The notes under the pieces are model-generated. The model did no database searches and had not been told where the DNA came from. It saw only the letters and a program-made list of their open reading frames with translations. Below, one piece after another: positions 1 through 47,918 of a stretch of 47,918 nucleotides of DNA (positions are counted from its first letter, which is position 1; the number at the start of each line of letters is the position of its first letter). The stretch is from an uncultured Erysipelotrichaceae bacterium (GTDB taxonomy: Bacteria > Bacillota_I > Bacilli_A > RFN20 > CAG-826): assembly GCA_902791935.1 (NCBI GenBank), contig CADAXQ010000010.1:1-47918 (forward strand). The letters run 5' to 3'. A program made the position numbers and the translations under genes.

Positions 1-10
1 GTTATGAAAA

Positions 11-38
11 TCTCGCCACGGCTTTAACCGCGGCGAGA
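11..38. other. GC-rich hairpin at the left edge
   Basis: The arms CTCGCC (12-17) and GGCGAG (32-37) pair, and CGG (19-21) with CCG (28-30) extends the stem past an A/C mismatch. Read on the minus strand it is followed by TTTTC, which looks like a weak terminator. No minus-strand gene lies to its right, so it may instead close a plus-strand gene that ends before the window. The rest of positions 1-149 holds nothing I can assign. Confidence 0.35.
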
Positions 39-149
39 GAATTATATCAAAGGCTCTGCAGGATTTGTTTTTTATCCCTCACGTGCAAATAAGAGTTTAT
101 AAAAATTATCTTTTCGTGCATGTTCATTTCGTTTTTTAAGGGTTTGTCT

Positions 150-155
150 TAGACT
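150..155 (+). promoter_or_regulatory. -10-like hexamer 6 nt before a start codon
   Basis: TAGACT lies 6 nt upstream of the ATG at 162, so the transcript would begin at or next to the start codon. No Shine-Dalgarno site is visible. This is one of nine such arrangements in the window, and its hexamer is among the weaker ones. Confidence 0.35.
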
Positions 156-161
156 GATGAC

Positions 162-578
162 ATGACAAATGCAGAACAAGCGGTTGCCCTTTTAAAACAA
201 AATCAAGATACGTTGGTCTTAACCGATGGGCACGAAACCATCGAAGATCATGAACGGGGTGTCCGCCCATTATTGAAATGGGTAGGCAAACGCACGTTTG
301 AAGGATTTTCTGCCGCCGATAAAGTCATTGGGAAGGGTGCTGCTTTCTTATATGTCTTATTAAAGATAAAGGACATTCATACCGGCATCATTTCAAAGCC
401 GGCGTTAGAAGTTTTGAATCGTTACGAAATCCCGGTCACCTACCAGCAACTTGTGGATCACATCATAAACCACACGAAAACCGGGTATTGCCCGATTGAG
501 ACCGCGGTGATGGACATCGATACACCGGAAACGGCCCTTCCTAAAATCATCGAACGGCTAAAACAATTAAAAGACTAA
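162..578 (+). CDS. DUF1893 domain protein
   Basis: This 138-residue protein matches the DUF1893 pattern as I remember it along its full length. The N-terminus has a short strand-rich part (LVLTDGHETIEDHERGVRPLL). The middle has the family signature ADKVIGKGAAFLYV near residues 52-65, then ISKPALEVLNRYEIPV and a C-terminal CPIETAVMDIDTPETA. The family is small, cytosolic and of unknown biochemical role, and often carries a conserved Cys in the CPxE segment, which is present here. The gene stands alone: it is preceded by AT-rich DNA and closed by a strong bidirectional terminator shared with the convergent peroxiredoxin gene. The ATG lacks a Shine-Dalgarno site and sits 6 nt after a -10-like TAGACT, so it may be translated from a leaderless message. 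Confidence 0.85.
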   Translation: MTNAEQAVALLKQNQDTLVLTDGHETIEDHERGVRPLLKWVGKRTFEGFSAADKVIGKGAAFLYVLLKIKDIHTGIISKPALEVLNRYEIPVTYQQLVDHIINHTKTGYCPIETAVMDIDTPETALPKIIERLKQLKD

Positions 579-618
579 AAATAGCCAGGATATATTTAAT
601 ATTTTAATTACAAGTCAG

Positions 619-647
619 AAAATGGTGCGGGAAATCCGCACCATTTT
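619..647. terminator. Bidirectional terminator
   Basis: A 12-bp perfect stem, AAAATGGTGCGG (619-630) with its complement at 636-647, and a GAAAT loop. T-rich tracts follow on both strands. It sits between the convergent DUF1893 gene and the ahpC-like gene. Confidence 0.9.
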
Positions 648-652
648 GATTT

Positions 653-1216
653 TTATAGCTTGCCAACTAAATCGGCGCCAGGAGTTAACGTTTTTTCACC
701 TGGTTTCCAGTTCGCAGGGCAAACTTGATCGCCGTGTTCATAGACAAACTGGCACGCTTCTAACTTGCGAAGTAATTCGGCCGCATTGCGGCCAACATTA
801 CCAGCACTCACCTCATAAGCGGCGATTTTGCCTTGCGGGTTCACGATGAACGTTCCCCTTTCGGCTAATCCTTGCGAAGCGATATAAACTTCAAATGCTT
901 CCGCTAAGACGTGCGTAGGATCTCCTAACATCGGATAGGTGACAGAACCAATCCGTTTGGAAGAATCGTGCCAAGCCATGTGCACAAAGTGCGTATCACA
1001 AGACACGGCGTAGACTTCACACCCAGCTTTTTGAATGTCAGGGTACTTCTGCTGCAAATCTTCTAATTCCGTGGGGCACACGAACGAGAAATCGGCGGGG
1101 TAGAAGAAAAAGATGGACCACTTTCCGATAACGTCTTTCCGACTGACGGCGCGGAACTTGCCGTTTTGATAGGCCTGAACGGTAAATTCAGGCAATTCTT
1201 TGCCAATTAATGACAT
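653..1216 (-). CDS. ahpC: Alkyl hydroperoxide reductase subunit C (2-Cys peroxiredoxin)
   Basis: This 187-residue typical 2-Cys peroxiredoxin reduces hydrogen peroxide and organic hydroperoxides in the cytosol. The peroxidatic cysteine is C47 in DFSFVCPTE, and the resolving cysteine is C166 in GDQVCPANW. The thioredoxin-like core (FFFYPADFSF, GTFIVNPQGKI) and the length fit AhpC closely. AhpC is normally recycled by the flavoprotein AhpF, but no ahpF lies next to it, so another reductant (a thioredoxin system or a distant ahpF) is likely. The start is supported by AAAGGAG six bases upstream. The upstream region contains TTAGTTAGTTAAGACAAA, but I do not see a clear PerR box. The gene is monocistronic and convergent with the DUF1893 gene. 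Confidence 0.95.
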   Translation of the reverse strand: MSLIGKELPEFTVQAYQNGKFRAVSRKDVIGKWSIFFFYPADFSFVCPTELEDLQQKYPDIQKAGCEVYAVSCDTHFVHMAWHDSSKRIGSVTYPMLGDPTHVLAEAFEVYIASQGLAERGTFIVNPQGKIAAYEVSAGNVGRNAAELLRKLEACQFVYEHGDQVCPANWKPGEKTLTPGADLVGKL

Positions 1217-1330
1217 GATATTTTCTCCTTTCTATGTCTATTAGTTAGTTAAGACAAACTCATTTTAAGGGAAGGGTATTTTTCAATCAAGCAAAACGCT
1301 TTCTGCATGGTTTTCTTTGTAGCGCCTAAC

Positions 1331-1336
1331 TATAAT
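1331..1336 (+). promoter_or_regulatory. -10 box (TATAAT) 6 nt before a start codon
   Basis: A consensus TATAAT is followed by GGAGGC and then ATG at 1343. The GGAGG is only one base from the ATG, too close to act as a Shine-Dalgarno site, and would itself be at the transcript edge. This suggests a leaderless mRNA. No good -35 is visible. Confidence 0.5.
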
Positions 1337-1342
1337 GGAGGC

Positions 1343-2533
1343 ATGAGGCTTTCATCAATTTTGCAGAAAAAAGATCGGGCGCAAGCCATTTTGGACGACG
1401 CCGTTGCCCATCAAGAAATGGCGGGCGTAGCTTGTTCGATTCTTTTGCACGGCGAAACCGTTTTTTCTTTGTCTTCGGGCTATGCAAATCTAGAAGAGAA
1501 GCGGCCCGTAAAAAGAGACGATATCTATCACCTCTTCTCAATGACAAAACCGATTACGGCGTTAGCGGCCCTTCTTCTAATACAAGATGGTCGTCTATCG
1601 CTTACCGATCCCATCGAACGTTATTTACCGACGTTTGCACATCCACGGGTGGAAACGAAAGATGGCATCGTCCCCTCTCCTCGCTCCGTTACGGTCCAAG
1701 ACCTATTAAATATGGCGGGTGGCCTTTGCTACAGCTGGGGAGAATCCCAAAACGCGCAAAACGTCATTGCCTTATATAAAGAGATGTCTGAACGTCGTCG
1801 CAATGGTGATAAACCAATGACAACCGTGGAGTTTGCTTCTCGCGTTGGGCAAGCGCCTTTGGCTTATGCCCCAGGCACTTCTTGGGCATATAGCGTCTCC
1901 GCCGATGTCCTTGGCGCCGTTATTGAAGTCGCAAGTGGTCAATCGTTTGGCTCATTCTTAAAACAACGTATTTTCACGCCGCTTGGCATGGATGAAACGG
2001 GTTTCTTCGTTCCTACTGAAAAACGGTTCCGACTGACGCAACCTTATTTCACTAAAGATGGTGATTTGGTGCCGTTTCGCGAGGAATCTCTTGGTATCGC
2101 GCCAAATGGAGAAGCCACTGGTTTTGAATCGGGTGGCGCTGGTCTATATTCCACGCTTCCGAACATGGAACGCTTAGCACAGTGTCTCTTACGCGGTGGC
2201 AAAGATCCGCAAGGCAATTCCGTCTTTCAAGAAGATACCTTGCGATTCTTCTTTGCCGTGCAACCGATGCAATCCTCCGTTTATCAAGCTTTCCATCATG
2301 ATTGCCCAGGTATTCCTATGGGATGCCACTACTCTAACTTTTTGCGTGTCATGGCAAAGCCACAAACCCCGGACGATATTCCGGGCGAATGCTATTGCGA
2401 TGGCTGGCAAGGCGCTTATCTCTCCGTCTTCACGAAAGATGATCTGGCGATCGTTGCCTTAATGGGCCAATGTGGGCATGGCACGGGGCCGGTGAATTTG
2501 AAGTTAAAGAAATTGATTTTCGGCTCGCATTAA
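1343..2533 (+). CDS. Serine hydrolase, beta-lactamase / D-aminopeptidase fold (class C-like)
   Basis: This 396-residue cytosolic-looking serine hydrolase of the beta-lactamase class C family (Pfam Beta-lactamase, EstB/penicillin-binding-like) has no signal peptide. The S-x-x-K motif is HLFSMTKPITALA (catalytic Ser and Lys near residues 65-68), and the Tyr motif is YSVSADVLG, equivalent to Y-x-N/S. A C-terminal GHGTG at about residues 384-388 plays the part of the KTG-type motif. Substrate is unknown: esterase, D-amino-acid peptidase or allantoin-type roles occur in this family. I chose 1343 because family N-termini start about here. An in-frame ATG at 1307 has no Shine-Dalgarno site and would lie upstream of the TATAAT at 1331. 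The last 4 bases overlap the stop of the convergent membrane protein gene, so no terminator separates the two. Confidence 0.85.
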   Translation: MRLSSILQKKDRAQAILDDAVAHQEMAGVACSILLHGETVFSLSSGYANLEEKRPVKRDDIYHLFSMTKPITALAALLLIQDGRLSLTDPIERYLPTFAHPRVETKDGIVPSPRSVTVQDLLNMAGGLCYSWGESQNAQNVIALYKEMSERRRNGDKPMTTVEFASRVGQAPLAYAPGTSWAYSVSADVLGAVIEVASGQSFGSFLKQRIFTPLGMDETGFFVPTEKRFRLTQPYFTKDGDLVPFREESLGIAPNGEATGFESGGAGLYSTLPNMERLAQCLLRGGKDPQGNSVFQEDTLRFFFAVQPMQSSVYQAFHHDCPGIPMGCHYSNFLRVMAKPQTPDDIPGECYCDGWQGAYLSVFTKDDLAIVALMGQCGHGTGPVNLKLKKLIFGSH

Positions 2534-3201
2534 CGCGAAGCGATCGGATTGTTGTTTTCTTGTTTGACCAAGCGATATTGCTTTAAGTCGCGAAAACCAC
2601 GTACCGCTAACACGATAATCATGACCAGTTCATAAAGCATGGTGATGATTAAAAGAGACAATTCGATTTGTTGCATCGCGTGATTCTCCGAGCCGCCCGT
2701 CTGATACACCAGGTTCACCATCAAAGAAATCATCGTATAAGCTGCCGATAACGTGGAAAACACGGCAATACACTGCAAGTACGGCGATTTTTCTTTTTTG
2801 CCTAAGAAAATGGAACGAATGGCAGACACCATCTTATAAAAGGCATAGAACGCATAGCCATAAATCATGAACTCGAAAGGGAAGTCAATTAAGACTTCGC
2901 CGTTCTCAAGAACGAATAAAGCAATGTTAAAGGTCGGCATTGCTAAGCTTAAGAAGAGCGCTGATGCCAAATCCATGGCGCAAGCACGGGTGTGCTTCGT
3001 CTTTTTTAAGATCAGCAAAACCAAACGCATGAAGGATAAACCAAAGTAAAAGGAAAGTAAGGCCGCAAAAACCCGCGATTTGCCATGTATCATGGCGAAG
3101 GTGTTGATGATGCCCATCGTAACCCCGGCACCGATGCCAAACCAGTCTCCAAAATCATAGGTACTGGCTAAATATTTCACCCACTCGATTTTGTCCTTCA
3201 T
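2530..3201 (-). CDS. Polytopic membrane protein, unknown function
   Basis: This 223-residue protein has about six hydrophobic segments (near residues 20-38, 43-63, 75-97, 107-125, 146-168 and 180-203) joined by short basic loops, so it is an integral membrane protein. I do not recognise a family. It starts with a hydrophilic N-terminus (MKDKIEWVKYLAS) and ends in a charged tail. It lies 49 nt after the stop of the glycosyltransferase gene on the same strand and could be its operon partner. However, TATTCT sits exactly 6 nt before its ATG and no Shine-Dalgarno site is present, which favours its own, possibly leaderless, promoter. Its 3' end overlaps the end of the convergent serine hydrolase gene by 4 nt. 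Confidence 0.75.
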   Translation of the reverse strand: MKDKIEWVKYLASTYDFGDWFGIGAGVTMGIINTFAMIHGKSRVFAALLSFYFGLSFMRLVLLILKKTKHTRACAMDLASALFLSLAMPTFNIALFVLENGEVLIDFPFEFMIYGYAFYAFYKMVSAIRSIFLGKKEKSPYLQCIAVFSTLSAAYTMISLMVNLVYQTGGSENHAMQQIELSLLIITMLYELVMIIVLAVRGFRDLKQYRLVKQENNNPIASR

Positions 3202-3207
3202 GCGGTA

Positions 3208-3213
3208 AGAATA
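3208..3213 (-). promoter_or_regulatory. -10-like hexamer 6 nt before a start codon
   Basis: On the minus strand TATTCT is followed by TACCGC and then ATG (3201). No Shine-Dalgarno site is seen. The same hexamer and spacing recur before the hydrolase starting at 30258. The hexamer is weaker than TATAAT, so this is tentative. Confidence 0.3.
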
Positions 3214-3250
3214 GTACGAAAAAGAAGAGGACTATGCTTGAAATTTGGAA

Positions 3251-4294
3251 TTAATAAGCACGATAGACTTTTCGGAAGGCCCAAGAAAGCAAAACGTTCA
3301 AATAAGCCGAGAGGATTACCGAGAGAACGACAAAAGGAATGACGGGCAAATGCAAAACGCTGATAAAAAGAGATAACAACTGATAACATGCCGCTAGTCG
3401 AATGGCCGTGAATAAGAGTTCTTTACCGAGTCGCCGATAGAAGCGTTGTGAAGGATAGAAAATCGATAGCAGCAAGAAATATAAGAAAAAACAGGAAGTA
3501 TAGGCCAAAAATGTGTCTAGCCAAAGCGGTGCCATATCTCGTTCCATAAACGTAATTAAAAGGAACATCAGCAAGGCGTTTGTAAATAAAGCTGGTATGC
3601 TATGCCACAAAATGATGCCTTGGATTTTTAACGTATCGCGCACAGGGCGGAAATGAGACGTCGAGTTCTCTGCGTCGGCATAAATGGTTTGAATCGGCAA
3701 GGAATAGACCGGATATTGCATCATTTGGCAACGGATAAGCTGGTTCATCTCGTATTCATAACGAGTGCCTTTGGTTTTCATTAAGCTAGGAAGATAGCGA
3801 ACCGGGAAGCCCCGTAATCCACATTGATCATCGGCAATATATTGTTTTGTTAACAAAGAACGATTGATTTTGGAGAGATTGTTCCCGACCCGCGATTTCC
3901 ATGGTGTACCTTTAGGAAAAGAACGGACACCGAAAACAAGTTCGTCTTTCTTTTCTAAGAAGTCATACATTTTTAAGATATCAGACAACGCATGTTGACC
4001 ATCCCCATCCACCGTAATCACAAAGCGGGCAGAGGGATAGAGTTCTGAAATTAAAGAGAAACCGTACTTCAGCGCATAGCCTTTGCCATGGTTTGTCGGA
4101 TAAGAACGATACGTAACACGAGGAAGCGATGCCGCTTTCGAAAAAATCGGTTCAAATTTTGGGGAAGAGCCATCATTCACTAGTAAGACAGGAAAATCTT
4201 CTTTTAATACGCCTTCAATCGTTTGAAGGAGCGTTTCCGATGGCTCGTAACTCGGAATTAAGATGACGGCTTCTTTCATAACCTTCTTAATCAT
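3251..4294 (-). CDS. Glycosyltransferase family 2 fused to a GtrA-like membrane domain
   Basis: Residues 8 to about 215 form a GT-A fold family 2 domain of the dolichol-phosphate-mannose-synthase/WcaA type. Visible features are AVILIPSYEPSETLL, the nucleotide-binding LLVNDGSSP, the metal-binding VTVDGDGQHALSD, and DDQCGLRGFP near the acceptor site. Residues about 225-345 hold four membrane helices ending in LSAYLNVLLSWAFRKVY, which resembles GtrA flippase-like domains. The protein probably transfers a sugar to a polyprenyl-phosphate or cell-envelope acceptor at the membrane. The start is uncertain: ATG 4294 has AAGG one base away, while ATG 4279 (MKEAVILIPSY) fits the family N-terminus better and follows AGAAGG. 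It is transcribed toward the membrane protein gene 49 nt downstream. Confidence 0.85.
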   Translation of the reverse strand: MIKKVMKEAVILIPSYEPSETLLQTIEGVLKEDFPVLLVNDGSSPKFEPIFSKAASLPRVTYRSYPTNHGKGYALKYGFSLISELYPSARFVITVDGDGQHALSDILKMYDFLEKKDELVFGVRSFPKGTPWKSRVGNNLSKINRSLLTKQYIADDQCGLRGFPVRYLPSLMKTKGTRYEYEMNQLIRCQMMQYPVYSLPIQTIYADAENSTSHFRPVRDTLKIQGIILWHSIPALFTNALLMFLLITFMERDMAPLWLDTFLAYTSCFFLYFLLLSIFYPSQRFYRRLGKELLFTAIRLAACYQLLSLFISVLHLPVIPFVVLSVILSAYLNVLLSWAFRKVYRAY

Positions 4295-4385
4295 ACCTTG
4301 TTTTTGGAAAGTTTAGAACTAAGGCGCGATTTCCTAAGAATGCAAAAATTTGAGCGTTTATATGGAACTAGTTTTGCATACTAGA

Positions 4386-4414
4386 TATAATAGTTTTGCA
4401 AAATAAAAGGAGGC
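4386..4414 (+). promoter_or_regulatory. -10 box and Shine-Dalgarno of the degV gene
   Basis: TATAAT at 4386-4391 is followed by a leader of roughly 20 nt and AAAGGAGG, 5 nt before the ATG at 4418. The -35 is not clear. TAGTTTTGCA occurs twice around the -10 (just upstream and just downstream), forming a short direct repeat that could be an operator. Confidence 0.55.
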
Positions 4415-4417
4415 GTT

Positions 4418-5290
4418 ATGTCTATTATCCTTTCTGCTGATTCGACCATCGACTTAAGCCCGGCCGAATTAGAAAAATATCATATTCCCGTTGTGCACTT
4501 CCATTTGGAAAAAGAAGGCCAGTCCTACTTGGACAACGAACTTACGTTAGAAGAAATGTACGCTTATACGGAAAAAACACATAAGATGTGCCACACTTCT
4601 GCCCCCAACATTGATCAATTTCAACAACACTTCGCCCATTTATTAGAAGAATGCGATGACATCATCCACTTCTCGATGTCTTCGAAACTGTCTTCGAGCT
4701 ACAGCAATGCCTGTGCGGCAGCCGAAGGCAACCCCCATATCCATGTGATTGATACGAAAGTCACGTCGGGCGGTATCGCCTTATTGGCGTTGTACGCGAA
4801 CGATTTACTCCAAGCTGGCTATCCGTTTGAGGAAATCGTTTCCCGGGTCGAAGCCCGCATTCCTTATGATCAAACTTCATTCCAACTCGATAAATTGAAG
4901 TTCCTTTATTTAGGCGGACGTTGCTCAAGCTTGTCGTTATTTGGTGCCAACTTATTGATGTTAAAACCTGAAATCGTCTGCTCGCCAGACGGTTCCTTCA
5001 AAGTCGGAAAGAAGCATCGTGGCAACATCAAGAAATGCGATTATGAGTATTTCCAAGATCTGCTCGACTCCCATCCAAACATCGACAAGAAACGTTGTGC
5101 TTTAATATGCTCGACCTTTGACAAAAAACAACTTCAGGAATACTACGAATTTGTGAAGAAACAAGGGTTTGAAGAAATCATCTTTAACCATGCATCTCCC
5201 ACGAATGCCTATCACTCTGGGCCAAACGTTGTGGGATTGCACTTTCTCTTTGACGGTCCTCATCCCGTTACCCCATACGAAGCGAAATAA
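4418..5290 (+). CDS. DegV family fatty-acid-binding protein (FakB-type)
   Basis: This 290-residue DegV protein binds a fatty acid and, in FakAB systems, presents it to the kinase FakA. Family landmarks are the N-terminal ILSADSTIDL (usual DST motif), SMSSKLSSSYSNA (the usual SSxLSGTY loop), the second-domain VIDTKVTSGG, and the glycine-rich KFLYLGGRCSS where the family has LKYLRKGGR. The loop has SS in place of SGT, and the Gly-rich motif lacks one basic residue, so this is a somewhat divergent member. A second DegV is at 17772-18710 and a FakA homologue at 23019-24665 in the same window. It has its own promoter, a strong Shine-Dalgarno site and a downstream terminator, so it is monocistronic. 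Confidence 0.9.
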   Translation: MSIILSADSTIDLSPAELEKYHIPVVHFHLEKEGQSYLDNELTLEEMYAYTEKTHKMCHTSAPNIDQFQQHFAHLLEECDDIIHFSMSSKLSSSYSNACAAAEGNPHIHVIDTKVTSGGIALLALYANDLLQAGYPFEEIVSRVEARIPYDQTSFQLDKLKFLYLGGRCSSLSLFGANLLMLKPEIVCSPDGSFKVGKKHRGNIKKCDYEYFQDLLDSHPNIDKKRCALICSTFDKKQLQEYYEFVKKQGFEEIIFNHASPTNAYHSGPNVVGLHFLFDGPHPVTPYEAK

Positions 5291-5309
5291 TCCGAATATC
5301 GTTTCAATA

Positions 5310-5335
5310 ACCGGCGGAATTCCCGTCGGTTTTTT
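5310..5335 (+). terminator. Rho-independent terminator
   Basis: ACCGGCGG (5310-5317) pairs with CCGTCGGT (5323-5330) through one G-T pair, loop AATTC, followed by a T run. It closes the degV gene. Confidence 0.85.
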
Positions 5336-5409
5336 GATATTTGCGCGATTTTTCCTACCTTTCTTTAAAGATTAGGATAAAATGAAAACAGCATCAGGAG
5401 TTGACCCTT

Positions 5410-7050
5410 ATGAAAACGAAAAAATCACCATTAGTTCTGACTCTCCTCTTCTCCATACTCACCGTGGTTGCCATCGGTGTAGGCATTTTAATGGCTTATT
5501 TGCAAAGCCATCTTAACGTTCTCTTTTCGAATGATACGTTGACGGCAATGAAAAACGCCTTAACTTTTCAAGAAAAAGGAACGATCGCATTAGTAGGCGC
5601 CATCGCCTTCTATGCCTTGGTCGTATTTGGTTTGATTTCGTTAATTGTTGCCATCGCGAAGAAGAAAGGCGGATATATCCTGCCTATCTTCACTTTAGTG
5701 GCCGTCTGTTTTGCTTTGCTGTTCCTCATGGACAGCACTGCTACGAACAATGACTTCAAGACGTTAGACTATGTCTTTGCTGCCATTTGCGTTTGTTTTG
5801 CGTTGGTCGATGCCATTCTTCCTCTTTGCTATCAAGGAAAGAAAGCGGCACCTGTCGCTGTAGCTACGCCAGTAGAACCAGCAAAGAAAGAAGCTAAATC
5901 GGAAGAAAACAAACCGGAAGAAAAGAAACTCGAATCGTCTGAGCCCGAAAAAGAAGAAAAAGTCACTCCTGTGACGGAAGAGAAACCCGAAGAAAAGAAA
6001 GACGAACAATCAACCGAAGAAAAATCAGTCGAAGAAAAGCCTGCGGAGGAAAAGCAAGCGGAGGAAAAACCGGTAGAAGAAAAGCCGGCCAAAGAAAAAC
6101 CAGCACCCAAGAAAGTGGCAAAGAAAGCCAAAAAAGAGCCAGTAGAAGAAGAAACAAAGCCGGTTGAAGAGCCTGTGAAACAAGACGCTGTTACGGAAGA
6201 AGCGCCAAAAGAAACTGCTCCTGAAGCACCGGCTGCACCAGTAGAAGAAGCGCCAAAAGAGGCAACCCCTACAACGAAAAATGCGGAAGCGATTGTAACT
6301 CCTTCCGCTGCTCCTGACGCCAATACACGTGCCATGGGCAAATATGAAGTCTATCCGGAAGCCGGATTCTTCAAATATCGTTTGAAAGCCAATAATGGCG
6401 AAATCTTAATCGTCTCGAATGGTTACAAGACAAGAGATGGCGCTAAGAAAGGCATTGACACCTTGCAAAAGAACATCGCCAACGGGGTGACCAAAATTAC
6501 CACGGACAAGAAGGGATTCGCGCAATTCCGTATTTTCACGGGCAATGATTCCCGTTTGATTGTGGCAGGCGAAATTTATCCGAATGCCATGGGTGCACAA
6601 AGCGCCTTGAATTCGGTTCAAAAATTCTACCGCACGGATAAAATCGTTGATCTCGATGAGATTCCCGAAGCCGAAATCCGTGAATGGCGCATCACCTTGC
6701 CAGAAGTTGAAGCCAGCGACAAAGGCAAATTCGAAATCTTTGCGGATCCTGAAACAGGAAAATATCGGGGGCGTTTACTAGCTAACAACGGGCAAGTGCT
6801 TTTCTTAACAAGCACCTATGTTTCCAAGAATGGTGTGCTTTCCGCTTTTGAAAAAATTCAAAAGAAATTAGCGACCAACGACTTAACCGTCACCTGCGAT
6901 AAGCAAGGCCGCTTCCAGTTCATGGTTTATGCGGACAATGGTTCAGTCTTGGTCATGGGTGAAACCTATCCGAATCGTGACCGCGCCGTATCGGCTGCCA
7001 CTTCTGCAAAGCGTTTCGCTGCAAAAGCAACGATCATCGGAAACAAATAA
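5410..7050 (+). CDS. Membrane-anchored protein with four YegP-like (DUF1508) repeats
   Basis: This 546-residue protein has three parts. Residues 1 to about 140 carry four membrane segments. Residues about 150-300 are a low-complexity linker of Glu/Lys/Pro/Ala, with many EEKP-type repeats, probably extended and highly charged. Residues about 305-546 hold four beta-hairpin repeats as two pairs: GKYEVYPEAGFFKYRLKANN / FAQFRIFTGNDSRLIVAGEI, and GKFEIFADPETGKYRGRLL / GRFQFMVYADNGSVLVMGE. Each pair matches the DUF1508/YegP pattern, whose function is unknown. I chose ATG 5410, which follows AGGAG by 9 nt, over the TTG at 5401. The linker probably holds the repeats away from the membrane. The side of the membrane they face cannot be decided by eye. 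The gene is monocistronic between two terminators. Confidence 0.82.
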   Translation: MKTKKSPLVLTLLFSILTVVAIGVGILMAYLQSHLNVLFSNDTLTAMKNALTFQEKGTIALVGAIAFYALVVFGLISLIVAIAKKKGGYILPIFTLVAVCFALLFLMDSTATNNDFKTLDYVFAAICVCFALVDAILPLCYQGKKAAPVAVATPVEPAKKEAKSEENKPEEKKLESSEPEKEEKVTPVTEEKPEEKKDEQSTEEKSVEEKPAEEKQAEEKPVEEKPAKEKPAPKKVAKKAKKEPVEEETKPVEEPVKQDAVTEEAPKETAPEAPAAPVEEAPKEATPTTKNAEAIVTPSAAPDANTRAMGKYEVYPEAGFFKYRLKANNGEILIVSNGYKTRDGAKKGIDTLQKNIANGVTKITTDKKGFAQFRIFTGNDSRLIVAGEIYPNAMGAQSALNSVQKFYRTDKIVDLDEIPEAEIREWRITLPEVEASDKGKFEIFADPETGKYRGRLLANNGQVLFLTSTYVSKNGVLSAFEKIQKKLATNDLTVTCDKQGRFQFMVYADNGSVLVMGETYPNRDRAVSAATSAKRFAAKATIIGNK

Positions 7051-7061
7051 CCCGACATCAC

Positions 7062-7096
7062 ACGGCAGCAAAGCGAGTCTTAGCTGCCGTTTTTCT
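7062..7096 (+). terminator. Rho-independent terminator
   Basis: ACGGCAGC (7062-7069) pairs perfectly with GCTGCCGT (7083-7090), and a TTTTTCTT tract follows. It closes the YegP-repeat gene. Confidence 0.88.
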
Positions 7097-7137
7097 TATG
7101 GCACATAGCCATTTTTCTCTTTTGTGGTGAATGACTT

Positions 7138-7146
7138 TGTTATAAT
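7138..7146 (+). promoter_or_regulatory. Extended -10 promoter 6 nt before a GTG start
   Basis: TGT followed by TATAAT (7141-7146) is an extended -10 element. The GTG of the LysR gene is 6 nt downstream, and there is no Shine-Dalgarno site. The transcript is predicted to start at or next to the G of the start codon. Confidence 0.6.
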
Positions 7147-7152
7147 GAGTAC

Positions 7153-8046
7153 GTGAATTTAGAGTATCTCCGTTACGTTGTTGAAATCGCTGACTGCCGT
7201 TCCTTAAATCAGGCGGCAGAGCATTTGGGTTTATCGCAGCCCAATCTTTCGCGCGCGATGAAAAAATTGCAAGACGAAGTCGGTTTTGCCATCTTTGAGC
7301 GCACCACAAAAGGTTTGTCTTTGACGCCCGAAGGCGAAGAATTTTTATTTCACGCGAGAAAGATATTAATGGAATGCCATGAGATTGAAGTTCTGCCAGA
7401 GAAGAAAAACGAGCATCGTTTTTCGTTATCTGCTCCCTATTCGCCATATCTTGATGCGACAATCTCGTTATGGCTACGTTCTATGCCGGTGCATCAACGT
7501 TCAACATTTGCCTACACCTCTTCCGGCATGGTGGATGCACTGCCGCTTCAGGATCAGCTCGGCATAATCCGAATCCGAAAAACGGATCATGACGCGGTGA
7601 TGGCGTATTGCAAGCAAGAGCAGCTTGTAACCATGCCACTCCTCTCTTACTCATTTCACATCATTATGAGCAGGCAAAATCCTTGTGCCAGTCAATCTCA
7701 TCTTGATTTACGAAGTTTAAAGGAACAAATCGCAATTCTTGAAGGGTCATGTTCATCGCCTGTTCCTAGCTTGAGCCTTACACCATTTGTTTTGTCTTCG
7801 AATCGAATTTTAGAATGGCGGGATTTCCATGCCATACAAAAGACGCTACAAGCGGGAAATGCTTATTGGATTACCATGCCTTGGCCACAAGTCGCCTTAG
7901 ACCGCTACGATTTTATTTCCCATCCTTTGCTAGGCGCCGAATTCGAAGGAGAAGATTTACTCGTTTACCGTTCGTCCACCTTAGAAATTGATTCCTTTAT
8001 CAAAACTTTGAAATCTGAAATTGCCGCCGAGTTCCGTTCACAATAA
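7153..8046 (+). CDS. LysR family transcriptional regulator
   Basis: This 297-residue protein has the LysR N-terminal winged helix-turn-helix at residues 1-60: NLEYLRYVVEIADCRSLNQAAEHLGLSQ, then NLSRAMKKLQDEVG and LFERTTKGLSLTPEGE-like wing residues (here FERTTKGLSLTPEGEEF). The linker helix follows, then a poorly conserved effector-binding domain to the end. It is expected to bind DNA as a tetramer and respond to an unknown small molecule. LysR genes often regulate a divergent neighbour. Here the upstream neighbour is the terminator of the YegP-repeat gene and the downstream gene is convergent, so the target is not evident. Start codon is GTG, 6 nt after an extended -10, suggesting a leaderless mRNA. 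About 115 bp of very AT-rich DNA follow the stop. Confidence 0.9.
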   Translation: MNLEYLRYVVEIADCRSLNQAAEHLGLSQPNLSRAMKKLQDEVGFAIFERTTKGLSLTPEGEEFLFHARKILMECHEIEVLPEKKNEHRFSLSAPYSPYLDATISLWLRSMPVHQRSTFAYTSSGMVDALPLQDQLGIIRIRKTDHDAVMAYCKQEQLVTMPLLSYSFHIIMSRQNPCASQSHLDLRSLKEQIAILEGSCSSPVPSLSLTPFVLSSNRILEWRDFHAIQKTLQAGNAYWITMPWPQVALDRYDFISHPLLGAEFEGEDLLVYRSSTLEIDSFIKTLKSEIAAEFRSQ

Positions 8047-8162
8047 TGAACTTTTCCTGATATTTTTGTGATTTTATTTATTTTTATATAGTTAAATAAT
8101 AACGATAATAACTAGATATTTTTTTACCTAATCTATTTGTAAAAACATAAAATTGCGAAATA

Positions 8163-8876
8163 CTACTGATTTCCTTTATGGATTGATTTTTTCCGTGGGG
8201 AATGCTTGGCTAAAATCAATGCCCTTGATTCTTGGAGACGTTTCTCTATTTCTTCATCGCTCAAGGTGTCGTCTAAGAAGATGGATATCCATTGTTTCTT
8301 ATTCATGTGGTAACAAACATGGTAGCCTGGGCGATTGACCAGGGTCAAAATCTCTTCCGGGTCAAGCTTCACGTTCATGACATTCACCACATCATTCCGT
8401 CCGAAGCGTTTTCCGTCTAGCTCCATAATAATCGCATACCATTTTTTCGTCGTCTTTTCGCGAAACACACCGGTTTTCTCTACTTCTGGGTCAGACCATG
8501 GATAGTCAACCGATTCTTGAAACGTTTGCTGAATCCATAAGGCAAGACGATTCGCCTGTATCGAAAGAAATTCTTCTCGGATAAAGCAATGATTCCGAAT
8601 GTCTAATAGCAAAGCAGTATATTCTTCCAACACAGAATGAGCGTACTCGCCTTGGGTTCCTTCCACCCGAAATAGCACATATTCATCGCCGAAGTTCGTG
8701 TCCGTCACTTTGCCAGTTACTTTACCATTAGGATGGATTTCGATGTGAACTTGAAAATCGCCTTGATGCAATGGCGCTTCATAGCGATACCCATCCCCTA
8801 CTTTTTGAAATCCATAGGGAATAAGTTGATTCCATAGAGGTTTTGCTTTTTCAAAGATTTTTTCTTCGATTTCCAT
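8163..8876 (-). CDS. MmcQ/YjbR family protein
   Basis: This 237-residue protein has a C-terminal half (from about residue 115) that matches the MmcQ/YjbR (CyaY-like fold) family: VEKTGVFREKTTKKWYAIIMEL, then VVNVMNVKLDPEEILTLV, then PGYHVCYHMNKKQWISIFLDDTLSDEEIEKRL. The N-terminal half (EKIFEKAKPLWNQLIPYGF and FQVHIEIHPNGKVTGKVTD) is the extra domain seen in long Firmicute members. A DNA-binding role has been proposed for the family, but the function is not established. The gene has its own extended -10 element 8 nt before the ATG, no Shine-Dalgarno site, and no operon partner. Confidence 0.85.
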   Translation of the reverse strand: MEIEEKIFEKAKPLWNQLIPYGFQKVGDGYRYEAPLHQGDFQVHIEIHPNGKVTGKVTDTNFGDEYVLFRVEGTQGEYAHSVLEEYTALLLDIRNHCFIREEFLSIQANRLALWIQQTFQESVDYPWSDPEVEKTGVFREKTTKKWYAIIMELDGKRFGRNDVVNVMNVKLDPEEILTLVNRPGYHVCYHMNKKQWISIFLDDTLSDEEIEKRLQESRALILAKHSPRKKSIHKGNQ

Positions 8877-8884
8877 TGTAGTAG

Positions 8885-8893
8885 ATTATAACA
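8885..8893 (-). promoter_or_regulatory. Extended -10 promoter 8 nt before a start codon
   Basis: Minus-strand TGT-TATAAT (TATAAT at 8890-8885) is followed by CTACTACA and the ATG at 8876. No Shine-Dalgarno site lies between them. A leader of 0-2 nt is predicted. Confidence 0.6.
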
Positions 8894-8906
8894 TTTTAAG
8901 GATTAG

Positions 8907-8930
8907 AAAAGGCGCACCTTGAAGTGCGCC
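8907..8930 (-). terminator. Rho-independent terminator
   Basis: On the minus strand GGCGCAC (8930-8924) pairs with GTGCGCC (8917-8911), and TTTTCT follows. It closes the rhaA gene and lies just upstream of the MmcQ/YjbR promoter. Confidence 0.85.
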
Positions 8931-8947
8931 ATTCGGAATGCAACGCT

Positions 8948-10207
8948 TTAGTTCCGTTTCGACAATACGTTCTTTTCGTAATCGCGTACTTTTGCAAGCC
9001 ACGCATCTCCCGTAGGAACGCCTTGCTTCATACAATAATAGTCGAAGACAATACCAAACGGATAAGATTTGAGTTCTTCCGTCACAGCAAGACGCGTCGT
9101 GAAGTCACCCTTGTTCTCCACTTCTTTTAATTCTTCCGTGGGTTCAAGGTAGGCTTTTAGCAACGCTTTTAGCATATTGCGGGTGCCTATTGTCCAAGCA
9201 GCAATACGGTTGATTGTTGCATCGAAGAAATCCAAACCGATATGAGTACGTTCAATCAAATTATTGCGAACTAATGAAGTCGCGATGTTTTGTAATTCAT
9301 CGGTGAAGGTAACGACGTGGTCGCTGTCCCAGTTGACGGGGCGAGAAACGTGAAGTAAGAGTTCAGGTGTATAGAGCAAAACAGAGGAAATCTTATCCGA
9401 AATGAATTCGTTTGGATGATAGTGCCCGGCATCTAAGCAGACGGCGATTTGATGCTTGGTCGCATAGCCAACATAGAATTCATTGCTGCCCGTGGTATAA
9501 GATTCCACGCCGATGCCAAAGAATTTGGCTTCAACGGCAACGAGTTCATTCTTCTTGTCGTATGGAGTTTCTAAGATTTGGTCGAGAGAATCTTCAAGTC
9601 TTTGACGCGGGGCAAGATAATCAACTGGCGTATCTTTGTAACCGTCTGGAATCCAGATGTTCGTCACACATTTTTGGCCCAATTCTTTTCCGAAATAATC
9701 GCCAATCTTTAAGCAAGCTTTGCAATGATCAATCCAGAAATGGCGCGTTTTCTCATCAGCGCTAGAGAGAGTGAATCCGTTATTCACCATGGGACTAGAG
9801 AAACAAGTTGGGTTGAAATCTAAGCCAAGATCTTTTTCTTTGGCCCAGGCCACCCATTTCTCAAAGTGACGCGGTTCAAGTTTATCGAGGCTCACTTTTT
9901 CGTCGGTGTCCGCATAAATCGCATGAAGATTGAGCTTGTATTTTCCGGGAAGCAAAGTGAATAAGAAATCCAAGTCTTGGCGAAGTTCATCCGGAGTTCT
10001 TGCTTTGCCCGGATAGTTGCCAGTAACTTGAATGCCGCCAGAGAGAGACTGTTTGTTCAAGAATCCTTCAACGTCATCCCCTTGCCAGCAGTTGATAGAA
10101 ATCCGAATCTTGGAAAGTTGGTCGATCGCCTTATCGGTATCCACTCCGATTTCGGCGTACTTTTTCTTGGCCCATTGGTAGGCAGCCTTCAATTCTTCGT
10201 TGGTCAT
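8948..10207 (-). CDS. rhaA: L-rhamnose isomerase
   Basis: This 419-residue protein matches L-rhamnose isomerase in length and over its whole sequence as I recall it. The enzyme converts L-rhamnose to L-rhamnulose in the cytosol, using Mn2+ or Zn2+ in a TIM barrel. Family segments include SINCWQGDDVEGF near residue 38, GIQVTGNYPGKARTPDELRQDL, and KLNLHAIYAD. Also present are the metal-site regions VAVEAKFFGIGVESYT and AVCLDAGHYHPNEF, and LLHVSRPVNWDSDHVV. The start follows AAGGAG by 5 nt. No rhamnulokinase, aldolase or rhamnose transporter lies beside it, so the rest of the pathway must be elsewhere. A TetR gene ends 187 nt upstream, and the intervening DNA holds repeats that may be operators. 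Confidence 0.95.
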   Translation of the reverse strand: MTNEELKAAYQWAKKKYAEIGVDTDKAIDQLSKIRISINCWQGDDVEGFLNKQSLSGGIQVTGNYPGKARTPDELRQDLDFLFTLLPGKYKLNLHAIYADTDEKVSLDKLEPRHFEKWVAWAKEKDLGLDFNPTCFSSPMVNNGFTLSSADEKTRHFWIDHCKACLKIGDYFGKELGQKCVTNIWIPDGYKDTPVDYLAPRQRLEDSLDQILETPYDKKNELVAVEAKFFGIGVESYTTGSNEFYVGYATKHQIAVCLDAGHYHPNEFISDKISSVLLYTPELLLHVSRPVNWDSDHVVTFTDELQNIATSLVRNNLIERTHIGLDFFDATINRIAAWTIGTRNMLKALLKAYLEPTEELKEVENKGDFTTRLAVTEELKSYPFGIVFDYYCMKQGVPTGDAWLAKVRDYEKNVLSKRN

Positions 10208-10251
10208 ATTTCTCCTTATATCCTTATATAGATATTAACAAGTAATATTTT

Positions 10252-10347
10252 GAACTATCTAATTTCCCAAACAAGTCTTGCGCTGTCAAAGACGAAGAAA
10301 TGGCGGAAATTCAAAATCTTTCTAAATAGTTCGTTAGTTTTAACTAA
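10252..10347. promoter_or_regulatory. Repeat elements upstream of rhaA
   Basis: GAACTATCTAA at 10252-10262 recurs inverted as GAACTATTTAG (minus strand, 10332-10322; 9 of 11 match) about 70 bp away. Next to the second copy is TTAGTT-TT-AACTAA (10334-10347). On the minus strand a TTGACA (10289-10284) lies between the two copies. The arrangement suggests a regulator bound at two sites around the rhaA promoter. The regulator is unknown. Confidence 0.4.
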
Positions 10348-10393
10348 TATTTAAATCCATATTTTTTTATTCCCTTTGTAAACACAAGGGCGC

Positions 10394-10957
10394 CTAACGA
10401 GCAATTAAATCTCTAAACGGTTCAACACTTGTAATCTGAATTAAATCCGCCACCACCTGATCCGTAGTGAAATGACACCCATCAAAAACCCAGACGCGCA
10501 AATAAGCTACGCAGCTTTGAATGAGCGAGGATTCTAATAATGTAACGTTGCTCACCAAATGCTTTCGCTTTAAGGCAGGGGCTGGCATCAAGAATTGTTC
10601 GCCGAAGTCTTCAACTTTTTGATTGAAACGATATGTCGAAGCGTTGAACACAGCTTTCACTAATTTTTGATGGTCTGAAATGTAAATGAGGATTGCCTGG
10701 AAGAAATCAAAGCGAGAATGATTAGGTTCAAGGGCTTCAATCGACTGCGTTAAGCCGGAAATAACCGTGTCCTCAAGGGCAGAGACGAGCAAATCAATCG
10801 ATTGATAGTGCAGATAGAACGTGGATTTATTGATATCCGCTTCGTGCGTTAAATCCTCAATTTGTAGCGATTCTGGATCCATCTCGTTGAGTAACGAAAT
10901 CATGGCATTTTGAATCACTTTTTCTGTTTTGATAAAGCGTCTGTCTTTAGTTCTCAT
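10394..10957 (-). CDS. TetR/AcrR family transcriptional regulator
   Basis: This 187-residue protein has the TetR N-terminal helix-turn-helix at residues about 8-55. It begins KTEKVIQNAMISLLNEM, and the recognition part follows in ESLQIEDLTHEADINKSTFYLHYQSIDLLVSAL (NKSTFYLHY corresponds to the usual xxxTFYxYF). The C-terminal half is a variable helical ligand domain resembling the TetR_C_8-type found in Firmicute DhaS-like regulators (inference). No clear Shine-Dalgarno site precedes the ATG; TATACT lies 13 nt upstream. Two overlapping palindromes at 11008-11028 could be its autoregulatory operator. It is transcribed toward rhaA, but 187 nt separate the genes. Confidence 0.88.
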   Translation of the reverse strand: MRTKDRRFIKTEKVIQNAMISLLNEMDPESLQIEDLTHEADINKSTFYLHYQSIDLLVSALEDTVISGLTQSIEALEPNHSRFDFFQAILIYISDHQKLVKAVFNASTYRFNQKVEDFGEQFLMPAPALKRKHLVSNVTLLESSLIQSCVAYLRVWVFDGCHFTTDQVVADLIQITSVEPFRDLIAR

Positions 10958-11007
10958 TTTCGCTGCTTAAAGTATATAAATTCTTCGTTTTTATTTCTAT
11001 ACTTTTT

Positions 11008-11028
11008 TCTATTAATAGACTTTAGTCT
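11008..11028. promoter_or_regulatory. Overlapping palindromes upstream of the tetR gene
   Basis: TCTATTAATAGA (11008-11019) is a perfect 12-bp palindrome and overlaps AGACT-TT-AGTCT (11017-11028). They lie about 50 nt before the TetR start codon in an AT-rich promoter region. They are candidate TetR operators; this is inference from position and symmetry. Confidence 0.45.
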
Positions 11029-11098
11029 TTTATTTAAATCGATAAAAGCTTGCTTTTGATATGTTTAGTTAAAAATTTGTTTTTTTGATTTTGCAAAA

Positions 11099-11120
11099 AG
11101 AAAAAGCCGCATTAAGCGGC
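11099..11120 (-). terminator. Rho-independent terminator
   Basis: GCCGC (11106-11110) and GCGGC (11116-11120) pair around a 5-nt loop. On the minus strand they are followed by a T-rich run. It closes the esterase gene. Confidence 0.8.
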
Positions 11121-11139
11121 CAAATCTTTTAATGCGTTC

Positions 11140-11802
11140 CTAGTAACGAGAGACAATCCACTGCAATCCCCGTAAGATTCTTTTGTTACTCTCCTGGAAG
11201 TGATTTCCTTGTTCTAAAACGAATTTAGAGTCGATTTTAGTCCTCTCAAAGTCCTCGAATATCTTCTTTGTGCTAATCACTGCATCACGAAACACGGGAT
11301 TTCGTCCACTCCCCTCTGCATCACCAATTGAAAAATAAGCGTGCTTAACATGATCAGGCACAAAACCATTTTGCCTCCAGTGCGAATAATAATCCGGATA
11401 CCAGAAAGAGGAAGAACAAGAAACGAAGCCGTCAACGTCATCCAGTTTTAAAGCCGTATCAAACGAAAATAATCCACCTAGCGAATATCCTGCCAATACG
11501 ACATGGTTTATTGAGCCGCCAAGATCCTTCAAAATCGCTGGGAGAATTCTTTCTCTAAGCTCAATTTGATATTGCTCCATGTGCCCACCAAATGGCTGCT
11601 TTTTAGAAAAAGGATTCTTTGCAGGATATGGTGTCAACTCATCATTCCAATCAACGCCACTAATTAAAGCAATATTCGCCTTTATTTCTTTATATAAATT
11701 GACTATGTCGCTCTCAACAGGATCATCGTGGATCACAATCAAAACATCTGATGCTTTTTCTTCTTGTACAAAGATATTTCTTTTCCCACACTGTAACATC
11801 AT
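11140..11802 (-). CDS. Alpha/beta hydrolase, esterase D-like
   Basis: This 220-residue alpha/beta hydrolase has the nucleophile elbow AGYSLGGLFSF (Ser near residue 109) and a late catalytic His in EQGNHFQESNK. A charge-relay Asp is plausible in YFSIGDAEG. The layout resembles the putative esterase family (Esterase D, enterobactin esterase-like), usually cytosolic carboxylesterases. There is no signal peptide. The start has two adjacent ATG codons (MMLQCG) preceded by AAAGG, so the exact first codon is uncertain. The gene is monocistronic with its own terminator. The substrate is unknown. Confidence 0.8.
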   Translation of the reverse strand: MMLQCGKRNIFVQEEKASDVLIVIHDDPVESDIVNLYKEIKANIALISGVDWNDELTPYPAKNPFSKKQPFGGHMEQYQIELRERILPAILKDLGGSINHVVLAGYSLGGLFSFDTALKLDDVDGFVSCSSSFWYPDYYSHWRQNGFVPDHVKHAYFSIGDAEGSGRNPVFRDAVISTKKIFEDFERTKIDSKFVLEQGNHFQESNKRILRGLQWIVSRY

Positions 11803-11890
11803 ATTGAAAGCCTTTTCATCGAAATAATCGTTTGATTTTTTCCTAGGAAAAGTTTATCTTACTTCTCGCTTAGTGCGTAGTCTCTTTCGA

Positions 11891-11930
11891 GGCGTAAGTC
11901 CAACTGGCGTGTGGGGCTTACGCCCTTTTC
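11891..11930 (+). promoter_or_regulatory. Leader hairpin (possible attenuator) before the MATE gene
   Basis: GGCGTAAG (11891-11898) pairs perfectly with CTTACGCC (11917-11924). TCC/GGG extends the stem to 11 bp, and CTTTTC follows. It lies directly between the upstream region and the Shine-Dalgarno site of the exporter, so it could act as a conditional terminator. I do not recognise a known riboswitch class in it. Confidence 0.45.
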
Positions 11931-11943
11931 GATGGAGTTAATT

Positions 11944-13377
11944 ATGCAAAAAGAAAACAAAATGGGCACAATGAAGGTGACTCGCCTTATTTGGCAGCTT
12001 GGCTTACCGATGATTTTGTCGATGGTTTTACAAGCGCTATATAACGTTGTCGATACCGTTTTTGTCATCAACATGGGTGAAAATGGCGCATTAGGTAATC
12101 TTGCTTTGTCTGCTGCCTTCCCCATCCAAATCTTAATGATCGCAATCGGGGTGGGTACCGGTGTTGGCATCAATGCCTTGCTTTCTAAAAGTTTAGGGGA
12201 GAAAAACTACGAGATTGCTAACCGGGTCGCCGGAAACGGATTGTTCCTCGGCATTGTTTTCTACGTTATTTTCCTTTTGTTTGGTCTCTTTGGCGCCAAT
12301 GCCTACATGCATTTGATGGCCCAAGATGAAACCGTAATTGAAATGGGCACCGAATACCTTCGAATTTGCTGTTGCCTATCGATGGGTTCCATTCTTTATT
12401 CCGTTGTCGAACGATTCTTAATGGCTACTGGCAAAACCACGGCTTCGATGATTTGCCAAATCTGCGGCGCCTTATTAAACATCTTATTAGACTGGGTCTT
12501 TATTTATCCTTGCCAAATGGGCATTGCAGGAGCTGCCTACGCAACCATCATCGGCCAAATCGTTTCTTTGATTATGGGATTAGCTATCCATTATTTAAAG
12601 AATAAAGAAATCAACGGCAATCCGAAATACATCAAACCTTCTTGGCGCATCATTAAAGGCATATACCGAATCGGCCTACCCGCTTTCTTAATGCAAGCCA
12701 TGCTTTCTTTCATGATGTTCGGTGTATTGCTCATTCTTCAAACGATTCCCGGTCGTCATACGAACGATCTAATGACCAGCACATTCGGCATCTATTACAA
12801 ATTAATGCAAACGGCGTTGTTTGCTTCGTTTGGCTTATCTAATGCTCTCATTTCTATGGTTTCATATAACTATGGACTAGGCGATCAAAAACGGATTCAT
12901 TCCTTGGTTATATGGGGCATCATCGACTCTTTAATCGTCGCCTTGGTCATTACGGCAATCTATGAAATCTTGGCCCCTAGTATTTCTTCTTTATTCGCCT
13001 TAACCATTACGGAAGACGGTGTCTTAAAAAAGAGCGAAATCATTTCTTGTTGCACCACGGCATTACGTATCGCCTCCATCGGATACGTTTTCATGGCATT
13101 TTCTGTAGCCATCCAAGGCATTTTACAGGGACTATCCCGCGTTTATTCACCTTTAATCATCTCGTTCTTACGATTGGTTGTCTTTGTTTTGCCGACTGCT
13201 TATTTGCTGACTTTAACAGGAAATATCACATTCAGGTTCTGGTGGACATTTCCCATTGCCGAGACGCTAACCGCGATCGCCTCATATTTCTTCCTCCGAC
13301 ATGGCACGAAAGCAGCTTTGTCGATTGAAAAACAAGCCGAACCCGTATTGGTTCCTTCCACGCAAAAAGAAAGCTGA
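11944..13377 (+). CDS. MATE family multidrug/cation antiporter
   Basis: This 477-residue polytopic membrane protein is typical for the MATE family. It begins MKVTRLIWQLGLPMILSMVLQALYNVVDTVFV, with the diagnostic N-terminal P-x-ILSM...LYN.VDT..V. It repeats the motif in the second half (IYRIGLPAFLMQAMLSFMMFGVL), consistent with two six-helix bundles. Such proteins export drugs or metabolites in exchange for Na+ or H+. The start at 11944 follows GGAG by 8 nt; an upstream in-frame GTG (11911) lies inside the leader hairpin and is unlikely. The hairpin suggests regulated read-through. A bidirectional terminator separates the gene from two convergent tRNA genes. Confidence 0.92.
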   Translation: MQKENKMGTMKVTRLIWQLGLPMILSMVLQALYNVVDTVFVINMGENGALGNLALSAAFPIQILMIAIGVGTGVGINALLSKSLGEKNYEIANRVAGNGLFLGIVFYVIFLLFGLFGANAYMHLMAQDETVIEMGTEYLRICCCLSMGSILYSVVERFLMATGKTTASMICQICGALLNILLDWVFIYPCQMGIAGAAYATIIGQIVSLIMGLAIHYLKNKEINGNPKYIKPSWRIIKGIYRIGLPAFLMQAMLSFMMFGVLLILQTIPGRHTNDLMTSTFGIYYKLMQTALFASFGLSNALISMVSYNYGLGDQKRIHSLVIWGIIDSLIVALVITAIYEILAPSISSLFALTITEDGVLKKSEIISCCTTALRIASIGYVFMAFSVAIQGILQGLSRVYSPLIISFLRLVVFVLPTAYLLTLTGNITFRFWWTFPIAETLTAIASYFFLRHGTKAALSIEKQAEPVLVPSTQKES

Positions 13378-13398
13378 CGCCGAGACGTCAGTTTTTTT
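13374..13398. terminator. Bidirectional terminator
   Basis: CTGACG (13374-13379) pairs with CGTCAG (13386-13391). A T run follows on the plus strand, and CTTTCTTTTT follows on the minus strand. It serves the MATE gene and the tRNA pair. Confidence 0.85.
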
Positions 13399-13404
13399 GT
13401 TTGT

Positions 13405-13481
13405 TGGTGCGACCGAGGCGATTTGAACGCCTGACCCCAAGCTTCGGAGGCTTGTACTCTATCCAGCTGAGCTACGGCCGC
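13405..13481 (-). tRNA. tRNA-Arg (anticodon CCG)
   Basis: The cloverleaf is complete on the minus strand, 77 nt with an encoded CCA. Acceptor GCGGCCG pairs with CGGTCGC through one G-T pair. The anticodon stem-loop is CAAGC-CTCCGAA-GCTTG, giving anticodon CCG (reads CGG). The T arm GTTCAAATC is standard. It lies 10 nt after tRNA-Leu in the same transcript. Confidence 0.95.
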
Positions 13482-13491
13482 AGGAATTCTC

Positions 13492-13578
13492 TGGTGCACT
13501 GGATGGGAGTTGAACCCATACCCGTTTCCGGACTAGCTCCTGAAACTAGCGCGTATACCAATTCCGCCACCAGTGCAC
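13492..13578 (-). tRNA. tRNA-Leu (anticodon CAG)
   Basis: An 87-nt minus-strand tRNA with a long variable arm, as expected for leucine, and an encoded CCA. The acceptor GTGCACT pairs with AGTGCAC. The anticodon loop TTCAGGA gives CAG (reads CUG). It is the first gene of a two-tRNA transcript. Confidence 0.95.
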
Positions 13579-13601
13579 AAGCAATATAGTAATATACCCT
13601 T

Positions 13602-14555
13602 TTAATTTGGCTTTGTCGATGAATCTTCGTTCAAAAAATCGAGGATTTTCTTCCAAAGAGATTCATTCGGTTCTGTGGCTTTCTTTAAATCCATTTCTAA
13701 GTCATTCCGCCCATCAATCTGCATGATGCCTTGCTTTAAACAATCTTGAACATAATGCTCCGCGGCCGGTGTTTTATATAATGAATGCCCCCGTCCAGGA
13801 AGTAATTCATAACGCATTTTAGGATTATCCCCCATGGCTTGATGTAATGGTTCATAACCCGCTGAAACAGGAACCATTTTGTCATCCGTTCCTTGAAAAT
13901 AGAAGACTTTTGCAGGGGATTTTTTCAAAAAATAGGAGGCAGGGACATTCGTTTTCTGCCCATGAACTAAAGAACGTAATGCCAGGGTTAGCCATGGCTT
14001 TAACCAATGAAGCCGTTTCGGGACAGCAGTCATCAGTTGCACGATGGGTTGGTAATAACCCGCCAAAGAGACAATTTTTTGAATGCGATATTCAGGTAAA
14101 GCCGACGCTAGCGCCCCATAACCACCCCATGAATGTCCCACGGCATAACGGGGTAATCCTTCCGCCTTAGGATCATGGTCTAACCAAGTGAAGAAATACT
14201 TTTGATCCGTAAGGGTCCGGTCGATGGACATTATGGAACGGCCTTCGCTTTCCATGCAGCCCGTATTGTCATAGGCATAGACTAAATATCCATCGTGAGC
14301 AAGCTTAGAGATGCAGTCGAGATAAGAAGCGCGTCCATCGCCGAGTCCATGGAAAAAGACAACCAACGCTTTGAGGGCTTTTCCTTTCACCCAGTAACGG
14401 GAACCCTGCAAACGGATGTTGCCTTTGGTAAGAAACGAGAAACGTTCTTCTTCTAGCCCTAAATCACGGGCCCGCCAATAAGGCAAAGTAGGCGCGCCAT
14501 CATAACGATGAACGTTCTTCTTTAGGACGCGGCGGCAAAGAAGAAAGAGAATCAT
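13602..14555 (-). CDS. Alpha/beta hydrolase
   Basis: This 317-residue alpha/beta hydrolase has an N-terminal hydrophobic/basic start (MILFLLCRRVLKK). Catalytic landmarks are the oxyanion HGLGDGR, the nucleophile elbow GHSWGGYGALA, the acid in FQGTDDKMVPV and the His in LPGRGHSLY. It resembles the monoacylglycerol-lipase/BD-FAE-type hydrolases; the substrate is unknown. The ATG at 14555 overlaps the TGA of the upstream GH3 gene as ATGA, so the two are translationally coupled. A longer frame upstream exists but lies inside the GH3 gene and is not likely to be used. The same GHSWG-type hydrolase recurs at 29191-30258, so the two are probably paralogues. Confidence 0.87.
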   Translation of the reverse strand: MILFLLCRRVLKKNVHRYDGAPTLPYWRARDLGLEEERFSFLTKGNIRLQGSRYWVKGKALKALVVFFHGLGDGRASYLDCISKLAHDGYLVYAYDNTGCMESEGRSIMSIDRTLTDQKYFFTWLDHDPKAEGLPRYAVGHSWGGYGALASALPEYRIQKIVSLAGYYQPIVQLMTAVPKRLHWLKPWLTLALRSLVHGQKTNVPASYFLKKSPAKVFYFQGTDDKMVPVSAGYEPLHQAMGDNPKMRYELLPGRGHSLYKTPAAEHYVQDCLKQGIMQIDGRNDLEMDLKKATEPNESLWKKILDFLNEDSSTKPN

Positions 14556-16963
14556 TTCCGTTTCCCGTACATTCGTAGCCACAATGCTGTCAAAGGACGA
14601 TGGTTCGAGCGCGCTACAAAGGCCAACAATTTCTTTTCGTTTGGAATCGCACAACGCAACGGGATTGGATCAAAGAGATTCATTTCCCAAACGCATCGTT
14701 TTTCCGTCGGCAAAGCATCCAGATTCAATTTCTTATACTGCCGTTTGCCAAAGCTGGTGTTCTTTATTTCTCCTAAGGTGGTATTGACGCTGACGCGATC
14801 GCTTCGATCTGGCAAATCATCTAAATAAGAATGGCCCATCAAGGCTTCGAATTCTTCTTCAGCTAACGCGAAAGGTCGTTTTGCGTTCGGTGCATAGTAA
14901 CTCGGCAACATAAATCGTTCTGAGTCGCCTTCTTCGTTTCCTAACACCTCAACGGCATGAGAAAGAGGCAAATCTTCGCAAGAAGAACCGACTTCAATCG
15001 TATATTGTCCGGATTCCACGCGATAGTCTTTTGCTTCGATGCTCCAATGGGCGAAATCCGTGAAAGACAAAGAGAACTTCACCGTTTTGCTTTCGCCTGC
15101 TTTTAAAAACACCTTTTGGAACGCTTTTAGCTCACGTTTAGGGCGATACGCCTTTGGCTGATCGGGAGAAAGATATAGTTCCACAATTTCTTCCCCATCC
15201 CGGGTTCCACGATTGGTCACGGTTAAAGTGACAGGCAAAATCTTCCCTTCTTCGAATTTTTCTGATCCCACTTGCAGGTTCGAATATTCGTAGGTGGTAT
15301 AAGAAAGCCCATAGCCAAACGGATATTGCACCGGTTTTGAGACGGAGCAGTAATAACGATATCCGACGTAGACGCTTTCTTGATATAACGAGAAATCATT
15401 GTTCCCTGGGTAGAAATTCGCCGAAGGGACATCCAAATAACGAAGTGGCCACGTCTCGGCCAATTTGCCAGATGGATTGATCTGGCCAAGTAAAATATGA
15501 TGTAACGCTTCCATACCACCTTCACCAGGAAGATAAGGCAACAATATCGCTCTGGCCTTAGCGATCTGTGACAATTCCACCGGGCCACCCGAAAGCAAGA
15601 CAACAATGATGTTCTTGTTTTGCTCGTAAATCGATTCAAACAAATTGTATTGTGCTTCGGGAAGCCTTAGCGATGGGCGGTTATAGCCTTCGCTTTCTTG
15701 CCATTCTGGCACGCCTAAGAACAAGATGACTTTATCGTGGTTCGTTGCCAAATCCATCGCATCAAACTGCAAGGCGGCTTCCATTTCGCTGCCCACATCT
15801 TCTTCTAATGAGTAACCGGGTTCGTAAGGAACGGGAATTTCACGGCCTTCATTAATCACATCTAAGAACGAAGGTGCGTGATTCGTTTCCACGTGGGATG
15901 ATCCTCCCGCTTGAAAACGGGGACTCTCGGCATATTTTCCAATGACACAAACGTCATCATAAGAAGATAACGGAAGGATGCCGTCATTATCGGCCAAGAC
16001 AATAGAACGTTCTGCCAAAGCGACAGCCACTTCGTGTTGTTTTGTGAAATCGATCGGCTTTGTTTCAGTTTTTTGATGGCAGCGTTCTGATAAAAGAACC
16101 AATCGCTTCAAAGATTCCTCGGCATCTTTGCTCGGGAATCGACCGCGTTTAATCGCTTTGGCATAAACATGGGCGCGTTCTTTTCCATAGTAACAAGGCA
16201 TTTCAAGATCTAAGCCGTTTTGATGCGCGTTTAATGGAGATTCCACAGCGCCCCAATCCGACATCACCACGCCGTCATAATGCCATTGCCCACGTAACAC
16301 CTCTTTGAGCAAATAGGGGTTTTCCGAACAATAGGTACCATTTAATCGATTATAAGCGGTCATCACTGCCCAAGGGTTCGCTTCTTTTATCGCAATCTCG
16401 AAAGGTTTCAAATAAAGTTCGTGCAAGGCGCGCGGATCCACTTCTGCCGTATAAACAAAACGCCGGTATTCTTGTTCGTTGCAAACAAAATGTTTTAAGC
16501 AAGTCCCGACGCCTTCTTTTTGGCAAGCTTGAATAAATGCCACTGCCATTTTCCCTGAGAGATAAGGATCCTCACTAAGATATTCGAAGTTTCTGCCACC
16601 AAGTGGATTGCGCTTAAGGTTGACACCGGGCGCCAAAATCATATTGGTGCCATGAGCTAAGCATTCTTGCGCGATGGCCTCACCTTCTTTTGCCTCGGCA
16701 TCAATGTCCCATGAACAGGCCATTGTGGCAGGAGAAGGAAAACAAGTTGCCAAATAGGTTCCATTTTGCACTGCTTTGGCGTCAGCGTCACCTTCGACTG
16801 GTTTCCGTAATCCGAGTGGCCCATCATTCATCGTAATCGCAGCAATGCCCGCTTCGGGTAAGGCGTGTGTTCTCCAACGACCATCACCAGAAAATAGCAA
16901 CGCTTTCTTACGCCAATGAATTTGTTCTAGAGAACAAGGTTTCTTTACTTTTTTGGCTTTCAT
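14552..16963 (-). CDS. Glycoside hydrolase family 3 (beta-glucosidase type)
   Basis: This 803-residue cytosolic-looking enzyme has no signal peptide. The N-terminal TIM-barrel domain carries the family GH3 markers GVNLKRNPLGGRNFEYLSEDPYL, KHFVCNEQEYRRF (K157, H158) and the nucleophile loop GVVMSDWGAV (D236). A second alpha/beta sandwich domain follows (VIFLGVPEWQESEGYNRPSLRLP, then PLRYLDVPSANFYPG and YPFGYGLSYTTY). Then comes a fibronectin-III-like domain (ELYLSPDQPKAYRPKRELKAF). The last about 130 residues form an additional acidic C-terminal extension seen in some gut GH3 enzymes. It most likely removes terminal beta-linked glucose, xylose or similar sugars from imported oligosaccharides. 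It starts with AAGGAG at 7 nt, lies 12 nt after the histidine phosphatase gene and overlaps the hydrolase gene by 4 nt. Confidence 0.95.
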   Translation of the reverse strand: MKAKKVKKPCSLEQIHWRKKALLFSGDGRWRTHALPEAGIAAITMNDGPLGLRKPVEGDADAKAVQNGTYLATCFPSPATMACSWDIDAEAKEGEAIAQECLAHGTNMILAPGVNLKRNPLGGRNFEYLSEDPYLSGKMAVAFIQACQKEGVGTCLKHFVCNEQEYRRFVYTAEVDPRALHELYLKPFEIAIKEANPWAVMTAYNRLNGTYCSENPYLLKEVLRGQWHYDGVVMSDWGAVESPLNAHQNGLDLEMPCYYGKERAHVYAKAIKRGRFPSKDAEESLKRLVLLSERCHQKTETKPIDFTKQHEVAVALAERSIVLADNDGILPLSSYDDVCVIGKYAESPRFQAGGSSHVETNHAPSFLDVINEGREIPVPYEPGYSLEEDVGSEMEAALQFDAMDLATNHDKVILFLGVPEWQESEGYNRPSLRLPEAQYNLFESIYEQNKNIIVVLLSGGPVELSQIAKARAILLPYLPGEGGMEALHHILLGQINPSGKLAETWPLRYLDVPSANFYPGNNDFSLYQESVYVGYRYYCSVSKPVQYPFGYGLSYTTYEYSNLQVGSEKFEEGKILPVTLTVTNRGTRDGEEIVELYLSPDQPKAYRPKRELKAFQKVFLKAGESKTVKFSLSFTDFAHWSIEAKDYRVESGQYTIEVGSSCEDLPLSHAVEVLGNEEGDSERFMLPSYYAPNAKRPFALAEEEFEALMGHSYLDDLPDRSDRVSVNTTLGEIKNTSFGKRQYKKLNLDALPTEKRCVWEMNLFDPIPLRCAIPNEKKLLAFVARSNHRPLTALWLRMYGKRK

Positions 16964-16975
16964 AACGTTCTCCTT

Positions 16976-17722
16976 TTAATGGCGGGTATCGTCGTTAAAA
17001 CATTCGCAAAAACGCGCGGCAAAGCTAGGATTTTCTCCTCCGATGGTCAAATGGGCGGTAGAGCCAATCTGTAAAGCTCGGAAATGGGCTATGCCTTCTA
17101 ACCGTTCTTCGGAGACAAATTCTGTCAAAGAAGAGGGCAATAAACAGATGTTTTCCCATAAGCTATAAGGAGAACAATTCATCAAACGCGAAAGTAAAAC
17201 GGAGCTAACGCCATAGTGGCAAACAAACGCAATCACATCATGATTCGAATGGGTCACGGAATAAACGTTCCCGTTTCTTTGATAACCATGAAGCGCCAGG
17301 ATTTTATCGAACTCCGTCACCACTTTATCGTATTCCGAGAGGACATTGATGCTGTGTTCTTTCATAAACGAACAATCGCGCCAATGTTCAGGCGAATAAA
17401 GTTCAGGGTTTTCGGCCATGGTTTTGGGCCAAAGATCCCAACAACTGGGAGCAGCGACGCCCGGGCGATTGGGCAAGTCGTGCATGGCACCACGGAATTC
17501 ATGAAGCCAGTCACAAACCATAATCGGAGTCTCGGGATAAAAAGGAGAAATGGCCGCCAACGTCTTTTGGGCGCGGCCAAGGGGTGAAACATAAAAAGCG
17601 CTGATGTTTGTAACGTGCGAAGCGAGATAAGCAGCCAAGAGTTTTGCCTCTTTTTGCCCTTGAGGGGTGAGCCCATCCACCGCATAGTCAGGATCTGCGT
17701 GCCGAAGGATTAAAATTCGCAT
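16976..17722 (-). CDS. Histidine phosphatase family protein
   Basis: This 248-residue protein of the phosphoglycerate mutase/acid phosphatase superfamily begins MRILILRHADPDYAVDGLTPQGQKEA. The catalytic RH is present, although the usual RHG is RHA here. The second catalytic part is seen in YVSPLGRAQKT, and VTHSNHDVIAF carries the late His. The long insert (HEFRGAMHDLPNRPG and the region after it) is typical of a subgroup found in Firmicutes. It probably dephosphorylates a small phosphorylated metabolite. It is the first gene of an operon with GH3 and alpha/beta hydrolase genes. The start has no Shine-Dalgarno site and lies 6 nt after an extended -10, so the mRNA is probably leaderless. Confidence 0.87.
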   Translation of the reverse strand: MRILILRHADPDYAVDGLTPQGQKEAKLLAAYLASHVTNISAFYVSPLGRAQKTLAAISPFYPETPIMVCDWLHEFRGAMHDLPNRPGVAAPSCWDLWPKTMAENPELYSPEHWRDCSFMKEHSINVLSEYDKVVTEFDKILALHGYQRNGNVYSVTHSNHDVIAFVCHYGVSSVLLSRLMNCSPYSLWENICLLPSSLTEFVSEERLEGIAHFRALQIGSTAHLTIGGENPSFAARFCECFNDDTRH

Positions 17723-17728
17723 AGCAAA

Positions 17729-17737
17729 ATCTTAACA
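17729..17737 (-). promoter_or_regulatory. Extended -10 promoter 6 nt before a start codon
   Basis: Minus-strand TGT-TAAGAT (17737-17729) is followed by TTTGCT and the ATG at 17722. There is no Shine-Dalgarno site. It would drive the histidine phosphatase-GH3-hydrolase operon with no 5' leader. Confidence 0.55.
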
Positions 17738-17744
17738 CAAGCGC

Positions 17745-17770
17745 AAAGAAAAAAGGAGGCAAGCCTCCTT
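17745..17770 (-). terminator. Rho-independent terminator
   Basis: AAGGAGGC and GCCTCCTT (17753-17760/17763-17770) form a compact hairpin with TTTTTTC following on the minus strand. It closes the second degV gene. Confidence 0.85.
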
Positions 17771-17771
17771 C

Positions 17772-18710
17772 TTACTTCGTTCCAAGAATCGAAGCGAACA
17801 CCGCTTTTTCTGCCTCATTCCCTTCGAGAATCTCATTCCCGTAATAATAACAAGCCGCTAGCCCAGGTCCGACATTGATTGCCGTCGATGGGTTACAGGT
17901 AATTAAGATGGTCTCTTTTGGATGCACGGCTTCAATTAAACGTTTTTGTAACGTTAACGCGTTTTTTTCACGGTCCGTGTGTGCCAGCCAAATAATTTGT
18001 TCCTCAGGATGAACAATTGTCCGTTTCACGTATTCGACCGTCACATCGATTGCTTTATTGATCCCCATGACCTTTGCTAAAACAGCAGTCATGCCAAACG
18101 CATCAAAGTCACCAAGCGGTTTTACACCAACCAGGGTGCCCATGAAGGCGGCGCTTTTTGCCACTCTACCTTTTCTTGAAAGGAAGAATAAGTCGTCCAT
18201 CGGACCCATTTCGTGGATCTTGCGCTTATTTTCTTCAATCCAGGCGACGTTGTCGTCGAACGAAACGCCGGCCTGGTGCATTTCGCAAGATTTCGCCACC
18301 AACATGCCGACGGCCGCCGAATAACGCATGGAATCGATGATCGCGATTTTCCGGTCAGGGAATTCGATGTCTAAATCTTTTTTGGCCGCCATTAAAAAGC
18401 TATACGTGCCGCTTAAAGCCGAAGACAAAGAAATAAAAATGATGTCGATGCCTTTCTCTAAATAAGGGCGGAATTTCGCTTTGCATTCTTCTGGCGAGGC
18501 AGGCGCAGTGGAAAATTCTAATTTCTTGTTGGTCAGTTGCCGATAGAATTCCTTGTGGTCAGGATAAAGTTTCCAGTCCATATCCGCCAGATGATCGACA
18601 TGATCAGGCGTCACAAAGTGAGCGGGCAAATAATCGGTCATGCCGAACCGTTTTCGTAACGCTTCCGACAATTCACAATTGCTGTCGCTTAACACAATAT
18701 AATCTTGCAT
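17772..18710 (-). CDS. DegV family fatty-acid-binding protein (FakB-type)
   Basis: This 312-residue DegV protein has the N-terminal YIVLSDSNCELSEAL (usual DST replaced by DSN), the classical loop ISLSSALSGTYSFL, the second-domain IIDSMRYSAAVGMLVA and LFFLSRKGRVAKSAAFMGTLVGVKPLG, the canonical glycine/basic lipid-head motif. It is therefore closer to consensus FakB than the copy at 4418. It is expected to bind an acyl chain and deliver it to FakA for phosphorylation. The start follows AAGGGGA by about 6 nt. It is the third gene of an operon behind two small paralogous membrane proteins, 17 nt after the second. Confidence 0.92.
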   Translation of the reverse strand: MQDYIVLSDSNCELSEALRKRFGMTDYLPAHFVTPDHVDHLADMDWKLYPDHKEFYRQLTNKKLEFSTAPASPEECKAKFRPYLEKGIDIIFISLSSALSGTYSFLMAAKKDLDIEFPDRKIAIIDSMRYSAAVGMLVAKSCEMHQAGVSFDDNVAWIEENKRKIHEMGPMDDLFFLSRKGRVAKSAAFMGTLVGVKPLGDFDAFGMTAVLAKVMGINKAIDVTVEYVKRTIVHPEEQIIWLAHTDREKNALTLQKRLIEAVHPKETILITCNPSTAINVGPGLAACYYYGNEILEGNEAEKAVFASILGTK

Positions 18711-18727
18711 AAATTCCCCTTAATTTT

Positions 18728-19114
18728 TTAGTATTCCCTTGGTTTCCCCACTAAAATGAGTTCCAAGATGCCGCTCGGAATGGCTAAGAAAACCAAACTG
18801 AGCGTGCCTAAGATAATCATCTTTTTTCGGGAACTTGTCAAATATTCGTGCGCCGCTTCAAAGCCGGTGATGAAAGCAAAGACGCAACCGACAAACAGCC
18901 ACAAGGAGATCAAAACCAAAATCAAGGCATATTGATTTGGGTTCATGGTTCCGAATGGGGTCGTGATGTCTTTGATTTCGCTTCCGTCCGTTGGAGCCGC
19001 AACGACATAACTCCCACTTCGAATGGCGAAATAGATGGCAAAAACGGCCAGTACAATCACCATGAGAAACGAGACGATTTTGGTTGCTTTTTGAAGCCCA
19101 TTATTGCTTTTCAT
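18728..19114 (-). CDS. Small membrane protein, tandem paralogue 2
   Basis: This 128-residue protein has three membrane segments (about residues 11-33, 59-84, 95-118). It ends ILGTLSLVFLAIPSGILELILVGKPREY. It resembles the upstream gene in order of segments and in the C-terminal signature (GxLxLxFxAIxxGxLExIL-GK), so the pair arose by duplication. I do not recognise a named family. The start at 19114 follows GGGAGG and overlaps the upstream stop by 14 nt. A longer frame to 19264 runs inside the upstream gene and is not used. The gene is followed after 17 nt by degV, suggesting a membrane- or lipid-linked role (inference). Confidence 0.72.
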   Translation of the reverse strand: MKSNNGLQKATKIVSFLMVIVLAVFAIYFAIRSGSYVVAAPTDGSEIKDITTPFGTMNPNQYALILVLISLWLFVGCVFAFITGFEAAHEYLTSSRKKMIILGTLSLVFLAIPSGILELILVGKPREY

Positions 19115-19451
19115 GCATTTTGCCTCCCAGGATGATTTCCAAGACGCCAGGCGCAATGGCGCCAAAAATAATCGCCAACACGCCCAAAGTTGTTTTCCCG
19201 GCAGCGCTTCCTTGTTTCGGATCCGAATGCGCCGCAACGAGGAACGAGAAAATGGCGGGAACAAAACAAGCTATTCCTATGGCAAAGAAAATCCAAAATA
19301 GATAGGAGAGAACTTGGGTGCCAGTTTCGTTGGAAGAGCCAAGTGCTTCATCCACGATGCCATAAATCAGAGCGACAAATAAAAAGGATAGGGCTAACGT
19401 TACCATGAACGCTCCCCAGGCAATGCCAACTATCTTTGTTGCTCTACGCAT
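19101..19451 (-). CDS. Small membrane protein, tandem paralogue 1
   Basis: This 116-residue protein has three hydrophobic segments (residues about 6-30, 45-71, 85-107) and the C-terminal LGVLAIIFGAIAPGVLEIILGGK. Both start (RRATKIVGIAWG against LQKATKIVSFLM) and end match the next gene, showing a tandem duplication. The start ATG 19451 follows GGGGGA by 5 nt. It is the first gene of a three-gene operon with its paralogue and degV. The function is unknown. Confidence 0.72.
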   Translation of the reverse strand: MRRATKIVGIAWGAFMVTLALSFLFVALIYGIVDEALGSSNETGTQVLSYLFWIFFAIGIACFVPAIFSFLVAAHSDPKQGSAAGKTTLGVLAIIFGAIAPGVLEIILGGKMHEKQ

Positions 19452-19545
19452 TTTGTATCCCCCTACGAGAAAGAACATTCCCTTCCTTGCAATATCATAT
19501 CAGGTTAAGAAATTCTTCCTAGTTCAGGAACCCATCCTTTTTCTT

Positions 19546-19551
19546 TATAAT
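19546..19551 (+). promoter_or_regulatory. -10 box 9 nt before a start codon
   Basis: TATAAT at 19546-19551 is followed by AGAGACATT and ATG (19561). No Shine-Dalgarno site is present. TTCAGG at 19523-19528 is a possible -35 with 17 bp spacing. A leader of 0-3 nt is predicted. Confidence 0.6.
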
Positions 19552-19560
19552 AGAGACATT

Positions 19561-20514
19561 ATGAATCCCTGGTTAATTGTGAGCATCGTTTGCTTCGTCA
19601 TCATCGGAAGCGACCTTATCGTTCAGTTCTTAGTTGTCCCTGCCATCGTTGGCAAAAAGCTTTATTTCCATTTCTTATGTCGAAAAGGTGGCAACAATTG
19701 GGGAAGAGTATGTTCGGATCCGACCAATTATGAACAACGCGTCATGTGGGATCGCGGCCTTGCTTGGGCCAAAGAAAATGCCGCATGCAAAACCGATGTC
19801 GAACAAGTTTCCGATGGCTTCCATCTTTATGGCGAATATTATGACTTTGGAAGTAAGAATGCTGTCATCATTGTGCCTGGCCGTGCTGAATCGCTTTGTT
19901 ATTCGTATTTCTATGCCCCGAGTTATCAACGTGCCGGCTATAACGTTTTAGTCATTGATAAACGAAGCCACGGAAAAAGTGACGGCATGTACGAAGATTG
20001 TGGCAAACATTCGTCCATCGACATTGTCCGTTGGGCGCAAATGTTGCACGACCGTTTTGGCGTAGAACACATCGCATTACATGGCATCTGTGTCGGCTCT
20101 GCCATTTGTTTATATGCCTATAACCGCCCTGAATGCCCCGCCTATGTGGACCACTTAATCACCGACGGCATGTTCACGACGTTCTATGTTTCGTTCCGTC
20201 GTCACATTCAGGAATTACATCGCCAAGCCTTCCCGACGACTGATTTCACAGTCATTCATGCCCATCATTACACCCACACGGACTTAAAACATGACGGCCC
20301 AATCTATCAAATCGCCAAAACAAAAAAGCCAACCATGTTGATGTTCACGAAATTAGATCACTACACCTTGCCGAAAGACGCCGAGGAACTTTATCGTCGT
20401 TGTGGCGCCGAAAAGAAAAAGTTGGTCTGGTTTGACAAAGGCCTTCACTCGCATGTAAGAATCAACAACGAAGAAAAATACGATACCGAAATTGCCGCGT
20501 TCTTAAAAGAATAA
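19561..20514 (+). CDS. Membrane-anchored alpha/beta hydrolase with a Cys nucleophile
   Basis: This 317-residue protein starts with one membrane segment (residues about 3-30) followed by an alpha/beta hydrolase domain. Visible elements are the oxyanion-side VIIVPGRAES, LVIDKRSHGKSDG, the nucleophile elbow ALHGICVGSAI, the acid in FTKLDHYTLP and the His in KGLHSHVRI. In the elbow the usual Ser of G-x-S-x-G is Cys, as in dienelactone hydrolases. Most members of this anchored family have Ser there, so the change is notable. The substrate is unknown. The gene is divergent from the membrane-protein/degV operon and convergent with the acp gene, with only 2 nt between the two stop codons and no terminator. 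Confidence 0.85.
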   Translation: MNPWLIVSIVCFVIIGSDLIVQFLVVPAIVGKKLYFHFLCRKGGNNWGRVCSDPTNYEQRVMWDRGLAWAKENAACKTDVEQVSDGFHLYGEYYDFGSKNAVIIVPGRAESLCYSYFYAPSYQRAGYNVLVIDKRSHGKSDGMYEDCGKHSSIDIVRWAQMLHDRFGVEHIALHGICVGSAICLYAYNRPECPAYVDHLITDGMFTTFYVSFRRHIQELHRQAFPTTDFTVIHAHHYTHTDLKHDGPIYQIAKTKKPTMLMFTKLDHYTLPKDAEELYRRCGAEKKKLVWFDKGLHSHVRINNEEKYDTEIAAFLKE

Positions 20515-20516
20515 TA

Positions 20517-20765
20517 TTACTTTGCCCGTTCGAGAATGTAATTCAACATATCCCCGACCGTATTGATTTTAGAAAAATCGGCATCCATCAAAGAAATGCC
20601 AAAACGGTCTTCGATTGCTAAGGCGACATACATCATCGTAATCGAATTCGGTAACAGGTCAGGATAAATCTTTGTCGTTTCATTTACTTTTTCAAAATCG
20701 ATGGGGTTTTCCAGGGAATTTTTCAATATTTCAATCAATGCTTGATAGACTTCGTCTCGTTTCAT
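20517..20765 (-). CDS. Acyl carrier protein (variant attachment motif)
   Basis: This 82-residue acidic helical protein has the size and helix pattern of an acyl carrier protein. The phosphopantetheine site is expected at Ser41 in DLLPNSITMMYVALAIEDRFGI, where the usual D-S-L is N-S-I. The following helix (ALAIEDRFGISL) is the classical recognition helix. It probably carries acyl chains for the acyltransferase encoded just upstream. ATG at 20765 overlaps the TGA of that gene as ATGA. It is the last gene of the fakA-plsX-acyltransferase-acp operon. Confidence 0.87.
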   Translation of the reverse strand: MKRDEVYQALIEILKNSLENPIDFEKVNETTKIYPDLLPNSITMMYVALAIEDRFGISLMDADFSKINTVGDMLNYILERAK

Positions 20766-22027
20766 GCTTCCTTCTCCTTCGCCTGCGCTTCTAATTCATT
20801 TAAGCAACGCCGAACTTCTTGGGTGGTTCCTTGAATGGCCTTCATCGTATTGCTTTCTGGTGCTGGAATCAAGGGAGCGAACGTCACATGAACACGACCC
20901 CACCAATGCTTGGGATAGGCTAAATAAACGGGGAGAATCGAAGAATGGGTGCGCGCCGCAATCAAAGCTGCCCCATCACGGAATCCACTTAACGTCTCAT
21001 TGCGTTGGATATGTCCTTCCGGAAACACAACAAGCGGTCTTCCTTTTTCAAGAACCGTAGAACATTCATGGATGGCTTTTAAATCCATGGTTCCACGTTT
21101 GATTTTGATGCAACCGATATGTCGTAACGCCCAAGCACGGATTTTCTTTTCCTTTGGCACGCCGAATACCACGTCGGCGGTCAAAACGGAAATCCTTCTT
21201 CGCCAGAAAAGACAAATCAATAATAAGGGGTCACGGAAGTGGGTATGGTTCGAAACAATGATATAGTCCCCTTCTTTTTTAAGATATTGCCGGTCTGCAT
21301 GACGATCTAACTTTGTCCGGAATAATAGCCAAGCATGAAACCACAACACGACCCGCGCGAAATCAAGTGGGAAATCTCGAAAAGAAAGCCAGGACGATTT
21401 TTCCCGTCGATGCGTTTGCTCCCGAAGCGCATTGATTTTCTCTCGCACAACCTGGTTCCCGGCATTCCGCTTATCGTGTGGCGTGCTTTCTTGTTCCGTC
21501 ATGGTGGCTAAATCTAGCGGGGCACCAATCATGACGCGATTTCGTTTTGGAAATCCATAACAGCCATTCGTATATAACGGAATCACTGGGACTTTCGTAT
21601 CGAGCGCGATTTGAACATAACTGGGGTAAAACGTGGCAAGTTCGTCTTTCGCGATGAAATGTGCTTCCGGGAAGATAAGAACCTTATGACCTTTTCTTAG
21701 CTCCACTTCCACTTGTTTCATCCATGTAAAATCGTAGGGGTCCTTTTTTAAGGGAATGGCGCCCATTGTATCTAAAATAAACGTCAGGCCTTTGCTTTTG
21801 TGATAAATCTCGTAGGAGACCACCGGACGAACACGATGAAAAAAGAATAAGAAGAAATAAGAAGCAAAATCCCACCAGGAACGATGATTGGAAATGAGTA
21901 AAACGCCGCCTTTCAGATGTTTCTTTTGCCGGGCGCGGTCCTCATAATAGACTTTGCGTCTCAAGTAAAAGAGGTCAAAAGGCCAACCTGTGATTTTCAT
22001 CAACCATCGTAGCCAAGTATGCTTCAT
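20762..22027 (-). CDS. Fused tandem PlsC-type acyltransferase
   Basis: This 421-residue protein contains two complete lysophosphatidic-acid-acyltransferase-like domains in tandem. Domain 1 (about residues 30-200) has the catalytic H-x4-D as NHRSWWD (H48, D53) and FPEAH (119-123). Domain 2 (about residues 235-410) has NHTHFRD (H261, D266) and FPEGH (335-339). Single PlsC proteins are about 200-250 residues, so this is a two-domain fusion. Both domains keep the HX4D catalytic pair. One could acylate the sn-1 and the other the sn-2 position of glycerol-3-phosphate, but that division is inference. The ATG overlaps the plsX stop as ATGA, and its own stop overlaps the acp start in the same way. No plsY is visible in the window. 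Confidence 0.9.
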   Translation of the reverse strand: MKHTWLRWLMKITGWPFDLFYLRRKVYYEDRARQKKHLKGGVLLISNHRSWWDFASYFFLFFFHRVRPVVSYEIYHKSKGLTFILDTMGAIPLKKDPYDFTWMKQVEVELRKGHKVLIFPEAHFIAKDELATFYPSYVQIALDTKVPVIPLYTNGCYGFPKRNRVMIGAPLDLATMTEQESTPHDKRNAGNQVVREKINALREQTHRREKSSWLSFRDFPLDFARVVLWFHAWLLFRTKLDRHADRQYLKKEGDYIIVSNHTHFRDPLLLICLFWRRRISVLTADVVFGVPKEKKIRAWALRHIGCIKIKRGTMDLKAIHECSTVLEKGRPLVVFPEGHIQRNETLSGFRDGAALIAARTHSSILPVYLAYPKHWWGRVHVTFAPLIPAPESNTMKAIQGTTQEVRRCLNELEAQAKEKEA

Positions 22028-23022
22028 GCTTTTAAGGAGGAATCCGCCTTTTCAGACAACATTTTATCTAAAGACGGAATAAAGCCGTGCTCCTCTAACC
22101 TTAAAGCCCATTCACCGGTTTCTAAAATGCTATTCCGGTCAGCGGAGCCATGACATTTTAAACAAATCTTCTTGGTTCCTAATAAGATCGAAGCACCGAG
22201 TTCCGTGTAAGCAAAGTTGTTATAAATCTTCTTCGAAAGTTCATCCGCATTCGGATCATCCTTTAAAGAAGCGGCTACTTGAGAAGCGTAAATGCCCATG
22301 GATTCGGCAAGCTTCAAAACGATGTTGCCTGTTAAGCCACTGGTCACCACGACATCCGCTTTATCTTGATAGAGATCATAGCCTTCGATATTGCCCACAA
22401 AATGTAATGGGGATTCTTTTAATTTTTGATTGGCATCGCGAAGTACGGCATCGCCTTTCGATGGTTCAGCACCTACATTCAATAAGGCAACGCGGGGCGA
22501 AACAATGTCAAAACGTGCTTGCATTAAAACGCTACCCATCGTCGCAAACTTCACGAGGTCAAAAGCATTGACATCTAAGTTCGCGCCACAGTCTACCAAC
22601 GCAAACGGATTGCCTTGAAACGAGAAAAGCAAGGCACCTAACGCGGGGATTTTGAGTTTTCCCAGTAAACCAAGACGGAAAATCGAACCAACCATCAGGC
22701 CGCCAGTCGACCCAGAAGAAATCAAAGCAAAGGAATCATTGTCTTGCTTTAAAGTGGATAGCGACAACGCTAAAGATGAATGGTTATCTGGATTCAATAA
22801 CTGTTTGGGGTTTTCTTGGGCGCCAAATGCAACGTCTGTGGCAATCACATGCACACGAGAGGCATCTACTTCAGTGTCTTGCACCGCCTTAGTAAGTTCT
22901 TCTTTCGGCCCGACAAGTACCACCCCTAATTCTGGATGACGTTTGGCAATTAATGCACCGCCGTAAGCGAGTTCATAAGCGCTTTTATCTGCTCCTAACG
23001 TATCGATGATAATTTTCTTCAT
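22024..23022 (-). CDS. plsX: Phosphate acyltransferase PlsX
   Basis: This 332-residue protein matches PlsX, which interconverts acyl-ACP and acyl-phosphate at the start of phospholipid synthesis. Family features are the N-terminal KKIIIDTLGADKS (usual IAVDAMGGD), the central FALISSGSTGGLMVGSIFRLG (usual ISAGNTGALMA), PALGALL and ALVDCGANLDV, then LLNVGAEPSKGD, VGNIEGYDL and VVTSGLTGNIVLKLAE. I chose ATG 23022, which starts the family domain directly and overlaps the fakA stop as ATGA. A longer frame reaching 23178 runs inside fakA. The gene is second in the lipid operon. Confidence 0.93.
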   Translation of the reverse strand: MKKIIIDTLGADKSAYELAYGGALIAKRHPELGVVLVGPKEELTKAVQDTEVDASRVHVIATDVAFGAQENPKQLLNPDNHSSLALSLSTLKQDNDSFALISSGSTGGLMVGSIFRLGLLGKLKIPALGALLFSFQGNPFALVDCGANLDVNAFDLVKFATMGSVLMQARFDIVSPRVALLNVGAEPSKGDAVLRDANQKLKESPLHFVGNIEGYDLYQDKADVVVTSGLTGNIVLKLAESMGIYASQVAASLKDDPNADELSKKIYNNFAYTELGASILLGTKKICLKCHGSADRNSILETGEWALRLEEHGFIPSLDKMLSEKADSSLKA

Positions 23023-24665
23023 TGATAAACTCCAATCCAAAGAGAGTAATAGGCTTGACTGCCTGGAATAAAACCGATTTCTAAAGAAGGATAACGTTCT
23101 TCCAACGCATTTTCTAATGCCTCTTGCTGTTCTTTTGTTACGTCTTTGCCAACGAAAACAACCACTGCTTCTTTGCATTCTAGATCCGGGATTTTGGCAA
23201 ATAAGGCTAGCGTTGTTTCCACAAAATCTTTTCCTGAAACCCAGATTTGTTTGCCTTCGCCACCCACATAATCGCCTTGATGAGAAGTCAATGTATCTTT
23301 AGAAGAAACAGCAACAAAATAGGAGGATACCTTAGCGATTTCGTTTTTCATGGTATCGGCTAAAGCGCTCTCATCCAATCCGGCTGTCATCGCTAACGCA
23401 AAATATCCTTGTTGCATCGATCGAGAAGGAAGCAAGATGACTTTGCTTTGTTGCTCTAACTTAACCGCTTGATTAGCCACTAAGGCAATGTTCCCATCAT
23501 TGGGTAATACCAAAATCGTATCCGCATTGATTTCATAGAAAGCATCTAAGAATGACTGGGTTGATAAATCCATGCTCGGTCCGCCATCGAGAACCAAAGA
23601 TGAGCCCAGTTCTTGAAACAAAGAACGAATGCCATCTCCTTGGGCCACCGAAAGGATGCCAAGCGGTTTCCGCTTTTGTTGTTTCTTTTCTTTTTGTTCT
23701 TTCACTTCGTGGGCTTGTATCGTCATGTTATCCATTTTGAAAGAAACGAATTCCCCAAACTGTTGCGCGTAGTTAATAACTTCGCCCGGCTGATGCGTAT
23801 GAATATGAACTTTCACTAATGTCCCGTTTTGGTAACAAACGATGGAATTCCCATGTTGGCTTAACCAAGCGATGAAATCCGGTAACGAAAAGGAAGAAAC
23901 ATCGGTCTTTGAGGAAAGAAGCTGTAAGAAAAATTCCGTGCAATATCCATAATCCAAGACGGAATGTTCGTCGTAAGTCGGTAAAGCAAGAGACGGAGAA
24001 ACATGTTTTTCCGTTGACGGATTTTCTTCAGGGGTGGAATTTGCTTTTCCTTCAATGGCATCAAGCATGCCTTCAAAAATCGTCAACAAACCCTTGCCGC
24101 CAGAATCAATGACTCCTGCTTCCTTTAAGACTGGAAGTAAATTTGGAGTGTTCTCTAAAGAACGAGCAGAGGCTTGAACAAGGGCAGTAAAGAATTCCCC
24201 TAAATCCGTTTGTTCGTTCATCGTTCTAGAAGCTTCTTCGATGCCCTCTCTTTCGACGGTGAGAATCGTTCCTTCCACTGGCTCATTCGTACCACGATAA
24301 GAGACCTGATAACCATTTTGCATGGCTTTGGCCAATTCGGGAATCGTTGCACTTTCTTTTCCTTTTAGTGCTTTGGCAATGCCTTGGAAATAAAGCGATA
24401 ACAAAACGCCAGAATTTCCATGGGCGCCGAACATGGCACCTTTTGCAAAGGAAGAAGCTACCACCTCAAGCGATGCAGAACTTCCCATGGAGTCCAGCCC
24501 TTTTTGCAACGTTAATAACATATTGGTGCCCGTATCCCCGTCGGGAACTGGGAACACATTTAAATCATTAATGAGTTTCGCTTGGCTTTTTAAACGTGTG
24601 TACCCTGCGTTTAGCAACATGGCATAGAGTTCACCATTTAGCGCTTTGTAGGAGGAGAAATTCAT
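23019..24665 (-). CDS. fakA: Fatty acid kinase FakA (DhaL-type kinase, YloV family)
   Basis: This 548-residue protein matches FakA/YloV. Residues 1 to about 200 form the DhaL (DAK2) kinase domain, with the nucleotide/metal motif INDLNVFPVPDGDTGTNMLLTL and AHGNSGVLLSLYFQGIAKAL. A middle and C-terminal DegV-like region follows (GYCTEFFLQL, then VKVHIHTHQPGEV and the late ILSVAQGDGIRSLF). It phosphorylates fatty acids held by FakB/DegV proteins, giving acyl-phosphate for PlsX. Two DegV proteins are encoded nearby. It heads the operon. The start ATG follows AGGA by 5 nt, with TAAAAT 9 nt upstream, so the leader is very short. Confidence 0.93.
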   Translation of the reverse strand: MNFSSYKALNGELYAMLLNAGYTRLKSQAKLINDLNVFPVPDGDTGTNMLLTLQKGLDSMGSSASLEVVASSFAKGAMFGAHGNSGVLLSLYFQGIAKALKGKESATIPELAKAMQNGYQVSYRGTNEPVEGTILTVEREGIEEASRTMNEQTDLGEFFTALVQASARSLENTPNLLPVLKEAGVIDSGGKGLLTIFEGMLDAIEGKANSTPEENPSTEKHVSPSLALPTYDEHSVLDYGYCTEFFLQLLSSKTDVSSFSLPDFIAWLSQHGNSIVCYQNGTLVKVHIHTHQPGEVINYAQQFGEFVSFKMDNMTIQAHEVKEQKEKKQQKRKPLGILSVAQGDGIRSLFQELGSSLVLDGGPSMDLSTQSFLDAFYEINADTILVLPNDGNIALVANQAVKLEQQSKVILLPSRSMQQGYFALAMTAGLDESALADTMKNEIAKVSSYFVAVSSKDTLTSHQGDYVGGEGKQIWVSGKDFVETTLALFAKIPDLECKEAVVVFVGKDVTKEQQEALENALEERYPSLEIGFIPGSQAYYSLWIGVYQ

Positions 24666-24745
24666 AATGTTCCTATTTTATAGGGTCATACGAAAAATAT
24701 CCACTGAAGCACCGATGATGTTCTGCGATAGACTTCAAGGCAAAA

Positions 24746-26638
24746 ATGCTTCAAAATCTATCTATGCAAGACAACGATTTATTAGAGCCATTAAAACAAT
24801 ATCCTGCTTATCAAAGCAAAATCGAGCAAGCAGCCAATCAATATTTTGATGAACTTCTCGCCGCTTCCAAAGTTGATCCCAACAAAAACGCGACCGACGC
24901 GGATCGCTATTACGAGCAGCAACAGAAGACCGCTGGCGCAAAAGAAGCGGTAAACGCCGTGAATCGTAAGCGTGGCTTAGCGACGTTTTTGGCCGTGCTT
25001 TCTTTGGTTGCCGCCGGCATCTTAACTTTCATTTCCGCCATCAGCATCTGGGCTGATCCATCCAATTGGTTACCTTACGTTTTATTAGCGATTTCTTTTG
25101 TGATTCCGTTATTGGCCGTCTTTATGCTCCGATGGAAGCACGGGACGTTACAAAAGCAGTTAGATGCTGCTACGCATTACGCGAACGCCATGCAAAAAGA
25201 ACAGGACAACATGTACGATGCCTTGATGTCATCGGTCGAACCGCTTTGCGTCCTTTATGAATGGGGCATGCCCAATGTTGTCTTAAACCGCACACTTCCT
25301 TCGTTTCTCCATTTCGATGAAAACTTTGATATCAAACGTTATCTGTCCTTAGTGGGAAATTATGGATATAAGCCAAACGACGATCCCATGGTTTCTACTT
25401 TGGGCGTTCAATCTGGCGCTTGCTTAGGAAATCCGTTCATTTTAGAGAAAGAACTACACTGCACGATTCGGAAAAAAGCCTACACCGGCAGTTTGGTCAT
25501 CCATTGGACAACCACCTACACCGATAGCAAAGGCAACACCCACGTCGAGCACCACACCCAAACTTTGCACGCCACGGTTTATCATCCCGCGCCATTCTAT
25601 GACGAGGAAACGTATCTTCGTTATGCAAATGAAGCTGCCCCACGCCTTTGTTTCACCCGTACGCCACAGGTTTCTAAAGACGCCAGCGAAAAAGACATCA
25701 AGAAACAAGTGCAGCGTGTTACGAAAGACTTACAAAAAGACATTGAAAACGGCAATACGAAAATCACGTTAATGTCCAACAACGAATTCGACGCTTTATG
25801 GGGCGCATTCGATCGGAACAATGAAGTGGAGTTCCGTTTGTTATTCACGCCTTTAGCCCAACAAAATGAAGTCACTTTAATCACGGACAAACAATATTAC
25901 GGGGATGACTTCACGTTCATTAAGAACCACAAAATGAATACCATCTATTCCCAACATTCCCAAAGCTTTGACTATTTCGTGAGTCCCTATGATTTCTATG
26001 ACGTCGACATTCGGAAAATGCGTGCTAACTTCGTCACGTATTGCCTTGCTTATTTCCGTTCGCTCTATTTCGATTTAGCGCCGCTTCTTTCCATCCCGCT
26101 TTATCAGCAAACGAAATCCGTTGACTACCTCTATGGCGAAGATGCTCCGATGAATCTTTCTGCCGATGAGCAAGAAGTTATGGCCAATGCCTTAGGCGTA
26201 GCGAATTTCAGCCCTGACTATGGCACAACCCGTGTCTTGCTTCGCGCGAAATTCTTGAAGAAAGAAGGAAACGAAGACTTAGTCCACGTCCGCGCCACCA
26301 ATTATTATTCCGAACCCCGTGTCGACTATGTTGCCTGTATGGGCGGGGATGGGGAATACCACAATGTTCCTGTCCATTGGGACGAATATTTCCGCACGTA
26401 CCGTAATTCCTTGATGAAAGTGCAAAACCTAGACACGACTCGCCACGACTTATATAATTCTTTTAACGAGCCAGATCACGCTGATTTACGCGAAGAATTC
26501 AAAATCGGTAAGTTTGCTTATCAACGAAAATTAAGTGCTCGTATCGTTCAAATCGGACGTTCGCGTTACCCGGATAAAAAGGATAGCGAAGACTATCGTC
26601 AAGACACCGATGATTTGGATGATGAACAAAGCCATTAA
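24746..26638 (+). CDS. Membrane protein paired with LemA, unknown function
   Basis: This 630-residue protein has a hydrophilic N-terminus (about 80 residues), two adjacent membrane segments (about residues 88-130, FLAVLSLVAAGILTFI and YVLLAISFVIPLLAVF) and a long soluble C-terminal region of about 490 residues. The soluble part is rich in Tyr, Asp and beta-type stretches and has no motif I recognise. The next gene, 12 nt downstream and with its own strong Shine-Dalgarno site, encodes a LemA protein, so the two probably act together at the membrane. The start is unsure: ATG 24746 has AAGG at about 6 nt, and ATG 24764 is an alternative. It is divergent from fakA. Confidence 0.78.
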   Translation: MLQNLSMQDNDLLEPLKQYPAYQSKIEQAANQYFDELLAASKVDPNKNATDADRYYEQQQKTAGAKEAVNAVNRKRGLATFLAVLSLVAAGILTFISAISIWADPSNWLPYVLLAISFVIPLLAVFMLRWKHGTLQKQLDAATHYANAMQKEQDNMYDALMSSVEPLCVLYEWGMPNVVLNRTLPSFLHFDENFDIKRYLSLVGNYGYKPNDDPMVSTLGVQSGACLGNPFILEKELHCTIRKKAYTGSLVIHWTTTYTDSKGNTHVEHHTQTLHATVYHPAPFYDEETYLRYANEAAPRLCFTRTPQVSKDASEKDIKKQVQRVTKDLQKDIENGNTKITLMSNNEFDALWGAFDRNNEVEFRLLFTPLAQQNEVTLITDKQYYGDDFTFIKNHKMNTIYSQHSQSFDYFVSPYDFYDVDIRKMRANFVTYCLAYFRSLYFDLAPLLSIPLYQQTKSVDYLYGEDAPMNLSADEQEVMANALGVANFSPDYGTTRVLLRAKFLKKEGNEDLVHVRATNYYSEPRVDYVACMGGDGEYHNVPVHWDEYFRTYRNSLMKVQNLDTTRHDLYNSFNEPDHADLREEFKIGKFAYQRKLSARIVQIGRSRYPDKKDSEDYRQDTDDLDDEQSH

Positions 26639-26650
26639 GGAGGAAATACC

Positions 26651-27322
26651 ATGGCAAATGAATTAGACGAAACCGATGAAAGCACCATTCGGCCCGAAGG
26701 ACGGGACACCCACGTCATCGAAAAGAAGATTGCCGTAAAAGTCGGCGTTGGATCCACGATCTTCCAAGTCATTCTCTGGGTCTTAGGCATCATTCCGGGC
26801 GTCATCTTCTTATTCATGAAGATCAAAGCGAAGAATTATCTCCGTGGCTTGCAACAAAAAGTGCAATCTTGCGCTTCCACGATTGATAACTACATGGAAC
26901 AACGCGTCATGATTTTAAAAAACGCGGCAAAATTGCTTGATAAAGCCGTTGACCTGGACAAAGAAGTCTTAGAGAAAGTGGCAGCCTATCGTGGCGGCGC
27001 CAATCACGAAGACGATGCGGCACGTAACGAAACGGCACAACAAATCGAAGGCATCAGTCGTTCCATCAACGTTGCCTTCGAAGCCTATCCGAACATCAAA
27101 GCTCATGCCGAGATTGCGGATGCGATGCAACAAAACTCCTATTTGCAACGTGAAATCACCGCGGCCCGTGATTTATATAACGATGCCGTCTTAGAATGGA
27201 ACCAAGCCATCTTCCAATGGCCGACCAAGATGATTGCCGCAGCCGAATGCGGCTACACCACTCGTATTCCTTTCTCGACTTCCGAAGAAATCAAGAAAGA
27301 AGCACGTGGCACGTTCTTCTGA
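26651..27322 (+). CDS. LemA family protein
   Basis: This 223-residue LemA protein has one N-terminal membrane segment (about residues 34-58, FQVILWVLGIIPGVIFLFM) followed by a helical domain. Family signatures are VKVQSCASTIDNYMEQR-type (here LQQKVQSCASTIDNYMEQRV), YPNIKAHAEIADAMQQ and ITAARDLYNDAVLEWNQAI, matching the usual YPxLKA and RxxYNDAV. It differs from the usual member in having a longer acidic N-terminus (residues 1-32) before the membrane segment. The role is unknown; LemA proteins are membrane-linked and long thought to face outward. AAGGAGG lies 9 nt before the ATG. It is followed by a strong terminator. Confidence 0.9.
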   Translation: MANELDETDESTIRPEGRDTHVIEKKIAVKVGVGSTIFQVILWVLGIIPGVIFLFMKIKAKNYLRGLQQKVQSCASTIDNYMEQRVMILKNAAKLLDKAVDLDKEVLEKVAAYRGGANHEDDAARNETAQQIEGISRSINVAFEAYPNIKAHAEIADAMQQNSYLQREITAARDLYNDAVLEWNQAIFQWPTKMIAAAECGYTTRIPFSTSEEIKKEARGTFF

Positions 27323-27337
27323 TTCCTATTCTCCTAT

Positions 27338-27367
27338 AAGGAGCCAAGTTCGCTTGGCTCCTTTTTC
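27338..27367 (+). terminator. Rho-independent terminator
   Basis: An 11-bp perfect stem, AAGGAGCCAAG with CTTGGCTCCTT, closes on a stable TTCG loop and is followed by TTTTTCTT. It ends the LemA transcript. Confidence 0.92.
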
Positions 27368-27432
27368 TTGTCGCATTTTTTCGGTTTCTTCCCTTTCCAT
27401 AAGAAAGGCCATGACGCGAAATGAAAAACCGC

Positions 27433-27438
27433 TACAAT
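27433..27438 (+). promoter_or_regulatory. -10 box 8 nt before a start codon
   Basis: TACAAT is followed by AGTGCCAT and the ATG at 27447. No Shine-Dalgarno site is present, so the mRNA of the GH43-like/SGNH operon is probably leaderless or nearly so. Confidence 0.5.
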
Positions 27439-27446
27439 AGTGCCAT

Positions 27447-28508
27447 ATGAAACACGTACCTGATTTTCCTTATGCGCTAGGTCCTGCGCGGATCGCGCTT
27501 TCGTTTTCTGATTATTATTCTTGGGACTCTTCGGTCATTGAAGTCGATGGCCGCTACCATCTATTCACGTCCCGTTGGCCCTATTCCCCAAAACTGCTCT
27601 TTGGCGCGAATTGGCTATTTAACTCCGAAATCATTCATTCCGTATCGAATTCTCCATTAGGACCTTATCATTTTCAAAATGTGGTCTTGCCAAGACGCGG
27701 AAGACAATATTTTGATGGCATGAATACCCATAACGCCTGCATCAAATCCTATGGCGGCAAATACTATCTTTACTACATGGGTTGCACCTATGGAGGGCCA
27801 GGACTCGACGAGGAACATGATGTCTCAGACCAATATTTTTTAGAAACATGGAACCGGAAGCGCATCGGATTAGCCGTCGCCGATTCGATTGATGGTCCTT
27901 TTATTCGCCAAGACAAGCCATTATTAGAACCACGGGATTGTTCTCACTGGGATTGCACGATTACCACGAATCCAACGGTTGCGATCCTTCCAGATGGCCA
28001 AACCTACATGATTTATAAGTCTCGTACCGCCTGCAATATGCCGTTACAACTCGGCGTTGCTTATGCCAAACGTCCCGAAGGACCTTTTACCCGTTTGACG
28101 GAAGAGCCGCTCTTTCAACGGCCTGATGGCACGCCCTATGGCATGGAAGACCCTTACTTCTGGTATGATGCCAAGCGCAAGAAATTCTGTCTGATCGCGA
28201 AAGACGATGCCCACGGTGGCCCAAGTATCACTGGATACTGGGGTGGCGGCTTTTATGCTGAAAGCGATGACGCCATCCACTTCTCACTCCCCGAACACCC
28301 GTTGATCTATACGCGTGACATCGTTTGGGAAGATGGTCATCGTTCCACGCAAGGAAATCTAGAACGGCCAACCGTATTGTTCGGCAAAGAAGGGAATCCT
28401 GCTTACCTCTTCTTTGCTTCCGGCGCTTCGGAACTTGCCTATTCTTATGAGAAACCTACCTTCGTTTTAGCGTGCCCGTTAGTGCCAAAAGGAGAAGAAA
28501 AACAATGA
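27447..28508 (+). CDS. Glycoside hydrolase, five-bladed beta-propeller (GH43-like)
   Basis: This 353-residue protein has a five-bladed propeller pattern of the GH43/GH117-like clan: SWDSSVIEVDGRYHLFTSR, FDGMNTHNACIKSYGGKYYLYYMG, IGLAVADSIDGPF and YGMEDPYFWYD. Conserved acids are the Asp of WDSSVIEVDG, the Asp of WDCTITTNP and the Glu-Asp of MEDP, which could form the catalytic set. There is no signal peptide, so it would act on imported oligosaccharides. The linkage specificity cannot be told by eye. Its stop overlaps the start of the SGNH esterase gene as ATGA, so the two form an operon that may remove both sugar and ester substituents. Confidence 0.83.
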   Translation: MKHVPDFPYALGPARIALSFSDYYSWDSSVIEVDGRYHLFTSRWPYSPKLLFGANWLFNSEIIHSVSNSPLGPYHFQNVVLPRRGRQYFDGMNTHNACIKSYGGKYYLYYMGCTYGGPGLDEEHDVSDQYFLETWNRKRIGLAVADSIDGPFIRQDKPLLEPRDCSHWDCTITTNPTVAILPDGQTYMIYKSRTACNMPLQLGVAYAKRPEGPFTRLTEEPLFQRPDGTPYGMEDPYFWYDAKRKKFCLIAKDDAHGGPSITGYWGGGFYAESDDAIHFSLPEHPLIYTRDIVWEDGHRSTQGNLERPTVLFGKEGNPAYLFFASGASELAYSYEKPTFVLACPLVPKGEEKQ

Positions 28509-29149
28509 AACCAATTAAAGTTGCGTTATGGGGCGATTCCATTCGCCAAGTGGGGTATGGAGATTTGGTGCCCGAACTTCTAGGACCCGACTATGAAGTT
28601 TGGCAACCTGCCGATAACTGCCGTTTTGCAAAATTCACGTTACGGCTCGCCTTCGAAGAAAAAGAACATTATAAAGATGCCAACTGCATTCACTGGAATT
28701 GTGGATTATGGGATTGCACCAATCTTTTTATGGATGGTCTCTTCACGCCTTACGAGGAATATGAAGCGAATATCCTTCGTATCGCGAAGATTTTCTTGTC
28801 GATTACCCCGCACGTCATCTTTGCTACCACAACCCCAGTAAGTCCCTTAAATCCCTTCGACAGCAATGCGCAAATCCGTTCTTTTAATGACCGCATTGTG
28901 CCAAAGCTACAAGCCATGGGTGTCACCATCGATGACCTTTTCTCCGTCATCTATCCCCATTTAGACACCGACATTCGGAAAGATGATTTAATCCATCCGA
29001 CGGAAATCGGAGCCAAACGGCTGGCCGATCAGATCGTGAAATCCATTCAAGACGAGATGAAAATCAATAAGCCCTATCCAGAACATCGAGGTGACATCAT
29101 CCAAGATTTAAGCGAAGGCCGTCCCATTGATACTCGATTAGGAAAATAA
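28505..29149 (+). CDS. SGNH/GDSL hydrolase (carbohydrate esterase type)
   Basis: This 214-residue SGNH hydrolase carries the block I motif VALWGDSIRQVGYG (catalytic Ser), an IHWNCGLWDCTN segment providing the Gly/Asn oxyanion region, and DLIHPTEIGAKRLADQI with the catalytic Asp-x-x-His pair. Such enzymes usually deacetylate plant polysaccharides or oligosaccharides. It lacks a signal peptide and overlaps the upstream GH43-like gene by 4 nt, so it is translationally coupled and probably de-esterifies the same substrate. GGAGAA lies just before the ATG at 28505. A strong bidirectional terminator follows. Confidence 0.87.
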   Translation: MKPIKVALWGDSIRQVGYGDLVPELLGPDYEVWQPADNCRFAKFTLRLAFEEKEHYKDANCIHWNCGLWDCTNLFMDGLFTPYEEYEANILRIAKIFLSITPHVIFATTTPVSPLNPFDSNAQIRSFNDRIVPKLQAMGVTIDDLFSVIYPHLDTDIRKDDLIHPTEIGAKRLADQIVKSIQDEMKINKPYPEHRGDIIQDLSEGRPIDTRLGK

Positions 29150-29161
29150 CGCTACCTCATT

Positions 29162-29200
29162 AAAAATATGCCCGTTTTGCCGGGCATATTTTAATTTTTA
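29162..29200. terminator. Bidirectional terminator
   Basis: AATATGCCCG (29165-29174) pairs with CGGGCATATT (29181-29190), flanked by A and T tracts on both sides. It sits between the convergent SGNH and alpha/beta hydrolase genes. Confidence 0.9.
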
Positions 29201-30258
29201 AGCAATTCTGCTTTGATTTCATCCCAAATGCTGGGTTCTAAGACGGCGCATAATCTTCGGTCAAAGTGATTTTGGAAGTCTGCTTTTTCTTGAACGGGGA
29301 TTTGTGAGACTTTTTTATATTTCCCAACCGTATTCGCGAGTAACGCTTTGACGTCGGTGACATAGGCTCTAGAGGCAGCCGAGTAGAACAAATCGCTATG
29401 GCCGCACACCGGAATCCAACGAACCGCTACGGGGCGCGAATAAGATTGCGCCGCTGCCGCAATATCTTTTGAAATGGCTTTGTCTTCTTCGCCATGGAAC
29501 AAATAGACATCGGTATGTTTCGCGTTTTCGATACCGGTGACTGCCGATAAACGATAATGATTGGGATCCCGTTCTTTTAAGGCTTCTATCAATCCTTCTT
29601 TTTGCGCTTCCGGAATGGTTCCTACCTTGCTTTCGGCTGAACCAAGCATCAAGGAAACGGGATCGGTAAAGCCAGAGAATGCAAAGACCGCTTTCGGAGT
29701 CGTATTGAAATTCAACGATGCGAGTACCCCATAGGCGCCCCAGCTATGGCCAAAGAGATATAACGGGAGCAAAGCAAGCGAAGGACGAGACGAAAGATAG
29801 GTTTCGGCTGCCACAACATCAAATGCCGCTTGTTGCATCCCGACAATCGAAAAACCATCGCTTCGGCCACAGGCGGTTAAATCCATCGCGAAAACATCAA
29901 ATCCTTGCCGTACGAAAAATGCCTGGAAATTCGCGTTCGCATTATCGCTTAACGAGTGATAGCCATGCACGCATAACACGATGCCACGAGGAGCAAGCAC
30001 CCGATATAAATAGCCTTTTAGTTCATTCGTTCCCGAACGGAAGGAAACCACTTCTCTTTCTTGAAGCTCTGGATAATCATGCCGAGAAGGGTAAAGCAAA
30101 GACGCGAAGGAGTCTTCGTATTCTTCCATCGTGGAGATACGACGATTCAAAAAGGCAGAGACGGCAATGCGCGGATCCGTCAATGCTTTTCCTTCGCTCA
30201 AGGCCTCCGCAATGGAAAGGCCTTGGTTCATCTTTCCAAAAATGGTCTTGAAATCCAT
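29191..30258 (-). CDS. Alpha/beta hydrolase
   Basis: This 355-residue hydrolase has an N-terminal helical region (residues 1-70) before the hydrolase core. Core landmarks are VLCVHGYHSLSDN (oxyanion), FAMDLTACGRSDG, the nucleophile elbow LFGHSWGAYGVLAS, the acid in YLFHGEEDKAIS and the His in PVCGHSDLFYS. It is cytosolic and of unknown substrate. It looks paralogous to the hydrolase at 13602-14555. It lies 15 nt after the HAD phosphatase gene on the same strand, but TATTCT sits 6 nt before its ATG and no Shine-Dalgarno site is seen, so it may have its own start site within the operon. Confidence 0.85.
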   Translation of the reverse strand: MDFKTIFGKMNQGLSIAEALSEGKALTDPRIAVSAFLNRRISTMEEYEDSFASLLYPSRHDYPELQEREVVSFRSGTNELKGYLYRVLAPRGIVLCVHGYHSLSDNANANFQAFFVRQGFDVFAMDLTACGRSDGFSIVGMQQAAFDVVAAETYLSSRPSLALLPLYLFGHSWGAYGVLASLNFNTTPKAVFAFSGFTDPVSLMLGSAESKVGTIPEAQKEGLIEALKERDPNHYRLSAVTGIENAKHTDVYLFHGEEDKAISKDIAAAAQSYSRPVAVRWIPVCGHSDLFYSAASRAYVTDVKALLANTVGKYKKVSQIPVQEKADFQNHFDRRLCAVLEPSIWDEIKAELLKN

Positions 30259-30264
30259 GGTCTA

Positions 30265-30273
30265 AGAATACCA
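30265..30273 (-). promoter_or_regulatory. -10-like hexamer 6 nt before a start codon
   Basis: Minus-strand TGG-TATTCT (TATTCT at 30270-30265) is followed by TAGACC and the ATG at 30258. It looks like an extended -10. It overlaps the stop region of the upstream HAD gene, so the call is tentative. Confidence 0.3.
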
Positions 30274-31071
30274 TCAATTCCGAATTTCGGAAATCAGCCC
30301 GTAATGAAGTAACGCTTTGGCAAAACCGTCACGATCAATGTCGTCTGCCACATAATCCGCTTTGGCCTTCACTTCGTCTTGGGCGTTCCCCATCGCAATG
30401 CCAATGCCAGAACGCGATACCATTTCAATATCGTTATAGTCGTCTCCTAATGAGACACATTGATCCATGCTCCAACCAAAATGGCGCATGGTCGCTTCAA
30501 TGCCCCGTGCTTTATCACAATCCTTCGGCATGATATAGACCGCATATTCATCCCATCTCGCGGTCTTGCATTCCGTTAAATGGGGCAAAAACAACGATTC
30601 ATCGAATTCATCGCAATAGGCAATCGCTTGATAAATCACGCGGTCATAATGGTCAGGGAAGGTTCGCGGTTGTGGAAAACGGGTGCCATATTTCTCGTGG
30701 GCAGAGATGACCCGTTCATCAATCATGTTGATATGCCCTTCTTTTTCTTCGATTAACGTTAAGCCAAATCGTAACCGTTTCGCGAATTTGATTAAGGCAT
30801 CGACGACATTCGCAGGAATCGGATGTAAGAAAATCGATTCATCTCCAACAATGGCCTGGGCACCATTCATCGTGACAATGCCATCGGGTTTGACATAATC
30901 ATAGACGCCTGACTTTCGAATGAGGTAGGCATTACGACCGCTACAAAGGAAAAACTTAATGCCTTGTTTTTGCAAATCCTCTACCGCGTGTACCGCGCTC
31001 GAAGGAACCCGATTGGTCTTGTGGGAGAATAACGTCCCATCGATATCGGAAAATACTGCTTTGATGTCCAT
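30274..31071 (-). CDS. HAD superfamily phosphatase, Cof type
   Basis: This 265-residue HAD hydrolase of the Cof/IIB group has motif I AVFSDIDGTLFSHK (Asp8 and Asp10), motif II FFLCSGRNAYL, the Lys of motif III region MPKDCDKARGIE and motif IV VSLGDDYNDIEMVSRSGIGIAMGNA. A cap domain (about residues 85-190) lies between motifs II and III. Such enzymes dephosphorylate sugar phosphates or cofactors such as FMN or PLP; the target is not evident. The start follows AGAGGAGG by about 8 nt. It is followed by the alpha/beta hydrolase gene after 15 nt. Confidence 0.9.
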   Translation of the reverse strand: MDIKAVFSDIDGTLFSHKTNRVPSSAVHAVEDLQKQGIKFFLCSGRNAYLIRKSGVYDYVKPDGIVTMNGAQAIVGDESIFLHPIPANVVDALIKFAKRLRFGLTLIEEKEGHINMIDERVISAHEKYGTRFPQPRTFPDHYDRVIYQAIAYCDEFDESLFLPHLTECKTARWDEYAVYIMPKDCDKARGIEATMRHFGWSMDQCVSLGDDYNDIEMVSRSGIGIAMGNAQDEVKAKADYVADDIDRDGFAKALLHYGLISEIRN

Positions 31072-31130
31072 CGAAATAGCCTCCTCTTTTTTAAGTCCAT
31101 ACTATAAAGATAACGATACGAAAAGGCAAG

Positions 31131-31161
31131 AAAAAGAGACGGTCTAGAAGAAACCGCCTCT
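31131..31161 (-). terminator. Rho-independent terminator
   Basis: On the minus strand GAGGCGGT pairs with ACCGTCTC (31161-31154/31144-31137) and TTTTTC follows. It closes the lipoprotein gene. Confidence 0.82.
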
Positions 31162-31171
31162 TCGTGCATCC

Positions 31172-33079
31172 TTAATCGGCGTGATAAGCACCGACGACTA
31201 AGTAGGATGCATTGGTGTCGCTATTGGTGCCGGTCACACAATAGAGATATGTGCCATTCGCATCTTGGTAGAACACCGTTCCACTCGAGGATTTGCCATC
31301 ATTTGTCCAAGCGCTATCGGCTTCTAATGCAGCATAAATCGCGTTTTGGGCATTCGTTGCCGCTTCATCGGAACTCATCGGAACTTGCACGATGTAACGT
31401 TGATCGGAGACATGGAACGAATAGACCAAGGTTTCCGGTAACGGATCGACATCCACATAGGTCGATAAGCCAGGAATGGTGAACGTGGGGTCTTGTAACC
31501 GTTTCGCGCCATATTGGATTAACTCGGCATAGCTATGTTGCCCGCTATAGTAGCTGGCATTATAGACAAGCGCCGAATTAAACGTTTCTCCAGCGTAGAT
31601 GATGTCGAAGTAATAGAATCCATCTGCGCTTTGGAAGATCGTCTCATTGTTCATAGAACTGGTTTCTACCCAACCATCATCCTTTAGTGCCGCGACATAT
31701 TTCGCGTAATTCTCCGTTGTGACGGAAGTTGCATTCAAGTTAAAGATCGGGAAACCACTCGAAGACGTAGAGGAACCGGTGACGCCTTTGCCAGGAATTT
31801 CAGGAATATTCGTGACAATGCCACCCCCGACATTCTCGGCGGTGAACCAATCGGTTAACCGTTCGTAAATTGAAGGGAACTGGAAGAGACGAACTTGGAC
31901 GACATCGCTTAATAAACCGCCAATCTTCGTGGAATCGTAATACGAGAGGTAAACCCGGTATTCGTTTTTCGGACCGTAGAAGTTATAGGAATGATAATAG
32001 GAACCATCCCCTTGGTTAAAGCTCCACCCACGTTCGTAGAATTCGTTCAGAACCGCTTGGAAACGAGCTTTCGATGGATTAGAAATCACCCAACCCGGTC
32101 CGGTGTACGTGCCATAGGAGAAGGACATCAACATCGATTTGGCTTCGCCGATGCTCATGAAGTCAGGGAAGGCAGACGCATCATAGGCATAACCCGTCAA
32201 CGCTTGATAACGGGCAGCCAAATGGGCTTCATCCATTTCTTCGGTCCAAAGACGATAGACCCGGAGATATAAATCCCCTTCTTTCGCCCCGTTCCGAATG
32301 AGATTCGGCGTCGCGCCACTTACTTTGCCCACTTCGATGACCGCACTCGCGAAAGAATCGATCACAACGTTCTTCACGCTGGTAGAGATGGCCGATAATT
32401 GGGCATTCGTTAACCAGGCAGAAACATCGCTCACGGGATCTTCAGCATCCGATTTGGGCGTCCAGGTAACCGTTTTCGTCGGGGCCGCTTCTGAAGTTAA
32501 AGCAAGATAGTCCGAGCCATCAACCGTTAAGAACTTTTTTGACAGGTCTTCCCCTTTCACGTTTTCGGCATATTCAAACGTATCAGGGCTAAGATACATC
32601 GGCAAATCAAATGACGCGAACATCGTCGAGATGTAGTTGACAGGGAAGTCACCTAGCGCATCATGGAAAGATAGCTTCGTCGATAAAGTATCCCCATTTA
32701 ACGCCAAAGTAACGACATAGCGAGACAATGGATCAAGGTAAGTGCCGTCCGCTTGCTGCACGAATCCTGCCGCCAATAAGGTTTGGCTATAGGCATCGAG
32801 ATCAGCCGCGCTGACGGGGCTTGCCAACACCCCATTTGTCGCATTGGGATCTAACGCATAAGTTGCCCCAATTTTGGGTAACGGCGAGTAGCTTAGCTCT
32901 TCGTAACAGCCAAGAATCTCATTCAGCCGTTCTTGCACTTCTGCGGGAACGACCGCTTCCGCCACGGGGGCGGAAGAGACGGTCGAACTAGACGAGGCAG
33001 GTTGGCCGTTTTGGCAAGCAGCCATGCCTAAGGCAAGCGTTGCACCAAGAAGGCAAAGCCATGTATTTTTTGCTTTCAT
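31172..33079 (-). CDS. Putative secreted lipoprotein, unknown function
   Basis: This 635-residue protein begins with a lipoprotein signal peptide: MKAKNTWLCLLGATLALGMAAC, with the lipidated Cys near residue 22 (MAAC in place of the common LxGC). A Ser-rich spacer follows (SSSSTVSSAP). The remainder is rich in Tyr, Ser, Asp and Ala and contains repeated stretches of similar design: YSPLPKIGATYALDPNAT, then LPMYLSPDTF and ITNIPEIPG, each followed by a hydrophobic beta segment. I do not recognise a domain. AAAGGAG lies 9 nt upstream. It lies 18 nt after the stop of the LRR gene, so the two were probably one operon. Confidence 0.78.
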   Translation of the reverse strand: MKAKNTWLCLLGATLALGMAACQNGQPASSSSTVSSAPVAEAVVPAEVQERLNEILGCYEELSYSPLPKIGATYALDPNATNGVLASPVSAADLDAYSQTLLAAGFVQQADGTYLDPLSRYVVTLALNGDTLSTKLSFHDALGDFPVNYISTMFASFDLPMYLSPDTFEYAENVKGEDLSKKFLTVDGSDYLALTSEAAPTKTVTWTPKSDAEDPVSDVSAWLTNAQLSAISTSVKNVVIDSFASAVIEVGKVSGATPNLIRNGAKEGDLYLRVYRLWTEEMDEAHLAARYQALTGYAYDASAFPDFMSIGEAKSMLMSFSYGTYTGPGWVISNPSKARFQAVLNEFYERGWSFNQGDGSYYHSYNFYGPKNEYRVYLSYYDSTKIGGLLSDVVQVRLFQFPSIYERLTDWFTAENVGGGIVTNIPEIPGKGVTGSSTSSSGFPIFNLNATSVTTENYAKYVAALKDDGWVETSSMNNETIFQSADGFYYFDIIYAGETFNSALVYNASYYSGQHSYAELIQYGAKRLQDPTFTIPGLSTYVDVDPLPETLVYSFHVSDQRYIVQVPMSSDEAATNAQNAIYAALEADSAWTNDGKSSSGTVFYQDANGTYLYCVTGTNSDTNASYLVVGAYHAD

Positions 33080-33097
33080 TGCAATCCGCTCCTTTCT

Positions 33098-34437
33098 TTA
33101 GGCGATGGTCCAAGTTTCGGTACCAGCCGCCTCCGTGCGATAACCATAGTTGATGGTGATGGTATTTTTCTTCGCTAAGCCAGTCTTGGCGTTCGTGAAG
33201 AGCGCTTCGGCTTGTTCTTTCGTGCCTGCGAAGTTGACGGTCGTTAAACCGCTGCTATAGAAGGCACCAGAATAAGAACGAGTCGCCGTGAAGGTGATAT
33301 CCGGATTCATGATCGTAATTTCCGTCAAGTTCGTATCATTCTGGAATACGTTATTGCCAAGTTTAGCGACGTTGGCCGGTAAGACAATCGACGCTAATGA
33401 GGTGCAACCACAGAACGTATAGTTGTCAAGAGTGGTGAAGCCTTCCGCTTCTGGCAACGTCACGTCTTTTAAGGCAGAGCAGTTATAGAACGCGCTGGTA
33501 CCAATTTTTGTGACGGAAGTCATGGTCGGGGCGGCTTCCAATGCAGAAGCGCCATAGAAGGCCGAGTTACCAATCTCAGTTAACGTTCCGTAACCCGTCA
33601 AGGTGGTTAAGGCAATGTCGTTCTTGAATGTGGTTCCTGGAATGATCGTGACCGACGAATTCAACGTGACGCTCACAAGTTTCTTGCAACTTTCAAAGAT
33701 GGAAGTTGCCGGCGACCCATTCGCATATTGTCCGAACGTCACGCCTTCTGGCATGACAAACGAAGTGATACCACTTCCTTGGAAGGCCGCGCCACCGATG
33801 GTCTTTAAACTCGTCGGCAAAGCGAAGGATTCTAAGGCAGAGCAGTTAAAGAATATCGAAGAGCTAAGTTCTTCGACGTCGTTGCTTAAGGCGACAGAGG
33901 CTAAGGCGGCGTCCCCATTAAAGAGGTTCGTGCCGAGCGTCACTGCGCCAAGCGCGCTGAAGGATGTCATCGCGGTGCATTTTTCGAAGGCGTTGTTGCC
34001 TAATTCTGTAACCGCAGTCGGTAACGTGACTTCCGTTAAAGCCGCGCATCCCGAGAATGCTTTCGTGCCAATTGAGGTAATGCCCTCTGGCAAGACGTAT
34101 TCGGCCATATTCTTGCAATTCACGAACGTGTATTCCGGTAAGACGCCATCGGCAAAGCTATTTTGTAACGTGATGCTGGTCGCAAGCGCTCCGCTAAAGA
34201 CAGAATCACCGAATGAAGTGACGCTGGCGGGAACTTGAATCGTCGCAAATGAAGTCGATTCTAAGGCGTTATCGGCAAGGGTGGTAAGACCATTTGGTAA
34301 GACCAAGTCCATCACTAAGGCCGTGGTTCCTTTGAAGGCGTCTTTGTCGATTTCTTGCAAACTGGTTGGGATGTTGATCGTCGTTAAGGCAACATCGCCG
34401 CTGAAGACGCTCTCCGATAAGAAACGATGGATATTTT
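33098..34437 (-). pseudogene. BspA-like leucine-rich repeat protein, 5'-truncated
   Basis: The reading frame encodes about 12 BspA/LRR_5-type repeats of roughly 23 residues. Examples are GITSIGTKAFSGCAALTEVTLP, TIGGAAFQG, TEIGNSAFYGASAL and TKIGTSAFYNCSALKDVTLP, followed by a C-terminal cap (about residues 375-420). Such proteins are usually surface-attached or secreted. Here the frame has no signal peptide and no ATG, GTG or TTG before position 34360, yet the repeat pattern (SESVFSGDVALTTINIP) continues upstream to an in-frame TAA at 34438-34440. The gene has therefore lost its 5' end, and the break lies about 20 nt from the end of the GH127 gene. A TTG at 34360 could give a shorter cytosolic product, but I think it is a remnant. 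Confidence 0.72.
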
Positions 34438-34459
34438 GTTAGTAATAGCAAAGAAATAC

Positions 34460-36265
34460 TTAATATGAAAGCCAAACACTAAGCAAAGAAGAAGGATCAT
34501 CAAAGTTCTTTCCTGCAGAAGAATAGTCGCATACCAAGAAAGATTCTTTGCCTTCTCCGATACGGTAAACGACGCGAGAGGGGAAGGAATGGCTGGTGAT
34601 TTTTTGATATTTCAATTCTTGGGAAATATGAATCGATTTTCGAATATCATCGGCAAATCGGTTGTCTCTTGCGAAAACAATCGGACCACGCTTAAAGGCA
34701 ACCTTGTCACCATTTTCTACCATTTCCATCGGCATATCGAACGTCACGACAAGATGGTCATCGTTCCAGGCGCGATTTAAAATGAGATATCCGTTTTTAT
34801 GGGGACCATCTATCGTTTTTCCATTGAAAGCCACCTTCATTTGTTTGGCCCAGGAAGGAATCCGTAACCATAGCGCAAAGGATTGTCCTTGGCCATGAAC
34901 ATCAATCGATGCTGAATCATCATTCGCTAGATCGGTATGCACTTCGATCTGAACTGGGCGGGAGTGTATGCGATCTTCCATCTTGGAATCCGCATAATAA
35001 TTCAAAACATAGCCATCCGAAGAACGAAGGAAGGCAAAACGGTTTGTTAAGGAAGTACCTCGCCCTCCGTTTGCGGCGCAACACCCACAGGTGCCTTCAT
35101 CTTGTAAGACTTTAAATCCCCCAATGACCTTTCCGCGTTTGCCATAGGTTAAGGGGCTATAAGAATCAAACGCAAACGAAGTATGAGGTGCCAAACGGAA
35201 TCCTTGTAAGTCCCAAACGCGGCCCTCCGAATGAGCCATGGTTTGGTGGGTATCGTTGACGGCACCAAATAACGCGTTCTCAATCGCCCGTTCCATCCAG
35301 TCGGCATAACGGCTATCCCCAGTGACGAGTAATAGGTCATAACAAAGCCCCATGAACGTCACCGTGACACAGGTTTCTTGCATGATGTCGTCTTTTTCTA
35401 TGGTCTGGGTGACGGCAGAATGGTCAAACATCTCCCCATGGCAGCCGCAGGATCCAATAATCGTGAAATCACTTTGAACGACTTTATCGGCAAAAGATTT
35501 TGCTGCCTCTAAATAAGTCGGATTGCCTTCAATGCAATAAAGGTCTAGCAACCCTTCTACGCAGCTCATGGTTTCATAGATTTTGGTTTCTGGCCATTGA
35601 TAAGGGTAACTATCTGGCGTTAAACAATTCGTTAGCAGGTTTTCGTTTTTGCAAAGTCCTTCATTCACGATTTCATGAGCAAAATCCAACAATCGTTTTT
35701 CTTTCGTGATGGTATAAAGCCATAAGAACGGACGGATAATCGAACAACTATTGAGTGCCCCATAACATTTGGAGGTATATACGACAGGGATTTTGCCTTT
35801 GCCGACTTTTGCCATAATGGCATCGGCTTGATTTAACAAAGAAGTAATGATTCTTTGCTTCAAGCCTTCTTCCTCACAAATGGAATAAAATGACAGTAAT
35901 CCCATCATCGCATACTTCCGGCCCCACAGGTCCCAGCCCGTAAACTCTTTTTCGCGGGGGTAAGTCGACAATCTACCGTCACTTTCTTGATAGGAAAGCA
36001 ATTCTTCTACCGTTGTTTTTAACGTTTGATAAAGAAGCGGGCTTGGAGAAGCTTGATACGTTAAACATGCGCCGCGCATGTATTTGCCCCAGAATTCGCC
36101 TCTCCAGTCCCCATCGTCATCGCTCGGGAAGGAAAATTGCCTGGCGAGCAAGGACCAATAAGTGGCGTCAAGATATTGTTCTTTTATCGTGAGATCAATC
36201 ATTTTGCCCGCGGTTCCGCCTAAATGGACCGAACCTGTAGGCATGCTCGTAAATACGTGATTCAT
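34460..36265 (-). CDS. Glycoside hydrolase family 127 (beta-L-arabinofuranosidase type)
   Basis: This 601-residue enzyme matches the DUF1680/GH127 (or related GH146) family: an alpha/alpha-barrel with C-terminal beta domains. The zinc-binding catalytic region is visible as MQETCVTVTFM (Glu and Cys) and GTCGCCAANGGRG (Cys-Cys pair). It also has the barrel helix FWGKYMRGACLTYQASPS and the C-terminal IVFARDNR, ending in LLSVWLSY. The usual role is release of beta-linked L-arabinofuranose from plant glycans. There is no signal peptide and no clear Shine-Dalgarno site before the ATG. It lies divergent from a decayed AraC regulator, which probably once controlled it, and a cre-like site lies 164 nt upstream. 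Confidence 0.9.
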   Translation of the reverse strand: MNHVFTSMPTGSVHLGGTAGKMIDLTIKEQYLDATYWSLLARQFSFPSDDDGDWRGEFWGKYMRGACLTYQASPSPLLYQTLKTTVEELLSYQESDGRLSTYPREKEFTGWDLWGRKYAMMGLLSFYSICEEEGLKQRIITSLLNQADAIMAKVGKGKIPVVYTSKCYGALNSCSIIRPFLWLYTITKEKRLLDFAHEIVNEGLCKNENLLTNCLTPDSYPYQWPETKIYETMSCVEGLLDLYCIEGNPTYLEAAKSFADKVVQSDFTIIGSCGCHGEMFDHSAVTQTIEKDDIMQETCVTVTFMGLCYDLLLVTGDSRYADWMERAIENALFGAVNDTHQTMAHSEGRVWDLQGFRLAPHTSFAFDSYSPLTYGKRGKVIGGFKVLQDEGTCGCCAANGGRGTSLTNRFAFLRSSDGYVLNYYADSKMEDRIHSRPVQIEVHTDLANDDSASIDVHGQGQSFALWLRIPSWAKQMKVAFNGKTIDGPHKNGYLILNRAWNDDHLVVTFDMPMEMVENGDKVAFKRGPIVFARDNRFADDIRKSIHISQELKYQKITSHSFPSRVVYRIGEGKESFLVCDYSSAGKNFDDPSSLLSVWLSY

Positions 36266-36427
36266 AAGCTAGGAAAAGTGCTTAAACATCTTTTTCTCTG
36301 CTGCTTTCATCGTAATTTTGGAGTCCCAAGAAATCAATTTCGCTAAATGACACAGTTGTTGCGTTTTTTTACACCTCTAAAACGACGAAAATCGCCGATG
36401 ATACGAAACCTTATTACGATGTTGCTA

Positions 36428-37139
36428 ATGAAAACGTTTTCTTATAAAGACTTCAACGCGAAAGACCCCCTATCTGCATATCATCTTTTGGCGAACGCAA
36501 GGCGAAGAACCGACCCATACGCATAATTTTATTGAAATCGTCTATGTGAATTCAGGACGAATTTGTCACACTATCAGCGGGAAGCAGTTCGATACGAAAA
36601 AGGGGATCTGCTGTTTTTAAACTATAATTCTGTCCACTCCTTCAAACCAATGGGCGGGATTGCTACCTATTACAACATTTGTTTCTATCCCGAAACGATG
36701 GAGAAATTTATCAATCCTGAAAATGCCTTTGAATTGCTGTCCTTGTCAAATACCTTCAGCAAGGAAATCGCCAAAGAAAACGATGAAGGGGTCGTTTCTT
36801 TTAATGGCGCCGAGTAAAAGAAAGTCGAATTCATTCTGCGGTCAATGCTAGAAGAACAAGAAAAGCGCTTGCCCCGTTATCATGACATCAACGAAGCCAA
36901 CATGAGCATCCTGCTTTCTTACATCATTTGAAAAACATCGTTGCCAAAAGAAAGCGAACAGGATACTTGGAAAGCGATGGCAGATTACATCAACGATAAC
37001 CTAAATGGCGGCTTGTCCTTAGAAGCGTTAGCCAAGAAATGTTTCTATAATCCCAGTTATTTCTCTCGTCTCTTTAAGATAAAAATTCCATGTGTCTTTA
37101 GTGGAATACGTCAACGAGAAACGCATCAAAAAACATTGA
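36428..37139 (+). pseudogene. AraC family transcriptional regulator, decayed
   Basis: Joining frames recovers an AraC-type protein: a cupin-like ligand domain (FWRTQGEEPTHTHNFIEIVYV, GDLLFLNYNSVHSFKP) and the first helix-turn-helix (LSLEALAKKCFYNPSYFSRLFK, then SLVEYVNEKRIKK). It is broken by several lesions. Frame changes occur near 36470 at CCCCC, near 36603 at AAAAAGGGG and near 37080, and in-frame stops occur at about 36815 and 36929. The second helix-turn-helix is missing. It is divergent from the GH127 gene, a typical arrangement for the regulator of a sugar-utilisation locus. So this locus has lost its activator. Confidence 0.85.
36429..36442. promoter_or_regulatory. cre-like site (CcpA catabolite control)
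   Basis: TGAAAACGTTTTCT matches the CcpA operator consensus TGWAARCGYTWNCW at every position, with a 12-bp perfect palindrome GAAAACGTTTTC inside. It lies between the GH127 gene and the AraC remnant, at the start codon region of the latter. A chance coincidence with that coding sequence cannot be excluded. Confidence 0.45.
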
Positions 37140-37507
37140 GTTGTTGACAAAAAGTGGCACTGCCGCACCGCCCACCAAAACAAAAGAGGGCTGGTTAACG
37201 ACGTTCCATGCCGTGAAGAATGTGCCAGGCAAAGGCAAATGCGGCCATGAAGCCAAGTGGGAGAAAGAATATTACGCTGGGGTGATGTTACTCATGATCC
37301 TTCGAAAGTCATCGGTTACTCGAAAAACCCATTCTCTCTCCTGAAATGCCTTATGAACATCAAGGATTCCGAGGCGATGTGATCTTCCCGAGTGGCATGA
37401 TCTTAGAAGACGATGGCAGTATTAAGCTCTATTACGGGGCAGCCGATACGGTAGAATGCTTGGCGTTCACAAGCGTAGACGAGCTTCTTGCCGCTTGCCA
37501 TGAATGA
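37140..37507 (+). pseudogene. GH130 glycoside phosphorylase, C-terminal remnant
   Basis: Frames combined give the C-terminal third of a GH130 beta-mannoside phosphorylase. Pieces are APPTKTKEGWLTTFHAV, EYYAGVMLL, HDPSKVIGYSKNP, ILSPEMPYEHQGF, DVIFPSGMILEDDGS and IKLYYGAADTVECLA. The frame changes near 37290 and again near 37330. The N-terminal two thirds, including the catalytic Asp region, are absent. The remnant abuts the truncated AraC gene directly, which implies a deletion joining the two. Confidence 0.8.
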
Positions 37508-37537
37508 AAAAACGGACTTTCTCGGTCCGTTTTTTCG
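37507..37537. terminator. Bidirectional terminator
   Basis: AAAAAACGGAC and GGTCCGTTTTTT form a hairpin with T runs on both strands. It serves the M6 protease gene on the minus strand, and would have served the GH130 remnant. Confidence 0.88.
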
Positions 37538-37545
37538 TTGTTTTG

Positions 37546-39462
37546 TTAACGCCGCACGAACCGAACGGTCAAGGCGCTGTCGGTTTGTTCCGAAACAAAG
37601 AAGTTATACTCTAATGAGCTTCCATCGTTAAAGCTGCCATTCACAAAGCAAGCCGACATCTTATCCCAAGAGAAGCCATTATAACGTGGACCAAAATCGG
37701 ATTGTCCCGCTAACGCGTCCCAACTTCCTAAGTTTTTCGGGGTGCTACTCGTGAACAACGTGGCATCACCACTCGCGGGAATCAATCGAATTTCCTGATG
37801 CCGGGAATTAATAGCCAGCGAGTTATTTTTGGTGATTTCGGACGAATAACGTTGGGTATTCGAAGACGCTTGGAAGGCATAATCCTTTGTCAATGCCCCT
37901 TCGTCATCCGTTGCTGGTGTATTCAAAACATCATCGGTGTAGTCATAAACCGGCGTGCCAAACGTTCCGTTTAAAGGTTGATAATTTTTCGAACCAACCC
38001 GGGAATAAAGTCGTTCGTCGATGTGGAACACTTGTAATCCCCGATAACGATAAGTACTTCCGGTGCCCCAACCTCTCCATTCGCCATAGCCTTGTGAATC
38101 TTGCTCGTTTAAGCCAGTCGGCGTGTAGTATGACAACATCAAATATTCATCATATGGCGTGCCATTCCAAGGATCGGTCGTCGTATCACGTAATAAGATA
38201 CAGTCGCCCGAAGAAGCAAAATCATTTAACGTGATGGTGAAATCGGGTAATGTGCCGTCTACCACATAAGGACGTACCCAGCCAAGCAGGTACTTGCTAT
38301 AAGCGTCATGATCCCCGATATTGAGTTCCATCATATCGGCACCACCCGTAGGATAAGAGGCCGTGTCATAGTCGTAATAGTCATTTAAGCCTAACATGTG
38401 CCCTGTTTCGTGCACCAAAGTATGGGCATCCGGAACGCGGCTTCCATAGTAACCGGTGAATAATTGCTTGATATTGCACCAGAAATAACGGTAAGGAGCA
38501 GGAGAAAGGCTAGAAGAGCTAGAAGAGGAGGATATGGTACTGGTCCAGTTCCACCACACGGAAGAGTTCGAGACATTCGCATTATAAGAATGAAGGGCTT
38601 TGTATACGATATTGACGCCATCGATATAGCCATCGCCATCGGAATCGTAATCCTTAAGATTGATGCCGTCGGTGGTAACGGCAGACGCGATCGCCTGTTG
38701 TAACACCGTTGAGGTCAGGCCGTTATTGTTTTGCATTTGTTCTTCGGTATAGGTCGAGACGTATGGGCTCGTGACTTGCCCCGAAAGATGGAGCAAGCCA
38801 TAGCTTGAAGCCTCATAATAACTCGCTAACGATTGCCAAGCCGTATCTTCGGCCGCACCAAAATAAAGGGTGGGTAAAGCGGAAAGCTCAGCTGTGGTCC
38901 AGGTCGCACCAGCGGTAAATGTCACCGGGATGACCAATAATTTCACATTGCCGCGCGATGGGGTTTTGTGCTGGCCTAAAGAACCCGCATAAGGAACATT
39001 CATTAAGGAATATTTGGCGGCCACCTCATCCGTGACTTGCGTATACCCCTGACCTTCTATGGCGATTTCTGACGTTGTCGCCGTCACTTGGAATGATGCT
39101 TCTACCGTATCTAAGGCATGGGTACGCACCTTAAAAGAATAAGTACCTGGGGTCATCAATAAGTCTGTGATGGCATATTGCGTGTCCCCTCGCGAAACCC
39201 AAACCCGTTCAAACGACGATAACGGGGTTTCTTTTCCATCGACAAACACGACGGGAGAGCAACCCTCCATGACAGTTAAGCCTAACCGCATGGAATTGGC
39301 GGCCAAACGAATCTTAAGCCCCGTCATATCTTCCGAAGAAGACGACGCGGATTCCGAGGAAGGCAAAAGCGAGGAAGACGAGGATGTCTTTTGCGCTGGA
39401 ATGGTGCAAGAAGCCATGAGGAAAACACCAAGGCAAGAGAATATAAAAGGCGTTTGTTTCAT
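37546..39462 (-). CDS. M6 family metalloprotease, putative lipoprotein
   Basis: This 638-residue protein begins with a lipoprotein signal peptide (MKQTPFIFSCLGVFLMASC, with Cys at about residue 19) and a Ser-rich spacer. The protease domain contains the zinc site LVHETGHMLGLNDYYDYD (HExxH starts at about residue 351), characteristic of the M6 immune inhibitor A family. A calcium-type DYDSDGDGYIDG loop lies upstream of the site. It is expected to be an anchored, extracellular protease. The start at 39462 follows GGGGGA by 6 nt. The 5' region has an inverted repeat (TGCACTT-CGA-AAGTGCA, 39478-39494) that may be an operator or a leader hairpin. Confidence 0.9.
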   Translation of the reverse strand: MKQTPFIFSCLGVFLMASCTIPAQKTSSSSSLLPSSESASSSSEDMTGLKIRLAANSMRLGLTVMEGCSPVVFVDGKETPLSSFERVWVSRGDTQYAITDLLMTPGTYSFKVRTHALDTVEASFQVTATTSEIAIEGQGYTQVTDEVAAKYSLMNVPYAGSLGQHKTPSRGNVKLLVIPVTFTAGATWTTAELSALPTLYFGAAEDTAWQSLASYYEASSYGLLHLSGQVTSPYVSTYTEEQMQNNNGLTSTVLQQAIASAVTTDGINLKDYDSDGDGYIDGVNIVYKALHSYNANVSNSSVWWNWTSTISSSSSSSSLSPAPYRYFWCNIKQLFTGYYGSRVPDAHTLVHETGHMLGLNDYYDYDTASYPTGGADMMELNIGDHDAYSKYLLGWVRPYVVDGTLPDFTITLNDFASSGDCILLRDTTTDPWNGTPYDEYLMLSYYTPTGLNEQDSQGYGEWRGWGTGSTYRYRGLQVFHIDERLYSRVGSKNYQPLNGTFGTPVYDYTDDVLNTPATDDEGALTKDYAFQASSNTQRYSSEITKNNSLAINSRHQEIRLIPASGDATLFTSSTPKNLGSWDALAGQSDFGPRYNGFSWDKMSACFVNGSFNDGSSLEYNFFVSEQTDSALTVRFVRR

Positions 39463-39477
39463 TTGGCTTCCCCCTTT

Positions 39478-39494
39478 TGCACTTCGAAAGTGCA
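39478..39494. promoter_or_regulatory. Inverted repeat upstream of the M6 protease gene
   Basis: TGCACTT-CGA-AAGTGCA is a 7-bp perfect inverted repeat with a 3-nt centre, about 16 nt before the start codon. It could be a repressor operator or a short leader hairpin near the Shine-Dalgarno site. Confidence 0.35.
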
Positions 39495-39587
39495 TTCTTA
39501 ACTATGGTGGAAAAATAGAAAAAATCAATCATTACTTTTTATTTTCCCTATCTATAAGAACAAAAAAGATTCGCTACGTTAGGAATC

Positions 39588-39890
39588 ATGGGCTGCGATG
39601 CTGACGGAAGCGTCAATCAGTTTGCCGAAGAAATCAAAATGAATCTCGGGGCACAGATGATGGTGATATACATCTTCGTCACAACCACATATCGAAAACG
39701 CTATCTCAAAGATGTGACGTTGCAAAACAAAGAACTAGCTTTTGTCTTCGAAGAAGAAAAAACACTCGTGGCAATCGGCGATGCTTCTATGCCTTTTCAA
39801 CGTTGGTTTTTGGTCGTACTAGATCAAGTTGGGCCACGACTGCCGTATTTCAGGAGAAATGAGGATCGAGAATCCTATTCAACAAAATAA
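39588..39890 (+). CDS. Hypothetical protein or remnant, uncertain
   Basis: An open frame of 100 codons lies between the M6 protease and the next lipoprotein gene and ends 4 nt before a possible terminator. The residues (MVIYIFVTTTYRKRYLKDVTL, then AFVFEEEKTLVAIGDASMPFQRW) look protein-like, and no other frame is open. I see no Shine-Dalgarno site and no family. It could be a small gene or the tail of a decayed one. Confidence 0.4.
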   Translation: MGCDADGSVNQFAEEIKMNLGAQMMVIYIFVTTTYRKRYLKDVTLQNKELAFVFEEEKTLVAIGDASMPFQRWFLVVLDQVGPRLPYFRRNEDRESYSTK

Positions 39891-39893
39891 AGT

Positions 39894-39916
39894 GGCGAAA
39901 ACATCGCCTCTTTTTG
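39894..39916 (+). terminator. Possible Rho-independent terminator
   Basis: GGCGA (39894-39898) and TCGCC (39904-39908) pair around AAACA, and a CTTTTT run follows. It is short and moderate. Confidence 0.55.
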
Positions 39917-39989
39917 AAATCTTCATTGAAATTTTGTGGAAATCGGATACTTTAGCGTTGTTATACACGCAAAGGAGCCACTGCAAAAA

Positions 39990-41787
39990 ATGAAAAAGCA
40001 ACGGTTAGTCGGGTTATGGTTTAATGATGTTTGCTCCGCTCATTCTCGTCGGATGCCAGCAAGGAGAAACCAATTCTTCAATTTATCAAAGCCAAACGCA
40101 TGAAGCGGGGATATTCGTCGGAAATCTTCCTTCGGTACGTGTTGGAGATTATTTAGATTTAGATCCTTATATCACGGCTTATGATGAGACTGGTGCCTTG
40201 CAAAACGGCTGGACGTTGTCATCCACGGACACGAACGTTGTCATCCAAGGCAAGAAGGTCATGGGCAAAGCCGTTGGATCGTTTGAAATCACGGCAACTT
40301 ATGGCAGCTACACGAAAGCATTCACGTTGGTGACAAATGACGAAGCCAAAGAAGAACTTGCCGCTTTCTTAGCCCCGTTACAAAACGATCCTTTGAACTA
40401 CACGCTTCGTTTAAGCGCGGCCATGAACTACTACTACACCTATTACCACACGAATGACTATTTCGCGTTGGTCGACGAAGAAAATCCCGAAACCACCAAT
40501 ACGATCTTTGCCACGTTATCCAACGGAAAAACGTATCGTGGATCCTTTGGGAAAGATGAAAACGGCGCTTTGGTCCCTTCGTTCCAAGCAGGCTGGTATA
40601 ACCGTTCTAACTATTACTTTTTCTATGGATTATCTTTAAGCGCCGATAACTTCACGTACGAAGAAACCGCTGGCAAAGTCGTGCTTTGGAGCGATGTTGC
40701 TTCAGAAAGAAGTCTCTTACGTTATGGGGCATTACAAAGCCCAGAAAGCAATAACTATGCCTTAGCTGGTGCTCGTTATGATGGCTTGTTCGATGAAGAT
40801 GGTGATGGGGTCAAAGACACCGCATACTTCAATTGCTATGTCTCCACTGGTACTTCCAGCGGTTCGTATTGCACGTTGGCCTTAAGTAACGTCGGGACCA
40901 CTTCCGTTGCCTCGTTAGAGACGGCGGTCAAAGATGAATCTTACGTCCCTGCCGCGATTGCCACGGATGAAATCAGCCAAACCTTCGCAAAACTTGACGA
41001 AAAGAAGAACTACACCTTAACCACGAAACTTTATGCCGCGAATTCCTCAGGCAGCGAAATTGTTCCTAGCAACGCGAATGACGGCATGTGCAAGTTGTTC
41101 TCGAATGTAGCTGCTTGGGAAGTCACCGAAAGCTTTGACGAACATGGCGTCATTGCCTCCGCTTATAAAAAGACAGCAACCTTTGGCACAGAAACTACGG
41201 TGTCGGATGCCGAATTGTCCGGGCGTTACGCGATTTGGGACGATGGGGCAAAGACCTATCGTGCCAATTATCAACCATCCACTGGAAGCATGGGCGCAAA
41301 GAGCGAGATCTTATCTGGCGGCGCTTCGATCGCAAGTGCCTATGACGCCGCCGCCTTTAAGAAAGTAACGTTATCGGGTGGCATCAGTGCATCTTCTCTC
41401 GCTGACAACAACTGGACGGGCAAGAAAGCCAACGCAGATGGTTCGTACTCCTACGAAGGCATGCTTGGCACAAGCGATGATCAAGAACAATCCAATGTCT
41501 TATTCCAACAACTCTTGGATTTAGCTGGCTTTGCCATTGAAGGGAGCGGCACTAATGCCGTTTATGTCGGTAATACCTTAACCGAGGGGAGACGAAATTA
41601 TGGCACGTATTATTCCTATACGTACGCCAGCGAATATTCGACGTTTAAAGTGAACCCCACTACGGGTGCACTTACCATTAACGGCGTCGTCACTCTGCCA
41701 TTAAGTGATGTCAGTAACCGCTATATCGGTTTTGAAATCGCTGTCAGTGCCATCGGAACCACCACGAACGACTACTCTGCCTTCTAA
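39990..41787 (+). CDS. Putative lipoprotein with BIG2-like domain, signal peptide frameshifted
   Basis: The main frame (40024-41787, 587 residues) carries a lipobox LILVGC, then a bacterial Ig-like (BIG2) domain (VRVGDYLDLDPYITAYDETGAL, then GKAVGSFEITATYG) at about residues 25-100, and a long Tyr/Ser/Asn-rich region of unknown fold. The basic start of its signal peptide (MKKQRLVG) is present at 39990, with AAAGGAG upstream, but in another frame. Removing one G from the GGG at 40011-40013 gives MKKQRLVGYGLMMFAPLIL in one frame. Either this is a frameshift mutation, a sequencing error, or translation starts at ATG 40024. With the shorter start the protein lacks the positive n-region and would be exported poorly. 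A terminator follows. Confidence 0.72.
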
Positions 41788-41802
41788 ATCGTTCTCTAGA
41801 CC

Positions 41803-41833
41803 AGGCTACCCCCTCCTCCAGGGTAGCCTTTTT
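41803..41833 (+). terminator. Rho-independent terminator
   Basis: AGGCTACCC (41803-41811) and GGGTAGCCT (41821-41829) pair perfectly, then TTTTTC follows. It ends the BIG2-lipoprotein transcript. Confidence 0.9.
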
Positions 41834-41885
41834 CTTTGCTTTCAAAGAAAATCCGATTATCTTTATAGCCGAAAGAAGCATCAAC

Positions 41886-42923
41886 ATGGAAAATATCAAT
41901 CTCGAAGCCTTACCTCCTCATATTGCGCAACACGCCGAAAAAGCGTACGAACGGGTGACCGCCTTTGATCCCGAAGGGGATTCATTCCGCGTTTTCTTTA
42001 TCACGGATATTCATATCGGCGGGAATGAAAACGCGAGGCAGTATGGCTTTTTACATACGATTGCCCCGGCGTTTCACCCCGATTTACTCGTAAATGGTGG
42101 GGATCTCGGGCTTGATTTAGGTGAAGATGAGGCAACCTCCGAAGCCGTTTTATCGGCGAATGAAAACGGAATGAATTTATTTGATGAACCATTCGTTTTA
42201 TTAAAAGGCAATCACGACTATGGCACCCAAAAAGTGCCAAACGATGTCTTAAATCATCGGTTCAATGACCGTTTTGTAAAATTAGCAGGTTCTCATGTGA
42301 ACTGGGTCTTTGAACCTCATGGGGGACAATATGGGGTGTATCACGACCCAAAAACGAATGTATATCTCTTCCTTTTGAATACTTCCGAAGGAGATAAAGG
42401 CAACTATCAGGTTTCTTGGGAACAAATCCGTTATCTTGGAAATCAGCTCATGAAATTACCCGCGAATGCAAGGGTATTATGGATGTCGCACCGCGACATT
42501 GATGCGAGCGGATTCTGGAGCCCTGCCGATGCCAAATGGGATGAACCCCGTTTCCATTTCGATACGTTGAAACGCCTTGTCGAAGCGTTCGCGAACCGTA
42601 AATCATTCCAAGAAGAAGACTTATCCTTCGATTTTACGAAGTTAAGCTCATCCATTCGTTTCTATGGCTGGCTTTGTGGCGACTCTCACTTCTTTAACGA
42701 TCAAACGACGAATGGGGTTCGTTACATGGTGCGAGAAGGTTATGGTGGCGTCGAGCTTCAAAACGTAGCGAAGGGTGGCCATAAAACTGAATACAATTTC
42801 CAGATGCCACATCCTGACAAAGAACTCGAATGTGACTTTGATTTATTGGTGTTTCGTAACGATGGAAAAGCGAAGTTATTCCACTTCGGACCCGACGAAG
42901 AAAAAGGAGACTTGCTTTTCTAG
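41886..42923 (+). CDS. Metallophosphoesterase (calcineurin-like)
   Basis: This 345-residue metallophosphoesterase has the ordered metal motifs VFFITDIHIGGNE (D-x-H), LLVNGGDLGLDLG (GD), LLKGNHDYG (GNHD), LWMSHRDID (H) and WLCGDSHFF (G-D-x-H in place of GHxH). The signature set of a two-metal phosphoesterase is complete. There is no signal peptide. The substrate is unknown: nucleotides, phospholipids and sugar phosphates are all possible in this family. It is preceded by a terminator and followed about 30 nt downstream by tRNA-Arg. The start has no strong Shine-Dalgarno site (AAAGAAG at about 8 nt). Confidence 0.88.
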   Translation: MENINLEALPPHIAQHAEKAYERVTAFDPEGDSFRVFFITDIHIGGNENARQYGFLHTIAPAFHPDLLVNGGDLGLDLGEDEATSEAVLSANENGMNLFDEPFVLLKGNHDYGTQKVPNDVLNHRFNDRFVKLAGSHVNWVFEPHGGQYGVYHDPKTNVYLFLLNTSEGDKGNYQVSWEQIRYLGNQLMKLPANARVLWMSHRDIDASGFWSPADAKWDEPRFHFDTLKRLVEAFANRKSFQEEDLSFDFTKLSSSIRFYGWLCGDSHFFNDQTTNGVRYMVREGYGGVELQNVAKGGHKTEYNFQMPHPDKELECDFDLLVFRNDGKAKLFHFGPDEEKGDLLF

Positions 42924-42953
42924 TCCTCTCTTAGCGTGATAGGATAGTTTGAT

Positions 42954-43030
42954 GCGCCCGTAGCTCAGATGGATAGAGCACTTCCCTCCTAAGGAAGGGG
43001 TCAGGCGTTCGAATCGCCTCGGGTGCACCA
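42954..43030 (+). tRNA. tRNA-Arg (anticodon CCT)
   Basis: A complete 77-nt tRNA with encoded CCA. GCGCCCG pairs with CGGGTGC. The anticodon arm CTTCC-CTCCTAA-GGAAG gives CCT (reads AGG). TAGGAT with an upstream TGA at about 8 nt before the gene is its probable extended -10. Its 3' half is repeated in degenerate form at 45100-45143. Confidence 0.95.
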
Positions 43031-43306
43031 AAAATCAAAGATAGTCCCGTTATTTTCAGAAAAACTTGATATTGCTAGACAAAGTTTCCAAAACTCATGC
43101 CATTGTCAGATTATTTGCTTCTAGTCTTTTTTAAATTCAATCGCTTCTTGGCACGGACGCTTGCTCGTCTATCGGATCAGAACCCCTTCCCGCCAATGCC
43201 CGCCCGACAATCAATACTACACAAGAACCATGAGCATATTCATGGGCTGCTCCGCCGCGAAAATTCTCTGGTAAAAAGTTAGAATGAAACAATCGAACGT
43301 AATTAA

Positions 43307-43325
43307 AAATTACAGTCTACGTTGT
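43307..43325 (+). repeat. Direct repeat, left copy, flanking the insertion sequence
   Basis: A 19-nt direct repeat (AAATTACAGTCTACGTTGT) that recurs exactly at 43834-43852. The two copies lie immediately outside the insertion-sequence ends and look like a long target-site duplication. Confidence 0.75.
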
Positions 43326-43833
43326 GTTGTTATCAGGTTATTTGTTTCCGTCGTTTTATCAGGTTAATCGTTCCACCCTGCATCCCCCTAGGGGGATCGG
43401 CTTATCAGGTTAATTGTTTCCGTTTAATTCTCCCCTATGGGAAGATGTGGGCGGAGGAATAGACCATGAATGGACTCAATGATTCTTACGTTGCATCGAT
43501 TATCCGGAAGGCGGTGGAGGGGAAGCTTACCACCGGTCAGGCCGCGGCCAAACTCGGCGTGACAAGGCAAAAGATACCAGCTGGTGAACGAAAAGGGAGC
43601 GGTGGCAAAAATTCCTCCAAAGACGGTCGTGGACATCTACGTCACCAGGTCCGGGAAGCGGGTTGCCGCATTCGACGGGGATCTCTGGAGCCTGGTCGAA
43701 ACCGAGAAGAGACAGACGGAAGCGATGCCGAAAAGGCTGGGGCGTCCCAAATACGTTCCGGGCCCTCAGCACCCGTGGAGAAAGTTCGTGATCAAGAACA
43801 AATAGAGGTGGAAACAAATAACCTGATAATGAC
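43326..43833 (+). mobile_element. Deleted insertion sequence (508 bp)
   Basis: TTATCAGGTTATTTGTTTCC at 43330-43349 is exactly inverted at 43829-43810, giving 20-bp terminal inverted repeats. Two further copies of TTATCAGGTTAA-type sequence follow at the left end (about 43356 and 43402), flanking a perfect 16-bp palindrome (ATCCCCCTAGGGGGAT, 43382-43397). The interior carries a broken transposase with its middle deleted. The long flanking repeats (19 bp) resemble IS1202/ISNCY-type duplications, but that family name is a guess. Confidence 0.75.
43466..43805 (+). pseudogene. Transposase, internally deleted
   Basis: The start is a helix-turn-helix DNA-binding head (MNGLNDSYVASIIRKAVEGK, LTTGQAAAKLGVTRQ) like those of ISNCY/IS481-type transposases. 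After a frame change near 43570 it continues as the family's C-terminal tail (VDIYVTRSGKRVAAFDGD, YVPGPQHPWRKFVIKNK). The DDE catalytic core between them is absent, so the element cannot move by itself. A GGAGG lies upstream of the ATG. Confidence 0.8.
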
Positions 43834-43852
43834 AAATTACAGTCTACGTTGT
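43834..43852 (+). repeat. Direct repeat, right copy
   Basis: Exact second copy of the 19-nt repeat found at 43307-43325. Its last bases overlap the -35 of the promoter that follows, so the pre-insertion site was already upstream of this promoter. Confidence 0.75.
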
Positions 43853-43884
43853 TGACATTCGGCGGCCTAACGTTAAAATATAAT
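43852..43884 (+). promoter_or_regulatory. Promoter of the Abi RNA/gene locus
   Basis: TTGACA (43852-43857) is followed after 16 nt by TAAAAT (43874-43879) and after 21 nt by TATAAT (43879-43884). The first pair has near-ideal spacing. Transcription is predicted to start at about 43886-43891. Confidence 0.65.
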
Positions 43885-43886
43885 CA

Positions 43887-43943
43887 ACAGTTCTCTCCAC
43901 GCCTCTTTGCTTAGCAAATGCGCACCACGGAGAGACTTTTTTT
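43887..43943 (+). ncRNA. Structured small RNA upstream of the Abi HEPN gene (putative RNA antitoxin)
   Basis: Between the promoter and the HEPN gene lies a self-contained transcript of about 55 nt. The outer stem pairs 43890-43898 (GTTCTCTCC, with one bulged T) with 43929-43936 (GGAGAGAC). Inside, CGC/GCG pairs and a TTTGC-TTA-GCAAA hairpin are nested. Seven T residues follow at 43937-43943, which makes it an intrinsic terminator as well. Recent work, recalled from memory, links AbiF-type HEPN proteins to small upstream RNAs that act as antitoxins and to the ancestry of Cas13. The layout fits this model; function is inferred. It could also be a simple attenuator. Confidence 0.6.
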
Positions 43944-43963
43944 ATGACATAAGGGAAATGCTG

Positions 43964-44884
43964 ATGATTATTGATGACGGAAAGCGGTTGAACGTCAAGC
44001 CGGCGACAACTCACAAACAACAATTAAGTATCTTGAAATCGAGAGGACTTATTGTTGAAAACGAGGACGCGGCGCTCAAAGTTCTGGAATGTACTAATTA
44101 TTACCGGCTGCGCGGATATTATATTCATTTGCAGAAAGAGAATTCTGATGATTTTAAAGATGGAGTGACATTTGAGCAAATTGTGGCGTTACATGATTTT
44201 GATAATGAGCTCAGAAGTCTGTTGCTCCGTATTCTTCTTGATATAGAAGTTGTTACAAGAACCAGAATGGCTTATGCGCTCGCACATGCATGGGGGCCAA
44301 TGGGATATCGTAACGAAGAAAATTACAATGGTGCAGACCATGACAAATTTGATTTTCTGATGGCACGTATCGATGACGATCTCAGTAAATCCCACGAACG
44401 TTTTATCAAAACCTATAATCAAAAATATCAGGGGCAGTTCCCGATATGGGTTGCTGTTGAAGTGATGTCGTTTGGCGATTTATCGAAATTATATAATCTT
44501 TTGCCAACGACGCAGAAAAAGAAAATAGCAGATGCCTACGATGAACTGGATAAAACACTGCTCACAAACTGGATTCAATGCTGTGTAGTACTACGCAATC
44601 TATGCGCGCACAATAGTAGGATCTATGCTCGAAACATCCCTATTCCGATTAAGATAGAACGCAAGATGCAATCGCGTATCGCTATTGCAACCAATGGCGC
44701 TTTTAAAGCAAGACCACAAACACTTTTTTCCTATTTACTCGCCATTCGACGTATTTCTAATGCAAAAGCGTGGAATTCCTTCTGTAGTGATTTAGTGTCA
44801 TTGCTGGAAAAATACAGTAATGTTGTTGAACTCGTATGTCTCGGAATGCCGGATCAATGGGAACAGTTCATAAATAAAAAATGA
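43964..44884 (+). CDS. Abi family protein (AbiD/AbiF-like, Abi_2), HEPN fold
   Basis: This 306-residue protein matches Abi_2 (AbiD/AbiF) abortive-infection proteins: KPATTHKQQLSILKSRGLI, then NYYRLRGYYIHLQ and FEQIVALHDFDNELRSLLL, and IWVAVEVMSFGDLSKLYNLL. Two HEPN-type R-x4-6-H motifs are visible, R101-MAYALA-H108 and R211-NLCA-H216, the expected RNase pair. It is likely a toxic RNase that limits phage spread when released from control. ATG 43964 is 7 nt after AAGGGA; ATG 43958 is an alternative too close to it. A terminator-like structured RNA lies directly upstream, so expression depends on read-through or a second start. It sits in an island at a tRNA gene. Confidence 0.9.
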   Translation: MIIDDGKRLNVKPATTHKQQLSILKSRGLIVENEDAALKVLECTNYYRLRGYYIHLQKENSDDFKDGVTFEQIVALHDFDNELRSLLLRILLDIEVVTRTRMAYALAHAWGPMGYRNEENYNGADHDKFDFLMARIDDDLSKSHERFIKTYNQKYQGQFPIWVAVEVMSFGDLSKLYNLLPTTQKKKIADAYDELDKTLLTNWIQCCVVLRNLCAHNSRIYARNIPIPIKIERKMQSRIAIATNGAFKARPQTLFSYLLAIRRISNAKAWNSFCSDLVSLLEKYSNVVELVCLGMPDQWEQFINKK

Positions 44885-45099
44885 TATCTTACGTGACCCG
44901 ACGAGAAAGTCATTCATCAGATTCTGCTATCTAGTCGTTTTACTGCGATAGTACCTATAAAAGCGGATAATTCAACGATCCTATTCTCGTTTACAGCTCG
45001 CTGAACTGCCGTGAACTGAAACGATTTTGAACGCAAAAATCTGATGGAGAACGCCTTTCCTATACATGGGCGAACGCAAACGGCAAAAGGAGGACGATT

Positions 45100-45143
45100 C
45101 TCCCAAGGAAAGGATCTGCGTTCGAATTGCCTCGGGCGCACCA
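45100..45143 (+). repeat. Degenerate 3' half of tRNA-Arg (att-like)
   Basis: The segment aligns with positions 42986-43030 of tRNA-Arg(CCT) from the anticodon loop to CCA: CTCCCAAGGAA, then GCGTTCGAATTGCCTCGGG and CGCACCA, with about 8 differences and one gap. It lacks the 5' half, so it is not a functional tRNA. It looks like the right attachment copy of an element that integrated into the tRNA 3' end. Confidence 0.72.
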
Positions 45144-45199
45144 ATCTTTTGTGTTGATTCCCTATCAAGGTTGTAATGACACGAAATTGCGGGAATTCA

Positions 45200-45228
45200 T
45201 TGACAAACGAAAGAGCAATAATTATCCT
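45200..45228 (+). promoter_or_regulatory. Promoter of tRNA-Ala
   Basis: TTGACA (45200-45205), 17 nt, then TATCCT (45223-45228), about 37 nt before the tRNA gene. The element is well formed and would give about 30 nt of leader. Confidence 0.6.
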
Positions 45229-45265
45229 AATTAAGCACGCTTTAAGGTGTGCATGTACCAATCTT

Positions 45266-45341
45266 GGGCCATTAGCTCAGCTGGGAGAGCGCCTCCATGG
45301 CATGGAGGAGGTCATCGGTTCGAACCCGACATGGTCCACCA
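45266..45341 (+). tRNA. tRNA-Ala (anticodon GGC)
   Basis: A complete 76-nt tRNA with encoded CCA. GGGCCAT pairs with ATGGTCC. The anticodon arm CCTCC-ATGGCAT-GGAGG gives GGC (reads GCC). It is likely the original neighbour of tRNA-Arg before the island separated them. Confidence 0.95.
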
Positions 45342-45350
45342 CTTAGCATC

Positions 45351-45386
45351 AAAGGCTGTCAGAATTCAATCTCCGACAGCCTTTTT
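45351..45386 (+). terminator. Rho-independent terminator
   Basis: AAAGGCTGTC and GACAGCCTTT pair over a 15-nt loop with a TTTTTC run. It ends the tRNA-Ala transcript. Confidence 0.88.
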
Positions 45387-45499
45387 CGTACTTAGAGATT
45401 CAATTAAATAGAAGATTTTCCTTCAATCTTTTCTCGAGGATATTGGCAGAGACCGCTAGAAATACGCTGAAGTAATCTGCCTTACAGAAAAAGCGATTT

Positions 45500-46885
45500 C
45501 TAATCCTTCTTGTAAAGATCTTTTAAAGTATAGAAATGATAGGGATATTCCTTCTTTAAATCATATCCACTCTTAGAGAAAAAGCCGGCATAAGACAAGG
45601 GCAAAGGATCTTCCGAAGCTTCCTTTTCTTCTTTTCCAATATCAGCATCGGAGAGAGGACGAGAAAGATACTTTACTTCGTAGGCAACATAGCCATTAGA
45701 CGTCAAAGCAGCGACATCAAACTGACCGTTCTTTTTGGCTTTTTTGTCGTCATACCAATAGGTGCCAATTCTGAAAAGCGGCGGATTCAGTCTTCCTTTT
45801 TTGTTCTCCTTCGTCAGGTATTGTCGGCAAATGTCTTCAAAGACCTTAGGGACAAGCTGTGTCTGAAAGTCTTCCTGGATGAAAAGATCGTAGAAAGCCT
45901 GCTTCCCGAGGACTTGTCTTTCCATCGCATGGGGATAAAGATAGCGATAATAGAAACGCATGGTCGGATCTTTGATGCGATAACCCGATTTCTTTTTATT
46001 GTTTGGTTCGTTAATCGGAACGATCGATTCTACCAAATCCATTTTCTGTAAGGTGCGGAGAACGTCGGAAAGAATCGCCGAATCTGGAATATGAGAAAAT
46101 GAGAGAATGTCAGAGAAATGATAGGCCCCTTTTGCAATCGCATCGAAAGCCGCGTTAGCGTTGCTGATTTTACTTAATTCGGTACGAAGATGGTTTTCGG
46201 TTTCTTCCGCAAGGTGCGAAAGAGGAGAAGAAAGGAGAAGAATAATATTTTCCTCGACGTTTTTTCCCTTCTGAATCTGTTCGAGATAATAAGGGACGCC
46301 CCCGAAAGCCGCATAGAGTGCCACTTTCTCTTCTTCCGTTCTTTCTGGGAAGAACAAAGAAGCCTCGTAATAATCTAGCTCTGGCAAGAGAAGAGAGAGC
46401 TGAAAACGCCGATAGAGAGGATTGCTCTCACTTTGGATATACTCCATTTGGCGGATACTGCTTCCACAAAGAACAAGTTTCAGATTACTTTCCCGTTTAT
46501 AGGTGTCAATCAATCTTTGTAACTGGGAATCAATGCCAGAAATGGCTCGACGAAGCGAGGAATATTCGTCTAAAACGAGATAGATCTCTTCTTGTTCCGC
46601 CTGGCGAAAAACAAATTCCAAAGCATCTGTAAAAGAAGGAAAAGAAAGATTTCCCAGCGAAAAAGTCTTGGCAATAAGCTTCGAAAAAGAAAGCGTATTA
46701 TTTGCTTCATTATCGACAAGCCCCGTGAAGAAAAGAAGCTTTTGCGGATGTTTTGAAAGAACATGCCAAAGAAGCTCGGTCTTTCCTAAACGTCTTCTTC
46801 CATAAAGGATGATTCCCTGATATCCCGGATGGGAGAGAACCTCTTCAATCGCCTGCATCTGTTCTTCGCGTCCAATAAATGCCAT
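45500..46885 (-). CDS. AAA-type ATPase, archaeal ATPase/DUF234 family
   Basis: This 461-residue protein matches the archaeal-type ATPase family. The Walker A is ILYGRRRLGKTELL near residues 26-39, the Walker B region is EIYLVLDEYSSLRR at about 99-112, and a sensor motif is LVLCGSSIRQME. The middle carries a winged-helix part (FSDILSFSHIPDSAILSDVLRTLQKMDLV). The C-terminal DUF234 region contains GQFDVAALTSNGYVAYEVKYL, which resembles a PD-(D/E)XK nuclease core (D and ExK). Function is unknown; such proteins are common in mobile and defence contexts. GGAGGA lies 6 nt before the ATG. It lies outside the island but next to the XRE/metallopeptidase pair. Confidence 0.88.
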   Translation of the reverse strand: MAFIGREEQMQAIEEVLSHPGYQGIILYGRRRLGKTELLWHVLSKHPQKLLFFTGLVDNEANNTLSFSKLIAKTFSLGNLSFPSFTDALEFVFRQAEQEEIYLVLDEYSSLRRAISGIDSQLQRLIDTYKRESNLKLVLCGSSIRQMEYIQSESNPLYRRFQLSLLLPELDYYEASLFFPERTEEEKVALYAAFGGVPYYLEQIQKGKNVEENIILLLSSPLSHLAEETENHLRTELSKISNANAAFDAIAKGAYHFSDILSFSHIPDSAILSDVLRTLQKMDLVESIVPINEPNNKKKSGYRIKDPTMRFYYRYLYPHAMERQVLGKQAFYDLFIQEDFQTQLVPKVFEDICRQYLTKENKKGRLNPPLFRIGTYWYDDKKAKKNGQFDVAALTSNGYVAYEVKYLSRPLSDADIGKEEKEASEDPLPLSYAGFFSKSGYDLKKEYPYHFYTLKDLYKKD

Positions 46886-46988
46886 GCTCTTCCTCCGATC
46901 ATTTAGAGTATATCATTTTTAGTCGGATTCATTTAAGTAAAATAATTCCAACTAAAACGTTTGATTTCATAATCCCAAAATCAATCAA

Positions 46989-47018
46989 TTTTAATAACCA
47001 AAAAAAGGTTTATTAAAA
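46989..47018. promoter_or_regulatory. Near-perfect inverted repeat upstream of the XRE gene
   Basis: TTTTAATAACC (46989-46999) and GGTTTATTAAAA (47007-47018) form an inverted repeat with one extra T, spaced by 7 A residues. It is a candidate regulator-binding site. Confidence 0.45.
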
Positions 47019-47032
47019 TAACCAATTTAAGA

Positions 47033-47061
47033 TTGCGTTTTCATTCTGAATGAATTATAGT
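47033..47061 (+). promoter_or_regulatory. Promoter with embedded operator, XRE operon
   Basis: TTGCGT (47033-47038), 17 nt, then TATAGT (47056-47061). The spacer contains TTCATT-CTG-AATGAA (47040-47054), a perfect inverted repeat. A repressor bound there would block the promoter, so this is the likely operator for the XRE protein. Confidence 0.6.
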
Positions 47062-47086
47062 TTTGATGGAAAGAGGGGGAAAAACG

Positions 47087-47446
47087 ATGCAATATACAAA
47101 ATTCGGGGAAGAATTCCGCATTCTAAGAATCAAACATCATGAAGTGTTGTCGGATGCTGCCAAATTTCTAAGCGTTTCCAGTTCTTTTGTTTCTGCGGTA
47201 GAAACGGGGAAAAAGAACGTTCCGGATAAATGGCTCGACATGATTTGCTGTCATTATTCATTAAATGAAGAGCAACGTAAAAAGCTGTCTCAGGCTATCG
47301 AGGAATCTAAAACCACCGTTAAGATTGATATGGTCACGGCTACCGAAGCCCAACGGAATGTAGCGCTTCAATTTCAAAGATCTTTTGATGATTTAGACGA
47401 ACAAACCGCTGCTGAAATCATGAAAATTCTAAAGAGGAATAATTAG
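47087..47446 (+). CDS. XRE family helix-turn-helix regulator
   Basis: This 119-residue protein has an HTH_XRE domain at residues about 5-60: FGEEFRILRIKHHEVLSDAAKFLSVSSSFVSAVETGKK, with the VSSSFVSAVETGKK recognition helix. The C-terminal half is helical (ATEAQRNVALQFQRSF, then LDEQTAAEIMKILKRN). It is expected to repress its own promoter at the palindrome at 47040-47054. The start at 47087 follows GAGGGGG by about 7 nt; an in-frame ATG at 47066 is less likely. It is followed 2 nt later by the metallopeptidase gene, so the two form an operon. Confidence 0.87.
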   Translation: MQYTKFGEEFRILRIKHHEVLSDAAKFLSVSSSFVSAVETGKKNVPDKWLDMICCHYSLNEEQRKKLSQAIEESKTTVKIDMVTATEAQRNVALQFQRSFDDLDEQTAAEIMKILKRNN

Positions 47447-47448
47447 AA

Positions 47449-47871
47449 ATGGATTACATGACAAAGCCTATAAGCCGTTCCGATCTACGAGTTATCGCGA
47501 AAGCGTTCAGAGCCCGGTTTGGCTGCAAAAACAAATTGCGTTTTAATGTAATTAATGCCTATGAACGTTTTCCTTCTCTGTTTCCTAATGTTGTAACTCA
47601 AATTATTGATGACGATGATGATTCCTGTATGCCATCTAATATTCCCTCTTCTTGTACCCTATCATCTGATGGAACACTCGAGATTAGAATTAGACAAAAA
47701 GTATATGATGGGGCGTGCGATGGAGTAGGTGGCTATCGTGCGCACATCCTTCACGAAATGTGTCATGCAATCTTAATAATGATGGGTTTCAGCCCAATTA
47801 TGGGTAGAGCTTTTAAAAATAAAAACTCTATAGTGCACGTGAGGGATAAATCAGCATCAGGATTGGTATAA
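47449..47871 (+). CDS. HExxH metallopeptidase of ImmA/IrrE type
   Basis: This 140-residue protein has a zincin motif HILHEMCHAIL (HExxH) near residues 104-108. In ImmA/IrrE proteins, HEXXH peptidases paired with an XRE repressor cleave or release that repressor. The adjacent XRE gene and operon arrangement fit this. The N-terminus is a basic helical region (DLRVIAKAFRARFGCKNKLRFNV), then an acidic IDDDDDSC segment. The C-terminal part after HExxH is short (about 30 residues), shorter than many relatives, so a third zinc ligand is not obvious. AGAGGA lies about 11 nt before the ATG. A terminator follows. Confidence 0.75.
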   Translation: MDYMTKPISRSDLRVIAKAFRARFGCKNKLRFNVINAYERFPSLFPNVVTQIIDDDDDSCMPSNIPSSCTLSSDGTLEIRIRQKVYDGACDGVGGYRAHILHEMCHAILIMMGFSPIMGRAFKNKNSIVHVRDKSASGLV

Positions 47872-47876
47872 TATCG

Positions 47877-47903
47877 GCGCCACACTAAACTGTGGCGCAA
47901 TTT
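47877..47903 (+). terminator. Rho-independent terminator
   Basis: GCGCCACA (47877-47884) and TGTGGCGC (47891-47898) pair perfectly, with AATTTT following. It ends the XRE-metallopeptidase operon. Confidence 0.85.
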
Positions 47904-47918
47904 TATTGAAAGAGCCTT

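Follow-up and report, generated by a model that had tools for sequence, protein, structure and literature searches.

The 47,918-nt stretch of DNA analyzed here, referred to as the window, very probably encodes a toxin-antitoxin/abortive-infection module of the AbiF type, controlled by RNA and carried on a small island linked to tRNA-Arg. The published AbiF/abiF-RNA system thereby gains a copy that had not been listed before, and no new kind of system is involved. The homology of the RNA and the toxin, the conserved order of the parts, the covarying structure, the intact catalytic motif, and the fold were computed here. With this locus, a Bacilli genome contributes a further lineage of the system, from which Cas13 is reported to descend. 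The new pieces are small and of modest weight: an apical helix of the RNA (P3), a map of RNA classes across the tree of toxins, and, on another contig (C7) of the same genome, an orphan abiF RNA.

Organization of the locus

The module is composed of a promoter, a small folded RNA, and a gene for a HEPN toxin (Table 1). As the first-pass annotation had proposed, a TTGACA/TAAAAT promoter is present at 43852-43879 and agrees with the promoter consensus at 11 of 12 positions, though promoter-like strings per se show no excess over chance (3 found versus 4.8 expected). In the sister locus L057, the promoter is TTGACA/TATTAT, and its spacing to the RNA is equal to that in the window. From the position of the promoter, transcription would start at ~43886. 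A folded transcript ending in a hairpin and seven T residues had also been described, and this is borne out for an RNA of ~58 nt. The RNA folds at -14.9 kcal/mol, and 0 of 200 dinucleotide shuffles fold as well (z -3.2). P1 and the U tract would together form an intrinsic terminator. The terminator scan of the window did not list this hairpin because the scan permits loops of 3-8 nt only.

The mechanical open reading frame of the Abi gene starts at 43907 and overlaps the RNA. The likely start is ATG 43964, which is preceded by AAGGGA and gives a protein of 306 aa. A pairing of U7 with AAGGGA that would hide the ribosome site was considered and rejected; it occurs in one fold only, whose stability does not exceed that of shuffles (z -0.17).

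Table 1. Features of the AbiF module and its island in the window
Feature	Position	Strand	Details and basis
tRNA-Arg(CCT) gene	42954-43030		Left island border
Left att-like repeat	43005-43031	+	3' end of tRNA-Arg(CCT); 2.1-kb island
Promoter	43852-43879	+	-35 TTGACA 43852-43857, 16-nt spacer, -10 TAAAAT 43874-43879
abiF-type small RNA, ~58 nt	43886-43943	+	Predicted antitoxin and terminator leader; CM R1; RF03085 below cut-off
P1, 5' strand UCUCUCC	43892-43898	+	Partner GGAGAGA 43929-43935; 2 double compensatory changes versus L057; covariation in A2, A3
abiF RNA motif core	43893-43935	+	Rfam RF03085
Conserved purine bulge, A here	43899	+	A or G in 93/93 non-redundant loci
P2, 5' strand CGC	43900-43902	+	Partner GCG 43920-43922; class CGC; comparison of loci
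Conserved CUCU	43903-43906	+	In 72/93 loci
Apical helix P3, variable	43907-43917	+	UUGC 43907-43910 / GCAA 43914-43917, loop UUA; inner hairpin of the first-pass annotation
3' single-stranded bulge CACCAC	43923-43928	+	Conserved NACCAN; CCA in 77/93 loci
U7 tract	43937-43943	+	T run of at least 4 here in 84/93 loci
Ribosome site AAGGGA	43951-43956	+	Ahead of ATG 43964
AbiF/AbiD-type HEPN toxin gene	43964-44884	+	306 aa, Abi_2; Pfam, PADLOC, motif, predicted fold
Right att-like repeat	45118-45144	+	27-nt copy of tRNA-Arg 3' end, no tRNA gene; 2.1-kb island

The abiF RNA and its relatives

At curated thresholds, Rfam reports nothing at the window RNA. At relaxed thresholds, 43893-43935 matches RF03085, the abiF RNA, with 26.2 bits, below the gathering score of 37. 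The first-pass annotation had raised the question of whether the RNA family has been described; it is already in Rfam, and PMC12373285 cites Weinberg et al. 2017 for its description. The window RNA has P1, the purine bulge, P2, the CUCU loop, and the 3' single-stranded bulge in common with RF03085, and an Abi_2 gene is adjacent. The two differ at the apex, which is an unpaired 11-nt loop in the Rfam model and a hairpin in the window. The sister RNA of L057 scores 44.2 bits, above the Rfam cut-off.

Relatives of the protein were gathered from genomes, plasmids, phages, and viral contigs. A covariance model, CM R1, was built from 24 relatives having a plain 11-nt loop, with the window excluded. 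Searched against the 47.9-kb window, CM R1 matches 43893-43944 with 51.2 bits (E=2.1e-12), and this is its top match across the whole genome. The first-pass reading depended on a conserved structure with compensatory changes upstream of related Abi genes, and both are present. More than 90 related loci, counted without redundancy, have the RNA upstream of an Abi_2 gene, at a median of 36 nt from the tblastn match of the toxin, and every helix shows compensatory changes among them. In alignment A3 (79 matches), 98.1% of the pair cells are standard pairs, and 9 of 10 pairs have changed on both sides. The A3 covariation score is 0.44, compared to 0.16 when shuffled and at most 0.08 in slid versions, in an alignment that is model-fitted and biased towards the model. 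The rows of alignment A2 were picked for P1 and P2 pairing, so the 100% pairing of these helices is partly by construction. The P1 test was repeated on 59 distinct motifs whose rows were chosen by a sequence-only anchor that ignores P1. In these motifs, a mean of 5.73 of 6 P1 pairs form versus 4.83 with swapped partners, where the maximum of 200 swaps is 5.02.

A fast search of 395 genomes of the class with RF03085 found no match, and the controls were equally without one; this search lacks power, and absence of the RNA is not implied. A single-sequence search of genome contigs and viral contigs gave no match, the relatives having come with alignment A1, and none was found when plasmids were searched with the locus at the DNA level.

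The order upstream of the relatives is a P1 helix of ~6 bp, a bulged purine, a 3-bp P2, CUCU, the apex, AU, P2', a 6-nt single strand that is mostly NACCAN, P1', and a T run. The parts of the RNA that are conserved across these sequences comprise the purine bulge and P2, CUCU and AU, and the single-stranded (N)ACCA on the 3' side. The terminator-like P1 and U7, along with the widespread T run, would also suit an RNA that is a transcription attenuator only, a leader terminator of the Abi gene in cis with no action on the protein. A plain terminator, however, would not retain the purine bulge, CUCU, and unpaired ACCA across varying P1 contexts. Moreover, the Clostridioides difficile homologue neutralizes in trans and co-purifies with its toxin (PMC12373285), and we regard an attenuator alone as improbable.

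The apical helix P3 and the toxin tree

The inner hairpin, TTTGC-TTA-GCAAA, had been put forward as the likely recognition part of the RNA. It turns out to be the most variable element. The closest relative, L057 from a Lachnospiraceae metagenome-assembled genome, encodes a toxin that is 64% identical to that of the window, and its RNA differs from the window RNA by 2 compensated P1 pairs, a few unpaired bases, and an apex of CAACG in place of UUGCUUAGCAA. Hairpin and plain apices have interchanged 13 times on a tree of 93 toxins. Because the inner hairpin is absent in L057 and is often interchanged, it is unlikely to be the recognition part; recognition more plausibly lies in the conserved unpaired ACCA and in CUCU/AU.

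In all 59 sequence-anchored motifs, which were chosen without regard to this pairing, the two end bases of the apex pair with each other. The closing pairs are UA (25), CG (23), GU (6), GC (4), and AU (1). Among 20 longer apices, the mean helix is 3.15 bp, compared to 0.72 bp in shuffles. The closing pair and these helix lengths indicate that the apex forms a helix, P3, whose length varies and which Rfam draws open. Of 18 hairpin-apex forms, 0 reach the Rfam cut-off, compared to 7 of 18 with a plain apex. Because hairpin-apex forms escape the public RNA model, the system is under-counted.

The class of P2 (CGC, CAC, or AGC) changes 6 times on the tree of 93 toxins versus 32.6 times when shuffled, though plain joint descent predicts this co-inheritance of RNA class and toxin clade likewise, and it is no independent proof of binding. 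The map of RNA and toxin classes over ~90 loci is a ready set for matching antitoxin RNAs to toxins. Among more distant Abi_2 loci, the RNA is found in only 2 of 37; therefore, the model does not match everywhere, and the RNA is tied to one Abi_2 clade. In the genus, an Abi_2 gene is present in only 2 of 37 genomes. The toxin of the other member, L007, is 34% identical and has its own abiF RNA, which points to separate acquisitions.

Several loci depart from the common arrangement. L088, L091, L118, L113, L115, L122, and others have an apex without CUCU (TTAATGTAGA.., ATAAGGCGGAAACGCACT); they form their own toxin clade with a distinct RNA subclass. In L009, abiF motifs at 2384-2429 and 1412-1457 (both on the minus strand) flank the toxin gene on both sides. 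L141 carries tandem abiF motifs at 1363-1407 and 1425-1466 before its toxin gene, as in the C. difficile RNA RCd22.

The HEPN protein

The toxin is an AbiF/AbiD-like protein, as first annotated. It matches Pfam Abi_2 (PF07751) with 182.3 bits over a cut-off of 25.6, and PADLOC AbiD with 291 bits. Of the two R-x4-6-H motifs that had been noted, both strings exist, but only one is an invariant HEPN motif. This is RNLCAH, an R-polar-x3-H motif with R211 and H216 (numbered from ATG 43964), in which the R, N, C, A, and H of RNxCAH are invariant across 32 sequences (alignment A4). The histidine of the second string, RMAYALAH, is variable. R211/H216 aligns with the catalytic R210/H215 of PbAbiF.

The predicted structure of the window protein (pLDDT 95) has the same fold as PbAbiF in 8VZ6, with a Z score of 26.3 and an rmsd of 2.2 over 285 residues at 27% identity, and the same catalytic R and H. 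8VZ6 is a PbAbiF dimer bound to its ncRNA (Zilberzwige-Tal et al. 2025, as cited in PMC12373285). Each monomer holds one ncRNA, which is compatible with the single-motif RNA of the window.

The next fold matches are Cas13d structures with Z scores of ~8 (best 8.4), a value that alone is weak evidence. The first-pass annotation had stated that AbiF-type HEPN proteins are tied to small RNA antitoxins and to the origin of Cas13, and both are published: the former for RCd22/AbiFCd (PMC12373285), and the descent of Cas13 from AbiF-like proteins as reported in PMC12373285 and PMC12737573. CRISPR-Cas13 (type VI) is likewise a HEPN nuclease, but it has two HEPN domains per chain and an array, whereas the window protein has one motif in 306 aa and neither array nor guide. 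The reported ancestry and the Cas13d match would fit a Cas13-like role of the RNA as a guide that takes the HEPN protein to its target. No CRISPR array or CRISPR-like array was found in the window, however. The variable part of the RNA is a self-paired hairpin and no open guide, and the RNA stops at the U tract directly after P1, hence there is no spacer. An RNA-guided nuclease is thus extremely improbable.

Known systems and the proposed mechanism

The best-studied counterpart is the C. difficile AbiF/RCd22 pair of the phi027 prophage, for which the toxicity of the toxin has been shown by experiment (PMC12373285). RCd22 ends by premature termination ahead of the toxin gene, with read-through, and it neutralizes AbiFCd both in cis and in trans. 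Neutralization depends on a paired stem and not on the stem sequence; the RCd22 mutants assayed altered both of its abiF motifs. RCd22 binds AbiFCd directly and co-purifies with it, and mutation of R202/H207 in AbiFCd abolishes toxicity (all PMC12373285).

The window shares with this system the order of promoter, abiF RNA, terminator, and Abi_2 gene, a homologous motif and toxin, the RNxCAH motif, and one promoter for RNA and toxin. The relative L036, in phage phiCDKH02, scores 37.6 bits in Rfam. The differences are several. In RCd22, the abiF motif is present twice and the terminator is separate, whereas the window has one motif and the U tract is carried by P1 itself; no second abiF motif was found near the toxin gene within the window. 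The T run after P1 in most loci of the set makes the C. difficile layout the exception. The RNA class is AGC/CAAAUA in RCd22 and CGC/CACCAC in the window, the C. difficile module is located in a prophage lysis module rather than a tRNA-Arg island, and the toxins are ~36% identical.

In PbAbiF-AbiFr, too, the toxin is bound by its RNA, which acts as the antitoxin, as reported in PMC12737573. According to the same review, PbAbiF is inhibited by single-stranded bulge nucleotides of its RNA. This bulge would correspond to the ACCA of the window, and by analogy the 3' bulge CACCAC is likely the toxin-inhibiting part.

The classical type III toxin-antitoxin systems (ToxIN, AbiQ, CptIN, and TenpIN) also have an RNA antitoxin, a terminator between RNA and toxin, and direct inhibition of the protein by RNA, and their working may be similar. 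Their toxin fold is unrelated, and their antitoxin RNAs are tandem repeats, in contrast to the single unit of the window.

Since the order and parts of the window match the C. difficile system, the same mechanism is the best reading by analogy. One promoter would drive the RNA. Most transcripts would end at the P1-plus-U7 terminator, leaving the 58-nt abiF RNA in excess, and rare read-through would produce the toxin mRNA. The free RNA would bind the HEPN dimer with its conserved single-stranded bulge, ACCA, at the active site (RNxCAH); bound in this way, it would block general cutting of single-strand RNA. A shortage of RNA, for instance upon loss of the island or a phage-imposed stop of host transcription, would free the toxin, and growth would stop. 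In this scheme, RNA-protein binding, neutralization, terminator read-through, and RNase toxicity are carried over from the published homologues; the trigger, the role of the ACCA bulge, and the activity of the window copy are presumptive. The earlier proposal of an RNA-controlled HEPN toxin-antitoxin, with the RNA as both terminator and partner, agrees with the experiments on the homologous RCd22/AbiFCd and PbAbiF-AbiFr loci and would extend to the window RNA, which is homologous by covariance model. Counted against this reading are the single motif compared to two in the C. difficile RNA, the Rfam score below the gathering score, and the insertion sequence (IS) remnant upstream of the -35 element.

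Genomic context

The IS remnant immediately precedes the -35 element. It is a shortened IS at 43300-43852, with 25-nt inverted ends and a target duplication of at least 18 nt (43300-43325 and 43827-43852). The duplication ends where TTGACA begins, and the abiF promoter is therefore preserved. A fuller copy of the IS is found on contig C2 (L227:1215-2570) and encodes a 451-aa HTH transposase-like ORF. No integrase was recognized in the 2.1-kb island between the att-like repeats.

The same genome has an orphan abiF RNA on contig C7 (G000:C7:66195-66248; L226:2696-2749), with 30.7 bits and E=6e-5. A T6 run follows it, and no Abi_2 gene accompanies it; the genome has one Abi_2 gene. The orphan is either a relic of toxin loss or a trans-acting antitoxin. 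The abutting IS remnant, the island with no recognized integrase, and an orphan RNA suggesting that such loci decay would together suit a fossil module, one whose island has decayed and from which toxin or RNA is no longer made in active form. However, the reading frame is uninterrupted for 306 aa and keeps all invariant residues; the promoter, the RNA pairing, and the U tract are intact; and the P1 differences from L057 are compensatory, implying selection since the split. A fossil is accordingly hardly probable. An AbiF module that is disturbed by the IS remnant, yet whole in promoter, RNA, and ORF, is the preferred reading.

A broader proposal, which we put forward tentatively and think rather unlikely, is that abiF antitoxin RNAs carry a third helix of variable length, P3, that is absent from the Rfam consensus and turns over fast, whereas the P2/bulge class follows the toxin clade, and that orphan abiF RNAs such as that on C7 may be trans-acting anti-addiction RNAs that counter AbiF toxins on their arrival.

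Downstream of the island, an ATPase_2/DUF234 protein is encoded at 45500-46885 on the minus strand. It is followed on the plus strand by an HTH regulator (47063-47446) and a small HExxH (HEMCH) protein (47449-47871), which resemble an HTH and ImmA/IrrE-type pair.
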